Position numbers and translations under genes: made by a program. Shown piece by piece: positions 1 to 64,000 of a stretch of DNA of 64,000 nt (position 1 is its first letter; the number at the start of each line of letters is the position of its first letter). Origin of the DNA: Candidatus Bipolaricaulis anaerobius (GTDB taxonomy: Bacteria; Bipolaricaulota; Bipolaricaulia; Bipolaricaulales; Bipolaricaulaceae). The notes beneath the pieces were generated by a model, which had not been told where the DNA came from, searched no databases, and was given only the letters and a program-made list of their open reading frames with translations. The stretch spans positions 620,001 through 684,000 of the forward strand of contig NZ_LS483254.1 in NCBI RefSeq assembly GCF_900465355.1, given 5' to 3'.

Positions 1-705
1 CGGGGGACGATGGACGACCTCGGCTGCAACGTGTGCATCTGCTACGGGCTCACCGAGGCCTCGCCCGTGATCACGATGACCCGGTTCGACGATCCGTTGG
101 ACAAGCGGGTGGAGACGGTGGGCAAGCCCCTCCCCGGGATCGAGGTGAAGGTCGTGGACGACGCGCGGCAGGAGGTCCCCGTCGGCGAAACGGGGGAGCT
201 CGCGTGCCGCGGGTACAACGTGATGCTCGGCTACTGGAAGGACCCCGCGGCGACGCGCCAGGTGATCGACGACGAAGGCTGGCTCTACTCCGGCGACCTT
301 GCGACCCTCGACGAGGAGGGGTACGTGCGGATCGTGGGCCGGAAGAAGGACATGTACATCGTGGGCGGGTTCAACGTGTACCCGGCGGAGGTGGAGGAGG
401 TCCTGTTCACCCACCCTGACGTGCAGAACGTGTCCGTGGTCGGGGTCCCGGACCCCGTAATGGGGGAGGTGGGGATGGCGTTCCTCATCCCCCGTGAGGG
501 TCACACCCCCGATCCCCAGGAGGTCGTGGACTTCTGCGCCCGGAGGATCGCGGCGTTCAAGGTGCCGCGGTACGTGGTCGTGGGCCACGAGTTCCCGATG
601 ACCTCGTCGGGGAAGGTGCAGAAGTACAAGCTCGCCGAGCGCGGGAAGGAGCTCGTCGCCTCCGGCGCGGCGCGGAGGCTCGAGCCCCGCAAGCCCGGGC
701 GGTAA
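1..705 (+). CDS. AMP-forming acyl-CoA synthetase, C-terminal part (5' truncated by window edge)
   Basis: This is the C-terminal part of an ANL-superfamily acyl-CoA ligase, which activates a carboxylic acid to an acyl-adenylate and then to an acyl-CoA thioester. The frame is open from the window edge, so the start lies outside. Visible motifs are the YGLTE adenylate-binding motif near residue 17, the YSGDLA segment with its ATP-ribose-binding Asp, the GRKKDMYIVGG hinge, and the C-terminal SSGKVQK segment holding the catalytic lysine. The substrate (fatty, aromatic or short-chain acid) cannot be told from this fragment. The next gene is separated by about 95 bp and starts from its own -10 element. 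Confidence 0.85.
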   Translation, partial: RGTMDDLGCNVCICYGLTEASPVITMTRFDDPLDKRVETVGKPLPGIEVKVVDDARQEVPVGETGELACRGYNVMLGYWKDPAATRQVIDDEGWLYSGDLATLDEEGYVRIVGRKKDMYIVGGFNVYPAEVEEVLFTHPDVQNVSVVGVPDPVMGEVGMAFLIPREGHTPDPQEVVDFCARRIAAFKVPRYVVVGHEFPMTSSGKVQKYKLAERGKELVASGAARRLEPRKPGR

Positions 706-788
706 CCGATCGGCGGTCGGGCAGCTCCTGCGGCTCCGGGGGGAGCCCCGGCGGACGAAGGGATCCTCCGTCCCCCTCGTGACCCGTG

Positions 789-794
789 TATGCT
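789..794 (+). promoter_or_regulatory. Candidate -10 element of trmB
   Basis: TATGCT lies 6 nt before the GTG at 801. No convincing -35 is seen. The position would give a leaderless transcript beginning at or beside the GTG, and this decided the start chosen for trmB. Confidence 0.4.
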
Positions 795-800
795 TGGGGC

Positions 801-1727
801 GTGGACTTCGCACGGTACCTGGTTCACCCCGAGCGGTGGGAGGAACTCCCCCCGGAATGGGACCTTCTCTTCGCCCGGCCGGCACAGCTCGCGGTGGAAA
901 TCGGGTTCGGGAACGGGGAGTTCCTCTGTGAAGCCGCCCACGCGCATCCGGAGTTGAACTGGGTCGGGTTCGAGACGAGCCTCACCTGCATCGTCAAGGC
1001 GGGGCGGAAGCTTGCGCGGGCGGGAGCGGAGCACGTCCGCCTTGCACGGGTGGATGGCCGGTTCGCCCTGCGGGAGCTTTTCCCGGACGAGAGCGTGGAG
1101 CGGGTGGTCCTCCATTTTCCATGCCCGTGGCCGAAGCGGAGCCATGCTGAACGGCGGGTGATGGATGAGGGCTTCGCCCGGACCCTGGCCGCTATCCTCC
1201 GGCCCGCAGGGAGGTTCGAGCTGACCACGGACGTCCTTCGCTATGCCGAGGACGCGGCGGGGGACCTCGCCGCGATGGGGTTCCGCGTCGCGGGGCCCGA
1301 GGCCGTGGCCGCCGGCGGTCCGGGCACGCGCTACGAGGCCAAGTGGCGCCGGGAGGGCCGCCCGATCTGGCACCTCCGGGCGGAGCGGGGGAGGAAAGGG
1401 AGTACACTGCGCATCGCGGAGGGGATGATGCCCCATGTGCGGGTTCACCAGTCGGTTTCGGGGGACGCGGTCGCGCGTCTCGGTGGGCTGAAGGAGGCCT
1501 GGCCCGGGGGGGCGTTCGTGATCAAGGAGGCCTACCTCTCCCCCCGTGGCGCGGCCCTCCTCCGCGCGTTCTCCACCGACGAGGGGTTTGAGCAGCAGTA
1601 CTTCCTCGCCCTCGTGCCCGAGGACGGGGCAACGCTTGTCAAGCTCGACGGGGCGGCGGTGCCGTTCCGCACCCCGGCCGTGAAGCGATCCGTGGCCGCG
1701 GTCGCCGCGGCGTTGGAGGGACGATGA
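801..1727 (+). CDS. trmB: tRNA (guanine-N7-)-methyltransferase with long C-terminal extension
   Basis: TrmB methylates N7 of G46 in tRNA using S-adenosylmethionine. The SAM-binding motif EIGFGNGE is at residues 33-40, and the family signature FP-x-PWPK followed by an Arg/His-rich stretch is at about 106-119. The signature reads FPCPWPK here; the usual Asp is Cys. The protein is 308 aa. The methyltransferase core fills roughly the first 200 residues, and the remaining 100 form an extension like the one known in Thermotoga and Aquifex homologues. The GTG at 801 is preferred over the in-frame GTG at 786 because a TATGCT -10 element occupies 789-794. The end overlaps the next ATG by 4 nt (ATGA). 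Confidence 0.85.
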   Translation: MDFARYLVHPERWEELPPEWDLLFARPAQLAVEIGFGNGEFLCEAAHAHPELNWVGFETSLTCIVKAGRKLARAGAEHVRLARVDGRFALRELFPDESVERVVLHFPCPWPKRSHAERRVMDEGFARTLAAILRPAGRFELTTDVLRYAEDAAGDLAAMGFRVAGPEAVAAGGPGTRYEAKWRREGRPIWHLRAERGRKGSTLRIAEGMMPHVRVHQSVSGDAVARLGGLKEAWPGGAFVIKEAYLSPRGAALLRAFSTDEGFEQQYFLALVPEDGATLVKLDGAAVPFRTPAVKRSVAAVAAALEGR

Positions 1728-2539
1728 GGCATATCCTGCTCGTGGTGGCCGTGGTGGGCGCGGGAGCGCTCGCCTGGGGAGGAGAGGTGGGGGCCCAGTT
1801 TGAGGTGGGGGAGCGGGCAAGCGGGATCGGGTGGGTCCAGCTCTCGGGCGGTGGATCTCCGGTCCAGCTGTCGGGGCGCATCGAGGGGGACCTCCTCTGC
1901 GGCTGCCTCCGCCGGGCCCAGGTCGGGGCGTCCACGGTGTGGGGCGGATGGTCCTCTGGGGTTGAGGCGGGGGTGCTCGCGAGCGGCCGGGTGGATGCCT
2001 CGGCCACGGGCTCGTGGAAGGCCGTGACGCAGGCGGACCTGGGCCTCGTCTCCGCTCAGGTGGGGGGGAAGGCGACCACGGTGGACCTCCTCGGGGGCCG
2101 GTTCTTGACCGCGGCGGGGTGGGCGTTCGGCCGGCTCGATGCCGATCCGTGGTGGGTCGAGGTGAGCGGGAACGCGGCCTGGCCGGGAGGGAGCCCCCAT
2201 GCCGAACTCCGGCTCGGCCTCACGGGGCCGATGTGGGCCACCCTCTCCCTGTCCGATGCGGGAACGGGCCTCGAGTTGGGATCCGGCCCCCCAGAGATGT
2301 CCATCCAGACCTACCTCTCCCTTCGCCCGGCGTTGCAGACGGTCACGATCGGGCTCGGGAGGGAGGGCGTGCGCCTCCAGCTCCGGCTCACGGTCCGCGG
2401 GGAGGGGTTGCCATCGGGAAGCCTCACCCTGACCGCGACCGAGGCTCCGTGGCTGGGGACGGTGGTGGCCTCCTTCTCCGGGCTCGCGCTGGAGAAGGTC
2501 AGCGTCGAGATCCGGCACACGCTCGGGACGGACCCTTGA
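1724..2539 (+). CDS. Exported protein of unknown function
   Basis: I do not recognise the family. The 271-aa protein starts with a clear signal peptide: residues 2-17 are hydrophobic, followed by small residues near 20-24. The rest is rich in Gly, Ser and alternating hydrophobic residues, with short repeats of the form ASG and VWGGW, suggesting an all-beta exported or outer-membrane-associated fold. It overlaps trmB by 4 nt and is presumably co-transcribed and translationally coupled. The downstream ROK gene converges on it with only 1 bp between the stops. No enzymatic motif is visible. Confidence 0.6.
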   Translation: MRHILLVVAVVGAGALAWGGEVGAQFEVGERASGIGWVQLSGGGSPVQLSGRIEGDLLCGCLRRAQVGASTVWGGWSSGVEAGVLASGRVDASATGSWKAVTQADLGLVSAQVGGKATTVDLLGGRFLTAAGWAFGRLDADPWWVEVSGNAAWPGGSPHAELRLGLTGPMWATLSLSDAGTGLELGSGPPEMSIQTYLSLRPALQTVTIGLGREGVRLQLRLTVRGEGLPSGSLTLTATEAPWLGTVVASFSGLALEKVSVEIRHTLGTDP

Positions 2540-2540
2540 G

Positions 2541-3425
2541 TTAGCGCGGGCCCCACTGGGGGGGTACGTAGTCGGGGAGGGCGACGGCACCGAGGAGGCC
2601 CGCATCGTCCCCGAGTCGGGTGAGCTCGATCTCTGGCGATCCGCGGGCCATCGTTCCGACCGAAGCGAGGACCTGGGGCCCGAGGAACCCCCACGACCCG
2701 GTGAGGCCGCCCCCGAGGACGATGAGCTCTGGCTCGAGGATCTCCCACAGGATCGCGATCCCCTGCCCCAACGCCCGACACGCGTCGGCGACGAGGGCGT
2801 GGGCATGGGGATCCCCGCGCTGGGCGCGCTCCACCACCTCACGGGCGGAGAGGGCCTCCCCAAGGGCCTCGGACCCGCGGCGGGCCAGGCTCGCCCCCCC
2901 CGCCAGGGCCTCCAGGCACCCCTTCTTCCCGCACCCGCATGGTGGGCCGTCGGGGCGGAGCACGATGTGCCCGATCTCCCCCGCCTGGCCGGTCGCTCCC
3001 CACACCACGCGGCCGCCGGACACGATCCCGCCCCCGATGCCGGTGGACCAGGTGAGGTACACGAAGTCGCGGCGACGGTGGCCGAACGCGAGCTCCCCGA
3101 TCGCCGCGCAGGTGGCGTCGTTGGCGAGGTACACCGGGCAAGCGAAGGCGCGCTGGAGTTCCTTCGTCACCTCGACCCCGTTCCAGTGCGGGAGGTTGGG
3201 GCATCCAAGGATCCTCCCCTCCCGCATGTCCATGGGGGCCGGGGCCCCGACCCCGATCGTGGCGGGGCGAGCCCAGCCCGCGGCGGCGAGGACCTCTCCG
3301 ATCGCCTCCCGCACCTCGTCGATCCCGCGCGTGGGGAACGCCCGCCGGGCGACGATCCGCTCCCCTTCCACCGCCGCAACCCGGGTCCGGGTGCCCCCGA
3401 TGTCCACCCCGATCGCCCGCGCCAT
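2541..3425 (-). CDS. ROK-family sugar kinase (glucokinase-like)
   Basis: ROK kinases phosphorylate hexoses or amino-sugars with ATP in the cytoplasm. This 294-aa protein has the N-terminal phosphate-binding motif DIGGTRTR (8-15), the catalytic Asp in ANDAT (Asp103), and the ROK zinc site made by His153 in GEIGH with Cys163, Cys165 and Cys170 in CGCGKKGC. The start at MARAIG is chosen over upstream Met codons because the conserved beta-strand begins there and a TATGAT hexamer lies 7 nt upstream, implying a leaderless message. No DNA-binding helix-turn-helix precedes the kinase, so this is an enzyme and not an NagC/XylR-type repressor. Glucose is likely but unproven as substrate. Confidence 0.85.
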   Translation of the reverse strand: MARAIGVDIGGTRTRVAAVEGERIVARRAFPTRGIDEVREAIGEVLAAAGWARPATIGVGAPAPMDMREGRILGCPNLPHWNGVEVTKELQRAFACPVYLANDATCAAIGELAFGHRRRDFVYLTWSTGIGGGIVSGGRVVWGATGQAGEIGHIVLRPDGPPCGCGKKGCLEALAGGASLARRGSEALGEALSAREVVERAQRGDPHAHALVADACRALGQGIAILWEILEPELIVLGGGLTGSWGFLGPQVLASVGTMARGSPEIELTRLGDDAGLLGAVALPDYVPPQWGPR

Positions 3426-3432
3426 GGCTCCG

Positions 3433-3438
3433 ATCATA
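3433..3438 (-). promoter_or_regulatory. Candidate -10 element of the ROK kinase gene
   Basis: TATGAT on the minus strand, 7 nt before the ATG at 3425. There is no clear -35. The spacing predicts a leaderless mRNA. Confidence 0.45.
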
Positions 3439-3472
3439 CCGGCCGCTCCTCCCATCGGGGAGAAGGGCGGGG

Positions 3473-3478
3473 TATAAA
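3473..3478 (+). promoter_or_regulatory. Candidate -10 element of the PIG-L gene
   Basis: TATAAA, followed by AAGGGGGG (Shine-Dalgarno-like) and GTG at 3494. The predicted 5' UTR is about 10 nt. No good -35 is visible. Confidence 0.4.
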
Positions 3479-3493
3479 CGAAGGGGGGCTTTC

Positions 3494-4495
3494 GTGAAGA
3501 AGAGGCAGCGCCGGGTGCAACGGATGTGGGTTATGGGGGGGATCCTCCTCCTTCCCGTGGCGTTGGGGTTCATCCCCGGCGTACCCCATCCGTTCCTCAA
3601 CCTGTTCCTGTGGTGGGTCCCTCCGCCGCCGCGGGTCGAGGTCCCGGCGCCGCTCCCGGGCGTGGAGCGGGTGCTCGTGATCGCCCCCCACCCGGATGAC
3701 GAGCTCCTGGCGTTGGGGGGGACGATCGCCCACCTCACGGGGGAGGGCCACCAGGTCCTGGTCGTGTTCGTCACGAACGGCGACGCGAACCAGGCCGCCA
3801 AGCAGGTGTTCACCTTGAACCCGCTGCGGCGGGCCGAGGACTACCGCGCCCTGGGGTGCCGGCGCCAGAAGGAGGCGGTGGCCGCCCTGCGGATCCTCGG
3901 CGTGCCCAAGACCGCGGCGGTCTTCCTTGGGTACCCAGACCAGGGGCTGACGGCGCTCGGAAGCGAGAACTGGGAGAGAGGGAACCCTTACCCGAGCCCC
4001 TACACCCAAGCCAACTACCCGTTCTACCGCAACAGCTTCAGCCTGACCGCGATGTACTGTGGGGAGGACCTCGTGGCGGATCTGGCCACGATCCTGCACC
4101 TGTTCTCCCCGACCGTGATCTACCTTCCCCACCCCGAGGATGGCCACCCCGATCATCGGGCGGCGGCGCAGTTCACGCTGATCGCCCTGCTCCGCGGGGA
4201 GGTGGAGGGCGATCCCGAGCTGCGGCTGTACCTCGTCCACGCCCCGAGCTGGCCTGCCCCGCGGCGGCTGGCCATGGACCTCACGCTGACGGTCCCCACC
4301 GCCCTCGACCCTTGGGAGTGGAGGAGCCACGAGCTCACGGAGGAGCTGGTCGGGCTCAAGCTTCGGGCGATTCAGGCCTACAGCTCGCAGCGCATCACGA
4401 GCGGGAGGTTCCTCGCCAGTTTCGTCCGCCAGAACGAGGTCTATGCGGTATCTGCCGCATCAGATCTCCCGGGCGGGCCTGCCCTCAGCAGGTGA
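3494..4495 (+). CDS. PIG-L (LmbE) family zinc-dependent deacetylase, membrane anchored
   Basis: PIG-L proteins remove acetyl groups from N-acetylglucosaminyl or similar N-acetylated conjugates with a zinc ion. The 333-aa protein has a short basic N-terminus, one membrane segment at about 11-30, and then the catalytic motif APHPDDE (64-70; zinc ligands His66 and Asp69, base Asp68). A second motif, HPDH (218-221), supplies the third ligand. The start is GTG with a G-rich ribosome-binding site. The natural substrate is unknown; a cell-envelope sugar or a bacillithiol/mycothiol-type precursor are possibilities from the family. It is divergent from the ROK sugar kinase, with 68 bp between the starts. 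Confidence 0.8.
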   Translation: MKKRQRRVQRMWVMGGILLLPVALGFIPGVPHPFLNLFLWWVPPPPRVEVPAPLPGVERVLVIAPHPDDELLALGGTIAHLTGEGHQVLVVFVTNGDANQAAKQVFTLNPLRRAEDYRALGCRRQKEAVAALRILGVPKTAAVFLGYPDQGLTALGSENWERGNPYPSPYTQANYPFYRNSFSLTAMYCGEDLVADLATILHLFSPTVIYLPHPEDGHPDHRAAAQFTLIALLRGEVEGDPELRLYLVHAPSWPAPRRLAMDLTLTVPTALDPWEWRSHELTEELVGLKLRAIQAYSSQRITSGRFLASFVRQNEVYAVSAASDLPGGPALSR

Positions 4496-4662
4496 CCAGG
4501 GAGGGGCGAGCGGGGCCCTGCTCCCCCGGGGCCATCGCCGGGAACGGCCGGGGGACAGCAGCCGGCAGGCGAGGTCCGTGATCCGGGATCGTGATCCCGG
4601 CCCGCGTCCGGGGTGGCCAAGCGCACCGTGGGCCCCGGCGCCGCGTCCAGGTGCGGTTTGGG

Positions 4663-4691
4663 TTGTGGGGAGCGTTTCTTGGGCGTAGAAT
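4663..4691 (+). promoter_or_regulatory. Promoter of gyrA
   Basis: TTGTGG (4663-4668), a 17-bp spacer, and TAGAAT (4686-4691). The ATG at 4704 is 12 nt after the -10, so the leader would be only about 5-6 nt, and there is no Shine-Dalgarno sequence. The rest of the 208-bp gap 4496-4703 is GC-rich with no gene seen. Confidence 0.6.
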
Positions 4692-4703
4692 TCCAATGTC
4701 CCC

Positions 4704-7103
4704 ATGCCTGAACGGATTGAACCCGCGTTCATTGAAGACGAGATGGAGCAGTCGTACATCGACTACGCTGTCTCCGTCATCCGGGCCCGCGCCGTCCCCG
4801 ACGTCCGCGATGGACTGAAGCCGGTGCAACGCCGGATTCTCTATGGATTCAGGGAGCTCGGGCTCCTGCCGGGGAAGCCTCCCCGCAAGGCGGCGCGCAT
4901 CGTGGGGGAGGTGATGGGGAAGTTCCACCCCCACGGGGACATGGCGGTCTACGAGGCGATGGTCGGCCTCGCCCAGGACTTCTCCACCCGCTACCCGCTC
5001 GTGGACGGGCAGGGGAACTTCGGATCGGTGGACGGGGACGAACCGGCGGCGATGCGGTACACGGAGGCGCGCCTCGCCCCGATCGCGCGGGAGTTCCTCG
5101 ACGAGCTCGATGAGGAGACGGTGGACTTCCTCCCCAACTTCGATGGCTCGCTCGAGGAGCCGGAGGTCCTCCCCGCCCGGTTCCCGCACCTTCTTGCCAA
5201 TGGGGCGTGGGGGATCTCGGTCGGGATGACGACCCAGATCCCGCCCCACAACCTGGGGGAGCTGATCGCGGCCACGCTGTACGTCCTCGACCATCCCGAT
5301 GCCACGGTGGACGAGCTCCTCCCCCTCATCCCGGGGCCGGACTTCCCGACGGGGGGGATCATCGTCGGCCGGGATGGGATCCGCGCTGCCTACGAGACTG
5401 GGGAAGGGAGGCTCACCCTCCGCGCGCGGGCGTTCGTGGAGGACGAGCGGATCGTGATCACGGAGATCCCGTACCAGGTGCGCAAATCCGCCATCATAGA
5501 GAACATCGCGGCCAAGGTCAAGGATGGGAGCCTCGAGGGCATCGCGGACCTCCGCGATGAGTCGGACCGGGAGGGGCTGCGGGTCGTGATCGAGCTCAAG
5601 CGAGGGGTGGATGGGCACCGGATCCTGCCGCGCTTGCTCAAGCTGACCCCGCTCGAGCGCACGTTCGCGTGCCACTTCCTCGTCATCCAAGATGGGGGCC
5701 CGCGCACGCTCTCCCTCCCCGAGATCCTGAAGGCGTTCCTCTCCTTCCGGCGGACGACGGTGCGGCGGCGGACCGAGCATCGCCTCCGGGTCGCCCAGGA
5801 ACGGGCCCACCTCCTCACCGGGTTCAAGCTCGCCCTGGAGAACCTCGACCAGGTGATCGAGATCATCCGCAGCGCGTCCGAACCGGCGGAGGCGGAGGCC
5901 CTCCTCGCCGCCGAGATCGGCCTCTCCCCCAAGCAGGCGGATGCTGTCCTCAAGATGCGCCTCTCCCAGCTCACGAAGCTCGAACGGCGCAAGGTCGAGG
6001 AGGAGCTGACCGAGCTCGCGACGAAGATCGGGGAATACGAGGCCGTGCTCGGCGATCCCGGCCGGCTGGACGCCCTCATCCGCGATGAGCTCCAGGAGAT
6101 CGCCCGCCAGTATGGGGATGGGCGGAGGACGACGATCGTCGAGTCGTCGGAGGAGGTCGAGCTCGCTGCCCTCGATGCTCCCCGCCTCGACGTGATCCTG
6201 TGTGTGACGGGCAAGGGATACGTGAACACCACCGGCTGCGAGGCGTACCGCGCCCAGGGGCGGGGCGGGAAGGGCGTGATCGGGATCCGCCCCAAGGAGG
6301 GGGACTACCTGCGGACGATGGTCACCGCCCACACCCACCAGGACCTCCTCGTGTTCACCGACCGCGGCCGCGTGTTCAAGCTCCCCCTCGCGCGCCTCGA
6401 GCCGGGCGACCGCGACTCGGTGGGGAAGAACCTGCGCCAGTTCTTGGAGATGGGCCTGGACGAGGAGATCCGCGCCGTGCTCCCCGTGGATGGCTATGAC
6501 GGTGGATACGCCCTGCTCGCTACCCGCGAGGGGATCGTGAACCGCAACGCCCTCTCCGATTACGCCAACGCCCACACGAAGGGGATCCTCGCCCACTCGA
6601 TCCCCGACGAGGACCGCCTCGTGGACGTGGCGATCACCCATGGGGGTGGGCAGATGGTCCTCGCCACGGCAGGCGGGCACGTGATCCGCTTCCCGGAAGA
6701 GCAGGTGCGCGTCACGCGGCGGCCGTCAAAGGGCGTGATCGGGATCCGCCTCGCCGCGGGGGACCGCGTGGTGGGGATGGTGTGGCTCCCCCCCGCTGAG
6801 ACGGAGAAGCGGCTCCTCTTCGTGACGGAGATGGGACAGGGGAAGCGCGTGGAGCTATCCGATCTCCCCCTCCAGGGCCGTGGCGGACGGGGGGTCATCG
6901 GGATCAAGCTCGACGGCCATGGCGGGCCGCTCGTCACGGCGATCCTCGTCGCCGAAGACGACGAGGTGGCGCTGTCCACGGCGGGGGGGAAGGTGATCCG
7001 GTTCCCCGCGGCCCAGGTGAGCACGTTCTCCCGCTACGCGCGGGGGGTGCGCCTGATCCAGGTCGAGCCCGAGGACCGGGTGGTGTCGGCGGTGGTGGTG
7101 TGA
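4704..7103 (+). CDS. gyrA: DNA gyrase subunit A (type IIA topoisomerase breakage-reunion subunit)
   Basis: GyrA cuts and rejoins DNA and, with GyrB, introduces negative supercoils using ATP. The 799-aa length is normal. The catalytic tyrosine is Tyr119 in [10 protein letters not shown]. The quinolone-contact segment reads [10 protein letters not shown] (75-84), so the position equal to E. coli Ser83 is Met and that of Asp87 is Glu. The C-terminal beta-pinwheel carries a GyrA-box-like QGRGGKG near 518-524 and a second copy, QGRGGRG, near residue 730, favouring GyrA over ParC. gyrB is not adjacent. The message appears to have almost no leader. The next gene, tyrS, follows after 40 bp. Confidence 0.9.
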
Positions 7104-7143
7104 CCTCCGTCGGCGTGGGGGGGCAAGCTAAGGAAGGGTGAGG

Positions 7144-8346
7144 ATGGATCTACGGACTGAAGTGGAACGACAACTGGCGGTGATGGAGCGGAACGCGGAA
7201 ACCCTCCTTCCCCGAGACGAACTGGCCCAGAAAATCGAATGGTCGCTCCGCCAGGGGAGGCCACTGCGGGTCAAGCTCGGCATTGACCCGTCCGCCTCTC
7301 AGCTCACGTTCGGGCACGCTGTCGTGCTGCGGAAGCTGAGGGAGTTCCAGGAGTTGGGACACACCGCGGTCCTCGTGGTGGGGGACTTCACCCGCCGCAT
7401 CGGCGATCCGTCGGGGAAGTCCAAGACGCGGGAGCCAATGTCGCCGGAGGAGATCGAGCGCAACATGCGCACCTACCGGGAGCAGGCGTTCCGGATCCTC
7501 GATCCCCGGCAAGCGGAGGTCCGCTACAACTCGGAGTGGTTGGAGAAGCTGACCCTGGCTCAGGTGATCGGGCTCACCGCCCGGTACACGGTGGCGCGGA
7601 TGCTGGAGCGGGAGGACTTTCAGCGTCGGTTCCGCGAGGGGTCAGCGATCACGATCATGGAGTTCCTCTACCCTCTCGCCCAGGCCTACGACTCGGTGGT
7701 GGTGCGGGCCGACGTCGAGCTCGGCGGATCCGATCAGAGGTTCAACCTCCTCATCGGCCGCGATATTCAGGAGGCCTACGGCCAGGATCCCCAGGTCATC
7801 CTCACGATGCCCCTCCTCCTCGGGACCGATGGCACATTCGCCATGTCCCAGTCCCGCGGGAACTACATCGGGGTCGGGGAGGAGCCGGAGGAACAGTTCG
7901 GGAAGATCATGTCGCTCCCCGACGAGCTCATGCCCCAGTACTACCAGCTCCTGACCGATATCCCCTGGGAGGAGGTCGCCTCGTTGCATCCGAAGGAGGC
8001 GAAGAAGAGGCTCGCCGCGACCCTCGTTGGGTGGCTGCACGGCGAGGACGGGGCGCGGCGGGGCAAGGAGCACTTCGAGCGGGTGTTCGAGGAGGAGCAG
8101 CCGCCGGAGGAGATGCCGGAGGTCGCGGTGGGGGACCTGCTCGATGCCGACGGGACGGCGAACATCGTGGATCTCCTCATCGCGGCGGGGCTGGCCTCCT
8201 CGCGGTCCGCGGCGCGGCGGCTCGTGGAGGGAGGGGCGGTGGAGCTCAATGGGGACAAGATCTCCTCTCCGCGGGACCGGGTTGCGGTGCGGACGGGAGC
8301 GGTCCTCCGGGCGGGGAAGCTCCGCTTCGTCCGCCTCAAACCCTAG
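7144..8346 (+). CDS. tyrS: Tyrosyl-tRNA synthetase with degenerate KMSKS loop
   Basis: TyrRS charges tRNA-Tyr with tyrosine through a tyrosyl-adenylate. The 400-aa protein has the class I Rossmann core, a HIGH-like motif TFGH (55-58), the tyrosine and tRNA site GGSDQRFNLL, and a C-terminal S4 RNA-binding domain (about 335-400), all in TyrRS order. The KMSKS loop reads AMSQS (233-237), so both lysines are replaced although the following RGNYIGV is conserved. ATG 7144 is chosen because AGGAAGGG lies just upstream; GTG 7138 is in frame but would sit inside the ribosome-binding site. It ends 6 bp before the convergent beta-helix gene. Confidence 0.88.
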   Translation: MDLRTEVERQLAVMERNAETLLPRDELAQKIEWSLRQGRPLRVKLGIDPSASQLTFGHAVVLRKLREFQELGHTAVLVVGDFTRRIGDPSGKSKTREPMSPEEIERNMRTYREQAFRILDPRQAEVRYNSEWLEKLTLAQVIGLTARYTVARMLEREDFQRRFREGSAITIMEFLYPLAQAYDSVVVRADVELGGSDQRFNLLIGRDIQEAYGQDPQVILTMPLLLGTDGTFAMSQSRGNYIGVGEEPEEQFGKIMSLPDELMPQYYQLLTDIPWEEVASLHPKEAKKRLAATLVGWLHGEDGARRGKEHFERVFEEEQPPEEMPEVAVGDLLDADGTANIVDLLIAAGLASSRSAARRLVEGGAVELNGDKISSPRDRVAVRTGAVLRAGKLRFVRLKP

Positions 8347-8352
8347 TCGACC

Positions 8353-10296
8353 TCAATCCTCCTGGCGCCAGTCGAGCTCGCCCCATTCCCCAGCGAGGAA
8401 CGCGAGGTCGGCCGGACAGACGTCCCCCTTGGCGTTGTCGCGGATGGTGTTGGCCCCGCCGCGGACGCGCCCGGTGAAGACGTACCCTGCTCCGATGCAG
8501 TATCCGTGGTACAGGGCGATCCCTGCCCCCTTGCTCCCGACGATGGAGTTCCCCACGATCTCGGCCTGGGCGGAATCGCGAAGGGCGATGCCCCCGCTCC
8601 CGCCGCTCTCGGTGACGAGGCAGTCCGTGATCACGGCCGCGGCCGTCTCCCCGAGGCCGATCCCCCACACTTCGTTCTGGGTGAACACGGTCTCGCGCAC
8701 GGTGGCGGTGGCCTGTTCCCCTAGCCATATCCCGCCCTGCTCGTTGCGGGATAGCCGGCACCGCAGGAGCTCCAGGGCCGTGTCCCCCACCGCGTGGATC
8801 CCGCGCAGGTTGTCGGATAGGACACAGTCGGTGACGACGGCGCGGGCATCGGCGTCCATCACCAGCCCCTCCGATCCGTATCCCACGGCCACCCCCGTCA
8901 GGGCGAGGTCGGCCCCGCCGACGAGGGACACCACCGCCGACTCGCGGGTGGCCTTCGCGGTGAGGAGGACGATCCCCTCCGCTTCGATGCGGATCGGTTT
9001 TCCGAGCGTGACCCCCGCCGGGTAGATGCCCTCGGCGAGGACGAGCTTTCCTCCGGGGAGGAGCGCGTCGGCCGCTTCCTGGATCGTGGCGTAGTCGCGG
9101 CTGGGGAAACGGACTTCCTCCCGGGACGCCGCGACAAGGGGCGCCCGCAGCGAGCCGGGGAGGTTCCCCACGAGGTCCACCCCGTTTCCCTGCATCCGGT
9201 TCCCTCCCCCCGACGGGGGAATGCGGGACAGGGACAGGATCCCCTGGGCGGTCCACCCCTCGATCCGGTTGTCGCGGATCTCCGCGTGGGCCGCGCCCCG
9301 CACGGAGATCCCCACTCCCCGCCCTCCGGAGATGGTGGACGCGACGATGGACCCCACCGCTGTGCCTTGGAGTTTGATCCCATCCCACCGGACGCGGGAG
9401 ACGGTGCAGCCAGCGAGGCGGAGGGAGGACGCTTCGCGGGCCACGATGCCGTCCCACGTCCCCTCGACCGTGGACGAGGTAAGGGTCACCTCCGCCGCAT
9501 CCTCAGCCCACACCCCGGCGTCGCGGTGCCCAGCGATCGTGCACCTGGTCAGGTCGGCGGACGCCTGGTCGCGGACCCACAGCCCGTAGCCCTCACAGGA
9601 CGAAATGGTGGACCCGGTTGCGGTGAGATGGCTCTCGTCGCGGATCCACAGGCCGTGACCTTCACAGCGGGTCACGGTGGACTGGGTGAGGATGAGCCGG
9701 GCCGTGTCGGCGAGCCAAACCCCGCTCGAGCGGTTGTCCGCGATCGTGACTCCGTCCAGGGTTGCTTGGACCTGGCCTTGGATGTGCACGCCGTACCCGG
9801 TGTTGGCGCTGATCGTGGAGCTGTGGACCGACACCAACGCCCTATCGTGGAGTGCGACCCCTGGCCCGCGGTTTTCGGAGAAGGCGGAGCGCTCGACCTC
9901 CACCGTGGCCTCCCCGGCCACGAGGAGGCCGGCGGCCCCGCTTGCCTCGCTGAACTTGATCCCAACGATGACGACCGTCCCCTCGCCCGCGAGGGGACCC
10001 TCGATCGTGAGGGCGGGATGGCCCAGTTGGGCGCTGCGGACGATGGTCTTCGTGGGTCCCGCCCCGCGGAGGGTAGCGGGCTTCGTCACCCGGAGGCTCT
10101 CCGTCCACGTGCCGGCCCCGAGGCAGATCACCGCTCCCGGTGGGGCGAGGTCGAGCGCGGCCTGGATCTCTTCCCCCGGCCGCAGGGAGATCGTGCACGG
10201 GACGCCTTCGTCTTCCCCCGGACGGGCGCAGGAGACGAGGAGGACGGCCACGAGGCCGAGCGCCACCCACCGGAGGATCCGTGTCACGTCGCGCAT
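8353..10296 (-). CDS. Right-handed parallel beta-helix repeat lipoprotein
   Basis: This 647-aa protein has a lipoprotein signal peptide with lipobox LVSC (Cys23), so it should be lipid-anchored outside the cytoplasm. Almost all the rest consists of about 22-residue repeats with patterns such as hydrophobic-x-N-x-x-xG-hydrophobic, the hallmark of pectin-lyase-like beta helices (NosD and DUF1565-type families). An early segment resembles the start of such domains (ATIQEAADAL appears again near the middle), indicating two successive helices of about 300 residues each. Carbohydrate binding or surface adhesion are the usual roles; no catalytic residues can be assigned. A TACAAT element 8 nt upstream suggests a leaderless message. 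Confidence 0.75.
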   Translation of the reverse strand: MRDVTRILRWVALGLVAVLLVSCARPGEDEGVPCTISLRPGEEIQAALDLAPPGAVICLGAGTWTESLRVTKPATLRGAGPTKTIVRSAQLGHPALTIEGPLAGEGTVVIVGIKFSEASGAAGLLVAGEATVEVERSAFSENRGPGVALHDRALVSVHSSTISANTGYGVHIQGQVQATLDGVTIADNRSSGVWLADTARLILTQSTVTRCEGHGLWIRDESHLTATGSTISSCEGYGLWVRDQASADLTRCTIAGHRDAGVWAEDAAEVTLTSSTVEGTWDGIVAREASSLRLAGCTVSRVRWDGIKLQGTAVGSIVASTISGGRGVGISVRGAAHAEIRDNRIEGWTAQGILSLSRIPPSGGGNRMQGNGVDLVGNLPGSLRAPLVAASREEVRFPSRDYATIQEAADALLPGGKLVLAEGIYPAGVTLGKPIRIEAEGIVLLTAKATRESAVVSLVGGADLALTGVAVGYGSEGLVMDADARAVVTDCVLSDNLRGIHAVGDTALELLRCRLSRNEQGGIWLGEQATATVRETVFTQNEVWGIGLGETAAAVITDCLVTESGGSGGIALRDSAQAEIVGNSIVGSKGAGIALYHGYCIGAGYVFTGRVRGGANTIRDNAKGDVCPADLAFLAGEWGELDWRQED

Positions 10297-10304
10297 GGGC
10301 GGCG

Positions 10305-10310
10305 ATTGTA
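10305..10310 (-). promoter_or_regulatory. Candidate -10 element of the beta-helix lipoprotein gene
   Basis: TACAAT on the minus strand, 8 nt upstream of the ATG at 10296. No matching -35 is seen. Confidence 0.4.
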
Positions 10311-10391
10311 GAAACCGTCACTCCCCTCCGCCACCGCGGCGGCCGATGTCGTGCCGGCGAATCCCCACGGGTCCGCCCCACCGGCGCGGGC

Positions 10392-10409
10392 CGGGCTACC
10401 GCCAGCCCG
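10392..10409 (-). terminator. Hairpin immediately after frr
   Basis: A perfect 6-bp stem (CGGGCT/AGCCCG) with a 6-nt loop abuts the frr stop codon. It has no T-tract, so it is a weak candidate terminator or mRNA 3' end stabiliser. Confidence 0.3.
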
Positions 10410-10967
10410 TCACAGGGTGCGCATCTCCTGCGCCTTCTTCTCCACGAGTTCGTCCACCCGCTTCACGTACTCGGTCGTGAGGTCGTCGAGGGCCTTCTGC
10501 AACCGATGATGGTCGTCCTCCGCCAGCCGGCCGTCCTTCTTCTCGGCCTCGAGCTTCTCCCGCACCTCGCGCCGCACGTTGCGGAGGGCGACCTTCGCCT
10601 CCTCGGCCCTCTTCCCGACGATCTTCACGAGCTCGGTGCGGCGCTCCTCGGACAGGCGGGGGATCTTGATCCGGATCACCTGCCCGTCGTTCTGGGGGTT
10701 GAGGCCGAGGTCGGCGGCGAGGACGGCCTTCTCGAGGGCGGGGATCTGGGCGCGGTCGAACGGGCGGATCGTGATGAGATCGGGATCGGGGGCCACGATG
10801 TGCGCCACGTGCTTGAGCGGGGTGGGGGTCCCGTAGTAGTCGACCGTCACGTTCTCCACGAGCGCGGGGTTGGCCCGTCCGGTATGGATCTTGGTGAGCT
10901 CGGCCTGTAGCACATCCAGAGTCCGCACCATCCGTTCCCGTGCCCCTCGCATGAGTTCATGTTCCAT
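10410..10967 (-). CDS. frr: Ribosome recycling factor
   Basis: RRF works with EF-G to split post-termination ribosomes so that subunits can be reused. The 185-aa length and conserved segments identify it clearly: TGRANPALVENVTVDYYGT near the N-terminus, the IRPFD strand, and the PRLSEERR-x-ELVK helix of the three-helix bundle. The start is the ATG of MEHELMRG, preceded by a G-rich AGGGGGCGG. It is not beside pyrH or tsf as in many bacteria. A good promoter lies upstream, interleaved with that of the divergent CCA-adding-type gene. Confidence 0.95.
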   Translation of the reverse strand: MEHELMRGARERMVRTLDVLQAELTKIHTGRANPALVENVTVDYYGTPTPLKHVAHIVAPDPDLITIRPFDRAQIPALEKAVLAADLGLNPQNDGQVIRIKIPRLSEERRTELVKIVGKRAEEAKVALRNVRREVREKLEAEKKDGRLAEDDHHRLQKALDDLTTEYVKRVDELVEKKAQEMRTL

Positions 10968-10986
10968 GACCGCCCCCTTCGCGCGA

Positions 10987-11015
10987 ATCCTAGCCCTGGT
11001 GCTCCCCCGCCGCAA
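10987..11015 (-). promoter_or_regulatory. Promoter of frr
   Basis: On the minus strand: TTGCGG (11015-11010), a 17-bp spacer, and TAGGAT (10992-10987). It lies within the control region of the divergent gene at 11032. Confidence 0.55.
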
Positions 11016-11020
11016 CCAGC

Positions 11021-11026
11021 GATAAT
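11021..11026 (+). promoter_or_regulatory. Candidate -10 element of the CCA-adding-type gene
   Basis: GATAAT, 5 nt before the ATG at 11032, with no Shine-Dalgarno sequence between. A leaderless transcript is likely. The -35 region would overlap the frr promoter. Confidence 0.45.
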
Positions 11027-11031
11027 CTGGC

Positions 11032-12462
11032 ATGCGCCTGCGGATGGATCGTCTGCTTGCCGACCACCCGTTTGCGGGGGAGATCCTCCGCCGCCTGGAG
11101 GAGGCCGGGCATACGGTGGTCCTCGTGGGGGGCGTTGTGCGCGATGCTCTCCTCGCCGCGCAGCGGGGGGAGGAGTTCGTGGCCCAGGACGTGGACATCG
11201 CCACCTCGGCCTCCCCGGAGGAGGTGCGGAAGCTTTTCGCTGACTGGCACGTTCTCTCCGTGGGTCAGAGCTTCGGCGTCGTCGTCCTCGTGGCGCCCCG
11301 CGGGGGACAGCAGTACGAGGTGGCCACGTTCCGCACCGAGGATGGGTACAGCGATGGACGGCGGCCCGACCGCGTTGAGTGGGGGACTCTTGAGAAGGAC
11401 GTGCAGCGCCGGGACTTCACCGTGAACGGCCTCGTCGCCACGGTGGAGGGGGAGGTCCTGGATTGGGTGGGGGGGATCCCCGATCTCGCGGCGGGCGTCG
11501 TGCGGGCGATCGGCGACCCGGCGGCGCGGTTCGCGGAGGACCGCCTGCGGATGCTGCGCGCGGTGCGGTTCGCGTGCCAACTCGGGTTCACGATCGAGGG
11601 GGCTACCGCTGCCGCGATCCGGACCCATGCCCCGCGGATCACGTCCGTATCCTGGGAGCGGATCCGCGACGAGCTCCTCCGCATCCTCGCCACCCCCCGT
11701 TCGGGGGAGGGGATCCTCCTCCTCGACGACCTGGGCCTGCTTGAGCCCATCCTCCCCGAGATCGCGGCCCTGCGGGGCGTGCCCCAGCCCGAGGCGTACC
11801 ACCCCGAGGGCGATGTGTTCACCCACACCGTGGCCGCCCTGCGCGTGGCGGATGGGCTGTGGGACGATCCCCGGCTCAAGTTGGCCGTGCTCTACCACGA
11901 TGTGGGGAAGCCCGTCGCGTTGGCACGGTCGGGGGGGGAGAACATGGGCGGGCACTGCGGGATTGGGGCGGACATCGCCGCCCAGGCCTTGACGCGGTTG
12001 CGGCTCCCGAAGCGGGATGTGGAGTGGGTGGTCCACCTCGTGCGGGAGCACATGCGGGTGGCGCGCCTCCCGGAGATGGGGCTCGGCAAACAGGTTCGCC
12101 TGCTGGGGGTGGGGGAGGACGAGCGAGCGCCCAGCGGGGACCTGCCCCGGCGCTACCCCCTGTTCGCCGATCTCCTCCGGCTCGTGGTGTGCGACGCCGA
12201 GGCGAGCGCCCACCGCGCGCGTGCCTGGCATCCCCTCCTCGCGCGCACCGTGGGGTTGCTCGTGCACCTCCGCCGGGTTTGCGGGATCCGCTACGCCCGC
12301 GAGCTCTTCACCGGGGACGATCTCCTCGCGATGGGCCTCCCCCCCGGGCCCCAGCTTGGGGAGATCCTGGACCGCGTCCAGGAGCGGATCCTCTCTGGTG
12401 AGATCGCGACGCGGGACGAGGCGCTGGGCTACGCTGCTGAGCTGGTGCGAGGTCAGAGGTAA
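11032..12462 (+). CDS. CCA-adding enzyme / poly(A) polymerase family nucleotidyltransferase with HD domain
   Basis: Class II tRNA nucleotidyltransferases build or repair the 3' CCA end of tRNA. The 476-aa protein has the nucleotide-binding LVGGVVRDALL (31-41), the two catalytic aspartates in DVDIATSA (Asp53 and Asp55), the RRDFTVNGL motif, and the helix with RLRMLRAVRFA. An HD phosphohydrolase domain follows, with YHDVGKP (His289, Asp290). The HD-containing form is known from E. coli-type CCA enzymes, which add CCA and also remove 2',3'-cyclic phosphates. Several tRNA genes in this window lack an encoded CCA, so an active CCA enzyme is needed. Separate A-adding and CC-adding versions cannot be excluded. 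Confidence 0.88.
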   Translation: MRLRMDRLLADHPFAGEILRRLEEAGHTVVLVGGVVRDALLAAQRGEEFVAQDVDIATSASPEEVRKLFADWHVLSVGQSFGVVVLVAPRGGQQYEVATFRTEDGYSDGRRPDRVEWGTLEKDVQRRDFTVNGLVATVEGEVLDWVGGIPDLAAGVVRAIGDPAARFAEDRLRMLRAVRFACQLGFTIEGATAAAIRTHAPRITSVSWERIRDELLRILATPRSGEGILLLDDLGLLEPILPEIAALRGVPQPEAYHPEGDVFTHTVAALRVADGLWDDPRLKLAVLYHDVGKPVALARSGGENMGGHCGIGADIAAQALTRLRLPKRDVEWVVHLVREHMRVARLPEMGLGKQVRLLGVGEDERAPSGDLPRRYPLFADLLRLVVCDAEASAHRARAWHPLLARTVGLLVHLRRVCGIRYARELFTGDDLLAMGLPPGPQLGEILDRVQERILSGEIATRDEALGYAAELVRGQR

Positions 12463-12544
12463 GCCCGGGTTCGCCCCGCATGTCCCCTCGGACGCTCGCA
12501 TCTCCCCTCGCCGGGATGGGGCCATCCCGGTACCGTGGGCCGCG

Positions 12545-13876
12545 ATGAGCGTCCTCAACCTTGGCCCGGAGTTGACTGTCCCCCTCGAAGAGGTCGTCGG
12601 CCAGTGCGTCGCGATCCTCGGCATCCGCGGTTCCGGCAAGTCCAACACCGCAGGGGTGATCTTCGAGGAGCTCCTCGAAGCCCATTACCCGCTGTCCCTC
12701 ATCGACATCGACGGCGAGTACTTCGGCCTCAAGGAGAAGTACGAGGTCCTCGTCGTCGGGGGGGGTGACCACGCCGATGTGGAGCTGAGCATGGCCACTG
12801 TGGGCGAGGTGGCGAACCTGTCCCTCCACGAGGGGGTCCCGGTGATCCTCGATGTGTCCGACATGCTCGGCGGGGAGCGGGAGGCGGTGGTCTTCGACTA
12901 CCTGACCCGGCTCTGGTCCCTCGCGGGCCGGCTGCGGACCCCATACCTGATCGGGATCGAGGAGTGCCACGAGTTCATCCCCCAGGGGGTGCGGACCCGG
13001 CTCAAGGACGTCATCGCCCGCATCGCCCTCCGTGGCCGGAAGCGGGGGCTGGGGGCAGTGGTGATCTCCCAGCGCTCGGCGAAGGTGGAGAAGGATGTGC
13101 TCACCCAGGCGGGGATGCTGTTCCTCCACCGGGTGGTCCACGAGGCGGACATGCGCGTGTACGGGGAGCTCCTGCCCTGGCGGAAGCCCGAGGCGAAGGA
13201 GATCGTGTCCCACCTCGGGATCGGCGAGTGCATCTTCCTCTCCGGCACCGTGGCCCGTAAGGTGAAGGTGCGCCTGCGGACTACGTTCCACGGCGGGTAC
13301 ACCCCGTCATTTTGCCCCGTGGAGTCCCCCAAGCTGCGCCAGGTACGGGGCCGGCTCCTCGAGGCCCTCGCCCGGGCGCAGGACGCGGCCTCGCGCCCTC
13401 CCGCGGAGGCCCCGGCGCCGCTCGCGCTGCCCCCTGCCCCGGAGTGGGACCGCGCCCCCGATGCCCCCTCCATCGTGGGGAGCACGGACCTCCCCCTGCC
13501 GGTCCTCGTCCGGGTGGATCGGCTGCTTCGTCGTCTCCGCCGCTTGCCTCCAGTCCAGCAGCGGGTGGTAGGGTTCCTCGTTCGCGAGGAGCCCACCGCC
13601 TACACCACGGACGAGCTCGCGGCGTGGGTGGACTGCCCGGAGGCCCTCCTCCGGGTGGAGCCGCCGGTGGCCGCGCTCGACCTCGGCTTGGTGGCCTGCG
13701 AACGCCTGGCGCGGGGCATCACCTACCGGGGGATGGTGCGCCAGTATGTCGACGAGGCGTTCCGCGGGTTCATCCCGAGCCTCGGTCCGGAGGGGACGCG
13801 ACAGCTGGTTGCCTATCTCCGTCGGCAGATTGCCGACCTCGCCCCCGTTGAACGTGATTTAGCTTACACCCCTTGA
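12545..13876 (+). CDS. HerA-like DUF87 ATPase
   Basis: This FtsK-HerA superfamily ATPase is typical of archaea, where HerA is a hexameric DNA translocase working with NurA nuclease in break-end resection. The 443-aa protein has Walker A GIRGSGKS (26-33), a Walker B-like strand LIGIEECHEF (about 134-143), and the Arg/Gln motif near VVISQRSAKVEKD. A Pro/Ala-rich linker (about 285-310) leads to a C-terminal alpha-helical domain of about 130 residues of unknown role. The start at MSVLNLG follows the previous stop by 82 bp. No NurA homologue is adjacent, so the partner, if any, is elsewhere. Its last codons overlap the -35 of the hpf promoter. Confidence 0.75.
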   Translation: MSVLNLGPELTVPLEEVVGQCVAILGIRGSGKSNTAGVIFEELLEAHYPLSLIDIDGEYFGLKEKYEVLVVGGGDHADVELSMATVGEVANLSLHEGVPVILDVSDMLGGEREAVVFDYLTRLWSLAGRLRTPYLIGIEECHEFIPQGVRTRLKDVIARIALRGRKRGLGAVVISQRSAKVEKDVLTQAGMLFLHRVVHEADMRVYGELLPWRKPEAKEIVSHLGIGECIFLSGTVARKVKVRLRTTFHGGYTPSFCPVESPKLRQVRGRLLEALARAQDAASRPPAEAPAPLALPPAPEWDRAPDAPSIVGSTDLPLPVLVRVDRLLRRLRRLPPVQQRVVGFLVREEPTAYTTDELAAWVDCPEALLRVEPPVAALDLGLVACERLARGITYRGMVRQYVDEAFRGFIPSLGPEGTRQLVAYLRRQIADLAPVERDLAYTP

Positions 13877-13902
13877 CGATCCGCCCTTAAGTGTGGTAGG
13901 AT
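13873..13902 (+). promoter_or_regulatory. Promoter of hpf
   Basis: TTGACG (13873-13878), an 18-bp spacer, and TAGGAT (13897-13902). The leader is about 22 nt and contains GGGGGGTGAG as a ribosome-binding site before the ATG at 13932. Confidence 0.65.
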
Positions 13903-13931
13903 GCGGAAGACCCGGGGGGTGAGTTCCTGTC

Positions 13932-14447
13932 ATGAGGCTGCACGTCGAGGAACGTTATGCTTCGGATTCGGATGCCGTCCCCAAATACGTCGCGAAGAAG
14001 GTAGAAGCCCTCTCCCGCTACTTCGATCGGATCCTCAAGTTGGACGTCATCTTGGAGGTCGAAGGGCCGCTGCAGCGGGTGCAGATGATGGGGTACCTCG
14101 TCAACCACAAGGTGGTCAAGGCCAAGGCGGAGACGAACGACATGTACGCCTCCATTGACCAAGCGGTGGACAAGATGCAGCGCCAGCTCGTGCGGTACAA
14201 GGAGCGCCTGCGGGTGTCGCGCAAGACCGGGCATACGCCGCCCGCGGGGCGCAAGGTCACGTCGGGGCCGCAGATCGAGCTCGTGGACGACTACGTACGG
14301 GAGCCCCTCACCCCGGAGGCGGCGGTGCGCGAGCTCGAGCGAAGTGGGCGGGAGTTCCTCGTGTTCTTCCAGGCTGACGACGACCAGCCCGCGGTCCTGT
14401 TTCACCGCGGGGACGGCCTGTACGGCCTCGTGGTCCCCCGCCGCTAG
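13932..14447 (+). CDS. hpf: Ribosome hibernation promoting factor, long form
   Basis: HPF/RaiA binds the decoding centre of idle 30S subunits; the long form also drives 100S dimer formation. At 171 aa this is the long form. The N-terminal S30AE domain covers about 1-95, with YASIDQAVDKM-x-RQL and a basic end. A linker of about 30 residues follows, and the C-terminal dimerisation domain begins near residue 120 (LTPEAAVRELE, then FLVFF and GLYGLVVPR). It has its own promoter and ribosome-binding site. Its place directly before the PP-loop, rpoC and ribosomal genes is unusual and makes sense for growth-rate linked control, though read-through is not shown. Confidence 0.9.
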   Translation: MRLHVEERYASDSDAVPKYVAKKVEALSRYFDRILKLDVILEVEGPLQRVQMMGYLVNHKVVKAKAETNDMYASIDQAVDKMQRQLVRYKERLRVSRKTGHTPPAGRKVTSGPQIELVDDYVREPLTPEAAVRELERSGREFLVFFQADDDQPAVLFHRGDGLYGLVVPRR

Positions 14448-14467
14448 ATGATGCGTAAGGAGGACGG

Positions 14468-15454
14468 ACGCTAGCGGTCGCTTTGTACTCGGGGAGTGTG
14501 GCGAGCACCGTCGCCGTACGGCTGGCGGAGCAAGCCGGGGTCACGCATCTGCGCCTCGTCTATTTTCGGTCCCCGTTCTTCTTGGGCGAGGAGGGGGTCG
14601 TCCTCCGCGCGCAGCGGTCGGTGGGCGGGCGGCGGTTTCAGTCCATCACGCTGAAGCGGGATTTCCTCGCCCTGGGGCAGCGGGGCAGCGAGCCCTCCTT
14701 CCCGTGCGGGGCATGTCGGCGCCTCCTCCTGGATCGGGTGGGGCGGCTGGTCCGCCGCCTCCATGCCGACCTCGTGGTGACGGGGGAGGTGGTGGGGAAG
14801 GGCGGGTTGGGCGTGGAGGAGCTCGTGAACCTGGATCGGGCAGCGGGGCTTGCGGGGCGGGTGCTGCGCCCTCTGTCCGCCCGCCTCCTGCCTCCAACCC
14901 ATGCCACGGGGAAGATGGGAGGGAGCGTGTTCCAGGCTCTCACGGCGGGAGATGGTCTGGCGGGAACGCTCGCCGCGCTGGCCCGGGAATTGGGCCTTGT
15001 CCCCTGGGAGGACGACCGGGAATGCCTCCTCACCGACGGGGGGCTCGTGCGTCGGCTGCGGGACGTGGGTTCAGAGACTCCCCTCACGGAGAACCTGGTC
15101 CAGCTCCTCCGGTTTGAGCACTTCTACCAGTTGGGGAGGGAGGCACAGGTCGTCGTGGCGCGGACGGCCGAGGAGCAGACCCGCCTTCAGCCCCTGTTCC
15201 TGCCGTCGGATGTTCGCCTCTACGTGCAGATCCCGCGCTCACCCCTGGCGTTGGTCCGCGCCCCCTGGATGGCGAAGAGCCCGGACGAGCGGGCGTGGAT
15301 CATCGCCGCCGCTGCGGAGCGGATGGCGGAGGCCGCGGGGCTCCCCCGCGCCCCGGCATGGGTCGTCCGGTTCCGCTGCGAATTGGAGGCGGAGACCCAC
15401 CAGATGCGGCTTCCCATTGATGGGAGACCGGCGCCAGCCTTGATCTTGTCGTAG
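14468..15454 (+). CDS. PP-loop ATPase-family protein (ThiI/MnmA-like), degenerate motif, unusual start
   Basis: The protein resembles the PP-loop proteins related to tRNA thiolation enzymes. It has a first strand LAVALYSGS, the Cys pair FPCGACRRLLL, the VVTGEVVGK strand, and RPLSARLLPPT, a signature of that group. The canonical ATP-pyrophosphatase loop SGGxDS reads SGSVAS, so catalysis is uncertain. The first strand lies upstream of the earliest conventional start (TTG 14483). An ideal AAGGAGG at 14457-14463 points to codon ACG 14468, which would encode MLAVALYSG if it were ATG. Either a rare ACG start or a sequence change is implied. The C-terminal half (about 190-325) is not recognised. The substrate is unknown. 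Confidence 0.6.
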   Translation, partial: TLAVALYSGSVASTVAVRLAEQAGVTHLRLVYFRSPFFLGEEGVVLRAQRSVGGRRFQSITLKRDFLALGQRGSEPSFPCGACRRLLLDRVGRLVRRLHADLVVTGEVVGKGGLGVEELVNLDRAAGLAGRVLRPLSARLLPPTHATGKMGGSVFQALTAGDGLAGTLAALARELGLVPWEDDRECLLTDGGLVRRLRDVGSETPLTENLVQLLRFEHFYQLGREAQVVVARTAEEQTRLQPLFLPSDVRLYVQIPRSPLALVRAPWMAKSPDERAWIIAAAAERMAEAAGLPRAPAWVVRFRCELEAETHQMRLPIDGRPAPALILS

Positions 15455-15467
15455 TTGGACCTATAAT
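15440..15467 (+). promoter_or_regulatory. Promoter for the zinc-ribbon gene, rpoC and the str/ribosomal cluster
   Basis: TTGATC (15440-15445), a 16-bp spacer, and a consensus TATAAT (15462-15467). It overlaps the end of the PP-loop gene. It is the last strong promoter I see before about 23 kb of co-directional genes, so it may drive a large part of the transcription and translation block. Confidence 0.65.
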
Positions 15468-15519
15468 TGGCCGGTTGGTGCGACGGGACACCCCAGGAGC
15501 GCAATAAGGAGGAGAGATT

Positions 15520-15747
15520 ATGCCCATTTATCGTTACCGCTGCTCCCGCTGTGGTACCGAGTTTCGCGAGCTGCGTGGGGTTCAGGATCGGGCCCTCGTG
15601 CGGTGCCCCGGGTGCGGCGCATCGGAGGTGACGCGGCTCCTGCCGCGGTTCGGCGTTGTGTACAAGGGGAGTGGGTTCTATACGACGGATTACCGACGGG
15701 CGCGGTCGGGGGGCGCTTCGTCCGACGGTGCGACGGATGGGGAGTAG
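15520..15747 (+). CDS. FmdB-type small zinc-ribbon protein
   Basis: This is a 75-aa protein with the N-terminal FmdB/CxxC regulatory-type zinc ribbon: MPIYRYRC-x2-C at 8-11 and CPGC at 28-31, followed by GSGFYTTDY, which is characteristic of the family. A basic, Ser/Gly/Asp-rich tail closes it. A strong ribosome-binding site AAGGAGGAG precedes the ATG. The family is widespread but its biochemical role is not settled. Here it is the leader cistron of rpoC, 28 bp upstream, so it is produced along with RNA polymerase beta-prime. Confidence 0.85.
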   Translation: MPIYRYRCSRCGTEFRELRGVQDRALVRCPGCGASEVTRLLPRFGVVYKGSGFYTTDYRRARSGGASSDGATDGE

Positions 15748-15775
15748 GCCTGTTCGGCCTTTGAGGTGATGTGGA

Positions 15776-18700
15776 GTGGCTATTTCCGGGGATGACATCA
15801 GGCGGATCAGGCTAGGGCTGGCCTCGAGCGAGGAGATGCTCTCCTGGTCGCGGGGAGAAGTGACGAACTCCGAGACCATCAACTACCGCAGCCACAAGCC
15901 CGAGCGCGGCGGGCTCTACGCTGAGGAGATTTTCGGTCCGGAGAACGACTACGAGTGCACGTGCGGCAAATACCGCGGCAAGAAGTACGAGGGCATCACG
16001 TGCGACAAGTGCGGGGTCCTCGTCACCGACTCCGCGGTGCGCCGGGTGAACATGGGGCACATCCGGCTGGCGAGCCCGGTGGTCCACTTCTGGTACCTGA
16101 AGGGGGTGGCGAGCCCCCTGTCCCGCCTCTTGGGGATCAAGCGGCGGGACCTGCGACGCATCGCGTACTACGAGACGGAGACGTCCCGTGAGGACCTGTT
16201 CGTTGTGACGCAATCGGGGTCCCCCAAGGTGCGACAGGGGGAGACGCTCTACGGGACGGAGGTCCGCATCCTGGCGACCGCGTTCACGTTCCAGGTGGAA
16301 CAGGCCTACCTCATCACCAAGGCGCCGCGGGTGGTGGCCGACGAGGGGGGGGAGGTCCAGATCGAGGTGCGGAAGCTCGCCAATGGGGAGGCGTTCCGCG
16401 CCCTGGTGATCGGCCGCCACGAGTACCCGGTGACGCCCGACGCCGAGGTGTTCGTCGAGGATGGGGATACGGTCGAGGCCGGGGAGACCCTCTGTGAGCG
16501 GCCGGCGGGCGAGCTGTGTTCGCAGACGATGTTCGAGATGCTGCGCGCGCGGTACGAGGGGGTGGAGGGGACCCCGATCCAGGAGGTCGTGGACAACCTC
16601 GCCCACCTCGTGGTGCGGGTGGGGGAGAACGTCCCCCTGCGGTTGGGCCAGGAGCTATCCACCTTGGAGGCGCGGGCCTACGAGCGGTGCTTCCCGGGCG
16701 GGTTCGAGGCCACCACGGGAGCGGAGGGGATCAAGCGCTTGCTGGGGGCGCTGAACCTGGACGCGCTCGCCGATGAACTGCGGGAGGAGCTCGATCACAC
16801 GGTGAACCAAGGGGAGAGGCGACGCATCCTTCACCGCCTGGAAGTGGTGGACCAGCTCCGCCAATCCGGCAACAACCCTGGCGACCTCGTGCTCGAGGTC
16901 ATCCCCGTCCTCCCCCCTGCCCTGCGGCCGATGATCCAGCTCGAGGGGGGGAAGTTTGCGACCACGGACCTGAACGACCTCTATCGGCGCATCATCAACC
17001 GCAACAACCGCCTGAAGAAGCTCCGCGAGATGGGGGCCCCGGAGATCATCCTCCGCAACGAGCGGCGGATGCTGCAGGAGGCGGTGGATGCCCTCATCCA
17101 CAACGAGAAGAAGGACAACCCGATCCGCGGCCGGGACAACCGCCCCCTCAAATCCCTGTCCGAGCGGATCCAGGGGAAGCAAGGGCGCCTTCGCCGCCAC
17201 CTCCTCGGCCGGCGGGTGGACTACTCCGGCCGGGCGGTGATCGTCGTTGATCCCGAGCTCAAGCTCCACCAGTGCGGGATCCCGAAGAAGATGGCGCTCG
17301 AACTGTTCAAGCCGTTCATCCTCGCCCGCCTGGAGAACCTCCCCTATGCCGACTACGATGAGATCAAGAACAAGGCGCTCGCCGGCGGGCTGCCCGAGGT
17401 GTGGGACACCCTCGATCAGCTCATCCAGGAGTATCCGGTGCTCCTCAACCGCGCGCCCACCCTGCATCGCCTCTCGATCCAGGCCTTCCAACCGGTGCTT
17501 GTGGATGGGGATGCGATCCACATCCACCCCCACGTCTGCCCGTCCTACAACGCCGATTTCGACGGCGACCAGATGGCCGTTCACCTCCCGTTGGGCAAGG
17601 AGCCAGTCCAGGAGGCGTGGGAGCTGATGCTGTCCGCGCGGAACACCCTCTCCCCGGCCCACGGGCGGCCGCTCGCGCTTCCCACCCAGGACCAGGTGTA
17701 CGGGTTCTACTACCTGACGATCCTCGACCCGGACGGCGTGGGGAAGGGGAAAGCGTTCCGCTCGATCGACGAGGCGCTGAAGGCCTACGACCACGGCGCG
17801 GTCGGCCTCCACGCCCCAATCCGGATCCGCATCGACGGGGGGATCGTGGAGACCACGCTCGGGAGGGCGATCCTGAACCAGGCTCTCCCCCCCGATCTCC
17901 GCGACTACGGGGCGACGTTCGACGCCCGCCGGGTGCGGACGGTGCTCGAGCAGTGCTACCTCCGCTACGGCTGGGAGCGCAACGCGGAGGTCCTGGATGA
18001 GCTGAAGACTTTGGGGTTCCGCTACGCGACCCTGTCGGGGCTGACGATCGCTGTGCCGGACTGCGAGATCCCTCCGGAGAAGGCTGCCCTGGTGGAGGAG
18101 GCCCAGGCGCAGGTGGAGCGCATCAACCGGATGTACGCGCGGGGGCTGGCCACGGAGGAGCAGCGCTACCAAGCCGTGACGCGGGTGTGGCGGGAGACGG
18201 TGGATGCAGTGGAGAAGGCCACGATGGCGAACCTGTCACAGAAGCCGTTCAACCCGGTCCATGCCATTGTCGCCTCCGGGGCCCGTGGCTCGGCCGGTCA
18301 GGTGAAGCAGATCGCGGGGATGCGGGGGCCGATGGCCGACCCCCAGGGACGGGTCCTCGAATGGCCCGTGATCTCGAACTTCCGCGAGGGGCTGTCGATC
18401 TTGGAGTACTTCATCTCCACGCACGGCGGGCGGAAGGGCACGGCCGACACCGCGCTGCGCACCGCGAGCGCGGGGTACCTCACCCGGCGGTTGGTGGACG
18501 CCTGTGTGGACGCGATCGTGAAGGAACAGGACTGTGGGACCCGCCAGGGGGTGGAGATCGATCCGCTCTACTTCGCGCCTCAGGGGCAGGTGATGGAGGG
18601 CATCCCTGATCGGATCTACGGGCGGGTGACTGCGGAGCCGATCCGGGATCCCGCCACTGGGGAGATCCTCGTCGAGGCCGGGGTGATCCTGGATCGGGAG

Positions 18701-20704
18701 ACTGCGCAGCGGGTGGGGACGCTCGAGGTGTCCCTCGCGCTCGATGGGGAGGGGATCGAGGACCGCGTCGGCTTCTGCAAGACGGTGGGCGACCTCTACC
18801 ACCCCGAAACGGGCGTGCTCCTCGTGCGGGATAGCGAAGGCCTCTCCCCGGAGCTCCTCGACGAACTGCGGGGGGCGGGGGTTCGCGAGGTGCGGGTCCG
18901 ACCGCAGATCGTGATCCGCTCCCCCGCCCTGTGCCAGACCCCAGGAGGGCTGTGTCAGATGTGCTACGGCCTCGACCTCGCGTTCCACCGGCTGGTAGAG
19001 CTGGGGACAACGGTCGGGGTCATCGCTGCCCAGTCCATCGGCGAGCCGGGCACCCAGCTCACGATGCGGACCTTCCATACCGGCGGCGTGGCGGGGCTGG
19101 ACATCACCCAGGGCCTGCCCCGTGCCGAGGAGCTCTTTGAGGCGCGCAAGACGACGAAGGCGCCCCACGCCACCGTGGCCCCTCTCTCCGGCCGGATCAC
19201 CCACATCGAGACGACCCGCTCCGGCCGCGAGGTGGTGGAGATCACGTCCGAGCCCCATACCGTCGTCCTGCCCCGCATATTCGTCCACGTTGCCGAGGGG
19301 GAGGAAGTGGACGTGGCGAAGTTCCGTTCCCTGTGTAGCCCGATCGAGGGGAGGGTGTTCCTGTTCGAGGAGGACGGGGAACGGTACCTGGCTGTGCTTG
19401 ATGAGGCTGGACTGGACAGGATGTACATCGTTCCCCCCGAGGCCGAGATCAAGGTCGCCCACCGGGCGACGGTGGAGGAAGACGAGGCGTTGACCACGGA
19501 GTACCACATCGAGGCACCGGTTGCCGAGATCTCGGGTCGGATCACGCTCCAGCAGGAGAGCGGGATGAGGCGGGTCATCGTCCGTGGGGAACGGGGCGAG
19601 ACGCGCGCGTACGAGATCCCGTACGGGTCACAGGTGCTGGTCCAGGATGGAGAGGAGGTTGAGGCGGGGAAGAAGCTCGCCACCCGGTCGCGGCCGCTCG
19701 TCCTTCGCACCGACACGGCGGGGACCGTCCTCATCGGGCCGCGCTCCGTGGCGGTGGTGGCGGGGAAGGGCCGGGCCGTGATCGCCCCCATCACCCCCGA
19801 CCTCCTGCCGATGGTGGAGCACGGTGCGCCGGTGCGGGAGGGCCAGGAGCTCTTCCAGGTGACCCTCCCCCCGGGCGAGGTGGTGCTGGTGGACCGCGTG
19901 GAGACGGCGAACGAGGTGGCCACGGTCCGCGTCCGCTACCGGGCGCAGGTGGAGTGTGCTGAGGGGACGATCGTGCGGGTCGGGGACAAGATCGACCGCG
20001 GCGAACCGGTGTCGAAGGGCGTGATCCCCCCCCATTACCTGATGGAGGTGGCCGGCGTCCAGAAGACCCGCGAGTACCTCCTCGTCGAGCTGCAGAAGGT
20101 CTACAAGTCCCAGGGGGTGGACATCAACGATAAGCACTTCGAGGTCGTGATCCGGCAGATCCTGAACAACGTGCGGATCGTGGATCCGGGGGAATCCACC
20201 TTTCTCTTGAACGACGTGGTCCCGTTGGAGATCTTCCAGCGCGAGGTGCGGCGGCTCGCCGAGGAGAACGAGGCGATTCGTCGCGGCCGGGATGATCTGA
20301 TCGGGGCCAAGCTCCTCGCCCCCCTCGCCCGGGGAGGGGCCACCGTGGCGGAGGCGGGGGAGACGATCACCCGCGAGGCCCTCGACCGGGCGATCGCCCT
20401 TGGCGTTCGGCAGGCCCGGGTCGAGATCCACGGCGAGGCGCAGACGGTGCGCCTCCTTGAGTACCGGATCCCGCAGGGGGAGCGGGAGCTCCTCCGCATC
20501 TCCCGGGCGGCCCTCCTCCGCAAGTCGTGGCTCGCGGCGGCGTCGTTCGAGCGCACGACGAAGGTGCTCGCCGATGCTGCCCTGCGCGGAGAAGACGACT
20601 ACCTGGATGGGCTGAAGCCCTGTTTGATGGTGGGGAAGAGGATCCCCGTGGGTACGGGGTTCCCTGGCCGAAACGCTCCGGCCTCCCCGGAGTTGAAACC
20701 GTAG
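15776..20704 (+). CDS. rpoC: DNA-directed RNA polymerase subunit beta-prime, long form
   Basis: RpoC forms half of the RNA polymerase active site. The Mg-binding motif NADFDGDQ sits at 592-599 with Asp594, Asp596 and Asp598. The N-terminal zinc ribbon has Cys61, Cys63, Cys76 and Cys79, and a second Cys cluster occurs in the segment [13 protein letters not shown]. At 1642 aa it is over 200 residues longer than E. coli RpoC. Extra sequence lies at about 140-350, where Thermus and Thermotoga carry sandwich-barrel hybrid domains, and at about 1150-1400 inside the trigger-loop/jaw region. The start is GTG. rpoB is not upstream; an FmdB zinc-ribbon gene is. rpsL follows 32 bp later. Confidence 0.97.
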
Positions 20705-20736
20705 GTAGGGGAACCTAGAATCGCTGATGAGGAGAT

Positions 20737-21114
20737 ATGCCGACGTTTAATCAACTTGTGCGTTATGGACGGAAGCCGCAGCGGTCGAAGAGCAAGTCCG
20801 TGGCTCTCGCCGGCTGCCCCCAGCGCCGCGGTGTATGCCTGCGCGTGTTCACCCGCACCCCCAAGAAGCCGAACTCCGCGTTGCGGAAGGTGGCGCGGGT
20901 CCGCCTGTCGAACGGGCGCGAGGTGACGGCGTACATCCCCGGCGAGGGGCACAACCTCCAGGAGCACTCCCTCGTCCTGGTGCGGGGCGGACGGGTGAAG
21001 GACCTCCCCGGCGTGAAGTACCACATCATCCGCGGGGCGCTCGATGCCGCAGGCGTGGAGGGCCGCCGCCAGGGCCGGTCCCGGTACGGGATGCGCCGTC
21101 CCAAGGAGGGTTAG
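20737..21114 (+). CDS. rpsL: 30S ribosomal protein S12
   Basis: S12 sits at the decoding centre and controls codon-anticodon fidelity. The 125-aa protein keeps the streptomycin-site loops TPKKPNS and [12 protein letters not shown], with the usual lysines, and CPQRRGVC. It begins the str cluster, with GAGGAGATATG as ribosome-binding site and start. The stop codon abuts the GTG of rpsG. Confidence 0.97.
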
Positions 21115-21588
21115 GTGCCCACATTCGATGTCGTCATCCCGGGTCGGGATGTAGCGGCCGACGTTCGCCAGGGCTCCAAGCTCGTGGAGAAACTCATCAA
21201 CTACGTGATGTGGGACGGGAAGAAGTCGCTTGCCCGACGCACGGTGTACGAGGCGTTCGACCTCCTCGACCGCCGGGGGGAGGGTCCGGCGCTGGATACG
21301 TTCCTCAAGGCTGTGCAGAACTGTATGCCCAAGATCGAGGTCCGCTCCCGTCGGGTGGGGGGAGCTGCGTACCAGGTGCCGTTTGAGGTCCCCGCGCACC
21401 GGCAGACGATGCTCGCCCTGCGGTGGATGGTCCAGGCGGCACGGGCCCGCTCCGAGCGGACGATGCCCGAGCGGCTGGCGGGCGAGATCTCCGCTGCGGC
21501 CCGCGGCGAGGGTGGGGCCTACCAAAAGAGGCAGGAAGCCCATCGCATGGCCGAGGCGAACCGGGCGTTCGCCCACTACCGCTGGTAG
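21115..21588 (+). CDS. rpsG: 30S ribosomal protein S7
   Basis: S7 nucleates assembly of the 30S head and contacts E-site tRNA. The 157-aa protein has the standard EKLINYVMWDGKKS and GGAAYQVPFEV motifs and ends with the AHYRW C-terminus. It starts with GTG immediately after the rpsL stop. An EF-G gene follows after 28 bp, the normal str order. Confidence 0.97.
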   Translation: MPTFDVVIPGRDVAADVRQGSKLVEKLINYVMWDGKKSLARRTVYEAFDLLDRRGEGPALDTFLKAVQNCMPKIEVRSRRVGGAAYQVPFEVPAHRQTMLALRWMVQAARARSERTMPERLAGEISAAARGEGGAYQKRQEAHRMAEANRAFAHYRW

Positions 21589-21616
21589 GCGCCCTCCGCA
21601 TCCTCGGGGCACGCTG

Positions 21617-23698
21617 ATGGCGGAGAGTGACGTTCGCAAGATCCGCAACATCGGCGTGATCGCCCACATCGATGCCGGCAAGACCACGCTCACCGAGCGC
21701 ATCCTCTACTACACGGGGAAGATCCATCGCATGGGCGAGGTCCATGAGGGGACCACCGAGATGGACTGGATGGATCAGGAGCGGGAGCGGGGCATCACCA
21801 TCACCGCGGCGGCGACGACCGCCATGTGGAATGGGCACGCGATCAACATCATTGATACCCCAGGCCACGTAGACTTCACGGCGGAGGTGGAGCGCAGCCT
21901 GCGGGTCCTCGATGGGGCAGTGGTCCTCTTCTCCGGCGTGGAGGGCGTGGAATCCCAGTCCGAGGCGGTGTGGCGCCAGGCCGATCGGTACCGGGTCCCC
22001 CGGCTGGCCTTCGTGAACAAGCTCGATCGGGTGGGCTCCGATTTCTCGCGGGCGGTGCAGGACATGGTGGACAAGCTTGGGGCGACGGTGCTGCCGCTCG
22101 TCGTGCCCTGGCGGGATCGCGAGGGGCGGCTCCTGGGGATGGTGGACCTCGTGCGGTGGGCCGCCCTCCGCTGGGACCCCGCGGACCTCGGCCGGACGGT
22201 TGAGGCCCTGCCCATCCCGCCCGAGGTGGAGGGCGAGGCCACGGAATGGCGGGAACGCCTTCTGGAAAAGCTGGCCGAGGTATCGGATTCCGTCGCTGAG
22301 CAGTACCTGGCCGATGGCGACGTTGCCCCGGGCGACATGGTCGCTGCGCTCCGGCAGGCGACGATCGGCCGGCTGTGGGTGCCCGTCCTGGGGGGCGCGG
22401 TCCTCGAAAACGTGGGAGTCCAACCGGTATTGGATGCGGTGGTGGACTTCCTCCCCTCCCCGGATGACGTGCCGCCGGTGCAAGGCTTCACCGCGAGCGG
22501 GTATCCGGAGTTCCGCCGCGCCTCGGCTGATGAGCCGTTCGCGGCGCTCGTGTTCAAGGTGGCGAGCGATCCCTATGCCGATCGGCTCCTCTATACGCGC
22601 GTCTACTCCGGGACCGCGGCGGAGGGCGAGGTGGTGCTGAACGCAACTTCTGGGCGCAAGGTGCGCTTGGTGCGTCTGTTCCGCCTGCACGCCAACCACC
22701 GCGAACGCCTGGCGCAGGTCACGGCGGGGGACATCGTGGGGGTGATCGCCTCCGGCCCGGTGTTCACCGGCGAGACGCTCTCCGATCCGGAGCATCCCCT
22801 TCTCCTGGAGCGGATCGCGTTTCCCGATCCGGTGGTGTTCTTCGCCGTCGAGCCTCGCTCCGAGCGCGAGGAGGGACCTCTTCGGGAGGCGCTCGACCGC
22901 ATTGCGCAGGAAGACCCGACGTTCCAGGTGCGCGAAGACGAGGCGACGCGGCAGATTTTGGTGGGGGGGATGGGCGAGCTGCAACTCGAGGTCCAGCTGC
23001 GGCGCATCCGGGAGGAGTTCGGGGTCCCGCATCGGGTGGGGAAGCCGATCGTCGCGTACCGGGAGACGCTTGCCCGTCCGCTGGAAGTCACCGAGGAGTG
23101 GGACCAGGTGCTGGCTGGCCGGAGACAGTACGCGAAGGTCCTCGTCCGGTTTGAGCCCCTTCCCCGGGGGGCGGGGTTCGAGTTCCGCGCTCCTGTCCCG
23201 GCAGAGACCCTCCCGCCGGAGTTCGTGGACGCGGTGCGGCGGGGAATTGAGGGAGGGCTCGGGGCGAGCCCGGTGGGGGGGTTCCCGGTGACCGACGTGC
23301 GGGCTGTGCTCCACGGCGGCCGGGCGCACCCCGCGGACTCGTCTGAAGTCGCGTTTGAAGCGTGTGGGACCCAAGCTTTGCGCCGCGCGCTCGAGGAGGG
23401 AGGGACCCTCCTCCTGGAACCCGTTGCGGAGGGCGATATAATCACGCCCACCGAGTATCTCGGTGAGGTGGTTTCGGATCTGGGTCGTCGCCGAGGCGAG
23501 GTCCAGTCCATCCAGACCCGAGGGGTGGTGGAAGTCATCCGCTGTGCCATTCCCTTGGGGGAGACCTTCGGGTACGCCACCCAGTTGAGGTCCCTGACCC
23601 AGGGACGTGCGGTTCATACCCTCCGGGTGACCCGTTACGACGAGGTGCCCCCAGGGATCGCGCGTGAGGTGCTGAGGAGTCGAGGATACGATGGCTAG
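21617..23698 (+). CDS. fusA: Elongation factor G, str-operon copy with divergent domain IV
   Basis: EF-G is the GTPase that moves tRNAs and mRNA through the ribosome and helps RRF recycle it. The 693-aa protein has all GTPase motifs: AHIDAGKTT (16-24), [13 protein letters not shown] and NKLD. Domain IV is unusual. The conserved lysine-glutamine-x-Gly-Gly loop found in translocating EF-Gs is replaced by LAGRRQYAKV, and the tip loop reads GGRAHPADSSE. A second EF-G at 60445-62529 has the canonical loops. This copy may therefore be specialised (for example recycling), or it is simply a divergent translocase. tuf, normally next, is absent; rpsJ overlaps its end by 8 nt. Confidence 0.9.
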   Translation: MAESDVRKIRNIGVIAHIDAGKTTLTERILYYTGKIHRMGEVHEGTTEMDWMDQERERGITITAAATTAMWNGHAINIIDTPGHVDFTAEVERSLRVLDGAVVLFSGVEGVESQSEAVWRQADRYRVPRLAFVNKLDRVGSDFSRAVQDMVDKLGATVLPLVVPWRDREGRLLGMVDLVRWAALRWDPADLGRTVEALPIPPEVEGEATEWRERLLEKLAEVSDSVAEQYLADGDVAPGDMVAALRQATIGRLWVPVLGGAVLENVGVQPVLDAVVDFLPSPDDVPPVQGFTASGYPEFRRASADEPFAALVFKVASDPYADRLLYTRVYSGTAAEGEVVLNATSGRKVRLVRLFRLHANHRERLAQVTAGDIVGVIASGPVFTGETLSDPEHPLLLERIAFPDPVVFFAVEPRSEREEGPLREALDRIAQEDPTFQVREDEATRQILVGGMGELQLEVQLRRIREEFGVPHRVGKPIVAYRETLARPLEVTEEWDQVLAGRRQYAKVLVRFEPLPRGAGFEFRAPVPAETLPPEFVDAVRRGIEGGLGASPVGGFPVTDVRAVLHGGRAHPADSSEVAFEACGTQALRRALEEGGTLLLEPVAEGDIITPTEYLGEVVSDLGRRRGEVQSIQTRGVVEVIRCAIPLGETFGYATQLRSLTQGRAVHTLRVTRYDEVPPGIAREVLRSRGYDG

Positions 23699-23999
23699 GG
23701 AAAAGATCAGGATCAAGGTGCAGAGCTACGACCACGAGCTCGTTGACGCCGCTGTCCGCAAGATCGTGGACACCGCGATGGCGAGCCGCGCCAAGGTGAG
23801 CGGCCCGATCCCGCTCCCCACCGAACGACGTCTGTACGCGGTCCTCCGCTCGCCTCACGTGGACAAGCGATCCATGGAGCACTTCGAACGCAAGGTCCAC
23901 CGACGGTTGATCGACATCAAGGAACCGACCGCGGCTACGATCAACGCGCTCATGGAAGTGGAACTCCCCACTGGGATCGACATCGAAATCAAACTGTGA
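23691..23999 (+). CDS. rpsJ: 30S ribosomal protein S10
   Basis: S10 is part of the 30S head and, in other bacteria, the NusB/NusE antitermination partner. The 102-aa protein has the conserved KIRIKVQSYDHELVD start and HVDKRSMEHFE loop. It begins the S10 gene order but is joined to the str genes by an 8-nt overlap with the EF-G stop, so no separate S10 promoter is evident. Confidence 0.97.
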   Translation: MAREKIRIKVQSYDHELVDAAVRKIVDTAMASRAKVSGPIPLPTERRLYAVLRSPHVDKRSMEHFERKVHRRLIDIKEPTAATINALMEVELPTGIDIEIKL

Positions 24000-24007
24000 G
24001 GGACGAG

Positions 24008-24628
24008 ATGCCACTTGAGCTGATCGGTCGCAAGGTCGGGATGACGCAGTGGTTCGACGGGGAGGGGCGGGCGGTGGCGGCCACGGTCATCGAGGTCGAA
24101 CCCTCGGTCGTCGTCGAGGTCAAGACCCCGGACCGGCACGGGTACGCTGCGGTTCAGTTCGGTGCTGGCGCGGTGGCCGAGCGCAAGGTGAAGCGACCGA
24201 TCCTTGGCCAGTTCCGCAAGATCGGCATCCCCCCCCGCAAGCACCTCTACGAGGTGCGGGTGGATGATCCGAGCCGGTTCTCCCCCGGAACGGAGGTCGG
24301 CGTGGACCTGTTTGCGGCCGGGGAGATGGTGGACGTCACCGGGATCTCCAAGGGGAAGGGGTTCCAGGGAACGATCAAGCGCTGGCGGTTCCACTCCCGG
24401 CCTCGGTCCCACGGCCACAAGTGGTTCCGGCGGCCAGGCGCGGCGGGGCGCGGGCTGACGAAGGTCGTCAAGGGGAGGAAGTACCCCGGCCACGCCGGCG
24501 TCCAGCGGGTCACCGTGCGGAACCTGGCAGTGTTGGCGGTCGACAGCGGTCGGCGGTTGCTCGTCGTGCGGGGATCGGTCCCCGGCCCGCGGTCGGGCGC
24601 GCTGCGGATAAGGAAGCACGATGCCTAA
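24008..24628 (+). CDS. rplC: 50S ribosomal protein L3
   Basis: L3 is an early 50S assembly protein whose extension reaches the peptidyl transferase centre. The 206-aa protein starts GRKVGMTQ and has the conserved GISKGKGFQGTIKRW and GHAGVQRVTVRNL segments. ATG 24008 is favoured; an in-frame GTG overlapping the rpsJ stop at 23996 would add only four residues. Confidence 0.96.
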   Translation: MPLELIGRKVGMTQWFDGEGRAVAATVIEVEPSVVVEVKTPDRHGYAAVQFGAGAVAERKVKRPILGQFRKIGIPPRKHLYEVRVDDPSRFSPGTEVGVDLFAAGEMVDVTGISKGKGFQGTIKRWRFHSRPRSHGHKWFRRPGAAGRGLTKVVKGRKYPGHAGVQRVTVRNLAVLAVDSGRRLLVVRGSVPGPRSGALRIRKHDA

Positions 24629-25262
24629 CGTTCGCATTCACCGGTTCAACGATCCGGAAGGGGTGCCGACCGAAGCGGCGGTGGCGGAGGCCGTGTTCGG
24701 CGCTCCTGTGTCGGCGGACCTTCTCCACCGGGCGGTACGGATCCAGCTCCTCAACAAGCGTCAAGGGACGGCGGCGACGAAGACGCGGGGCGAGGTCTCC
24801 GGTGGGGGGCGGAAGCCGTGGGCGCAGAAGCACACGGGCCGGGCCCGCCACGGTTCGACGCGATCCCCGCTCTGGCGCCATGGGGGCGTGACGTTCGGCC
24901 CCCAGCCGCGGGAGTGGTCGCTTGCGCTCCCGGTGCGGATGCGGCGGAAGGCGCTGGCGGCGGCCCTCTCCTCCCGCTACGGGGGGGAGATGGTGTGGGT
25001 TGTGGACCGCATGGGGTTCGACCGGCCGCGCACCAAGGACGCGATCGCCCTTTTGGGGCGGCTCGGCTGCCCAGCGAAGACGCTGGTCGTCGTCGCTCCT
25101 GAGGAGTACGGGATCCCCGTGGCGAACTCGTTCCGCAACATCCCCGGCGTGACCTGCATCCGTGCGGATGCGGTCACGGCCTACGACGTGCTGGCCCACG
25201 ACGGGATCCTCCTCACGGAGGGAGCGGTGCGGGCACTGGAGGGGCGGCTGAGCCATGGGTAG
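24621..25262 (+). CDS. rplD: 50S ribosomal protein L4
   Basis: L4 lines the exit tunnel with its extended loop and in some bacteria represses the S10 operon. The 213-aa protein has the loop signature TRGEVSGGGRKPWAQKHTGR followed by SPLWRHGGVTFGP. It overlaps the rplC end by exactly 8 nt. Confidence 0.96.
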   Translation: MPNVRIHRFNDPEGVPTEAAVAEAVFGAPVSADLLHRAVRIQLLNKRQGTAATKTRGEVSGGGRKPWAQKHTGRARHGSTRSPLWRHGGVTFGPQPREWSLALPVRMRRKALAAALSSRYGGEMVWVVDRMGFDRPRTKDAIALLGRLGCPAKTLVVVAPEEYGIPVANSFRNIPGVTCIRADAVTAYDVLAHDGILLTEGAVRALEGRLSHG

Positions 25263-25551
25263 GGAGATCTATCTGGAAGATGTGATCCTACGCCCGGTCC
25301 TGTCGGAGAAGACGTGGCGGGGGATGGAAGAGGGCAAGTACACGTTCGAGGTGGCGGCGGATGCCGGCAAGAACGAGATCCGTACCGCAGTGGAAGGCCT
25401 GTTTGGGGTCAAGGTGGAGCGGGTGTGGGTCATGAACCGGTCCGGGAAACCGCGCCGGACCCGGCTCGACCGACGCCACGGGCGGACGCGGGGGGAACGG
25501 CGGGCCATCGTCCAGCTCGCCCCCGGTCACAAGATCGACATCGTGGGGTGA
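25255..25551 (+). CDS. rplW: 50S ribosomal protein L23
   Basis: L23 sits at the tunnel exit and docks trigger factor and SRP. The 98-aa protein has RPVLSEKT near the N-terminus and the KVERVWVMN strand. It overlaps rplD by 8 nt. Confidence 0.95.
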   Translation: MGREIYLEDVILRPVLSEKTWRGMEEGKYTFEVAADAGKNEIRTAVEGLFGVKVERVWVMNRSGKPRRTRLDRRHGRTRGERRAIVQLAPGHKIDIVG

Positions 25552-25557
25552 GCTAGA

Positions 25558-26379
25558 ATGGGCCTCAAGAAGCTCAATCCAGTTACGCCAGGGCAGCGCC
25601 ACGCCGTGGCCCCCGACTACGGGGAGCTGACGCGGGACAAGCCGGAGAAGGGGCTTGTCGCCCCGCTCGCCCGCAGCGTCGGCCGCAACAACCAGGGGCG
25701 GATCACCACGCGCCACAAGGGAAGCGGCCACAAGCGCCGCTACCGGTGGGTGGACTTCGCCCGCGAGAAGCACGGGGTTCCGGCGCGGGTCGTGTCCGTG
25801 GAGTATGATCCCAACCGGTCGGCGTGGATCACCCTTCTTCACTATCGGGATGGGGAAAAGCGCTACATCCTTGCCCCGCTGGAGCTCAGGGTGGGGGACG
25901 TGGTTGAGGCGGGGGAGAGCGCGGAGCCCAAGCCGGGCAACGCATTGCCCCTCCGGCGCATCCCGGCCGGGACGTTCGTGCACAACGTGGAGCTCTACCC
26001 CGGTTCGCGGGGGAAGGTGGCGCGGGCGGCCGGGACAGCGGCCCAACTCCTCGGGCGCGAGGAGGATCGGGCGATCCTCCGCCTTCCCTCGGGTGAGATC
26101 CGCGTGTTCCACGTGGCGTGCATGGCCACCGTGGGGCGGGTGAGCAATCCCGACCACAAGAACGTGCGGCACGGCAAGGCGGGCCGGGTGCGCCACCTCG
26201 GGCGGCGGCCGAGCGTGCGAGGGGTGGCGATGGGCGCGGACGATCACCCGCACGGAGGCGGCGAGGGCCGCACCGGGGAGGGTCGGCCGTCGAAGACGCC
26301 GTGGGGGAAGCTCGCGCGGGGCGTTCCGACGCGGAAGAACAAGGCGAGCGATGCCAAGATCCTCAAGAGGAGGGAGTAG
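25558..26379 (+). CDS. rplB: 50S ribosomal protein L2
   Basis: L2 is needed for subunit association and peptidyl transferase assembly. The 273-aa length is standard. The essential loop reads [17 protein letters not shown], where most bacteria have Asn-Pro-Val after Met, while the key histidine and the GGGEG are kept. The C-terminus is basic. The rpsS ATG follows the stop codon without a gap. Confidence 0.97.
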
Positions 26380-26661
26380 ATGGCGCGGTCGAGGAAGAAG
26401 GGACCCTTTGTAGCCCGCGACGTCCTGGAGAAGCTCGCCAAGGTCAAGCGCGGGGAGATCGCGGAGATCGTCACTTGGTCCCGGAGCTCGATGATCACGC
26501 CGGAGATGGTGGGGATCACGATCCGCGTCCATAACGGCCGGACGCACGTCCCGGTCCGGGTGACCGAGGCCATGATCGGTCACCGCCTGGGCGAGTTCGC
26601 GCCAACGCGGGTGTTCCGTGGCCACGGCGGCGTGAAGAAGAAGACCGCGGTTCCGAAGTGA
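26380..26661 (+). CDS. rpsS: 30S ribosomal protein S19
   Basis: S19 lies in the 30S head next to S13 and contacts A-site tRNA. The 93-aa protein has RSRKKGPFV, the [14 protein letters not shown] block and the [10 protein letters not shown] end typical of the family. It directly abuts rplB. Confidence 0.96.
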
Positions 26662-26674
26662 TCGAGGTGACGGG

Positions 26675-27016
26675 ATGCGGGAAGCGATAGCCAGAGCGCG
26701 TTTTGTGCGGATGTCCCCCCTCAAGGCGCGGCTCGTGATCAACGAGATCCGGGGCAAGCCCGTGGCTGAGGCGCGGCAGATCTTGGCCCTATCGCCGCAG
26801 AAGGCGAGCCGGTTCATCCGCAAGGTCCTCGACTCGGCGGTGGCCAACGCTCAGCATAATTTCGAGATGGATGTGGACAGGCTGTTCGTGGTGCGCGCCG
26901 TGGTGGATGAAGGGCCACGGGTCCGACGGCTGAACCCGCGAGCGTTCGGGCGCGCCGATATCGTGCGCCGGGCGATGGCCCACATTACCGTGGCCGTGGC
27001 GGAGAAGGAGGAGTAG
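26675..27016 (+). CDS. rplV: 50S ribosomal protein L22
   Basis: L22 lines the exit tunnel opposite L4. The 113-aa protein has the RMSPLKARLVINEIRGK N-terminal block and the C-terminal hairpin GPRVRRLNPRAFGRAD. Its last base overlaps the GTG start of rpsC. Confidence 0.96.
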   Translation: MREAIARARFVRMSPLKARLVINEIRGKPVAEARQILALSPQKASRFIRKVLDSAVANAQHNFEMDVDRLFVVRAVVDEGPRVRRLNPRAFGRADIVRRAMAHITVAVAEKEE

Positions 27017-27678
27017 TGGGTCACAAGACGCATCCGGTCGGATTCCGGATTGGGGTCCTCAGGAAGTGGCGTTCGAACTGGTTCGCCCCCGACGCCCTGG
27101 TCCCCGAGTACGTGGCGGAGGACTGCCGCCTGCGCGCGGAGATCCACAACGCGTACAAGGGGGCAGGGCTCGCCGAGACCCTTATCGAGCGGACGACCGA
27201 GGGGCGGGTGACGGTCACGATCCGCGCCGCTCGGCCCGGGATCATCATCGGGCGGGGAGGTGCCGAGATCGCGGCCCTCCAGGAGAGGCTGTCCCGAGAG
27301 GTCGGGCGTGAGGTGCGGATCGGGGTCATGGAGGTCGAGCGCCCGGAGTTCGAGGCTCCCCTTGTGGCCCAGGATGTCGCGTTTCAGATCGAGAACCGGA
27401 TCAACCCATACCGGGCGATGAAGGAGACGTTGCGCCGGATCATCGCCGCGGGGGCCCAAGGGGCCAAGATCCGGATCTCGGGGCGCCTCGGAGGAGCCGA
27501 GATCTCGCGGTCGGTGGAGATGAAGGAGGGGCGTGTCCCGCTCCATACCCTACGTGCTGATGTGGACTACGGACTCGCCGAGGCGTGGACGAAGTACGGG
27601 GTGATCGGGGTCAAGGCGTGGGTGTTCCGCGGCGAGGTCTGGTCCATGTCCGACCGCTCCGGGTCGGAGGTGAAGTGA
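27016..27678 (+). CDS. rpsC: 30S ribosomal protein S3
   Basis: S3 is part of the mRNA entry site and its helicase activity. The 220-aa protein starts [10 protein letters not shown], has the KH-domain loop [10 protein letters not shown] and the C-terminal SGRLGGAEI-x-R motif with [16 protein letters not shown]. The GTG start overlaps the rplV stop by one base. Confidence 0.97.
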
Positions 27679-27679
27679 G

Positions 27680-28108
27680 ATGCCGGCTCTGTTTCCCAAG
27701 CGGACGAAGTACCGCAAACAGCAGCGGGGGAGGATGAAGGGGATCGCCAGCCGGGGGGCGGAGGTCGCGTTCGGGGAGTACGGGATCCAGGCCCTGGCGC
27801 CGGCGTGGATCACGAGCCAGCAGATCGAGGCCGTGCGGACCGCGCTCGCCCGCGGCACGCATCGCGGCCGGGTTTGGGTGAGGATCTTCCCCGATAAGCC
27901 CTACACGAAGATCGCCGCCGAGTCGCGGATGGGCAAGGGGAAAGGAGCGGTCGAGAACTGGGTTGCCGTGGTGCGGCCGGGGCGGGTCATGTTCGAGTTC
28001 TCCGGCGTGACCGAGGCCGAGGCCAAGGAGATCCATCGCCGTGTCTCGTGCAAGCTGCCCATCCCGACCCAGCTCAAGGTGCGGTTCCAGTTGGGAGGGG
28101 AGCGATGA
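27680..28108 (+). CDS. rplP: 50S ribosomal protein L16
   Basis: L16 positions A-site tRNA and is a late assembly protein. The 142-aa protein has [31 protein letters not shown]-like and [14 protein letters not shown] segments. It follows rpsC by 1 bp and overlaps rpmC by 4 nt (ATGA). Confidence 0.96.
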
Positions 28109-28296
28109 AGGCCCGGGAGCTGCGGGATCTTTCCACGGACGAGCTGCGCGCGCGGGTCGCCGAGGGGAAGAAGAAGCTGTTCACGCTGCGGTTCCAGCTC
28201 GCCTCAGGTCGACTGACGAACACGGCGGAGATCGGGAAGGCGAAGCGCGACATCGCCCGCGCGTTGACCGTGCTTGAGGAACGGGAAGATGCGTAA
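28105..28296 (+). CDS. rpmC: 50S ribosomal protein L29
   Basis: L29 is a small coiled-coil protein at the tunnel exit. The 63-aa protein has [10 protein letters not shown], then [13 protein letters not shown] and the [10 protein letters not shown] helix. The start is set by the ATGA overlap with rplP; longer upstream frames lie inside rplP. Confidence 0.95.
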
Positions 28297-28534
28297 ACAA
28301 CGGATTGGCCGGGTAGTGAGCAACCGGATGATGAAGACGATCGTGGTGCTCGAGGAGCGCCTCGTCGAGGCCCCCCTCTACGGGAAACGGCAGCGGCGGC
28401 GGACCAAGTACTATGCGCACGACGAGGCCGGCCAGGCGCGGGTGGGGGACATCGTGCGGATCGAGGAGACGCGCCCCCTATCCACGCTCAAGCGGTGGCG
28501 GCTCGTGGAGATCGTGCGCCGCGCGGAAGGGTGA
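28289..28534 (+). CDS. rpsQ: 30S ribosomal protein S17
   Basis: S17 is an early 30S assembly OB-fold protein. The 81-aa protein has [21 protein letters not shown] and [13 protein letters not shown]-x-LKRW blocks. The ATG at 28289 overlaps the rpmC end by 8 nt, the same geometry as at three other junctions in this cluster. Confidence 0.95.
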
Positions 28535-28538
28535 GACG

Positions 28539-28901
28539 ATGATCTTCCCAACGACACGGCTCACGGTGGCCGACAACACCGGGGTCAAGGAAGTGGAGTG
28601 TATCAACGTGCTCGGCAAGAAGAGCGCGGCCGAGATCGGCGATATCGTAGTCGCTTCCGTCAAGAAGCGGATTCCGACCTCGGAGTTCACGAAGGGCAAC
28701 ATCGTGCGGGGCGTGGTGGTCCGGACGCGGGGCGCGTTTCGCCGCGAGGACGGTAGCACGATCCGCTTCGATGACAACGCGGTGGTGCTCGTCGACAAAA
28801 CGTTGCAGCCCCTGGGGACGCGCGTGTTCGGGCCTGTGGCACGTGAACTGCGGGAGCGGGGGATGATGAGGATCATCTCGGTCGCCCCGGAGGTCGTGTA
28901 G
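28539..28901 (+). CDS. rplN: 50S ribosomal protein L14
   Basis: L14 lies at the subunit interface and is the docking site of the silencing factor RsfS. The 120-aa protein has the TRLTVADNTGVKE start and the conserved DDNAVVLVDK and RGMMRIISVAPEVV end. ATG 28539 follows the rpsQ stop by 4 bp. Confidence 0.97.
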   Translation: MIFPTTRLTVADNTGVKEVECINVLGKKSAAEIGDIVVASVKKRIPTSEFTKGNIVRGVVVRTRGAFRREDGSTIRFDDNAVVLVDKTLQPLGTRVFGPVARELRERGMMRIISVAPEVV

Positions 28902-28916
28902 GGAGCGGGAGGAGCG

Positions 28917-29225
28917 ATGCGGAAGGTGCGAAAAGGGGATCGGGTCAAGGTCATCTCAGGCGACGACCGGGGGAAGGTCGGCAAGGTCCTCCAGGTCTTC
29001 CCGGAGAAGGGCCGGGTCCTGGTGGAGGGGGTCAACATCGTGACCAAACACCAGCGCCCAACCCAGGCCGTGCGCGAGCCGGGGATCATCAAGCGGGAGT
29101 CCCCCGTTCACCTATCGAAGGTGAAGGTGATCTGCCCGGAGTGCGGTGCCCCCAGCCGGCTGGGCGTGGCCGTGGTGGAGCAGCAGAAGCTCCGTCGCTG
29201 CAAGCAGTGTGGGGCGACGTTCTAG
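28917..29225 (+). CDS. rplX: 50S ribosomal protein L24, zinc-containing form
   Basis: L24 initiates 50S assembly. The 102-aa protein has the KOW motif [19 protein letters not shown] at its start. It ends with a four-cysteine ribbon, CPEC near residue 72-75 and CKQC near 95-98, so it is the C-plus (zinc-binding) form. GGAGGAGCG precedes the ATG as ribosome-binding site. Confidence 0.95.
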
Positions 29226-29229
29226 CGCC

Positions 29230-29763
29230 ATGCTCTACACCCAGTACCGTGAGGAGATCGTCCCGCAGCTCATGAAGGAGCTCGGGTATGCCAACGTGAT
29301 GCAGGTCCCGCGGGTGGAGAAGGTCGTGGTGAACATGGGCGTGGGCAAGCATGACGACCCGAAGGTCCTCGAGGGGGCGATGGCGAACCTCGGGCAGATC
29401 GCAGGGCAGAAGCCTGTCGTGACGCGGGCCCGGCGTGCGATTTCGGACTTCAAGATCCGGCAAGGGGATGCGATTGGGTGCATGGTGACCCTGCGCGGGC
29501 CGCGGGCCTACGAGTTCCTGTACAAGCTGTTCAACGTCGCCCTTCCTGGGATCCGCGATTTCAAGGGGGTTTCTCCGGATGCGTTCGATGGGCGCGGGAA
29601 CTTCTCGATCGGCCTCTCGGAGCAGATGGTGTTCCCGGAGATCTCCTACGACGACGTCGTCCGCGCTCAGGGGATGGACATCACCATCGTGACCACGGCG
29701 CGCACGGACCGGGAGGGCAGGGCGCTCCTCGCGGCGCTGGGGTGTGCGTTTCGCAAGGAATAG
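29230..29763 (+). CDS. rplE: 50S ribosomal protein L5
   Basis: L5 binds 5S rRNA and forms a bridge to the 30S head. The 177-aa protein has [28 protein letters not shown] and [13 protein letters not shown] blocks. It starts 4 bp after the rplX stop. Confidence 0.97.
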
Positions 29764-29771
29764 GAGGGAAG

Positions 29772-29957
29772 ATGGCGCGCAAGGCCATGATTGAGAAGGC
29801 GAACCGGCGCCCGAAGTACGCGGTGCGCAAGCGCAACCGGTGCCGGCTGTGCGGGCGGTCGCGGGCGTACATCGGCGATTTCGGCCTGTGCCGGCTCTGC
29901 TTCCGCAAGCTCGCGCTGGACGGGCAGCTCCCGGGCGTGAAGAAGGCGGCGTGGTGA
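29772..29957 (+). CDS. rpsZ: 30S ribosomal protein S14, type Z
   Basis: S14 is needed for 30S head assembly. The 61-aa length and two CRLC-type cysteine pairs (CRLCGR and CRLCFRKLA) mark the short zinc-binding type. AGGAGGGAAG is the ribosome-binding site. Confidence 0.96.
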
Positions 29958-29967
29958 GGAGGAACGG

Positions 29968-30378
29968 ATGACGGTGAACGACCCCATTGCCGATATGCTC
30001 GCTCGGGTCCGCAACGCGCTCGCCCGGTCCATGACCGAGGTGACGATGCCGTCGTCGCGGATGAAGGTGGAGATCGCGCGGATCCTGGCAGAGGAAGGGT
30101 ACATCGAGTCCTACACCGTGGACGAAGGCGAGCCCTTCCCCACCCTCCGCCTCACCCTCAAGTACAAGCGAGAGGGGACCCGCTTCCGCCGCCCGGCGAT
30201 CCAGGGGCTGCGGCGGGTCAGCACCTCCGCGCGGCGGGTGTACGTGGGCGCTGACGAGATTCCAAACACGCGGGGGGGCCTGGGGACTTCTGTGCTCTCC
30301 ACCTCGCAGGGGATCATGACCGGCCGCGAGGCGCGGCGGCGCGGGATCGGCGGCGAGCTTCTGTACGAGGTGTGGTGA
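29968..30378 (+). CDS. rpsH: 30S ribosomal protein S8
   Basis: S8 binds 16S helix 21 and, in E. coli, represses the spc operon. The 136-aa protein has the NDPIADMLARVRNA start and the STSQGIMTGREARRRGIGGELL end. A strong GAGGAGG site precedes the ATG. Confidence 0.97.
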   Translation: MTVNDPIADMLARVRNALARSMTEVTMPSSRMKVEIARILAEEGYIESYTVDEGEPFPTLRLTLKYKREGTRFRRPAIQGLRRVSTSARRVYVGADEIPNTRGGLGTSVLSTSQGIMTGREARRRGIGGELLYEVW

Positions 30379-30382
30379 GACG

Positions 30383-30928
30383 ATGTCCAAGATTGGGAAG
30401 AAGCCCATCCGCATCCCGCCGGGGGTCGAGGTCACGGTTCGCCCGGGGCGGGTCACTGTCCGCGGTCCCCAGGGGACGCTGGAGTGCCCGTACGAGCCGG
30501 AGTTCGTGGCGATCGAGGTCGCGGACGGGGAGGTGCGCGTGGAGCGGAAGGCTGAACGCGCCCCGTTCCGGGCTCGCCATGGCCTGTACCGGGCGCTCAT
30601 CGCGAACATGGTGCGCGGTGTGACCGAGAAATGGCAGAAGGAACTGGAAATCCAAGGGCTGGGGTACCGCGCCCGCGCCGAGGGCCGCGCCCTCGTCATG
30701 GAGTTGGGGTACTCCCACCCGGTGCGGTACGAGGTCCCCGATGGGATCGAGTTCTCGGTTCCCGAGCCCACTCGGATCGTGATCCGCGGGATCGACAACC
30801 GGCTGGTGGGCCAGGTCGCGGCGGACATCCGCGCGTTTTGCCCGCCCGAGCCGTACCGCGGCACCGGCATTCGCTATCGGGGGGAGGAGATCGTGCGCAA
30901 GGCAGGTAAACTGGGGGCGAAAGGGTGA
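30383..30928 (+). CDS. rplF: 50S ribosomal protein L6
   Basis: L6 lies near the GTPase-associated region. The 181-aa protein has [14 protein letters not shown], the [10 protein letters not shown] strand and the C-terminal [13 protein letters not shown]-x-I-x-RKAGK signature. Its stop overlaps a possible GTG of rplR. Confidence 0.97.
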
Positions 30929-30933
30929 CGGTT

Positions 30934-31296
30934 ATGGCCAGAACAACACGCGCCGACCATCGGCTTAAGCGGAAGGCCCGCATCCGGCGCCGGATCCACG
31001 GGACCGCGGACCGTCCCCGCCTCTGTGTCTACAAGAGCCTCCACCACGTCTACGCCCAGGTTGTGGATGATGCCCAGGGAAGAACGATCGCGTCCGCGTC
31101 CACGCTGTGTGCGGCCGTGCGGGAGCGCGGGGTGGGCAATACCGTGGATGGGGCGCGGGCCGTGGGGGCGATCGTGGCGGAGCGGGCGCGCGCGGCCGGC
31201 ATCCGCGAGGTGGTGTTCGATCGCTCGGGCTATCCCTACCACGGCAAGGTTCGCGCCCTGGCCGAGGCGGCCCGGGAGGGGGGGCTAGAGTTCTGA
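30934..31296 (+). CDS. rplR: 50S ribosomal protein L18
   Basis: L18 binds 5S rRNA with L5. The protein is 120 aa from ATG 30934 and has [20 protein letters not shown] and the C-terminal [24 protein letters not shown]. An in-frame GTG at 30925 overlapping the rplF stop would add three residues; both starts are possible. The stop overlaps the rpsE ATG. Confidence 0.95.
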
Positions 31297-31808
31297 TGGC
31301 GAGGTACCCGGAGCAACCAGCGCATGAGGTCATCGACATCCGCCGGGTGGGCAAGGTCACCAAGGGCGGGAAGCGTCTTCGGTTCCGCGTCGTGGTCGTT
31401 GCAGGCGACGGCGCGGGCCAGGTCGGGGTGGGGGTGGGGAAGTCGGTCGAGATCCCCCAGGCCGTTCAGCAAGCGATTCGCGATGCCATGAAGCATCTCG
31501 TGACGGTCTCCGTGCAGAATGGGACGATCCCCCACGAGGTGCGGGGTCAGTTTGGGGCCGCCAAGGTCCTCCTCCGGCCGGCCTACCCGGGCACGGGCGT
31601 CATCGCAGGGAGGACGGTGGGGGCCGTGTGCCGCATCGCCGGGGTGCGCGACATCCTCACCAAGGCCCTCCGCTCCACGAACCCGCTCAACCTGGCGCGG
31701 GCTACCCTCGATGGGTTCAGGCAGATCGAGGGGGCAGAGATGGTCGCAGCCCGACGGGGGAAGACCGTGGCGGAGATCATGGAGGTCGAAGATGCAGAGA
31801 CTCGATAA
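31296..31808 (+). CDS. rpsE: 30S ribosomal protein S5
   Basis: S5 acts in translational accuracy and the mRNA entry helicase. The 170-aa protein has the RVGKVTKGGKRLRFRVVVV block, GKSVEIPQAV-x-QAI and the TGVIAGRTVGAVCRIAGVRDILTK-type region. The N-terminus is shorter than in E. coli. The next gene is rplO, overlapping by 17 nt; rpmD (L30), which usually lies between them, is missing. Confidence 0.96.
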   Translation: MARYPEQPAHEVIDIRRVGKVTKGGKRLRFRVVVVAGDGAGQVGVGVGKSVEIPQAVQQAIRDAMKHLVTVSVQNGTIPHEVRGQFGAAKVLLRPAYPGTGVIAGRTVGAVCRIAGVRDILTKALRSTNPLNLARATLDGFRQIEGAEMVAARRGKTVAEIMEVEDAETR

Positions 31809-32271
31809 CCTGCGGCCTACCCCGGGGAGCAAGCGGGGGAAGAAGCGCGTCGGGCGGGGCTATAGCTCCGGCCACGGCGGCCACGAGTCCGGGAAGGGGA
31901 CGAAGGGCCAGAACTCGCGGTCCGGGGTCACGGTGCGACCCGGGTACGAGGGAGGGCAGACGCCCTTCTGGATGCGATTCCCTAAGCGCGGGTTCCACAA
32001 CGTGGCGCGGGTCGAGTACGCGGTGGTGAACGTGGGCGAGCTCGATGCCCGGTTCGAGGCGGGCGACGAGGTGTCGCTTGCCGTGCTCACCCACCGCGGC
32101 CTGATCAAGGACCCCAAGTGTGGGCTGAAGGTCCTGGGCGAAGGGGAGCTCACGAAGGCGCTCGTCGTGAGGGCTGATCGGTTCAGCCGGACGGCGAAAG
32201 AGAAGATCGAGGCCGCCGGTGGGCGCGCGGAGACCACGCAGCCCGTGGCGGACCCGGGCGAGGAGGCCTAG
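31792..32271 (+). CDS. rplO: 50S ribosomal protein L15
   Basis: L15 is a late 50S assembly protein. The 159-aa protein has the glycine-rich KKRVGRGYSSGHGGHESGKG N-terminal extension, GYEGGQTPFWMRFPKRGF and a C-terminal LVVRADRFSRTAKEKIEAAGG. The ATG lies inside the rpsE end in another frame. The stop codon abuts the GTG of secY. Confidence 0.96.
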   Translation: MQRLDNLRPTPGSKRGKKRVGRGYSSGHGGHESGKGTKGQNSRSGVTVRPGYEGGQTPFWMRFPKRGFHNVARVEYAVVNVGELDARFEAGDEVSLAVLTHRGLIKDPKCGLKVLGEGELTKALVVRADRFSRTAKEKIEAAGGRAETTQPVADPGEEA

Positions 32272-33564
32272 GTGCTGGGGCGCATTCGCCAGGTGTTCGC
32301 GATCGAGGAGCTACGACGGCGGATCCTCTACACCCTGGGGATGCTCCTCGTGTTCCGGATCGGCGCCCATATCCCCGTGCCGGGGGTGGACACGAGCAAG
32401 CTTGCGGATGTCCTCGCGGGCGCATTTGGAGCGGGCCTGTTCCAGTTCATCAACATGTACACGGGCGGGGCACTGCAGCAGTTCTCATTGTTCTCGCTTG
32501 GCGTTATCCCGTACATCAATGCCTCGATCATCCTCTCCCTCCTCATCCCGGTGTTCCCCCGCCTGAAGAAGCTCCAGGAGGAAGGGCGGGAGGGGAGGAG
32601 GAAGCTGACCCAGTACACGCGGTGGGGGACGGTGGCCCTGGCGCTGGTCCAGTCTTACGCGATGGGCGTCCTGGTGATCCAGTACGGGTTAGCCCAACCG
32701 TCGGTGGGCTTCTACCTGAGCACGATCATCTCCCTCACCGCGGGCACCGTGTTCCTGATGTGGGTGGGGGAGCGGATCACGGAGAACGGGATTGGGAACG
32801 GGGTCTCGATGTTGATCATGGCCGGGATCGTGGCCCGCCTCCCCGCGGAGATCCAGCAGGCGGCGCTCGAAATCTCGGCCGGAACGGTCCACCCGCTGTG
32901 GGGGATCGGGCTGATCGTGCTATTTGTGGCCGTGATCGCGCTGACGGTGATCGTTCAGCAGGGCCAGCGGAAGATCGTCATCCAGTATGCCAAGCGCACC
33001 TCGGGGCGGCGGGTGTATGGGGGGCATACGACCCATCTTCCGTTGCGGGTGAACCAAGGGGGAGTCATCCCGATCATCTTCGCCTCGGCGATCCTCACCC
33101 TCCCCAGCTCGATTGCGACGTGGGTGCCCCAACTGAACTGGCTCCAGAGCTATGTGGCCCCCGGAAGCACGATCTACCTTGTGGCCTACGTCCTCCTCAT
33201 CTTCTTCTTCACCTACTTCTACTCATCGCTCGTGTTCGATCCGAACGACATCGCGAAGAACCTGCGCGAGGCCGGCGGGTTCGTACCCGGGGTTCGGCCC
33301 GGGCAACCGACAGCGGACTACCTGGGCTCGGTGACGAACCGGTTGCTCCTCGTGGGTGGGGTGTTCCTGGCGGGGATCGCCGTCCTCCCGTTCATCTTCT
33401 CCGCTGTGTCTGGCTTGCAGGGGTTCTCGATCGGCGGGACCTCAATCCTCATCCTCGTCGGGGTGGGCATTGACACGATCATGCAGATCGAGGCCCACCT
33501 CGTGATGCGTCAGTACGAGTCCCTCATCAAGGGCTCCGCGTTCCTGGGGAGGAAGGGCCTGTGA
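32272..33564 (+). CDS. secY: Preprotein translocase subunit SecY
   Basis: SecY is the protein-conducting channel in the cytoplasmic membrane. The 430-aa protein has about ten membrane segments, the GAHIPVPGVD loop after the first, the GGALQQFSLFSLGVIPYINASI plug region, and cytoplasmic loops with KRTSGRRVYGG and PNDIAKNLREAGGFVPGVRPG, all characteristic. GTG follows the rplO stop directly and the end overlaps adk by 4 nt, the usual spc order. Confidence 0.97.
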   Translation: MLGRIRQVFAIEELRRRILYTLGMLLVFRIGAHIPVPGVDTSKLADVLAGAFGAGLFQFINMYTGGALQQFSLFSLGVIPYINASIILSLLIPVFPRLKKLQEEGREGRRKLTQYTRWGTVALALVQSYAMGVLVIQYGLAQPSVGFYLSTIISLTAGTVFLMWVGERITENGIGNGVSMLIMAGIVARLPAEIQQAALEISAGTVHPLWGIGLIVLFVAVIALTVIVQQGQRKIVIQYAKRTSGRRVYGGHTTHLPLRVNQGGVIPIIFASAILTLPSSIATWVPQLNWLQSYVAPGSTIYLVAYVLLIFFFTYFYSSLVFDPNDIAKNLREAGGFVPGVRPGQPTADYLGSVTNRLLLVGGVFLAGIAVLPFIFSAVSGLQGFSIGGTSILILVGVGIDTIMQIEAHLVMRQYESLIKGSAFLGRKGL

Positions 33565-34184
33565 GGAACGTGGTCCTCCTCGGTCCGCCGGGCGCAGGGA
33601 AAGGGACGATCGCGGTGCGGGTGGCCGAAGAGCTGAATCTGTTCCATCTCTCTACCGGGGATGTGCTGCGGGAGGAGGTGGCGCGCGGGACGGAGCTCGG
33701 GAAGGAAGCGCGCGGGTTCATGGATCGCGGGGAGCTCGTGCCCGATGAGGTGGTGCTGGCCATGGTGCGGGAGAGGGTTCGCGGGCGGGGGGGGGTCCTC
33801 CTGGACGGGTTCCCGCGCACGCTAGCCCAGGCCGACGGCCTGGCGAAGTTCCTCCCCGTGCATGTGGTGGTGTACCTCGCGGTGGGGAAGGATGAGGTGG
33901 TGCGGCGGCTCGGGAGCCGGCGGGTGTGCGCGTCGTGCGGGGCGGTGTACAACCTCGTCACCCAGCGCCCGCGCACCCCGGGGCGCTGCGACCGGTGTGG
34001 CGGAGAGCTCCGCCAGCGGCCTGACGACGCGCCGGAGGTGGTGGCGCACCGGTACGAGGTGTACGAGCGGGAGTCCCGCCCCCTCATCGAGCATTACGCC
34101 CGTCAGGGGCTGCTCGTATCCGTGGATGCGGCCCGGCCTCCGGAGGCTGTGGTGGCCGACGTGATCCGGGTCCTTCGCTCGTGA
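33561..34184 (+). CDS. adk: Adenylate kinase, zinc LID type
   Basis: Adk interconverts AMP plus ATP and two ADP. The 207-aa protein has the P-loop GPPGAGKGT (8-16), the AMP site STGDVLREE and LLDGFPRT. The LID domain carries a Cys4 zinc site (CASC and CDRC), typical of Gram-positive and thermophilic enzymes. GTG overlaps the secY stop, and the stop overlaps the GTG of map. Confidence 0.95.
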   Translation: MRNVVLLGPPGAGKGTIAVRVAEELNLFHLSTGDVLREEVARGTELGKEARGFMDRGELVPDEVVLAMVRERVRGRGGVLLDGFPRTLAQADGLAKFLPVHVVVYLAVGKDEVVRRLGSRRVCASCGAVYNLVTQRPRTPGRCDRCGGELRQRPDDAPEVVAHRYEVYERESRPLIEHYARQGLLVSVDAARPPEAVVADVIRVLRS

Positions 34185-34957
34185 TCGCCCTCAAGACGGA
34201 GGCCGAGCTGAGGGTTGTGGCGGAGAACGCCCAACTTCTCGCCGAGATCCTGGTTGAGGTGGCGCTTCACGTGGAGCCGGACGTGGAGACCGCGGAACTT
34301 GACAGGTTCGCGGAGGAGCGGATCCGGGCCGCAGGGGCCCGTCCCGCGTTCAAGGGATACCATGGGTACCCGGCGAGCCTGTGCGTGTCCGTGAACGAAG
34401 AGATCGTTCACGGCATCCCTTCCTCGCGCCGGATCAAAGCAGGCGACATCGTGTCGCTCGATCTCGGCCTGGCGCGGGGGGGGTACGTGGCGGACGCGGC
34501 GCTGACGGTGGGCGCGGGGGAGATCACGCCCGAGGCGGAGCGGTTGCTTTCCGTGACCCGCGGTGCCTTGCAGGATGCGATCCGAGCCGCTAAACTTGGC
34601 GCTCGCGTTTCGGATCTCTCTCACGCCATCGGCCGGCATGTGAGCCGCCATGGGTTGTACGTGGTGCGGGAGTTCGTGGGCCACGGCATCGGCCGGGAGC
34701 TCCATGAGGATCCCCAGATCCCGAACTTCGGAGAGGGGGGGCAGGGGGCGGTGTTGCGGGAGGGGATGGTCCTCTGCCCGGAGCCGATGGTGAAGGGGGA
34801 TGATCTCCCTGTTCACATCAAGGACGATGGGTGGACGGCCGTGACGGCGAGCGGGTCACTTGCCGCGCACTACGAGGAGATGATCGCGGTGACCCCGGAC
34901 GGGCCCGCAGTGCTGACGGGTGGGATTTGGGAGGCGTTTTGTCGAAGAAGGACGTGA
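34181..34957 (+). CDS. map: Type I methionine aminopeptidase
   Basis: MetAP removes the initiator Met from new proteins. The 258-aa protein has all ligands of the dinuclear metal site: Asp94 (SLDLGL), Asp105 (VADAALTV), His168 (GHGIGRELHE), Glu201 (PEPMV) and Glu232 (HYEEM), with the substrate His77 (VHGIP). No N-terminal zinc extension is present, so it is subclass Ia. It overlaps adk by 4 nt. The end overlaps infA. Confidence 0.94.
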   Translation: MIALKTEAELRVVAENAQLLAEILVEVALHVEPDVETAELDRFAEERIRAAGARPAFKGYHGYPASLCVSVNEEIVHGIPSSRRIKAGDIVSLDLGLARGGYVADAALTVGAGEITPEAERLLSVTRGALQDAIRAAKLGARVSDLSHAIGRHVSRHGLYVVREFVGHGIGRELHEDPQIPNFGEGGQGAVLREGMVLCPEPMVKGDDLPVHIKDDGWTAVTASGSLAAHYEEMIAVTPDGPAVLTGGIWEAFCRRRT

Positions 34958-35157
34958 TCCGGGCGCGAGGAGAGGTGACGGAGGTCCTGCCCGACTCGAT
35001 GTACCGGGTGAAACTGGACAACGATCACGATGCGCTGTGCGTGGCCTCAGGCCGGATGCGGAAGAACTTCATTCGGGTGGTGGTCGGGGATCGGGTGGTT
35101 GTGGAGTTTTCCCCCTACGACCTCACCCGGGGACGGATCGTGTACCGTGAGACGTGA
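34939..35157 (+). CDS. infA: Translation initiation factor IF-1
   Basis: IF-1 occupies the A site during initiation. From TTG 34939 the 72-aa product has the OB-fold sequence with VLPDSMYRVKLDN, RMRKNFIRVVVGDRVVVEFSPYDLTRGRI, the standard IF-1 pattern. TTG is chosen because the family starts at SKKDVI and GGGAGGCG lies 5 nt upstream. It overlaps map by 19 nt. Confidence 0.94.
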   Translation: MSKKDVIRARGEVTEVLPDSMYRVKLDNDHDALCVASGRMRKNFIRVVVGDRVVVEFSPYDLTRGRIVYRET

Positions 35158-35170
35158 ATAGGAGGCGAGG

Positions 35171-35284
35171 GTGAAGGTCCGGAGTTCAGTGAAGAAGATG
35201 TGCGAGCAGTGCCGGGTCATCCGTCGCGAGGGACGGTTGTGGGTCGTATGCCGCAACCCCAAGCACAAGCAGCGACAGGGGTAG
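35171..35284 (+). CDS. rpmJ: 50S ribosomal protein L36, zinc form
   Basis: This 37-aa protein begins at GTG and reads [13 protein letters not shown] with a second half ending [13 protein letters not shown]. Cys11, Cys14, Cys27 and His32 form the zinc site, so it is the C-plus form. GGAGGCGAG lies directly upstream. It stands between infA and rpsM, the normal alpha-operon order. Confidence 0.95.
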
Positions 35285-35287
35285 GCC

Positions 35288-35653
35288 ATGGCACGCATCG
35301 CGGGCATCAACCTTCCGGCGAAGAAGCAGATCGCAGTCGCGTTGACCTACATCTACGGGATCGGGCCGTCGCGGGCGCGGGAGATCCTCGAGCGGACCGG
35401 CGTGGCCCCGAACACGAAGGTCATGGACCTAACAGAGCAGGATGTGACTGCGCTGCGGCGCGAGGTGGAGTCCTACCTGGTCGAGGGTGACCTCCGGCGC
35501 CAGGTACGCGCGAACATCCAGCGCCTGACGGACATCGGGTGCTACCGTGGACTGCGGCACAAGGTGGGGCTCCCCGTGCGGGGTCAGAAGACGCGGACCA
35601 ATGCCCGTACCTGGAAAGGGCCCCGGCCGGCTAAGGCCGGAAAGAGGAAGTAA
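35288..35653 (+). CDS. rpsM: 30S ribosomal protein S13
   Basis: S13 lies at the top of the 30S head and contacts P-site tRNA. The 121-aa protein has [24 protein letters not shown] and the C-terminal [20 protein letters not shown]. Its stop overlaps the rpsK ATG (TAATG). Confidence 0.97.
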
Positions 35654-36000
35654 TGGCTCAGGCACGGAAGAAGAAGACGATCCGCCTCGACCGGGCGCGG
35701 GTGCACGTCCACTCCACGTTCAACAACACGATCATCACCGTGACCGACCTCACCGGCAACGCCGTCGGGTGGCAGTCGGGGGGGACGGCCGGGTTCACCG
35801 GATCGCGTAAGGGCACGCCGTACGCCGCGCAGCTGGCGACCCAGGCCGTGGTGCGGGATCTGAAGGAGTATGGTGTGCGGTCCGTGATCGTGACCGTGGA
35901 TGGCACGGGCTCGGGCCGCCAGGCCGTGGTGCAAACGCTGCGCTCGCTCGGGATCCAGGTCGAGGAAGTGCGGAACGTGACCCCGGTCAGTCACAGCTAG
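35653..36000 (+). CDS. rpsK: 30S ribosomal protein S11
   Basis: S11 lies on the platform near the E site. The 115-aa protein has VHVHSTFNNTIITVTDLTGN, GFTGSRKGTPYAAQ and the C-terminal RNVTPV. It is shorter at the C-terminus than E. coli S11, ending soon after that motif. Confidence 0.95.
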   Translation: MAQARKKKTIRLDRARVHVHSTFNNTIITVTDLTGNAVGWQSGGTAGFTGSRKGTPYAAQLATQAVVRDLKEYGVRSVIVTVDGTGSGRQAVVQTLRSLGIQVEEVRNVTPVSHS

Positions 36001-36012
36001 GAGGCGGCGAGG

Positions 36013-36636
36013 ATGGGCAGGTACACGGGTCCGAAGTGCAGGCTGTGTCGGCGGGAGGGCGTAAAGCTCTTCCTGCGTGGGGATCGCTGCTATTCGGCGC
36101 AGTGCCCGATCTCGAAGCGGCCCCAGGTTCCGGGCCAGCACACTCGCTTCCGGCGACGGGCGACGCCCTACGCGATTCGCATCCGTGAGAAGCAGAAGCT
36201 CAAGCGGATCTACGGCGTTCGCGAGGCCCAGTTCCGCCGGTACGTGGAGGCGGGGAAGCAGTGGAAGGGCGTCACGGGCGAGGCGATCCTGATGTCGCTC
36301 GAGAAGCGGCTGGACAACGTGGTGTACCGCGCTGGCTTCGCCCACTCCCGGAACCAGGCGCGTCAGCTCATCGGCCATGGGCACATCCTCGTGAACGGGC
36401 GGCGGGCGGACATCGCCTCTCGCCTCCTCGGCGAGGGGGACATCGTGGAAGTACGTCCCCAATCCCGCGACAAGCTGCGGCCCCAGATCAAGGAAGCGGC
36501 CGAGCGCCGGCCGGTCCCGACCTGGATGACGCGCGATCTCGAGGGGCTGCGGATCCAGGTGAATGCCGAGCCTACTGTGGAGGAGATCGAGCAATCGGTC
36601 AACATGAACCTGATCGTGGAGTTCTACTCGAGGTAA
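36013..36636 (+). CDS. rpsD: 30S ribosomal protein S4, zinc form
   Basis: S4 is a primary 16S binder and accuracy protein. The 207-aa protein carries the N-terminal Cys4 zinc site (Cys9, Cys12, Cys26, Cys31), as in Thermus S4, and the S4 RNA-binding domain (RLDNVVYRAGFAHSRNQARQLI-type segment). GGAGGCGAGG is the ribosome-binding site. rpoA follows after 1 bp. Confidence 0.97.
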   Translation: MGRYTGPKCRLCRREGVKLFLRGDRCYSAQCPISKRPQVPGQHTRFRRRATPYAIRIREKQKLKRIYGVREAQFRRYVEAGKQWKGVTGEAILMSLEKRLDNVVYRAGFAHSRNQARQLIGHGHILVNGRRADIASRLLGEGDIVEVRPQSRDKLRPQIKEAAERRPVPTWMTRDLEGLRIQVNAEPTVEEIEQSVNMNLIVEFYSR

Positions 36637-36637
36637 G

Positions 36638-37573
36638 ATGGCTTCCTTTGTCTACCCAGATACGGCAACGTGGGCTGAGTCGGACGATCCGTGCTATGGG
36701 CGGCTGGTCGTGGCGCCGCTGGAGCGGGGCTACGCTACGACGTTGGGCAACGCGCTGCGGAGGGCACTTCTGTCGGCGATCCCCGGAGCAGCCGTGGTGC
36801 GGGTGCTCTTCCCCGGCCACTTCCACGAGTACGACACGATCGCGGGCGTGCGCGAGGACGTGCTCCACATCATCCTCAACCTGAAGGGCCTCGCGATCCG
36901 GTGCCAGGACGAGGCCTTGCACCGCCTGTACCTGAACGCCACCGGCCCGGGGGAGGTTCGGGCAGGCGATATCGAGACCCCGACGGGGGTCGAGATCGCC
37001 AACCCCGCGTACCCCATCGCCACCCTCGACAAGAAGGGGAAGCTCGAGCTGGAGATGGAGGTCGAGGTCGGGCGTGGGTTCCGCTCCGCTGAGGAGAACA
37101 AGCGGGACGATGCGCCGCTCTCCCTCATCCCGGTGGACGCCGACTTCTCCCCGATCGAGCGGGTCAACTTCACGGTGGAGGCGACGCGCGTCGGTGGGCG
37201 ATCCGGCTACGAGCGTCTGATCCTCGATGTGTGGACGAACGGGGCGATCACACCTGCCGAGGCGGTGGGCCAGGCCGTGGCCGTGCTGCGCGAGCACCTG
37301 GCCCTCCTCGAGGGCGTGCGGGCGGAGCGGGGGGGGCGGGAGGCGGAGTCCGAGGTCTCGGAGGAGCTCCTCCAGCCCCTGCTTGAGTTGGGGTTTGAGG
37401 TCCGGGCCTGCAACCTGCTGCGGGAGGAGGGCGTGATCACCCTCCATGACCTGTTGGCGCGGACCCGCGAGGAGGTCTCCGATATCCACGGGTTCGGCGA
37501 GAAGACCCTCGCCCGGCTCGAGGAGCGCCTCAGCGAGCTCGGCTACGCGCTGCGTTCGGAGAAGGAGGACTGA
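36638..37573 (+). CDS. rpoA: DNA-directed RNA polymerase subunit alpha
   Basis: RpoA dimerises to nucleate the polymerase, and its C-terminal domain contacts promoters and activators. In the 311-aa protein the N-terminal domain (about 1-230) has PLERGYATTLGNALRRALLSAIPG. The C-terminal helix-hairpin-helix domain (about 250-311) has the pattern LLREEGVITLHDLL and FGEKTLARLEERL. The last base of its stop overlaps the rplQ start. Confidence 0.96.
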   Translation: MASFVYPDTATWAESDDPCYGRLVVAPLERGYATTLGNALRRALLSAIPGAAVVRVLFPGHFHEYDTIAGVREDVLHIILNLKGLAIRCQDEALHRLYLNATGPGEVRAGDIETPTGVEIANPAYPIATLDKKGKLELEMEVEVGRGFRSAEENKRDDAPLSLIPVDADFSPIERVNFTVEATRVGGRSGYERLILDVWTNGAITPAEAVGQAVAVLREHLALLEGVRAERGGREAESEVSEELLQPLLELGFEVRACNLLREEGVITLHDLLARTREEVSDIHGFGEKTLARLEERLSELGYALRSEKED

Positions 37574-37923
37574 TGCGCCATCGCTGTAACGTACCCAAGC
37601 TCAGCATGAGGAGCGACCGCAGACGGGCCGTGGTGTCCGGACAGGCGAGGGACCTGATCCTGTACGGCAAGGTGGACACCACCCTCGCCCGGGCCAAGGC
37701 GACCCAAGCTCTGGCGGAGCGGCTCGTGACGTGGGCCCGAACAGGCGAGCAGGCCGCGCAGCGGCGGGCGTTCGCCATCCTCCAGAGCAAGGAAGCTACG
37801 GAGAAGCTGTTCTCCGAACTCGGGCCGCAGTACCGCGACCGCGAGGGCGGGTACACCCGTGTCCTCAAGCTCGGACCGCGGCGGGGAGACGGGGCGGAGG
37901 TGGCCCGCCTCACCTGGACCTAG
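37573..37923 (+). CDS. rplQ: 50S ribosomal protein L17
   Basis: L17 lies near the tunnel exit. The 116-aa protein has the start MRHRCNVPKLSMRSDRRRA-type and the DREGGYTRVLKLGPRRGDGAEVARL end. It overlaps rpoA by one base and the ridA GTG by one base, so ridA is effectively the last gene of the ribosomal block. Confidence 0.95.
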   Translation: MRHRCNVPKLSMRSDRRRAVVSGQARDLILYGKVDTTLARAKATQALAERLVTWARTGEQAAQRRAFAILQSKEATEKLFSELGPQYRDREGGYTRVLKLGPRRGDGAEVARLTWT

Positions 37924-38309
37924 TGCCCGGCCGACCGGTGGTCCCCCCGGCAGCGACGGTCGTCGGCCCCTACTCGCCCGGCGTACAGGGGGGGCCATTC
38001 CTGTTCATCTCCGGCCAACTCCCTCTCCTCCCCACGGGTGAGCTCGCGGCGGGGCCGATCGGGGATCAGACCAAAGTTTGCCTGCGGAACATCGCCCAGG
38101 TCGTCCAGGCGGCAGGGGGGTCGCTGCGCGACCTCGTCAAGGTGACGATCTACCTCGCCAACATGGACGATTTTCCCGCGGTCAACGAGGCCTATGCGGC
38201 GTTCTTCGATCGCGATCCCCCGGCGCGCGTCTGCGTTGGCGTGAGCCGCCTCCCCAAAGGGAGCCGGATCGAGATCGAGGCGATCGCCTACCTCGGGCCT
38301 AGCCTGTAG
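37923..38309 (+). CDS. ridA: RidA-family reactive enamine/imine deaminase
   Basis: RidA hydrolyses 2-aminoacrylate and related enamines made by PLP enzymes acting on serine or threonine. The 128-aa protein has GPYSPGVQ near the start, the FISGQLPL strand and the catalytic arginine in PPARVCVGVSRLPKGSRIEIEAIA. GTG 37923 overlaps the rplQ stop. It is attached to the alpha operon and sits tail-to-tail with threonine dehydrogenase (the ends overlap by 11 bp). The proximity to threonine catabolism fits RidA chemistry, although the pathway here makes 2-amino-3-ketobutyrate and not an enamine. Confidence 0.88.
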   Translation: MPGRPVVPPAATVVGPYSPGVQGGPFLFISGQLPLLPTGELAAGPIGDQTKVCLRNIAQVVQAAGGSLRDLVKVTIYLANMDDFPAVNEAYAAFFDRDPPARVCVGVSRLPKGSRIEIEAIAYLGPSL

Positions 38310-39267
38310 GGTAGAGACACCCCGCCGCACGGCGACGGGAGAGCGCGGCCAGCATCTCCACCACCATCTCGGGAAGACCGTAGCGCGGCTTCCAGCCCCA
38401 GTCGGTTCGCGCGGCCGAGTCATCGATCGAGCGGGGCCACGAGTCAGCGATCGCCTGGCGGAAGTCCGGCACATACTCGACCCTGAACCCGGGGACGTGC
38501 TTCCGGATCTCCGCGGCGAGCTCTCCGGCGGTGAAGCTCATCGCGCTGATGTTGTAGGTGCGGTAGCGCAGCTTCGCCCCCGGCGCCTCCATGAGGTCCA
38601 GCGCCGCCTGCAAGCAATCGGGCATGAACATCATCGGGAGCATCGTGTCCTCGCGCACGAAGCATGTGTACGGCTTCCCCTCCACCGCGGGGTAGAACAT
38701 CTCCACCGCGTAGTCCGTCGTTCCCCCCCCCGGCGGGGTTTCGCTGGAGATGATCCCCGGGTAGCGGAGCCCGCGGATGTCGAGCCCGAACCGGTGGGCA
38801 TAGTAGTCGCAGAGGAGCTCGCCCGTGACCTTCGTCACCCCGTACATCGTCGTCGGGGAGAGGACCGTGTCCTGGGGGGTGCGGTCGCGGGGGGTACGGG
38901 GCCCGAACACAGCGATCGAACTGGGGTAGAAGATCTGACGGATCCCGCTCTCGCGGGCGAGCTCAAGCAGGTTGTACAGCCCATTGACGTTGACGTCCCA
39001 CGCCCGCTGGGGGTGCTGCTCGCCGGTCGCGGAGAGAACGGCGGCGAGGTGGTACACCGTTTCAATCCCGTGCTCCCGGATCACCCGGGCCAGCGCATCT
39101 CGGTTCGCGACATCGAGGGACACGAATGGCCCGGAGGAGGCGAGCGCCGCGGAGGCTGGCTTGCGATGGCCCGCCGCAATCACCGCATCTCCTCCGTACC
39201 GCTCGCGCAGCACGAGGGTGAGCTCTGATCCGATCTGCCCGGTGGCCCCTGTGACGAGAATGCGCAT
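38299..39267 (-). CDS. L-threonine 3-dehydrogenase, NDP-sugar-epimerase (short-chain) type
   Basis: This extended short-chain dehydrogenase has the NAD-binding GATGQIG (7-13), catalytic Ser116/Ser117, Tyr142 and Lys146 (YGVTK). It closely follows the epimerase-like L-threonine dehydrogenases, with motifs [11 protein letters not shown], the YPGIIS loop and [16 protein letters not shown]. These enzymes oxidise L-threonine to 2-amino-3-ketobutyrate with NAD+. The divergent neighbour is kbl, which cleaves that product to glycine and acetyl-CoA; this strongly supports threonine over a nucleotide sugar as substrate. The 322-aa length is normal. AGGGAGGACAG precedes the ATG. Confidence 0.87.
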
Positions 39268-39320
39268 CTGTCCTCCCTGTGGTGTGAAAGTGTTCAGATG
39301 GGCATTCTACCCGCCCACGG

Positions 39321-39349
39321 TTGCTTGGGCGAGGCGGGCTGGGTAAGCT
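39321..39349 (+). promoter_or_regulatory. Promoter of kbl
   Basis: TTGCTT (39321-39326), a 17-bp spacer, and TAAGCT (39344-39349), followed by GAGGAGGGAG as ribosome-binding site. On the other strand a TAGAAT hexamer (39309-39304) may serve the divergent dehydrogenase gene. The 99-bp gap therefore holds both control regions. Confidence 0.5.
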
Positions 39350-39366
39350 GCCGCCGAGGAGGGAGC

Positions 39367-40542
<1,176 letters not shown>

Positions 40543-40551
40543 GGAGCGCGC

Positions 40552-41199
40552 GTGGAGGCCCTGGAACTGTTCGCCCGGATCCTGTTCGCCGCGCTGGTGG
40601 GGGCGGCGATTGGGCTCGAACGTGAGCTGCGGGGGCGCGCGGCCGGCCTGCGGACGCACATCCTCGTCTGCGCCGGGGCGGCGCTGGTGATGGTCCTCGC
40701 CGGGGAGCTCGGCCACCCGGATGGCCCCGGCCGCGCCCTGGCCGGGATCGTCACCGGGGTAGGGTTCCTCGGGGCGGGGGCGATCGTCCGGACACGGGAC
40801 ATCGTGCGGGGGGTGACCACGGCGGCCTGCATCTGGCTCGTCGCCGTGCTGGGGGCCGCTGCCGGCCAGGGCCTGTACATCCTCGCGGCGGGGAGCGCCG
40901 CCCTGACGCTGCTCGTCCTGTTGGGGCTGAACCGGGTGGAGCGCCTCGTCCCCGCCCACTCCTACCACACCGTGACCGTCCACGCTCAGGGCACGGAGGT
41001 GCAGCGCCTCGATGAGCTGTGCCGCGGGGTGTTCTCCGGAGCGCGGCAACGGGTCCTCGCCCTCGATGTCCGCCTCGACCGGTCGAAGGACTTCGCCTCG
41101 CTCACGTTCTACGTCCGGAGCCGCGGCGAGGTCCGGTCAGCCCAGCTTTCGGAGGAGCTCCTTGCCCTCCCCGGCGTGTCCCGCGTCAGTTGGCAGTGA
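40552..41199 (+). CDS. MgtC/SapB-family membrane protein
   Basis: The 215-aa protein has four to five hydrophobic segments in the first 130 residues and the family motif LVGAAIGLERELRGRAAGLRTHILVCAGAAL-type, plus GVGFLGAGAIVR. The C-terminal about 80 residues form a soluble ACT-like domain. MgtC in Salmonella modulates the F-ATPase and survival at low magnesium; most homologues are uncharacterised. GTG start, 9 bp after kbl, so it is probably co-transcribed with it. Confidence 0.85.
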   Translation: MEALELFARILFAALVGAAIGLERELRGRAAGLRTHILVCAGAALVMVLAGELGHPDGPGRALAGIVTGVGFLGAGAIVRTRDIVRGVTTAACIWLVAVLGAAAGQGLYILAAGSAALTLLVLLGLNRVERLVPAHSYHTVTVHAQGTEVQRLDELCRGVFSGARQRVLALDVRLDRSKDFASLTFYVRSRGEVRSAQLSEELLALPGVSRVSWQ

Positions 41200-41211
41200 G
41201 CCGGGGCCGTT

Positions 41212-41757
41212 TCACAGGCCGAGTTCGCTCTGGATCCCCTGCATTGCCGTGAGGACGAGGGTGGCGAACTCGTCGAGGGTGAGCCCAAGCTGCGTGCACC
41301 GTGCGATCCCCTCCCGCGATGCCGACCGGGCGAACCCCTTCTCGCGGTAGCGGTGGACCACGTTCTGGGCGGTGAGGCCGGCCAGCCGTCCGGGGTGGAC
41401 GAGGGCGGCGGCGACGATGAGGCCGGTGAGGGGGTCCACTGCGGCGAGGGCGTGTTCGAACGGGGTGACGGGCTCCTTGCGCCCGGCGTGGGCGAGGATC
41501 GCGTCCAGGAGCTCGGGATCGTCAACCCCCTTCTCCCGCAGCCGGCGCACGGTGATCTCCCCGTGGCGCTGGGGATCGTCCTTCGTCTCCTCGTAGTCCA
41601 GATCGTGGAGGAGCCCCGCCAGCCCCCACCGGTCGGGGTCGCCGCCGAACCGGGGCGCCAGCGCCCGCATCGCCGCTTCCACGGCGAGCATGTGCTTGAC
41701 GAGGTTCTTCGTTTTCACGCTTTCTTGGACGAGGGCCAACGCTTCCTCTCGGGTCAT
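41212..41757 (-). CDS. HD-domain metal-dependent phosphohydrolase
   Basis: The 181-aa protein has an HD motif in GLLHDLDYEET and a downstream His in LAHAGRKE, typical of small HD hydrolases acting on phosphorylated small molecules. The substrate is unknown. The start at MTREEA is set by an ATGA overlap with the stop of the endonuclease III gene, indicating one operon. A longer in-frame start would intrude into that gene. Confidence 0.75.
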   Translation of the reverse strand: MTREEALALVQESVKTKNLVKHMLAVEAAMRALAPRFGGDPDRWGLAGLLHDLDYEETKDDPQRHGEITVRRLREKGVDDPELLDAILAHAGRKEPVTPFEHALAAVDPLTGLIVAAALVHPGRLAGLTAQNVVHRYREKGFARSASREGIARCTQLGLTLDEFATLVLTAMQGIQSELGL

Positions 41758-42410
41758 CGCGTCTCCTTTTGCCCATACGGGCACACGTCGCGCAGGGGGC
41801 ACGCCGGACAGCGGGGCTGCCGCGGCCGGCAGACCTCCCGGCCAAGGCGGATCAGGTGGAGGTGGAGCTCGCGCTCCTGCCCCGGCGGGACGAGGGGGGC
41901 AAGGGCGTCATGGGGGTCGCCCGTTTCGTCCGTGAGCCCCAGTCGCTTCGTGACGCGGGAGATGTGGGTGTCCACCGGGAAGAACGGACGGCCGAACCCG
42001 AACAGGAGGACCACGTACGCCGTCTTCTTCCCCACCCCGGGGAGGGAGAGGAGCCACTGGACAGCCTCCTCGTCCGGGAGCTGGGCGAGGAAGTCGAGGG
42101 TGAGGGTCCCCCGCTCGTCGCGGAGCCGAGCGAGGACGGCGTGGAGGCGCTTCGCCCGCTGGTGGTGGAGGCCAGCGCCCTGGATCGCCCCGGCGACCTC
42201 GCGCGGGGGGGCGGCGAGAACATCTTCCCAGGTTGGGAACCGGCAGCGGAGCTCGGCGTAGGCGCGGTCGCGGTTGCGGTCGGACGTGTTCTGGGAAAGA
42301 ATGGTCCGCACGAGGAGATCGAGGGGGGGCTCAGGGTCGCCATGGTCCACAGGTCCGAACCGGCGACGAAGCCGGTCCGCCACCTCGACCATGTGGGCTG
42401 CGCGGTCCAT
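41754..42410 (-). CDS. nth: Endonuclease III-type DNA glycosylase/AP lyase
   Basis: EndoIII removes oxidised pyrimidines and cuts abasic sites. The 218-aa protein has the helix-hairpin-helix LPGVGKKTA (123-131) with the catalytic Lys129, the catalytic Asp147 in FPVDTHI, and a C-terminal 4Fe-4S loop (Cys, then CPACPLRDVC). The N-terminal ILSQNTSDRN is typical. The start at MDRAAH is preferred because TATCCT lies 8 nt upstream, which would make the message leaderless. It is co-directional with and overlaps the HD gene. Confidence 0.88.
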   Translation of the reverse strand: MDRAAHMVEVADRLRRRFGPVDHGDPEPPLDLLVRTILSQNTSDRNRDRAYAELRCRFPTWEDVLAAPPREVAGAIQGAGLHHQRAKRLHAVLARLRDERGTLTLDFLAQLPDEEAVQWLLSLPGVGKKTAYVVLLFGFGRPFFPVDTHISRVTKRLGLTDETGDPHDALAPLVPPGQERELHLHLIRLGREVCRPRQPRCPACPLRDVCPYGQKETR

Positions 42411-42418
42411 GATCGGGA

Positions 42419-42424
42419 AGGATA
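42419..42424 (-). promoter_or_regulatory. Candidate -10 element of nth
   Basis: TATCCT on the minus strand, 8 nt before the ATG at 42410. No clear -35. Confidence 0.3.
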
Positions 42425-42471
42425 GGGGCGCCCGGGCGAGAGGGCAACATCGGGCGGACCGAAGGAGGGCC

Positions 42472-42891
42472 ATGCTTCGCGTAGATACGGAGACGACGGT
42501 CGTCGTGCGGTGTCAGGACGGGGAACGGCTTCCCGATGCCTTGCTCGGCCTCGGCCTCACGGCCGCGGGCTTGGTCGCGGGGGTCGGGATGGTGCGGGAC
42601 CTTGCGCTCGGGTACTGGGACGGGGAGAAGTACGTTGAGGAGCGAATCGCGGAGCCGGCAGAGCTCCTCTCACTCCAGGGGAACCTCGGGGATGAGGGGG
42701 GGAAGCCCGTGCTCCATGCCCACGCCACCGTGGGGCTGCGGGGCGGGCGGGCGATCGGCGGGCACCTCCTCGCGGCGACGGTGCACAACACGGCGGAGAT
42801 CATCCTCCTTCGGCTGCCGGGGGTGAGGATGCGCCGACGGCGGGACCCCACCGGGCTCCTCGGCCTGTACCCCGAGGCCGCTGCGGGTTGA
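42472..42891 (+). CDS. PPC/DUF296-domain protein
   Basis: The 139-aa protein has the PPC (DUF296) fold signature: the N-terminal LPDALLGLGL, GYWDGEKY, LHAHATVGLRGG with its metal-binding His residues, and GGHLLAATV. In plants this domain accompanies AT-hooks; in bacteria it occurs alone as a trimer of unknown function. AAGGAGGGCC is the ribosome-binding site. It is followed closely by the tRNA cluster. Confidence 0.8.
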   Translation: MLRVDTETTVVVRCQDGERLPDALLGLGLTAAGLVAGVGMVRDLALGYWDGEKYVEERIAEPAELLSLQGNLGDEGGKPVLHAHATVGLRGGRAIGGHLLAATVHNTAEIILLRLPGVRMRRRRDPTGLLGLYPEAAAG

Positions 42892-42923
42892 CGGGCTTCC
42901 GGGGCGGGGCTACAACCGGGTTA

Positions 42924-43008
42924 GCGAAGGTGGCGGAATCGGCAGACGCGCTGGCCTTAGGAGCCAGTGCCGCAAGGCGTGCGGGTTCGAGTCCCGCCCT
43001 TCGCACCA
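42924..43008 (+). tRNA. tRNA-Leu (anticodon UAG)
   Basis: The acceptor GCGAAGG pairs with CCTTCGC, followed by A and an encoded CCA. The anticodon stem-loop is CTGGC-CTTAGGA-GCCAG. The long variable arm (TGCCGCAAGGCG) is as expected for leucine. First gene of a six-tRNA cluster. Confidence 0.95.
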
Positions 43009-43032
43009 CCTGGCCTCAAGAGCATTCGCCCG

Positions 43033-43038
43033 TATAAT
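43033..43038 (+). promoter_or_regulatory. -10 element between tRNA-Leu and tRNA-Gly
   Basis: A consensus TATAAT 12 bp before tRNA-Gly; no strong -35. It may start transcription of the rest of the tRNA cluster. Confidence 0.4.
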
Positions 43039-43049
43039 CCCAGGGTCAG

Positions 43050-43122
43050 GCGGGAATAGCTCAGTTGGTAGAGCGCCACCTTGCCAAGGTGGAGGGCGCG
43101 GGTTCGACCCCCGTTTCCCGCT
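43050..43122 (+). tRNA. tRNA-Gly (anticodon GCC)
   Basis: The acceptor GCGGGAA pairs with TTCCCGC, discriminator T. The anticodon arm is CCACC-TTGCCAA-GGTGG. CCA is not encoded. Confidence 0.95.
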
Positions 43123-43130
43123 CAGATCGC

Positions 43131-43214
43131 GCCGGGGTGGCGAAACTGGCAGACGCAGGGGACTTAAAATCCCCAGAGCGAAAGCTCGTGCGGGTTCAAA
43201 TCCCGCCCTCGGCA
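43131..43214 (+). tRNA. tRNA-Leu (anticodon UAA)
   Basis: The acceptor GCCGGGG pairs with CCTCGGC (one G-T), discriminator A. The anticodon arm is GGGGA-CTTAAAA-TCCCC, with a long variable arm. CCA is not encoded. It ends 2 nt before the initiator tRNA. Confidence 0.94.
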
Positions 43215-43216
43215 GA

Positions 43217-43293
43217 AGCGGGGTGGAGCAATTAGGCAGCTCGCCGGGCTCATAACCCGGAGGTTGCTGGTTCAAGTCCAGCCCCCGCAACCA
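43217..43293 (+). tRNA. Initiator tRNA-fMet (anticodon CAU)
   Basis: The anticodon arm CCGGG-CTCATAA-CCCGG has the three G-C pairs diagnostic of initiators. Position 1 is unpaired with position 72, but as A1 and A72 instead of the usual C1 and A72. CCA is encoded. The length is 77 nt. Confidence 0.9.
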
Positions 43294-43341
43294 GACTGTG
43301 GCAGGAAGCCCCACCGTGAATGGACGTGGGGCGAGGGTGTC

Positions 43342-43415
43342 GGCGGTGTAGCTCAACCGGCAAGAGCGCGCGGCCCATAACCGCGAGGTTCAGGGTTCGA
43401 CTCCCTGCGCCGCCA
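43342..43415 (+). tRNA. tRNA-Met elongator-type (anticodon CAU)
   Basis: The acceptor GGCGGTG pairs with CGCCGCC, discriminator A. The anticodon arm is CGCGG-CCCATAA-CCGCG. CCA is not encoded. The general shape favours elongator Met; a lysidine-modified tRNA-Ile2 has the same anticodon and is not excluded. Confidence 0.85.
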
Positions 43416-43421
43416 GTTCGG

Positions 43422-43497
43422 GGGGATGTAGCTCAGTTGGGAGAGCGCCGCGTTCGCAACGCGGAGGTCGGCGGTTCGACTCCGCTCATCTCCACCA
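43422..43497 (+). tRNA. tRNA-Ala (anticodon CGC)
   Basis: The acceptor GGGGATG pairs with CATCTCC, followed by A and an encoded CCA. The anticodon arm is CCGCG-TTCGCAA-CGCGG. Confidence 0.94.
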
Positions 43498-43596
43498 AGC
43501 CTCCATCTTCGGCCCGAAGACTGGCTTGTCGTGGCGCCGCTCGCCGGCCCCCCGCTTCCCTTGGTACGTCTGATGCTCAGTCGGACAATTTGGGGA

Positions 43597-43625
43597 TTGA
43601 CAACCGCGGATGAACGGGCTACGTT
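43597..43625 (+). promoter_or_regulatory. Promoter of pgsA
   Basis: A perfect TTGACA (43597-43602), an 18-nt window leading to TACGTT (43620-43625) with a 17-bp spacer, then 7 nt to the GTG at 43633. The transcript would be leaderless. The rest of 43498-43632 shows nothing else. Confidence 0.5.
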
Positions 43626-43632
43626 GCCCATT

Positions 43633-44187
43633 GTGACGATTCCGAACCAGATCACCCTCGCCCGGATCCTCGCCACGCCGTTGTTCATGTTCTTCCTCTA
43701 TGCGGAAGGGACGATCTTCAAGATCCTCGCCCTGGCCATCTTCGCCCTCGCCGCCATCTCCGATGCCGTGGATGGGTACCTGGCGCGGGCGTTGCACCAG
43801 GAGACGCGGTTTGGGGTGTTCGCGGACCCGATCGCGGACAAGCTTTTGGTGACCGCGGCCTTCGTTTCCTTCGTCGAGCTCGGGGAACTCACCGCTCCCC
43901 CTGTCGTGGCGATCCTGGCCCGGGAATTCCTCGTCACCGGACTGCGCATCCTCGCCATTGGGGAGGGGATAACGATCCGGGCAAGCATCCTCGCCAAACT
44001 GAAGACCCTGTCTCACATTGGCCTCGTCCTGTTCATCCTCTCCACCCGCTACTTCGGCCTCGGGCCGTGGGGGCACGGGCTGAAGGATGCGTTCCTGTAC
44101 CTCGCCGTAGCGCTGGCCGTCATCTCTGGGGCGGAGTACTTCTGGCGGGCTCGGCAGGTGTTCCGCGGGATGTCCGTGCCACACTGA
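43633..44187 (+). CDS. pgsA: CDP-diacylglycerol-glycerol-3-phosphate 3-phosphatidyltransferase
   Basis: PgsA makes phosphatidylglycerophosphate, the first committed step to phosphatidylglycerol. The 184-aa membrane protein has about five hydrophobic segments. The CDP-alcohol phosphotransferase motif is complete as DG-x2-AR-x8-G-x3-D-x3-D, in the segment starting DGYLAR and ending FADPIAD. GTG 43633 gives the usual TIPNQITLARI N-terminus, and the promoter spacing supports it; upstream ATG 43573 would add a non-conserved leader. A clear terminator follows. Confidence 0.87.
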   Translation: MTIPNQITLARILATPLFMFFLYAEGTIFKILALAIFALAAISDAVDGYLARALHQETRFGVFADPIADKLLVTAAFVSFVELGELTAPPVVAILAREFLVTGLRILAIGEGITIRASILAKLKTLSHIGLVLFILSTRYFGLGPWGHGLKDAFLYLAVALAVISGAEYFWRARQVFRGMSVPH

Positions 44188-44210
44188 GCGGGGACAGAGG
44201 GGGCATGGTC

Positions 44211-44232
44211 GGAGGTCTTGCGACCTCCTTTT
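44211..44232 (+). terminator. Intrinsic terminator after pgsA
   Basis: A perfect 7-bp stem GGAGGTC/GACCTCC with a TTGC loop, followed by TTTT. Confidence 0.8.
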
Positions 44233-44248
44233 GTGCGCAACGGCCTCC

Positions 44249-44254
44249 TATAAA
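44249..44254 (+). promoter_or_regulatory. Candidate -10 element
   Basis: TATAAA, 30 nt before the ATG at 44285, with AGGGAGGTC as ribosome-binding site. TTGTGC and TTGCGA upstream are wrongly spaced for a -35. Confidence 0.35.
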
Positions 44255-44284
44255 CTGTTGGGGGATACCCAGGGAGGTCATCCA

Positions 44285-44785
44285 ATGACACGACGGTGGT
44301 TGGTGTGGGGTCTCGTTCTCCTGGTGGGAGCCACGGCGTGTGCTGATACGCTGTACCTCAAGAGCGGCCAGAAGGTGGGGGGGGAGCTGTGCGGGGTAAC
44401 CGCGGATTCCGTGGCGTGGTGCGCGACGGGCGGTCTCCAGGTCCGATTCCCGCTGGGGGATGTGGCGCGTGTCGAGTTCAGCGTGGATCCGGTGGTGAGC
44501 CCGCGGCTGGCGGAAGGGGAATGGCGTGCGGCGATGAGGAGCGCGCAGCGGGAGCTCACCTCGTGCCGCTCGGCGCGGTACGGTCTCATCCTCGGCGGGC
44601 TGACGTTCGTGGGGGGAGGGTACTGGCTGGGGATTCAGGGCTACGAGGCTGGCGACGTCATCATCGCCCTGGGGGCGGTGGCGGCGGGGCTGGGCGTGAT
44701 CGCACCGAGCCCACGTTGTCCGCTCCTGGAGGAACGGGTGAAGGCCCTCACCCGGATCGGGCTCGACCACGGCTGGCTGTACTGA
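44285..44785 (+). CDS. Small exported/membrane protein of unknown function
   Basis: I do not recognise the family. The 166-aa protein starts with a signal peptide (hydrophobic 5-20, cleavage or lipid attachment near the Ala-Cys at 18-19). A beta-rich segment LYLKSGQKVGGELCGVTADSV follows, resembling short domains in proteins that sense or bind at the envelope. Two hydrophobic stretches lie near residues 98-140. Four cysteines in the mature part could form disulfides. It has its own -10 and ribosome-binding site and stands alone between pgsA and tRNA-Ala. Confidence 0.6.
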   Translation: MTRRWLVWGLVLLVGATACADTLYLKSGQKVGGELCGVTADSVAWCATGGLQVRFPLGDVARVEFSVDPVVSPRLAEGEWRAAMRSAQRELTSCRSARYGLILGGLTFVGGGYWLGIQGYEAGDVIIALGAVAAGLGVIAPSPRCPLLEERVKALTRIGLDHGWLY

Positions 44786-44840
44786 CCCCGTCTTGGGGCC
44801 ACGGCGCCCCTGCCCGGGGAGAACCGGGGCGAAGCCCTCC

Positions 44841-44869
44841 TTGACGGCTGCGCGCCCCGTCGGTATAAA
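44841..44869 (+). promoter_or_regulatory. Strong promoter of tRNA-Ala(UGC) and downstream RNA
   Basis: TTGACG (44841-44846), a 17-bp spacer, and TATAAA (44864-44869). The transcript should begin near 44876, about 40 nt before the tRNA. Confidence 0.7.
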
Positions 44870-44914
44870 AAAGCGTCCTGGGCGGACTTCCCCGAACCGT
44901 CTAGCCGTTAGTCC

Positions 44915-44991
44915 GGGGGCGTAGCTCAGTTTGGGAGAGCACCGGCTTTGCAAGCCGGGGGTCGGCGGTTCGATCCCGCTCGCCTCCACCA
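44915..44991 (+). tRNA. tRNA-Ala (anticodon UGC)
   Basis: The acceptor GGGGGCG pairs with CGCCTCC, followed by A and an encoded CCA. The anticodon arm is CCGGC-TTTGCAA-GCCGG. It stands apart from the tRNA cluster with its own promoter. A GGCC-TTCG-GGCC mini-hairpin follows the CCA directly. Confidence 0.94.
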
Positions 44992-45076
44992 GGCCTTCGG
45001 GCCGGCGTGCCCCCTCACCCGTGTTCGTGCCCGTCGCCTGAGGAGCCCCTAGCCGCAACGCGCGTACAGACCGGGG

Positions 45077-45193
45077 GATAGGGCGATCCACTGGACCTCC
45101 ATGGGAAGTTCGCGGTCCCTCTATCGGGCGGGAGGAGCATGCGGGCGTGGGTAGGATGCCTAGCCCGCTTCCCTCCCATCCTCCGAGTTGTCC
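45077..45193 (+). ncRNA. Candidate structured non-coding RNA downstream of tRNA-Ala(UGC)
   Basis: No protein frame is convincing here. Two nested hairpins are visible. The first is 45077-45125: outer stem GATAGGG/CTCTATC, inner stem GGACC/GGTCC. The second is 45130-45177: outer GGGAGG/CCTCCC, inner GCGGGC/GCCCGC with a 16-nt loop. They are followed by the hairpin at 45194. I could not match it to 6S, SRP, tmRNA, RNase P or a known riboswitch. No + strand gene follows that it could regulate in cis. It would be released from the tRNA-Ala transcript. The exact ends are unknown. Confidence 0.4.
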
Positions 45194-45227
45194 GAGGGGC
45201 CCCGTTCGCGGGGCCTCTTCGCTCTTT
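45194..45227 (+). terminator. Terminator-like hairpin ending the tRNA-Ala transcript
   Basis: The stem GGCCCCG/CGGGGCC is closed by a TTCG tetraloop, extended by weaker flanking pairs. A TCTTTT run follows about 8 nt after the stem. On the minus strand it also lies right after the protease stop at 45228, so it may serve both directions. Confidence 0.55.
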
Positions 45228-46067
45228 TCACCCTTCTTCGCGGGGCGCCACCGGGCCCCGATGGCGGGGGAAGGGGAGGTACTCCACCGTGCGGGCTTGG
45301 TGCACCGGCTGCGGATAGAGCTGCATCAGCTTCAGTACCTCGTTTGGCATCTCCGCCGATACGGGCAGCCCCAGCCTCTTCGCCTCCTCGTAGGTGATGG
45401 GGTAGTCGTGGGTCCAGCGACCCTCGGTCAACACCTTCGCCAGCTCCTCGCACGTGTCGTCCGGGTACCGCCCGGCCAGGATCTCCTTCACCGCGGCTTG
45501 CACTTGGCGGATCGCCTTCTCCGCCGTGTCGGCCAGGATCAACGTGCGATCGTCGATCCTCTCCACCGGCTTCTCCTTGACGATCTTCAGCACCGAGGCT
45601 GCCGGGTACTCGCCGAGCTGGGGGTCCACCGGCCCCAGCACCGCGTGCTCGCACATCACGATCTCGTCCGCGGCCAGGGCGATCAGGGTCCCGCCGGACA
45701 TGGCGTAGTGGGGCACGAACACGGTCACCTTGGCGGGATGGCGCCTGAGGGCCCGGGCGATCTGCAACGCCGCCAGGACGAGCCCCCCCGGGGTATGGAG
45801 CACGATGTCCACGGGCACGTCGGGGCCCGTCATGTGGATGGCCCGGATGACCTCCTCGGAGTCGTTGATGTTGATGTAGCGGAACACGGGGAAGCCCAAG
45901 AAGCTCATGGTCTCCTGACGGTGGATGAGGGCGATCACCCGTGAGCCCCGCATGTGCTCGACCTTGGCGAGCAGCCGCTGGCGGGAACTCTCCAGCATCT
46001 GCCGCCTGAGGACGGGCTGGAGGGCGGAGAGCATGAGGAAGATCCAGAAAAAATCAAGGATGGTCAT
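45228..46067 (-). CDS. Membrane-anchored ClpP-class serine protease (serine dehydrogenase proteinase-like)
   Basis: The 279-aa protein belongs to the SDH/SppA-like group within the ClpP crotonase fold. An N-terminal membrane segment (about 2-20) is followed by the conserved RYININDSEEVIRAI and VLHTPGG loop. The nucleophile is probably Ser124 in HYAMSGGT, with ADEIVMCEHAVLGPVDPQ after it. Such proteases probably cleave membrane-protein fragments or signal peptides from the cytoplasmic side. It is preceded by AGGGGG and stands alone on the minus strand. A second, NfeD-fused member of the clan occurs at 52377-53642. Confidence 0.82.
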   Translation of the reverse strand: MTILDFFWIFLMLSALQPVLRRQMLESSRQRLLAKVEHMRGSRVIALIHRQETMSFLGFPVFRYININDSEEVIRAIHMTGPDVPVDIVLHTPGGLVLAALQIARALRRHPAKVTVFVPHYAMSGGTLIALAADEIVMCEHAVLGPVDPQLGEYPAASVLKIVKEKPVERIDDRTLILADTAEKAIRQVQAAVKEILAGRYPDDTCEELAKVLTEGRWTHDYPITYEEAKRLGLPVSAEMPNEVLKLMQLYPQPVHQARTVEYLPFPRHRGPVAPREEG

Positions 46068-46271
46068 GCTGTACCCCCTTCACCCGCTCCGGACCGGGAC
46101 AGGCAGAGGGCAAGCGCCCGCTTCCCCCAACCGTACCCCACCTGCCGCTCTTTGTGCCCCGACATGGGAACCCGGAACATGATATCCCCGTCCCCGATCC
46201 GGATCCAAGCCCGCGTGCGGTGTGGGAACCCTCCCCGGGCGGGCGGTGTAGATCGGGTAGAGGTGATGGAG

Positions 46272-47021
46272 ATGAAGCCATGGATCACCCTCGTCCTCGT
46301 CCTGGCGTGCTCGGCCGTTGGAGTGGCCCAATCCGGGCCATCGCCTCTCGGGTTGGTTCCCACACCCGTTCCTGGCCTGTCCGCCACCGTGTGGGTGGAG
46401 CGTTCGCAGTACACGGTGGGGGAGACGGCCCGGATCCACTTCTACATCTCCCAGGCGGCGTACGTGTACCTGTTCGACATCGAGCCCACCGGGAACGTGC
46501 GCCTGATCTTCCCGAACCCGTATTCCCCGAACGCGTACCGCCCGGCGGGGGCCCATGTCCTCCCGGACCAACCCACTTACCAGTTCCGGGTCACGCTTCC
46601 GACAGGGCAGGAGACGGTGCAGCTCGTGGCATGCACCCAACCTCTCGCGATGCCGATGGGTACCTACGCTGATCCCTACCCCCTCCTCGGCCCCGACCCG
46701 GAGTCGGGCCGGGTGGCGGTGCTCGGCCTCGTGCCCGAGCCGAGCTGCGGGTGTTGTGTGACAGCTTGGACCACATTCCAGATCGTGCAGGCCACGTCAC
46801 CGGGGTTCTGGCCGTGCCCCCCCTGTTGGGGGGTCGCACCGTGTCCCCCGTGTCAGGGCATGGGGTACATCGCACCGGGCGTGGGCTGGTTCTGGCGCCC
46901 ATCCGGGGGGTGGCAATTCTTCGTCGGTGAATGCCCGAGCGGTCCAGGGTACTGTTGGTACCTTGGATCCGACGGGCAGTGGAACTTCAAGATTCAACTC
47001 TGTTTTGGGAACTGCCCGTAG
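46272..47021 (+). CDS. Exported DUF4384-like protein with cysteine/tryptophan-rich tail
   Basis: The 249-aa protein has a signal peptide (about 1-20) and then a domain with the pattern VGETARIHFYISQAAYVYLFD, NVRLIFPNPYSPNAYRPAG and VQLVACTQPL. This resembles DUF4384, an immunoglobulin-like domain of surface proteins and kinase-linked sensors. The C-terminal about 90 residues are exceptional: at least ten cysteines, several as CGCC, CPPC and CPPC, and many Trp, Gly and Pro. Disulfides or metal binding are plausible. ATG 46272 is preferred from the GAGGTGATGGAG site; ATG 46266 is possible. It converges with mrfA, with a strong hairpin between. Confidence 0.65.
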   Translation: MKPWITLVLVLACSAVGVAQSGPSPLGLVPTPVPGLSATVWVERSQYTVGETARIHFYISQAAYVYLFDIEPTGNVRLIFPNPYSPNAYRPAGAHVLPDQPTYQFRVTLPTGQETVQLVACTQPLAMPMGTYADPYPLLGPDPESGRVAVLGLVPEPSCGCCVTAWTTFQIVQATSPGFWPCPPCWGVAPCPPCQGMGYIAPGVGWFWRPSGGWQFFVGECPSGPGYCWYLGSDGQWNFKIQLCFGNCP

Positions 47022-47039
47022 CGAGGGCCAGCCTCCCTT

Positions 47040-47068
47040 GGGGGAGGGGCCTCCCTAGCCCCTCCCCC
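47040..47068. terminator. Hairpin between convergent genes
   Basis: A perfect 11-bp stem GGGGGAGGGGC/GCCCCTCCCCC with a 7-nt loop lies between the convergent DUF4384-like and mrfA genes. There is no T-tract on either strand; it is probably a bidirectional transcription barrier. Confidence 0.5.
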
Positions 47069-47075
47069 CCCTCCT

Positions 47076-49346
47076 TCAACCGTCGTGCGCAGCGATCCAT
47101 GCCCTGAGGAGGGTCCAGGCCGCGCCCTTGTCCATCGGCTGATTCCCGCTCCCACAGCGAGGGGAGAGCACGCAGCGCGGGCATCCCTCCTGACACGGAC
47201 AGGAGGCGAGGAGGTCCGCGGTGCGGCCGACCCAGTCCCGCACCCGCGCGTGGAGGAGAGGGGCGATCCCGATCCCGCCCGGGAACGCATCGTACACGAG
47301 CACGGTCGGGAGGCCCGTATCCGGGTGGTGAACGGAGGAGGCCCCGCCCACATCGCCCGGCTCGCAGAGGGCGATGAGGGGGACGAGGGCCACGAGGGCG
47401 TGTTCGGCCCCATGGAGCCCGCCCGGGGAAGGCGTCGCAAGGGGCAAGGCCCCGTGCTGGCTCCCGCTGCGCGACGTTTGGCTGTCCCTGCCCCACGTGA
47501 GCCACACCCCCTCCGAGGTGAACTCGACCGGTGGGAGGTCGAGGGGCCGCACGTCCACGACCCGCCCCCGATCAAGGACCTTGTAGGCGGGGATCGTCTC
47601 GCGGATGGACACCGTCCCGAGCCCCAGATCGCTCGTCGGCCCGGAAGGGGGTCCTTGAATCCGCGCCTCCTCCAGGGTGAGGGCCTTCGTGGTAAGCCCG
47701 TCCGTGGACGGCTCGGCCACCGCGATCCCCGTTTCAAGGTCGAGGGAACACACGCGGAACGCCTCCCCCTGGTGGAGGAACACCGCGCCGGGGAACGCCT
47801 CGCGTCGCGCGCGGTGCTCATCCCACGTCTCGAGGACTTCCCCCTCCACGAGGATCGGCACCTGTCGTGCGGTGAGGGCGTTCAGGGACACCGCTTCCGC
47901 CGGGCGGACCCGGCCGGCGTACGACCACCCGTTGGGCGTGGTGGCGAGGAGGCCGGCCTTCTCGAGAGAAGTCGCATCCCCCTCCTCCGCCCCGAGGAGG
48001 GGGAGCTCGTCCCGGCGCAGGGGGAACTCCGCCGCCGCACAGAGGAGATGCCGCACGGCGAGCTCCTTGTGGCGCGGGTTGAGCACAGGGATCTCCACTT
48101 TCCCCGCGGCGAGCTCCCCGGGGCGACGGAGGAAGTAGCGGTCGAGGGGGTTCTCCTGGGGCAGGTAGACCACGAGGGCGTCGCGCCCCGACCGGCCGGC
48201 CCGACCCGCCTGCTGGCGGACCGAGGCCACCGACCCGGGGTAGCCGACGAGGACCACCGCATCCAGCCCGCCCACGTCCACCCCCAGCTCGAGAGCGCAC
48301 GTCGCGGCCACGAGGCGCAGCGTCCCCTCCCGCAGCCCCCGCTCCAGCTCCCTCCGCTCCTCGGGACGGTACCCGGCGCGGTACGACGCGACCGCGCTAC
48401 CCGATCCCGAGTCGGACGTGGCGCGTTCAGCCAGCAGCCGTTCCTTCACCGCCTGGGCGAGGGCCTCCGCCATCCGCCGCGACGGGAGAAACGCGAGGGT
48501 CTGTGATCCTTGGTGGATGAGGAACCGGCAGAGGTCCACGGCCTGCGGGAAGAGCGATCGCTCGGGATCGAGGTCCGGATCCCACGCCCACCACGTGCGT
48601 GCCCCCTGGGGCGAGCCGTCTCGGTCCACCACCGCCACCGGCCGGCCGAGGAGGCGTTCCCCGAGAAGGGAGGGGTCGCCCGTGGTCGCCGAGGCCACCG
48701 CGTAGGTCGGATCCGCCCCGTAGCGGGCGAGAACCCGCCCCAGGCGCCGCATGAGGAGGGCCACCCCTGACCCGAACACGCCCCGGTACCAGTGGCCCTC
48801 GTCCACGACCACGTACCGCACCCCCCCGAAGAACGGGGCCCAGCGGTGGTGCCACTCCAGGTACTGGTGGAGGGCGTACGGGTTCGTGAGGAGGATCTGC
48901 CCCTCCGCCCGCAGCCGGGGTCGGCGGTGGGACGGGGTATCCCCGTCGTAGACGTCCACGCGCCCCTCCACCCCCAGCGCTCGGGCGAGCTCGGTCCACT
49001 TCCCGAGCTGGTCCTGGGCGAGGGCCTTCATCGGGTAGAGGAGGAGTGCGGTGGCGGTCGGATCTTCAGCCAAGGCCGCCACGATCGGGAGGGCCATCGC
49101 GAGCGTCTTCCCCGACGAGGGGCCGGTGGCGACGACCACGTCCTGACGGGACATGAGCCGCTCCATCGCCTCCGCCTGATGGGCATAGAGCTGGATCCCC
49201 TCCCTCGTCAGCCAGGCGCGGGCCTTCGTCGGGAGCCCCTCCGGGGGCGCGGCGTACACGCCGGGCCGGGGCGGAACGACGAAGGAAGAGACGACCTGCC
49301 CGTGGTACCACGGCTGGGCAGCGAGGGCGGAGAGGAGGTCAGCCAG
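47076..49346 (-). CDS. mrfA: MrfA/YprA-type superfamily 2 helicase with DUF1998 domain
   Basis: MrfA is the helicase of the Bacillus MrfAB pair that repairs mitomycin C damage. The protein has Walker A ATGPSSGKT, Walker B VDEGHW, helicase motif VI as QQAGRAGRSGR, and a C-terminal DUF1998 region whose Cys cluster reads CPCQEGC-x2-C with a further Cys. The first ATG/GTG/TTG is GTG 49259 (727 aa). However, 29 in-frame codons upstream encode PWYHGQVV-x-SFVVPPRPGVYA, matching the conserved N-terminus of the family, back to a CTG at 49346 right at the mrfB stop. I annotate the CTG start (756 aa), overlapping mrfB by 8 nt. Confidence 0.82.
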   Translation of the reverse strand: MADLLSALAAQPWYHGQVVSSFVVPPRPGVYAAPPEGLPTKARAWLTREGIQLYAHQAEAMERLMSRQDVVVATGPSSGKTLAMALPIVAALAEDPTATALLLYPMKALAQDQLGKWTELARALGVEGRVDVYDGDTPSHRRPRLRAEGQILLTNPYALHQYLEWHHRWAPFFGGVRYVVVDEGHWYRGVFGSGVALLMRRLGRVLARYGADPTYAVASATTGDPSLLGERLLGRPVAVVDRDGSPQGARTWWAWDPDLDPERSLFPQAVDLCRFLIHQGSQTLAFLPSRRMAEALAQAVKERLLAERATSDSGSGSAVASYRAGYRPEERRELERGLREGTLRLVAATCALELGVDVGGLDAVVLVGYPGSVASVRQQAGRAGRSGRDALVVYLPQENPLDRYFLRRPGELAAGKVEIPVLNPRHKELAVRHLLCAAAEFPLRRDELPLLGAEEGDATSLEKAGLLATTPNGWSYAGRVRPAEAVSLNALTARQVPILVEGEVLETWDEHRARREAFPGAVFLHQGEAFRVCSLDLETGIAVAEPSTDGLTTKALTLEEARIQGPPSGPTSDLGLGTVSIRETIPAYKVLDRGRVVDVRPLDLPPVEFTSEGVWLTWGRDSQTSRSGSQHGALPLATPSPGGLHGAEHALVALVPLIALCEPGDVGGASSVHHPDTGLPTVLVYDAFPGGIGIAPLLHARVRDWVGRTADLLASCPCQEGCPRCVLSPRCGSGNQPMDKGAAWTLLRAWIAAHDG

Positions 49347-50433
49347 GGTGGGTCACCCGATCGAGGAGGACGGAGAGGAGCCGGGTCAGGGTGAGGACAT
49401 CCTCCCGATTGTGGGCGATCACGGGGCGGAGGGTCGCTGCCGATCCCGTGCGGAGGTAGTTCTCGTAGAGGGCGGGGACGTGCTCCCCCGGCACGTCGAG
49501 CTCCCGCTCGACCCCGAGCACGGCCCGCTCCACCTCGCCCAGCGAGCAGTCGCGGAGCTCCCCTCCCCACCGCCGCCGGGCGAAGAAGAGGAGGTCAAGG
49601 TGCACCGGTTCCGGCAGCGGGCCCAGCCCATGGTAGGCACACCGGCCGCGGAGGTGGTTCCAGTCGTAGGCCTTCCCGTTGTAGGAGATGACGATCGGCT
49701 GGGGAGGGAGCTCCTCACGCAGGGCGGAGAGGATCGCCGGCTCCTCCCCCAATGTGCGGGCGAGGTACTGACGGACCTCGATCCCGCCGCCGCTCAGCCG
49801 GCCGATGCCGATGAGGAACGCCGGGAGCGAGGAGAGCCCCAGGGTCTCGATATCGAGGAACACAAGGTCCTCCCGGTCGGCGAACGCGAGGAGGTGCAGG
49901 AGGAGGTCATGCGACGGTGAGAACCGCCGCGAGATCCCGTCGTGGAGGAGGGCGAGGTCGCCACGGGCGAGCGCGGACAGCCAGCCGCGGGCCTGCGAGC
50001 CGTACCGAGGATGGGCAGCGAGGTCGGCGAATGTGCGGGCGCCCGCTGCCCGCAGCCCTCCCTCTCGCACCGGCCCGATCCCGAACAGGAGCGAGAACGC
50101 CTGGGCCACCGCCTCTGTGGAGAGCGACCGGTCGGGGAACGCGAGACGCGCCGGGTGGGCCGAGACGAGGGCAAGGCAAGGGCCGTACGCCGTCGCCACC
50201 TCCTCGCCCGCTCCGAGGGAGGCCGGCGCGGCCGGGGGGATGGCCGGGGCCACCCCCGCTCCCCCGAACGCGCGGGCCAGGCTGGCGAGGTACCGCTTCT
50301 CGTCCACGCCGGGATTATAGGCCCTGTGGCGGAGTTCAGCTTCGTTGCAGTCAGGCGGGAGGGACGTAACCGCCGCGGCGAGCTTTCGGGCGTGGTCCTC
50401 CACAGTGCGCAGGGCGTCCTTGAGGCTCGACAT
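49339..50433 (-). CDS. mrfB: MrfB/YprB-type RNase H-like 3'-5' exonuclease
   Basis: MrfB is the nuclease partner of MrfA in mitomycin C excision repair. The 364-aa protein has the DEDD-type first motif FLDIETLGLSS near residues 193-202, a second acidic site in SYNGKAYDWNHLRGR, and the last motif in AHNREDVLTLTRLL. The N-terminal 180 residues are helical and contain a hairpin-like segment. The start MSSLKDAL is chosen from conservation. It is the first gene of a two-gene operon, reading into mrfA, and is divergent from the crosslink glycosylase gene at 50526. Confidence 0.82.
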   Translation of the reverse strand: MSSLKDALRTVEDHARKLAAAVTSLPPDCNEAELRHRAYNPGVDEKRYLASLARAFGGAGVAPAIPPAAPASLGAGEEVATAYGPCLALVSAHPARLAFPDRSLSTEAVAQAFSLLFGIGPVREGGLRAAGARTFADLAAHPRYGSQARGWLSALARGDLALLHDGISRRFSPSHDLLLHLLAFADREDLVFLDIETLGLSSLPAFLIGIGRLSGGGIEVRQYLARTLGEEPAILSALREELPPQPIVISYNGKAYDWNHLRGRCAYHGLGPLPEPVHLDLLFFARRRWGGELRDCSLGEVERAVLGVERELDVPGEHVPALYENYLRTGSAATLRPVIAHNREDVLTLTRLLSVLLDRVTHPG

Positions 50434-50489
50434 CGCGGGGAGTATAGGGGGGAGAGCGTCGCTGCGGCCAATAGCACCCCCAGAACATC

Positions 50490-50518
50490 TTGGCGGCATC
50501 CTCTGCTCACGCTAGAGT
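50490..50518 (+). promoter_or_regulatory. Promoter of the YcaQ/AlkZ-type glycosylase gene
   Basis: TTGGCG (50490-50495), a 17-bp spacer, and TAGAGT (50513-50518), then 7 nt to the ATG at 50526. It predicts a leaderless mRNA. Confidence 0.55.
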
Positions 50519-50525
50519 TGCGGAC

Positions 50526-51713
50526 ATGGCTCTGAACTGGTCGCGGGAAGAGGCGCGCCTCTATCAGCTCGCCGCCGTCGGACTGCACGGAAAGCGCTAC
50601 CCCGAGGGCGAGGACGGGATCCGCGAGGCGTTCCGGGACCTCCGGGCGGTGCAGCTCGATCCGCTCCCGATCCTGGGCCGCAACCACGACCTCGTCCTCC
50701 AGTCCCGCGTCGGGGGGACGCATCCGGGGATGTTCCTCGACCTCCTGCACCACAAGCGGCTGGGGTTTGAGTACTGGGACAAGATGCTATGCGCGATCCC
50801 CATCGCCGAGTTCCCATACTTTCGGGCGCTCATGGAAGCGGGCGGGGAGCAGTGGGAAAAGCGGCGCGAGGCGCAGCTCGATCACGATCATCCGGGGGCG
50901 AAGGGCGCTGTCCTGGAGGCGGTGCAAAAGAGAGGTCCCCTCTCCACAGTGGAACTGAAGGAGCTCTCGGTCGCGCAGGGAGCCTATCGGGGCTGGAAGA
51001 CGACCCAGGCCGCCGGGGCCGCGCTCGAGGTCCTGTGGAACCGGGGTCTGCTCTCGGTTTCCCACCGCACAAACTACCGGCGCTACTTCGATCTCACGGA
51101 ACGGGTCGTTCCACCGACGATCCTTGCCTACCCCACCCCGCGCGGGGAAGAGTTCCTGCGCTACCTCCTCCGGAAACGGGTGGACATGGTGGGGTTGCTC
51201 CCCACGGGTGGGGCCGCCGAGACGTGGATGTCGCTCCAGCAGGCCCGCACGGATGGGCTACCCCAGCGGATGGTGGACGAGGGGGAACTGGCGCGGGTCG
51301 AGGTGGCGGGGGTGCGTACTCCGTTCTACGCCCGCCCCGACGCGGAGCTGGTCCTGCGCGCAGCGGAGGAGATCCCGCTCGACGGGCAGGTGCGGATGAT
51401 TGCCCCCCTCGACCCCCTCCTGTGGTGCCGGGATGCCCTGGCCAAGGTGTGGGGGTTCTCCTACGCATGGGAGGTGTACAAGAAGCCCGACCAGCGCACC
51501 TACGGCTACTACGTGCTCCCCATGCTCCAAGGGGACCGGTTCGTGGGACGGTTCGATGGCAGATACGACACCACCGCGCAGACCCTCCACGTCCTCGGGT
51601 ACTGGATGGAGCCGGATGGGCTTCCCCTGCGGCACGCTGCGATCCGGGACGGGCTCGAGCAGTTCCTGGAGTACCTTGGCGGGGTGCGGATCGCCTGGCC
51701 CCGGCGCCGGTAG
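50526..51713 (+). CDS. ycaQ: YcaQ/AlkZ-family winged-helix DNA glycosylase
   Basis: Members of this HTH_42/DUF1006 family unhook DNA interstrand crosslinks and remove bulky alkyl adducts. E. coli YcaQ acts on nitrogen-mustard crosslinks and Streptomyces AlkZ on azinomycin B. The 395-aa protein has the catalytic Q-hydrophobic-D motif as Gln43-Leu44-Asp45 in RAVQLDPLP, which is the YcaQ subtype and not the QxQ form of AlkZ. Tandem winged-helix domains and the conserved DPLLWCRDALAKVWGFSY region follow. It is divergent from mrfB-mrfA, giving a small crosslink-repair locus. A perfect hairpin follows the stop. Confidence 0.85.
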   Translation: MALNWSREEARLYQLAAVGLHGKRYPEGEDGIREAFRDLRAVQLDPLPILGRNHDLVLQSRVGGTHPGMFLDLLHHKRLGFEYWDKMLCAIPIAEFPYFRALMEAGGEQWEKRREAQLDHDHPGAKGAVLEAVQKRGPLSTVELKELSVAQGAYRGWKTTQAAGAALEVLWNRGLLSVSHRTNYRRYFDLTERVVPPTILAYPTPRGEEFLRYLLRKRVDMVGLLPTGGAAETWMSLQQARTDGLPQRMVDEGELARVEVAGVRTPFYARPDAELVLRAAEEIPLDGQVRMIAPLDPLLWCRDALAKVWGFSYAWEVYKKPDQRTYGYYVLPMLQGDRFVGRFDGRYDTTAQTLHVLGYWMEPDGLPLRHAAIRDGLEQFLEYLGGVRIAWPRRR

Positions 51714-51734
51714 CGTCGGGCTTCATGCCCGACG
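51714..51734 (+). terminator. Terminator-like hairpin after ycaQ
   Basis: A perfect 8-bp stem CGTCGGGC/GCCCGACG with a TTCAT loop starts at the base after the stop codon and is followed by GCCGTTT. The T-run is short. Confidence 0.55.
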
Positions 51735-51860
51735 GCCGTTTGGGCTGGTCTATCGGGTGGCGGTGCGGCGGTGGTTCGCGGGAGAGGTTGAACGGGCTTG
51801 CCGGATCGCGACGCTGTCTGCGGGGTAGAATGATACGAGCACTCTTGGGAGGTGGATCGA

Positions 51861-52247
51861 ATGAGGTTATTGCGGAGGATCGTGACCAGCGGCGGAGTAG
51901 CAGCGTTCTTTTTCTTTTCCTGGGTCATCATGATGCTCTGGAACAGCATCATCGTCGGGCACCTCGAGCTGACGAAGCCCCTCTCCTACCTTCAGATCTG
52001 TGGGCTGTGGTTCATGATCACCCTCTTCCTCGCCTGGACGGGGATCGGCATGGGGGGGGTCCGGTCGTGGTGGTGGGGTGAGCGCCGTAGCGAGGACTTC
52101 GGCCGCGAGATCGAGCACAGGATCAAGCGCGGCTTCGCTCACTGGGTGGGTACAGAGGAGGACATAGACTGGGACGAGCTCGGTGAGAGGATCGAGAAGA
52201 AGATCAAGTCCCGCCTCAAGGAGTGGCTTGCCGAGGATACCCACTGA
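51861..52247 (+). CDS. Small membrane protein of unknown function
   Basis: The 128-aa protein has two hydrophobic segments (about 10-30 and 46-64) joined by a short loop. They are followed by a Trp-rich junction and a charged amphipathic C-terminal helix (about 80-128) with alternating Lys/Arg and Glu/Asp, which should lie in the cytoplasm. I do not recognise the family. A TAGAAT hexamer at 51826-51831 and a GGGAGG ribosome-binding site precede the ATG. It converges with the NfeD-type protease gene. Confidence 0.6.
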   Translation: MRLLRRIVTSGGVAAFFFFSWVIMMLWNSIIVGHLELTKPLSYLQICGLWFMITLFLAWTGIGMGGVRSWWWGERRSEDFGREIEHRIKRGFAHWVGTEEDIDWDELGERIEKKIKSRLKEWLAEDTH

Positions 52248-52376
52248 CGCCGTACCCTCACCGCTGGGGGGAGGAAGAATCGGACCGTGGGCCTCGGACT
52301 CCCTCGTTCCCCGGGTTCCCTCTCCCTCTATAGAGAACAGGGTGAGCTCCGGTCGGCCGCCGGGTTTATTGCGAAG

Positions 52377-53642
52377 CTACTCCTCCCGGCGCACGATGAG
52401 CCGCGATCGTTCCTGATCCACAACCCTCACCCGATCGCCCTTGCGGATCGGGTGCCCTTCGGCCCGGGCCCGCCAGTGCTCGCCCTTCACGAGGACCCAA
52501 CCCTCGGGCGCGAGATCGTCCTTGGCGATCCCGGTCAGGCCGACCATCGTCGTGAGCGGCCGCGGCCTCCGCCGCTGGGCCAGGAGCCCCTTCGAGGCGA
52601 TGAACAGGAACACCAGGGTCAGGGTCCCCACCGTGGCAGCGACCGTGCCCCACGACAGCCGTAGCGGCGTGCCCTCGAGCTCGAACAGGGAGAAGGACCC
52701 GATGAGGAGGCTCACCACGCCCCCCACGGTGAGGATCCCATTGGTGGGGGTGAAGGCATCGAGCACCATGAGCAAAACCCCGAACAGGACCAACCCGATC
52801 CCGACGAAGCTCATGGGGAGGATCTGGAGGCCAAGGATGGCGAGGAAGAGCGAGATCCCCCCTCCGACGAGGCCGATCCCGATCCCGGGGGTGAAGAACT
52901 CGTAGATGAGCCCGTACAGCCCGAGGAGGAGGAGGATGTAGACGAGGTTGGGGTCCGCGAGGTAGGAGAAGAACTTCTCCTTGAGGGTCATCCCGATCTC
53001 CCGCACCGGCAGGCCCGCGGTATGCAGCACGCGCCCATCCGGGAGGGCGTAGCCATCGAGCGCCGCGAGGAGGGAAGGGAACGAATCGGCAATGAGCTCG
53101 ATCACCCCGAGATCGAGGGCCTCGGTGGCGGTGGCGGTTGCCGACTCGCGCACCGCCCGCTCCGCCCAGTCGGCGTTGCGCCCCCGCAGCTCGGCCACAG
53201 ACCGGATCCGGGACACAGCGTCGTTCAGCGCCTTCTGAATCGTCGGATCGTCCTCCGGAGCCGTCTCCCCCGTGATCGCCACGGGGTGAGCAGCGCCGGT
53301 GCTCGTCCCGGGGGCCATCGCCGCCACGTCGGCGGAGATGAGGATGAACGTGCCCGCGGAGGCGGCCCGTGCCCCCGCCGGTCCAACCCACACCACGACC
53401 GGGACCGGGGAGGAGAGGATTGCCTCCATGATCTCCTTCATCGCCGTGTCGAGCCCGCCTGGCGTGTCGAGGACGAGGACGACGAGCTCAGCCCCCGCTT
53501 GGCTCGCCTCGCGGAGCCCCCGCACGACGTAGGAGCTCGTGGCCGGGTTGATCGTCCCGTCGAGGGACAGGCGCACCACCTCGCACCCCGCCGGAACGAC
53601 GGCGACGATCCACACCGCAGCGGCCAGCAGAAATCGGCGCAT
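52377..53642 (-). CDS. NfeD1-type membrane-bound ClpP-class serine protease
   Basis: The 421-aa protein has a signal/anchor segment (about 3-19), a ClpP-fold protease domain with the likely catalytic Ser95 (ARAASAGTF) and Lys137 (TIQKALND), four to five membrane helices (about 225-355), and a C-terminal OB-fold NfeD domain. This is the full-length NfeD architecture; the archaeal 1510-N homologue uses Ser97 and Lys138 and cleaves stomatin. No stomatin/SPFH gene is adjacent. The start MRRFLL is supported by a TACAAT hexamer 8 nt upstream. Confidence 0.88.
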   Translation of the reverse strand: MRRFLLAAAVWIVAVVPAGCEVVRLSLDGTINPATSSYVVRGLREASQAGAELVVLVLDTPGGLDTAMKEIMEAILSSPVPVVVWVGPAGARAASAGTFILISADVAAMAPGTSTGAAHPVAITGETAPEDDPTIQKALNDAVSRIRSVAELRGRNADWAERAVRESATATATEALDLGVIELIADSFPSLLAALDGYALPDGRVLHTAGLPVREIGMTLKEKFFSYLADPNLVYILLLLGLYGLIYEFFTPGIGIGLVGGGISLFLAILGLQILPMSFVGIGLVLFGVLLMVLDAFTPTNGILTVGGVVSLLIGSFSLFELEGTPLRLSWGTVAATVGTLTLVFLFIASKGLLAQRRRPRPLTTMVGLTGIAKDDLAPEGWVLVKGEHWRARAEGHPIRKGDRVRVVDQERSRLIVRREE

Positions 53643-53650
53643 CACCCTCG

Positions 53651-53656
53651 ATTGTA
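53651..53656 (-). promoter_or_regulatory. Candidate -10 element of the NfeD-type gene
   Basis: TACAAT on the minus strand, 8 nt before the ATG at 53642; a nearly leaderless message. No clear -35. Confidence 0.4.
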
Positions 53657-53741
53657 GCGAACCCCGAACCCTCGCGATCGGCCACCTGGATCGGTGAAGG
53701 GCAGGCCGGGAGGGAGCGAGGGGGAGGCTTCCCTCCACAAT

Positions 53742-53769
53742 TTGGCGATCGGGGGCGGATCGCTACAAT
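53742..53769 (+). promoter_or_regulatory. Promoter of the 51-aa membrane protein gene
   Basis: TTGGCG (53742-53747), a 16-bp spacer, and TACAAT (53764-53769). AAGGAGGGG follows as ribosome-binding site before the ATG at 53788. Confidence 0.55.
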
Positions 53770-53787
53770 GAGTGAAAAGGAGGGGAC

Positions 53788-53943
53788 ATGTCACATCGCG
53801 ACATTCGGGTGAGAGGGGAGTGGGCGGGGATGTTCTGGTTCGCGGGATGGCTCTTCACCCTCGCCTTCACGAAGCTCCTGTGGTGGCAGGCGATCCTCGC
53901 CCTCGTGGTCTGGCCGTACTACCTGGGGGTCCACCTCCGCTAG
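53788..53943 (+). CDS. Very small membrane protein (51 aa)
   Basis: The reading frame encodes 51 residues: a polar start MSHRDIRVRGEW, then two closely spaced hydrophobic stretches rich in Trp and Phe (about 13-27 and 31-46), ending YYLGVHLR. It has a promoter and a near-perfect ribosome-binding site at correct spacing, so I consider it a real gene. I do not recognise a family. The adjacent PspC-like remnant suggests an envelope-stress or small-membrane-protein context. The 192 bp after it (53944-54135) hold no gene that I can support. Confidence 0.6.
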   Translation: MSHRDIRVRGEWAGMFWFAGWLFTLAFTKLLWWQAILALVVWPYYLGVHLR

Positions 53944-54135
53944 CTTTGCCCCAGGGGTGAGCCGGCCTTGGGATTGCCGGAGAGTGTGGAGTTGACGGTG
54001 TCTACGGCAGGGTTGAGTTTTCCTTATCGGATGCGCTCTGCGGAGCGATAGGTACTGCCCCTTGCTCCCCGGGAACGAGCCCACCGACATCCCTTGACCT
54101 CGTGCCCCCCGCTGGGCGTGGTGAACTCGGGAGCG

Positions 54136-54311
54136 ATGACGAGGGGCCGCCGCCCCCGATCGGATACGGTTATAGGTAGGGTGTGCGGCGGGATCGGTGA
54201 GGACTTGGGGGCGACCCACCGCCCCTTCGGGTGGTGTTCTTCCTCCTGTGGCCGATCGTCCTCATCCCGATTGGGCTTGCCCTGCGGCGGCGGTTCACCC
54301 GACGAAGGTAG
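54136..54311 (+). pseudogene. PspC-domain protein interrupted by a -1 frameshift
   Basis: From ATG 54136 the frame reads a short basic start and then RSDTVIGRVCGGIGEDLG, the start of a PspC domain. After a run of five G (about 54206-54210) the expected continuation, DPPPLRVVFFLLWPIVLIPI followed by LALRRRFTRRR and a stop at 54309, is in the -1 frame. One more G would restore a 58-59-aa PspC protein with its single membrane helix. It is either a recent mutation, a sequencing slip in the G-run, or phase variation. PspC-type proteins are membrane stress regulators. Confidence 0.65.
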
Positions 54312-54466
54312 GACGAAACGGTGGAGCAGCGTCTCTTCTGCTCACGGTGCGTGGGGCGCGAATAAGCCCTCGTTTACGTGACGCGGCGAGTTCGGTTCGG
54401 TAGAATCCGCTCGATGTTGCCCGTGCCGTGCTCTTCCTCCGCCCGGATCCTCCGAGGACCGTTCCG

Positions 54467-56548
54467 ATGAGGATCGAACACCATCCCATCCTCCCCCTGG
54501 AGCGGGGCGAGCCGTTCCCGTTCACGTTCCACGGGAGGGAGCTCCCGGCGTTCCCCGGCGAGACGATCGCCGCCGCCCTGTTCGCCCATGGGATCAGGAT
54601 CTTCGGCCACCACGCGAAGGACGCCTCGCCCCAGGGGATCTTCTGCGCGAACGGCCAGTGCGCACAGTGCTTGGTGATCGCGGACGGGATGCCGGTGAAG
54701 GCGTGCATGACCCTCGTCCGACCTGGGATGAGGGTCGAGCCCGCCGATGGCCTCCCTGTACTGCCGCCCGTCCCCGCCCCTCCACGGATGAACGAGATCG
54801 AGCGACTCCGAGTGCCCGTCCTCGTGATCGGCGGCGGCCCCGCCGGGATGTCGGCGGCGATCGAGCTCGGAGCCCACGGGATCCAAACCCTCGTCGTTGA
54901 TGACAAGCGCCGGCTGGGTGGAAAGCTCGTCCTCCAGACGCACCGGTTCTTCGGGTCCACGGACGCCGTGTACGCCGGGACGCGGGGGACGGACATCGCC
55001 ACGCGGCTCGAGGCGGAGGTCCGCCGCCATCCGTCGGTCGAGGTATGGCTGGACTCGGTCGCCCTGGCCGTGTACAGCGACCGCGCGGTGGGGATCCTCC
55101 GCGAGGGGCGGGCGTACGCGCTCGTCGTTCCGGACGTGCTCCTCGTCGCAGCCGGGGCGCGCGAGAGGTCGCTCCTGTTCAAGGGGAACACCCTTCCCGG
55201 CGTGTACGGGGCGGGGGCGTTCCAGACCCTCGTCAACCGCGACCTCGTCCGGGCCGCGGACCGGCTGTTCATCGTTGGGGGCGGGAACGTGGGGCTTATC
55301 GCCGGCTACCACGCGCTCCAGGCGGGGATCGAGGTCGTGGGCCTCGTCGAGGCGCTGCTGGAGTGCGGGGGGTACAAGGTTCATCGGGACAAGCTCGCCC
55401 GCCTGGGAGTCCCCATCTACACCTCGCACACGATCCTGTCCGCCAACGGCCGCGATCAGGTGGAATCGGTGACGATCGCCCAGGTGGACCCCTCGTTCCG
55501 GCCGATCGAGGGGACGGAGAAGACATTCCCCTGCGACACGGTGCTCGTGGCAGTCGGCCTCGACCCGGTGGACGAGTTCTACCACAAGGCCCGCGCGTTC
55601 GGGATGCCGACGGTCGCGGCCGGCGATGCCGAGGAGATTGCTGAGGCGTCGGCGGCGATCTTCTCCGGGAAGATCGCGGGGCGTCGGATCGCACAGGCCT
55701 TGGGGAAGCCCGACGTGGAGATCCCGCCGGAGTGGGAGCGGATGGCGCAGATTCTCAAGTCCAAGCCAGGCGCGCGGGGCACCCCCTCGCTTCTGCCCTT
55801 GGGGGACGTGTTCCCTGTACTGCATTGCCAGGAGGAGATCCCCTGTAACCCCTGCGCGTCGGTGTGTCCCCAGGGGCTGATCCGGATCGATCCCCACGAT
55901 ATCCGGAGGAGGCCGGAGTACGTGGCAGAAGGGAAGGCGTGCCTGGGGTGCGAGCGGTGCGTTGTCGTCTGCCCGGGGCTCGCGATCACCCTGGTTGACT
56001 TCCGCCGGGACCGGGGGGCCCCCACGGTCACGGTCCCATTTGAGTTCGGTGGGGAGTCCGTGCGGGAGGGGGAGCGGGTGACGGCGGTGGGCATCTCCGG
56101 CGAGGCGTTGGCCGAGGTTGTGGTGACGGGGGTGCGGGCGATCGCGCGGAACGACCGCACGGTCCTCGTGAAGCTCTCCGTCCCCGCCGCGGTTGCGACG
56201 CGCGTCGCCGGGATCCGGCTGGGATCCGGCTGGAGCACGGACGCCCTCCCCGAGGCCGTGATGCGATTCGATGACGATGAGATCCTGTGCCGCTGCGAGC
56301 GGGTGACGGTGGGGGAGGTGCGGGCCCTCATCCGCCAGGGAGTGCGCGACATGAACGAGATCAAGGCCGTCACCCGCGCCGGGATGGGGGCGTGCGGGGG
56401 AAAGACGTGCGGCCCCCTTATGAAGCGGTTGTTCCGCGAGGAGGGGGTCCCCCTGAGCGAGGTGCGGGATTATGTGCCCCGCCCCCTGTTCGTGGAGACC
56501 CCGCTCCGCCTTTTCGCCGGGGCCGAACACGACGGGGACGCGCGATGA
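54467..56548 (+). CDS. Multi-cluster FAD oxidoreductase (sarcosine/proline/opine dehydrogenase alpha-type, fused)
   Basis: The 693-aa protein combines units that are often separate subunits. An N-terminal 2Fe-2S ferredoxin domain has Cys60, Cys65, Cys68 and Cys80. A pyridine-nucleotide-disulfide-type FAD domain begins VLVIGGGPAGMSAA near 121. A ferredoxin segment near 455-510 has two 4Fe-4S motifs (CNPCASVCP and CLGCERCVVVCP). A C-terminal BFD-type 2Fe-2S domain has CRC and CGGKTC. This matches the alpha chain of dye-linked L-proline dehydrogenases, hydrogen cyanide synthase HcnAB and sarcosine oxidase alpha. It overlaps the next gene by 4 nt, so both are subunits of one complex. The substrate is probably an imino or N-methyl amino acid. 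Confidence 0.85.
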   Translation: MRIEHHPILPLERGEPFPFTFHGRELPAFPGETIAAALFAHGIRIFGHHAKDASPQGIFCANGQCAQCLVIADGMPVKACMTLVRPGMRVEPADGLPVLPPVPAPPRMNEIERLRVPVLVIGGGPAGMSAAIELGAHGIQTLVVDDKRRLGGKLVLQTHRFFGSTDAVYAGTRGTDIATRLEAEVRRHPSVEVWLDSVALAVYSDRAVGILREGRAYALVVPDVLLVAAGARERSLLFKGNTLPGVYGAGAFQTLVNRDLVRAADRLFIVGGGNVGLIAGYHALQAGIEVVGLVEALLECGGYKVHRDKLARLGVPIYTSHTILSANGRDQVESVTIAQVDPSFRPIEGTEKTFPCDTVLVAVGLDPVDEFYHKARAFGMPTVAAGDAEEIAEASAAIFSGKIAGRRIAQALGKPDVEIPPEWERMAQILKSKPGARGTPSLLPLGDVFPVLHCQEEIPCNPCASVCPQGLIRIDPHDIRRRPEYVAEGKACLGCERCVVVCPGLAITLVDFRRDRGAPTVTVPFEFGGESVREGERVTAVGISGEALAEVVVTGVRAIARNDRTVLVKLSVPAAVATRVAGIRLGSGWSTDALPEAVMRFDDDEILCRCERVTVGEVRALIRQGVRDMNEIKAVTRAGMGACGGKTCGPLMKRLFREEGVPLSEVRDYVPRPLFVETPLRLFAGAEHDGDAR

Positions 56549-57702
56549 GGGGCAGTGTGTACGATGTCGTAGTCATCGGGGCGGGGAGCGTTGGTGCCCC
56601 AGCGGCTCTCTCCCTTGCCCAGGCTGGCCTCGACGTCCTCGTGGTGGATTCCCTGCCCAGCGTTGGACAGGGGTCGAACAAGGCGGCGATCGGGGGGATC
56701 CGCGCCACCCACTCCGACCCAGCCAAGATTCGCCTTTGCCAGCGCACGATCGAGATCCTATCCGGCTGGGAAGAGGCCCACGGACAGGAGATCGAGTGGC
56801 GGAGCGGCGGGTACGTGTTCGTGGCCTACACGCCCCGCGAGGAGAAGCTCCTCCAGGACCTCCTCGTGATCCAGCACGCCTACGGGCTGGGGATCGAGTG
56901 GCTCGATGCGAAGGCCCTGCTTGACATCGTCCCCGACCTCAACCGCCGCGGGCTCATCGGGGGGACGTACTCCCCCGGTGACGGCCATTGCTCGCCGCTC
57001 CTTGCTTGCCACGCGTTCTACGACGAGGCACGGCGGCTGGGGGCCACGTTTCAGTTCGGGGAGGAGGTGACGGGGATCGAGGTCCGGGAGGGGCGGGTGC
57101 GGGCGGTGCGAACGAACAAGGGCCGCTACGGTACGCCGGTGGTCCTCAACGCTGCCGGGCCATGGGCCCGCGCGGTGGGGAAGCTCGTCGGGCTCGACCA
57201 TCCCGTCCAGCCGGACTCCCACGAGGCGGGGGTCACGGAGCCGGTGGCCCACTTCCTCGCCCCGATGGTCGTGGACACCCGGCCCGCGCCCGGCTCGTCC
57301 AACTACTACTTCCACCAGCTCGCCTCGGGGCAGTTCACGTTCTGCATCACCCCGCAACCGCCGATCCTGGGCGAGGACTGCCGGGAGACGAGCGCGTTCC
57401 TGCCCATGGTCGCCCGGCGGATGGTGGACCTCATGCCGCGGCTGGGGAACCTGCGTGTCCGCCGGACGTGGCGCGGCCTCTACCCGATGACCCCGGACGG
57501 ATCCCCCCTCGTTGGCTGGGCGCAGGAGGTCGAGGGATACGCGATGGCGATCGGAATGTGCGGGCAGGGGGTGATGCTTGGGCCGGGCCTGGGCGAGCTC
57601 CTCGCCCGCATGATCACCGGGGCGCTCCTCCCCACCGATGGCGAGGTCCTGAAGATCCTGTCCCCCTATCGCGCGTTCGCAGGCCAGGAGGCCCTGAGGT
57701 GA
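56545..57702 (+). CDS. FAD-dependent amine dehydrogenase (DAO family; sarcosine oxidase beta / proline dehydrogenase beta-type)
   Basis: The 385-aa protein is a DAO-fold flavoprotein. It has an N-terminal dinucleotide site VVVIGAGSVGAPAALSLA, then SNKAAIGGIRATHSD, typical of sarcosine oxidase beta and HcnC-like chains, and a C-terminal FAD-binding stretch IGMCGQGVMLGPGLGELLA. It should oxidise the C-N bond of the substrate and pass electrons through its flavin to the Fe-S clusters of the preceding fused subunit. The ATGA overlap makes translational coupling likely. L-proline, hydroxyproline or sarcosine are the likely substrates; the sequence alone does not decide. Confidence 0.83.
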   Translation: MRGSVYDVVVIGAGSVGAPAALSLAQAGLDVLVVDSLPSVGQGSNKAAIGGIRATHSDPAKIRLCQRTIEILSGWEEAHGQEIEWRSGGYVFVAYTPREEKLLQDLLVIQHAYGLGIEWLDAKALLDIVPDLNRRGLIGGTYSPGDGHCSPLLACHAFYDEARRLGATFQFGEEVTGIEVREGRVRAVRTNKGRYGTPVVLNAAGPWARAVGKLVGLDHPVQPDSHEAGVTEPVAHFLAPMVVDTRPAPGSSNYYFHQLASGQFTFCITPQPPILGEDCRETSAFLPMVARRMVDLMPRLGNLRVRRTWRGLYPMTPDGSPLVGWAQEVEGYAMAIGMCGQGVMLGPGLGELLARMITGALLPTDGEVLKILSPYRAFAGQEALR

Positions 57703-57759
57703 TACGAGGGTGCGGGTCGGGACCGCACACGGCGGGACGAAGCGCCTCGCACGCCTTGT

Positions 57760-57836
<77 letters not shown>

Positions 57837-57902
57837 CTGTAAGCTCGTCGCCAACGGAACTCTACCGCGCTTGGCTCGTCCGTCAACCTCGCCGGGTGGC
57901 CC

Positions 57903-57932
57903 TTGTCCCGACGGGAGCGGGCCCGTACCCTT
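57903..57932 (+). promoter_or_regulatory. Candidate promoter of holB
   Basis: TTGTCC (57903-57908), an 18-bp spacer, and TACCCT (57927-57932), then 8 nt to the ATG at 57941. A leaderless transcript is predicted. Confidence 0.4.
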
Positions 57933-57940
57933 CCGATAGC

Positions 57941-58819
57941 ATGATCCCTCAGCTCTACGTCGGACCGGGAGCCCGCGCCGCCGCCCTCGCTCAGGCGGCT
58001 TCCGAGTTGGGGGGCTCGCCCGCAGGGCACCCCGATGCGTGGTGGGGGGTCGCCGAGGCGGGGGAACTGGGGATCGACCGGGTCCGGGAGCTCATCCTGT
58101 GGGCGCGGTACGGCCCGGTGCGGGCGGCCCGCAAGGTGGCGGTGATCGGGCCGGCGGAAAGGTTGACCCGTGAGGCGGCCAACGCGCTCCTCAAGCTCTT
58201 GGAGGAGATGCCCCCCCATCTTGGGGCGATCCTGTTCGCGGAGGCGCTCGACCGTGTCCTCCCCACGGTGCGCTCGCGGTGCGCGCTCGGATGGTGTCCG
58301 GGCGCACTTTCCCAAATCCAGGCTGCGCTCCGCACGGCGGGGTACACGGAAGAGGAGATTGCGTTCATCGCCTCGCTCCTCGATGACCGGGTCGAGGATG
58401 CCGCGGCGTTCCTCGCTGAGCGCCGCGATCCGCTCCAGGAATGGCAGGAGGCGGAGGCTATGGCGAGGGGCCTCCCCCTGGCCGAGCTGGTGGCGCAGTT
58501 TGCGTCCCACGCTGCGGACCCCCTTCGCCGACGGGCATTCGGACGCCACCTCATCCAGACCCTCTCCCGCGCTACTGCGGATGAGGTCCTCTCTGCCGCG
58601 GACCAGCTGGCCAGGGATGGGAAGGGGACCGTGGCCGCGTTCCTCGGCGAGCTGGCTCGCTTCCTGGCGGTGGAGGCGCCCACGGCGTGGCCGACCCTCC
58701 CGCCCGATGTGCTCCTGTCCTGGGCGCGCAAGGCCTCGCTCTCCCGGGGGGAGCTCGACGACAACGCGAACCCGCGGCTTCTGGCGGAGGTGGTGGTCCT
58801 GTGGCCGCGGAGAAGCTAG
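57941..58819 (+). CDS. holB: DNA polymerase III delta-prime subunit-like protein
   Basis: Delta-prime is part of the clamp loader. The 292-aa protein shows RELILWARYGPVRAARKVAVIGPAERLTREAANALLKLLEEMPPHLGAILF-type sequence in blocks typical of HolB, including the sensor-like arginine in VRSRC. An N-terminal P-loop and zinc module are reduced or absent, as usual for delta-prime. The start at ATG 57941 is supported by a -10 just upstream. The downstream ricT overlaps its end, an arrangement also known in Bacillus (holB-yaaT). Confidence 0.8.
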   Translation: MIPQLYVGPGARAAALAQAASELGGSPAGHPDAWWGVAEAGELGIDRVRELILWARYGPVRAARKVAVIGPAERLTREAANALLKLLEEMPPHLGAILFAEALDRVLPTVRSRCALGWCPGALSQIQAALRTAGYTEEEIAFIASLLDDRVEDAAAFLAERRDPLQEWQEAEAMARGLPLAELVAQFASHAADPLRRRAFGRHLIQTLSRATADEVLSAADQLARDGKGTVAAFLGELARFLAVEAPTAWPTLPPDVLLSWARKASLSRGELDDNANPRLLAEVVVLWPRRS

Positions 58820-59607
58820 GGGCGCTTGTCCGGCGGCGGGGGCCGCTCTGTGACATCCACCTCGCCGTGTGGGACGGGGCAGTGGGCGATCCGGGCCAGC
58901 TGTGGGTGGAGGAGGAGGGCCACACCAGCTGGCTAGCCCGGGTCCTCCAGTCCCCCCTCTGCAACCCCCCTGCCCCGCGGACGCGCCTCGTCCGCCCCGC
59001 TTCGCCGGAGGACCGGGCGACGTTTGAGGCCCGCAGCGCGGAGGCGGAGGAGCTGCGCCGGTTGGCCCAGGAACGAGCATCCGACCTCTCGCTCCCGATG
59101 CGGTTCTTGGGGGCGGAGCTCGACCTCGAGCGGACCTTCCTCCGCCTCTACTTCACCGCCCCCGAGCGGGTGGACTTCCGGGAGTTCCTCCGCGAGCTGG
59201 GGGCGGCGTTCCGGCTGCGGCTCGAGCTCCACCAGATCGGGCCCCGCGACGCGGCGCGGATCCTGGGGGAGGTGGGGCCGTGCGGGCGGCCCCTGTGCTG
59301 CCGGACGTTCCTCCACAAGCTGCGTCCAATCCCACTTGAGCTTGCGTTCGAGCAGCAGCTCTTCCTGAGCCCAGAGCGGCTCACCGGGGTCTGCGGCCGG
59401 CTGATGTGCTGTCTCGCCTACGAGCACGAGCAGTACCGCGAGGCGCTCGACGGGCTCCCCAAGATGGGGGCGCGGATCGAGGTGGAGGGACGCACCGGGA
59501 AGGTCGTCGGCCTCAACGCGTTCCAGGGGACGTTCACCGTGCAGTGGCCCGACGGGACACGGGCCGAGCTGAACGGCGAGCAGCTCCGCAACGACCGTCA
59601 TCCGTAG
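58801..59607 (+). CDS. ricT: PSP1-domain protein (RicT/YaaT)
   Basis: YaaT/RicT is a member of the Y-complex that in Bacillus carries 4Fe-4S clusters and promotes RNase Y-dependent mRNA maturation. The 268-aa protein has the PSP1 core LSLPMRFLGAELDLER, FDFRE-like FREFLRELG, GPRDAARILGEVGPCG and the paired Cys motifs CGRPLCC and CGRLMCCLAYEHEQY. GTG 58801 overlaps holB by 19 nt. The extra N-terminal about 90 residues are less conserved. RicA and RicF partners are not adjacent. Confidence 0.85.
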   Translation: MAAEKLGALVRRRGPLCDIHLAVWDGAVGDPGQLWVEEEGHTSWLARVLQSPLCNPPAPRTRLVRPASPEDRATFEARSAEAEELRRLAQERASDLSLPMRFLGAELDLERTFLRLYFTAPERVDFREFLRELGAAFRLRLELHQIGPRDAARILGEVGPCGRPLCCRTFLHKLRPIPLELAFEQQLFLSPERLTGVCGRLMCCLAYEHEQYREALDGLPKMGARIEVEGRTGKVVGLNAFQGTFTVQWPDGTRAELNGEQLRNDRHP

Positions 59608-59631
59608 GGTCCGAGACCGCACCCTAGAGGG

Positions 59632-60348
59632 CTAGGGGGCGATGCGGAGCCCGTCGGGGAGGACCTCCTTCAGGTAGACCACGAGCCCTTCGCTCGGGGA
59701 GTCAATCGCCAGGAGGAGCTCGCCCTGGCCGTACAGCCAGACCTCGCTCTCCCCAAGCTGTACCCGGTACCGCTCCGCGGGGAGCATCCTCTCTCCGACG
59801 AGGAGGCCCACCTCCTCCGGTGGGTATCCGATCAAGGGAGCCACCGTCCGCCGCCCCGACCGAACTGCGGTCACCTCCGCCTGCGCGGTGCGGGCGTGGG
59901 CCTGAAGGTACCGGTAGACAGCGAGCCACGGCCCCACCGCGTCGGCCCCGAGGATGGCGAACGGGGGGAGCGCGGCCAGGGTGATCTCCTGCTGGAACAG
60001 GCCGGACCCGAGGGTGATGCGGGGTTTCCCCTCTGTGATGCGGACGGAGACCTGCGCCTCCCCCTTCTCCCGGTAGTAGATCGGGTTCCAACCTGGGTCG
60101 AGGACGAGGCTCGCCGTGGTCTCCCCGTTCCCCCCCTGTGCCGTGGAGTCGACCCGGTAGCCGGAGTCGACGAGCCACAGCGTGAACGCCTCATCCCCTG
60201 CCCATTGGCCGGCCCGTTCCCAGGCGTACGTGCCCTCCTCGATCTGCACCCCTCCCTCCAGCCCCGGGATCTCCTCCGCACCGGGCACGAGGAGCATCAC
60301 CACGCCCGCTACGATCGCCCCGATGAGCAGGATCCTCCATGGGTCCAT
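59632..60348 (-). CDS. Membrane-anchored protein of unknown function
   Basis: The 238-aa protein has a single N-terminal hydrophobic helix (about 5-22), with the remainder apparently extracytoplasmic and beta-rich. It contains VWLYGQGELLLAIDSPSEGLVVYLKEV near the end and a Thr/Gly-rich middle. I do not recognise the family. TAAGGAGGGACGAAC before the ATG is a strong ribosome-binding site. It lies 96 bp downstream of the EF-G gene on the same strand and may be read from it. A short CCCTAG/CTAGGG inverted repeat (59622-59637) spans its stop and separates it from the convergent ricT. Confidence 0.55.
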   Translation of the reverse strand: MDPWRILLIGAIVAGVVMLLVPGAEEIPGLEGGVQIEEGTYAWERAGQWAGDEAFTLWLVDSGYRVDSTAQGGNGETTASLVLDPGWNPIYYREKGEAQVSVRITEGKPRITLGSGLFQQEITLAALPPFAILGADAVGPWLAVYRYLQAHARTAQAEVTAVRSGRRTVAPLIGYPPEEVGLLVGERMLPAERYRVQLGESEVWLYGQGELLLAIDSPSEGLVVYLKEVLPDGLRIAP

Positions 60349-60444
60349 GTTCGTCCCTCCTTACGTGGATCGTACTGGGTCCCCGCCGCCCCGGCGAGCC
60401 GATGCGGATCCGCCGAGGCCGGGAGGGGACGCTGTGCCCTCACC

Positions 60445-62529
60445 TCAACACGCACTCTTCACGGTCCGGCCGGCGATGATCTCCTCGGCCAGGGCGGTGG
60501 GGACGGCCTCGTAGCGGGCGAACCGCATCGAAACCTGGCCCCGACCGCTCGTAAGGCCACGGAGCTCGGTCGTGTACCCGAACATCGCCGCCAGGGGGAC
60601 CTCGGCGTGGACGATCGGGACCCGGCCCCGGGGCTCGAGGGCCACGATCCTCCCCCGCCGCGCGGCCAGGCTCCCCAGCACGGCCCCCAGGTCCGCCTCC
60701 GGCGCGGTGACCTCGACGTCCATCATCGGTTCGAGGAGCCGGATCCCCGCCTTGCGGCACGCCTCGCGGAACGCGGCGGCCGCACAGGTGCGGAACGCCT
60801 GCTCCGAGGAGTCCACCTCGTGGGCCGATCCGTCGAGGAGGACCACGCGGACGTCCACCATCGGGAACCGGGCGTAGGGCCCTGCGGCCATCGCCTCGAC
60901 GATCCCCCGTTCCACGGCTGGGATGTACTCCCGTGGCACCCTCCCCCCCACGACGCGGCTCTCGAACTCGAACCCCGCGCCCGCCCTGGCGGGCTCGACG
61001 CGGAGGACGACGTGGGCGTACTGACCATGGCCGCCGGTCTGCTTCACGAGCTTCCCCTCGTGCTCGACCGTCCCGATGACGGTCTCCCGGTAGGCAACCT
61101 GCGGTTGGCCAACCGTGACCTCGACCCCGAACTCGCGCCGGAGCCGGTCTACGATGATCTCGAGGTGCAGCTCGCCCATCCCCGAGATCACCACATCGCC
61201 GGTCTCGGCGTTGGGGCGCACGATGAACGTCGGGTCCTCCGCGGACAGGTCGGACAGGCCGCGGCTCAGCCGATCGCTGTCGGTCCGCCGGGCGGGGGCG
61301 ATGGCGAGGTCTACCACCGGCGCTGGGAACTCGATCGGGGCGAGGACGATGGGGCTGTCCTCGCGTGTGAGGGTGTCGCCGGTGTAGGTCTCGCTGAGGC
61401 CCACCGCGGCGCCCACCTCGCCGGCCCGCAGTTCATCCACCGGCTCGCGGTGGTCGGCATGCATCCGGAACAGGCGGCCGATGCGCTGCCGCTTGCTGCG
61501 GCTGGCGTTGAGGACGAACTCCCCTCCCCGCAGAACCCCTGAGTAGACGCGGAGGTAGGTGAGCTTGCCCACGTGGCGGTCAGCCTGGACCTTGAATGCG
61601 AGCGCCGACAGGGGCTCGCTGTCGAGCGGGCGGCGCCCATCCTCCGCCCCGTCCCACGTTCCGCGGACCGGCGGGAGGTCGGCCGGGGAGGGAAGGAAGT
61701 CCACCACCGCATCGAGGAGCCGGCGGATCCCCTTGTTGCGGAACGCGGCCCCGGCGAGCACCGGGATCAGCTTGCCCGCCACCGTGGCCTTCCGTAGGGC
61801 CGCCGTGACCTCCTCGACCGTCGGCTCCTCCCCGGCGAGGAACTTCGCTAGGAGGTGATCATCCACCTCCGCTGCCCGTTCCAGGAGAGCATCGCGCGCC
61901 GTCTGCGCCTGTTCGAAGAGGGCCGTGGGCACCGGCCCGACCTCGATCTCCGTCCCCCCTGCCTCGTCCCGGTAGTAGATCGCCTCCATCCGCAGGAGAT
62001 CCACGAGCCCGGCGAACTCCTCCTCAGCGCCGATCGGGATCACCACCGGCACCGCGCTCGCCCCGAGTTTGTCGCGGATCTCGCGGACTACGCCCCAGAA
62101 GTCGGCGCCGGTGCGGTCCATCTTGTTGATGAACGCGATCCGCGGCACCTCGTACTTCGTCGCCTGCCGCCACACCGCCTCCGATTGAGGCTGGACCCCT
62201 CCCACGGCGCAGAAGAGGGCCACCATCCCGTCCACCACGCGCAGGCAGCGCTCGACCTCGGCCGTGAAGTCCACGTGCCCCGGCGTGTCGATCACGTTGA
62301 TGCGGTGTCCCTTCCAGTTCGTCGTCGTCGCGGCAGAGGAGATCGTGATCCCCCGCTCTCGTTCCTGGGGCATCCAGTCCATCGTCGCCTGCCCATCGTC
62401 CACTTCACCGATGCGGTGGACGCGGCCGGTGAAGTACAGGATGCGTTCAGTGACCGTCGTCTTCCCAGCGTCGATGTGCGCTGCGATCCCGATGTTGCGC
62501 ACCTTCGTGATGTCGTGTTCCCCGTTCAT
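60445..62529 (-). CDS. fusA: Elongation factor G, canonical-type copy outside the str cluster
   Basis: The 694-aa translational GTPase has [33 protein letters not shown] and NKMD. Unlike the str-linked copy it keeps the domain IV signatures: [16 protein letters not shown] and the tip loop [11 protein letters not shown]. On sequence it is the better candidate for the main translocase. The start MNGEHD follows GGAGGAACTGGA. It is isolated from other translation genes, with a GNAT gene divergent and a membrane protein downstream. EF-G II-type paralogues are an alternative classification. Confidence 0.9.
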
Positions 62530-62798
62530 TCCAGTTCCTCCATCCTTCAGCCAAACCAACCCCATCCCGAGCTAGCGGGAAGAGAGCCCTTCATCCCATG
62601 TTCCTCTGAAATGGATCGCGAGTACCCGACAGAGAGGCAAGGGAAATCTAGAGGGTGGCTAGGATAAACGACCGGGCGCTCCCCGTCAACGGCCCCTGGT
62701 GTGCGCGGGGAGGCCGGACCTCTTCCCACGGCCGGCGGTCCCCGGACTCCCTTCCCCCGTGGGACGTGCTATCATCGCCCCTCGCTCAAGGAGGATAG

Positions 62799-63839
62799 AT
62801 GTCCCGATCGAGGACCTGGATCGAGCGGTTCGACCCCGCGACCGCCCGGTCGGATGCGATGCGGGGGTTTCATGCGCTATCGAACCGGATTCGTGCCGAG
62901 TGTTGGCCCGATGACCCGCCGCGTGAGCTTTCCGTGCTGCGGGCCGCGATGACGTCGGTCCCCGCATGGTGGGGCGTGCGGTGGTGGGTGGCGTGGCGCG
63001 ACGGACGGGTCGTGGGCAGTGCCGAGCTCGAGATGAACTGCACAAAGGAGAACCGGCACTTGGCGTGGTTCGATGTCTCCGTCCTCCCGGAGTACCGACG
63101 CCAGGGGATCGGCACCGCGCTCCTGGGGACGATGGCCGAAGCGGCCCGCGCCGACGGTCGCCGGCTCCTTACCATGGGCACGGTCGCCACCGCCCCGGAT
63201 GGGGAGGCATTTGTACGTCGCCTGGGGGCGCGGCCAGGGCTGATCCAAGAGATCAACCAGCTCCGCATCCAGGATGTGGACCGGGCGCTCCTCCACGCGT
63301 GGCAGGAGCGGGCCCCGGACGATGCGTTCCGCCTCGGGTTCTGGGAGGGCCCGTACCCGGAGGCGGACCTCGCGGATGTGGTGAAGATGCACGAGGTCAT
63401 GAACACCGCCCCGCGCGGTGAGCTCGAGATGGAGGACTCTCACATGACGCCGCAGATGATCCGCGACCAGGAGGAATCGCTCCGCAAGCGCGGGGTGGAG
63501 CGGTGGACCGTCTACGCCCGCCATATCCCCACCGGCCGGATCGCTGGGTTCACCGAGGTCGCCTGGAACCCGCCCGAGCCGGAGATCGTCCACCAGTGGG
63601 GGACCGGCGTGTTCCCGGAGTTCCGCAACCACGGGCTGGGGCGATGGCTCAAGGCGGCGATGATCGAGAAGATCCTCGCCCAGCGGCCGGGGGCGAGGTT
63701 CGTGCGCACGGGGAACGCGAGCTCGAACGCGCCGATGCTCAAGATCAACCACGAGCTTGGGTTTCGCCTCTACAACACGACCACGGTCTGGCAGGTGCCG
63801 GTGGAGCAGGTCTTGACCTACGTTGCTGAGGTCGGGTAG
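62799..63839 (+). CDS. Tandem GNAT N-acetyltransferase
   Basis: The 346-aa protein has two GNAT folds. The first (about 1-165) has the acetyl-CoA motif VLPEYRRQGIGTALL. The second (about 175-346) has a matching VFPEFRNHGLGRWLK followed by NASSNAPMLKINHELGFRLYN, a common end of the fold. Tandem GNATs include mycothiol synthase and antibiotic or peptide acetyltransferases; the substrate here is unknown. CAAGGAGGATAG precedes the ATG. It is divergent from EF-G and convergent with another GNAT gene cut by the window edge. The 269-bp gap 62530-62798 shows nothing else. Confidence 0.8.
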   Translation: MSRSRTWIERFDPATARSDAMRGFHALSNRIRAECWPDDPPRELSVLRAAMTSVPAWWGVRWWVAWRDGRVVGSAELEMNCTKENRHLAWFDVSVLPEYRRQGIGTALLGTMAEAARADGRRLLTMGTVATAPDGEAFVRRLGARPGLIQEINQLRIQDVDRALLHAWQERAPDDAFRLGFWEGPYPEADLADVVKMHEVMNTAPRGELEMEDSHMTPQMIRDQEESLRKRGVERWTVYARHIPTGRIAGFTEVAWNPPEPEIVHQWGTGVFPEFRNHGLGRWLKAAMIEKILAQRPGARFVRTGNASSNAPMLKINHELGFRLYNTTTVWQVPVEQVLTYVAEVG

Positions 63840-63854
63840 CGGGCGGCGGAGGGT

Positions 63855-64000
63855 TCATCGCCGCGGCGGGGCCAACGGCTCCCCTCGGGGCTCAGGCTCG
63901 AACCGGTACACCGCGCAGTCGGCAAGTGGGCGGTACCCGATCCGACGGTAGATCTCGTTTGAAGTTGGGTTGGCGAGGTCGGTGTAGAGGGTGCAGAACG
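63855..64000 (-). CDS. GNAT acetyltransferase, C-terminal end (truncated by window edge)
   Basis: Only the last 48 codons are inside the window. They read FCTLYTDLANPTSNEIYRRI followed by GYRP, which is the typical last helix-strand of GNAT acetyltransferases (N-x-x-S-N-x-I-Y-x-x-I-G). A Pro/Arg-rich tail follows. Its stop is 15 bp from the stop of the tandem GNAT gene on the other strand. Confidence 0.75.
   Translation of the reverse strand, partial: FCTLYTDLANPTSNEIYRRIGYRPLADCAVYRFEPEPRGEPLAPPRR

Follow-up and report, generated by a model that had tools for sequence, protein, structure and literature searches.

Small RNAs linked to tRNAs exist, e.g., the 3' external transcribed spacer RNAs, which lie just downstream of a tRNA. 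The small RNA CpxQ depends on Hfq, and we know of no small RNA in the CssRS regulon. In Pho box promoters the repeats replace the -35 element and stand at a fixed gap from the -10 element. Operators of PhoB consist of 11-bp direct repeats (PMC3978041; PMC2648988). In the CpxAR and CssRS systems of envelope and secretion stress, the regulator controls its own operon and htrA (PMC3498368), and the Cpx system of Escherichia coli also has a small RNA, CpxQ (PMC4817254).

The sequence described here is found 3' of tRNA-Ala(UGC) in the complete 1.32 Mb genome of Candidatus Bipolaricaulis anaerobius (G000), in a 64,000 nt stretch of DNA analysed as a whole and called the window (Table 1). It is quite probable that positions 45086–45224 represent an independent gene for a trans-acting small RNA, driven by an OmpR/PhoB-family regulator that would also control its own operon and htrA. 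The likeness to Cpx is that an envelope-stress two-component system controls HtrA/DegP together with a small RNA (PMC4817254; PMC3498368), and the likeness to CssRS of Bacillus and Streptomyces is an operon of an OmpR-type regulator and a kinase, with htrA genes under its control (PMC3498368). CpxQ derives from the cpxP mRNA (its 3' end), whereas the Bipolaricaulis RNA has its own predicted promoter, and no sequence relation between the two was seen. A further difference is that Hfq was not detected in the 14 genomes searched. In contrast to CssRS, the Bipolaricaulis RNA carries a box that equals in strength the one in front of the regulator operon. A short conserved motif repeated directly every 11 bp resembles the Pho box, but the motif is CTCCAC rather than CTGTCAT, there are four repeats, and the putative regulon consists of the kinase operon, htrA and the RNA and not of phosphate genes. 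The position behind a tRNA recalls the external transcribed spacer RNAs; the Bipolaricaulis RNA differs in its own (predicted) regulated promoter and in that the tRNA link is not conserved.

Table 1. Features of the tRNA-Ala(UGC) and small RNA locus (window positions) and of the regulator gene
Feature	Position	Strand	Basis or remark
Promoter of tRNA-Ala, TTGACG-17-TATAAA	44841..44869	+	read directly; conserved in G007
tRNA-Ala(UGC)	44915..44991	+	
Predicted operator, four hexamers in 11-bp phase	45086..45124	+	phased alignment of 28 modules; box shared with regulator and htrA promoters
Operator hexamer ATCCAC	45086-45091	+	
Operator hexamer CTCCAT	45097-45102	+	
Operator hexamer GTTCGC	45108-45113	+	
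Operator hexamer CTCTAT	45119-45124	+	
-10-like box GAGCAT	45135..45140	+	10 bp after last repeat
Predicted small RNA, ~80 nt	45147..45224	+	start inferred 6-8 nt after -10 box; end inferred at terminator
Near-invariant RNA core GTAGGATGCCTAGCCCGCTTCCCTCCCATCCTC	45151..45183	+	
Intrinsic terminator: 11-pair stem, 4-nt loop, T-rich tail	45194..45228	+	hairpin 45194-45219
OmpR-family response regulator	G000:C1:1173261-1173956 = L108:3262-3957		receiver + Trans_reg_C

Homologues of the tail were sought in the DNA of 60 relatives. The RNA is present in 10 of 12 Bipolaricaulis genomes and in one genome of a neighbouring genus (G020), with 0–3 copies per genome (three in the one-contig assembly G009, two in G001). 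A first-pass annotation of the locus had pointed to a search for the same tail behind tRNA-Ala; it is there in the nearest relative, G007, which gives a full-length match (93%), while in eight other members of the genus and in G020 the matches lie within 45086–45186, some reaching the terminator, and away from tRNA-Ala. One homologue each in G001 and G009 is behind tRNA-Pro(UGG) and the other copies have no nearby tRNA. The genes alongside also vary between groups; examples are those for a PD-(D/E)XK nuclease and for an MFS transporter. The link to a tRNA is thus incidental. The third copy in G009 (L107, G009:C1:43478-43580) is more diverged but has box, core and terminator. In G010 a box-like module (L102, G010:C34:4362-4457) is followed only by CATCCTC of the core and is perhaps a decayed copy. 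Among named genomes, the core was matched mostly in assemblies of Candidatus Bipolaricaulota/Acetothermia, one of them named Bipolaricaulis, hence the genus name used here. A phage link was considered and rejected: the one IMG/VR pattern hit (L122) is without the box or the tail of the core and looks like a chance match.

The tRNA-Ala(UGC) call and the promoter upstream of it were borne out; the promoter is seen by reading and in G007, and is not among the results of a mechanical promoter scan. A cluster of six tRNAs (Leu, Gly, Leu, Met, Met, Ala-CGC; 42924–43497, plus strand) is about 1.4 kb upstream. The tail 3' of tRNA-Ala contains a TTCG mini-hairpin, potential stems and the terminator. 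As had been stated, no close plus-strand gene follows the tail: the next gene is convergent (45228–46067, minus strand), has its end at the terminator of the RNA and codes for a ClpP-like membrane serine protease of the SDH type (Pfam SDH_protease). Co-transcription with the tRNA, as first proposed, stands in part. A search found no terminator between tRNA-Ala and the small RNA, and read-through is possible; the tRNA is not needed, in that the RNA has a predicted promoter of its own. It is unlikely that the RNA comes mainly from read-through of the tRNA-Ala promoter, freed by tRNA 3' processing as tRNA-trailer small RNAs are, and with the box as an auxiliary. The missing terminator and the copies behind a tRNA in G001 and G009 would fit such an origin, but most copies have no tRNA nearby and yet maintain box, -10 box and core in unchanged spacing, and the spacer between tRNA and RNA is not conserved outside G000 and G007.

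Secondary structure does not account for the conservation. The tail had been described as structured, but the fold of 44992–45224 is no better than that of shuffled sequences (z = -0.66) and is ordinary for its composition. The two nested hairpins that were proposed (45077–45125 and 45130–45177) have complete stems only in G000 and G007. The inner stem of hairpin 1 has 5 of 5 pairs in these two genomes and 2–4 of 5 in the other 11 copies, and the outer stem of hairpin 2 has 6 of 6 pairs compared with 3–5 of 6 in other copies. Compensatory base changes in relatives amount to one, a U-A to C-G change in G020, and it falls in a different stem, GUAGG/CCUAC. This hairpin, with a 16-nt loop, can form in most copies; pairing of AGGAUG with CAUCCU is an alternative that is conserved equally well, and covariation cannot choose between the two because the copies vary so little. 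RNA secondary structure was rejected as the explanation on the z value, the lack of stem conservation and the single compensatory change. The conserved feature is the sequence itself. The locus is real and conserved, yet a description as a single structured tail of a tRNA transcript, 230 nt long, does not hold.

The 5' half of the conserved sequence, 45086–45140, which had been folded into a hairpin, is a predicted promoter with an OmpR/PhoB-type operator layout, i.e., a -10 box preceded by direct repeats at a spacing of about 11 bp. The module consensus consists of four CTCCAC hexamers spaced by 11 bp and followed, after a gap of 10 bp, by a -10-like box, which is GACAAT or GATAGT in relatives; GAGCAT of G000 is a poorer version. 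Self-identity of the modules at a lag of 11 is 0.54 vs 0.17–0.36 at other lags. The G000 copy alone has a value of 0.43, which is not significant by itself (about 0.08), so that the case for the 11-bp repeat rests on the module family. As half of the supposed RNA structure would then be a DNA operator and promoter, the RNA appears to have its own promoter and need not derive from the tRNA transcript. The lesson is that phased GC-rich repeats of an operator can pass for RNA hairpins.

The same module is found elsewhere. A model built from 13 RNA-linked copies (R1) retrieved further matches, which rest largely on the 5' half, and in many genomes the sequence 3' of most of these is an OmpR-family response-regulator gene. 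The module is upstream of an operon of an OmpR-family regulator and a BaeS-like kinase in G000 and about ten relatives. The G000 regulator has its best scores to MtrA, PhoB, YycF and BaeR models, all below cut-offs, and the kinase directly downstream has HAMP, HisKA and HATPase domains. A box-only model (R2) run over seven genomes gave strong matches only at the regulator operon and at the RNA copies, and weaker matches in G003, G004 and G006 upstream of the protease gene htrA, whose product is identified by a trypsin-like domain and two PDZ domains. The G000 genome has two strong R2 matches, of 44.9 bits (kinase operon) and 44.6 bits (RNA locus), with the next at about 16, and also a weaker site at htrA; within the window the match of 44.6 bits compares with 9.8 for the next.

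The link to htrA was followed in 14 htrA loci, orthologues fetched from relatives, none of which was used to build R2. The best R2 match is directly upstream of htrA in 13 of the 14, and these are the top 13 of 39 matches in 59.7 kb. The sites carry phased hexamers. In L157 and L159 the automatic phasing is one repeat early, and a start one repeat later gives CTCCAC-CTCCAC-GTACAT and a weaker fourth repeat. The links between RNA, regulator and htrA through the box are not circular, because regulator promoters were absent from R1 and htrA promoters from R2. With the box upstream of both the regulator operon and htrA, the arrangement is consistent with a regulon of the CpxAR or CssRS type. In a different genus, an HtrA-like gene is preceded by a box-like site (L093, G035:C16:5521-5603), which suggests that the association of box and htrA may be older. 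G004 and G006 have the box before regulator and htrA, yet are without the RNA core; the RNA would thus be optional in the regulon, or lies in assembly gaps.

Downstream of the -10 box the order is core, variable spacer and, in almost all copies, a terminator-like hairpin. The core is a near-invariant 33 nt sequence, GUAGGAUGCCUAGCCCGCUUCCCUACCAUCCUC, with 0–2 differences over 30 nt in 14 copies. This pattern argues against a decoy or leftover, in which a duplicated regulator promoter with a terminator titrates the regulator and the RNA is a by-product: the copies are dispersed and sometimes multiple, and target searches gave none, which fits a decoy, but conservation is highest in the transcribed core downstream of the box and not in the box. 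We regard it as quite unlikely. Another possibility is that the transcript is a small mRNA for a leaderless peptide that starts MPSPLPYHP. Most copies do have an ATG in the core and many encode MPSPLPYHP; however, the ATG is replaced by ATA in G020 and by GTG in G009a, several core differences alter amino acids, most frames run stop-free into the terminator, and longer frames are broken by a 2-nt indel just upstream. A peptide is very improbable.

In several respects the first-pass annotation holds for the RNA itself. The terminator-like hairpin was located at the end of the tail, and no reading frame is conserved among the copies, in agreement with the absence of a plausible protein; the locus thus has the sequence properties of a short non-coding RNA with an intrinsic terminator. 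The Rfam check gave the tRNA only, even at E up to 10, apart from two chance miRNA hits, and no match over the gathering threshold was found for the RNA here or at nine relative loci. The statement that it is not 6S or SRP RNA agrees with this; SRP RNA is elsewhere in the genome, while 6S RNA was sought in the G000 genome and not found. A 6S could on that account be hidden, and a diverged housekeeping RNA such as 6S, SRP RNA or tmRNA has to be weighed, but about 80 nt without a long rod and 0–3 copies per genome, together with the Rfam result and the SRP RNA found elsewhere, make this extremely improbable. Since Rfam has no match, the RNA (45147–45224) represents a new family but not a new kind of RNA: the shared box and the -10 layout point to a separate gene with a response-regulator operator in its promoter, a putative two-component-regulated small RNA.

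The core of this small RNA is rich in C and U, and G-rich ribosome-binding regions are complementary to it. An 18-nt antisense target search gave match counts like those of the reversed-pattern control, and the one conserved antisense match is inside a heterodisulfide-reductase-like coding sequence. The start of a PKD-domain lipoprotein gene (L209:914-1609, L208, L210, L214), GGATGGGCGGGAAGCGG, is complementary to the core. G002 and G010 have 6+9 bp of pairing and G009 has less; the best pairing is in G004, which is without the RNA. No match to Hfq was found in 14 genomes by a search that was positive in five control genomes. A pairing RNA in these genomes would thus have to work without Hfq.

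In the proposed mechanism, the phosphorylated OmpR/PhoB-family regulator would bind the four half-sites in tandem at 11-bp spacing; these would stand in for a -35 box and allow RNA polymerase to be recruited to the -10-like box. Transcription may start near 45147 and stop at the terminator hairpin, to give an RNA of about 80 nt. As the regulator is also predicted to drive its own operon and htrA, which encodes the envelope protease, synthesis of the RNA would be expected when the envelope or secretion is under stress. Its action is most likely in trans, the C/U-rich core (loop AUGCCUAGCCCGCUUC, tail CAUCCUC) pairing with mRNAs, probably at G-rich ribosome-binding or start regions, and synthesis of envelope proteins would be lowered. 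The RNA is apparently switched on via its own promoter by this two-component regulator and would seem to be the RNA branch of a response to cell-envelope stress.

The regulon prediction is strong for work from sequence. A whole small regulon (regulator with kinase, htrA and small RNA) may be readable in this way, with testable predictions for an uncultivated lineage. A search of open-access full text found no paper in which small or noncoding RNA and this phylum are both named. We propose tentatively, at somewhat less than even chances, that the new family serves as the RNA arm of a two-component regulon for envelope stress, in a candidate phylum that branches deeply and is without Hfq. The Bipolaricaulis RNA offers an opportunity to ask how small RNAs function in organisms in which Hfq is not found. 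If the proposal is true, the pairing of a regulator with a repressor RNA either arose independently or far predates the Hfq-based examples.
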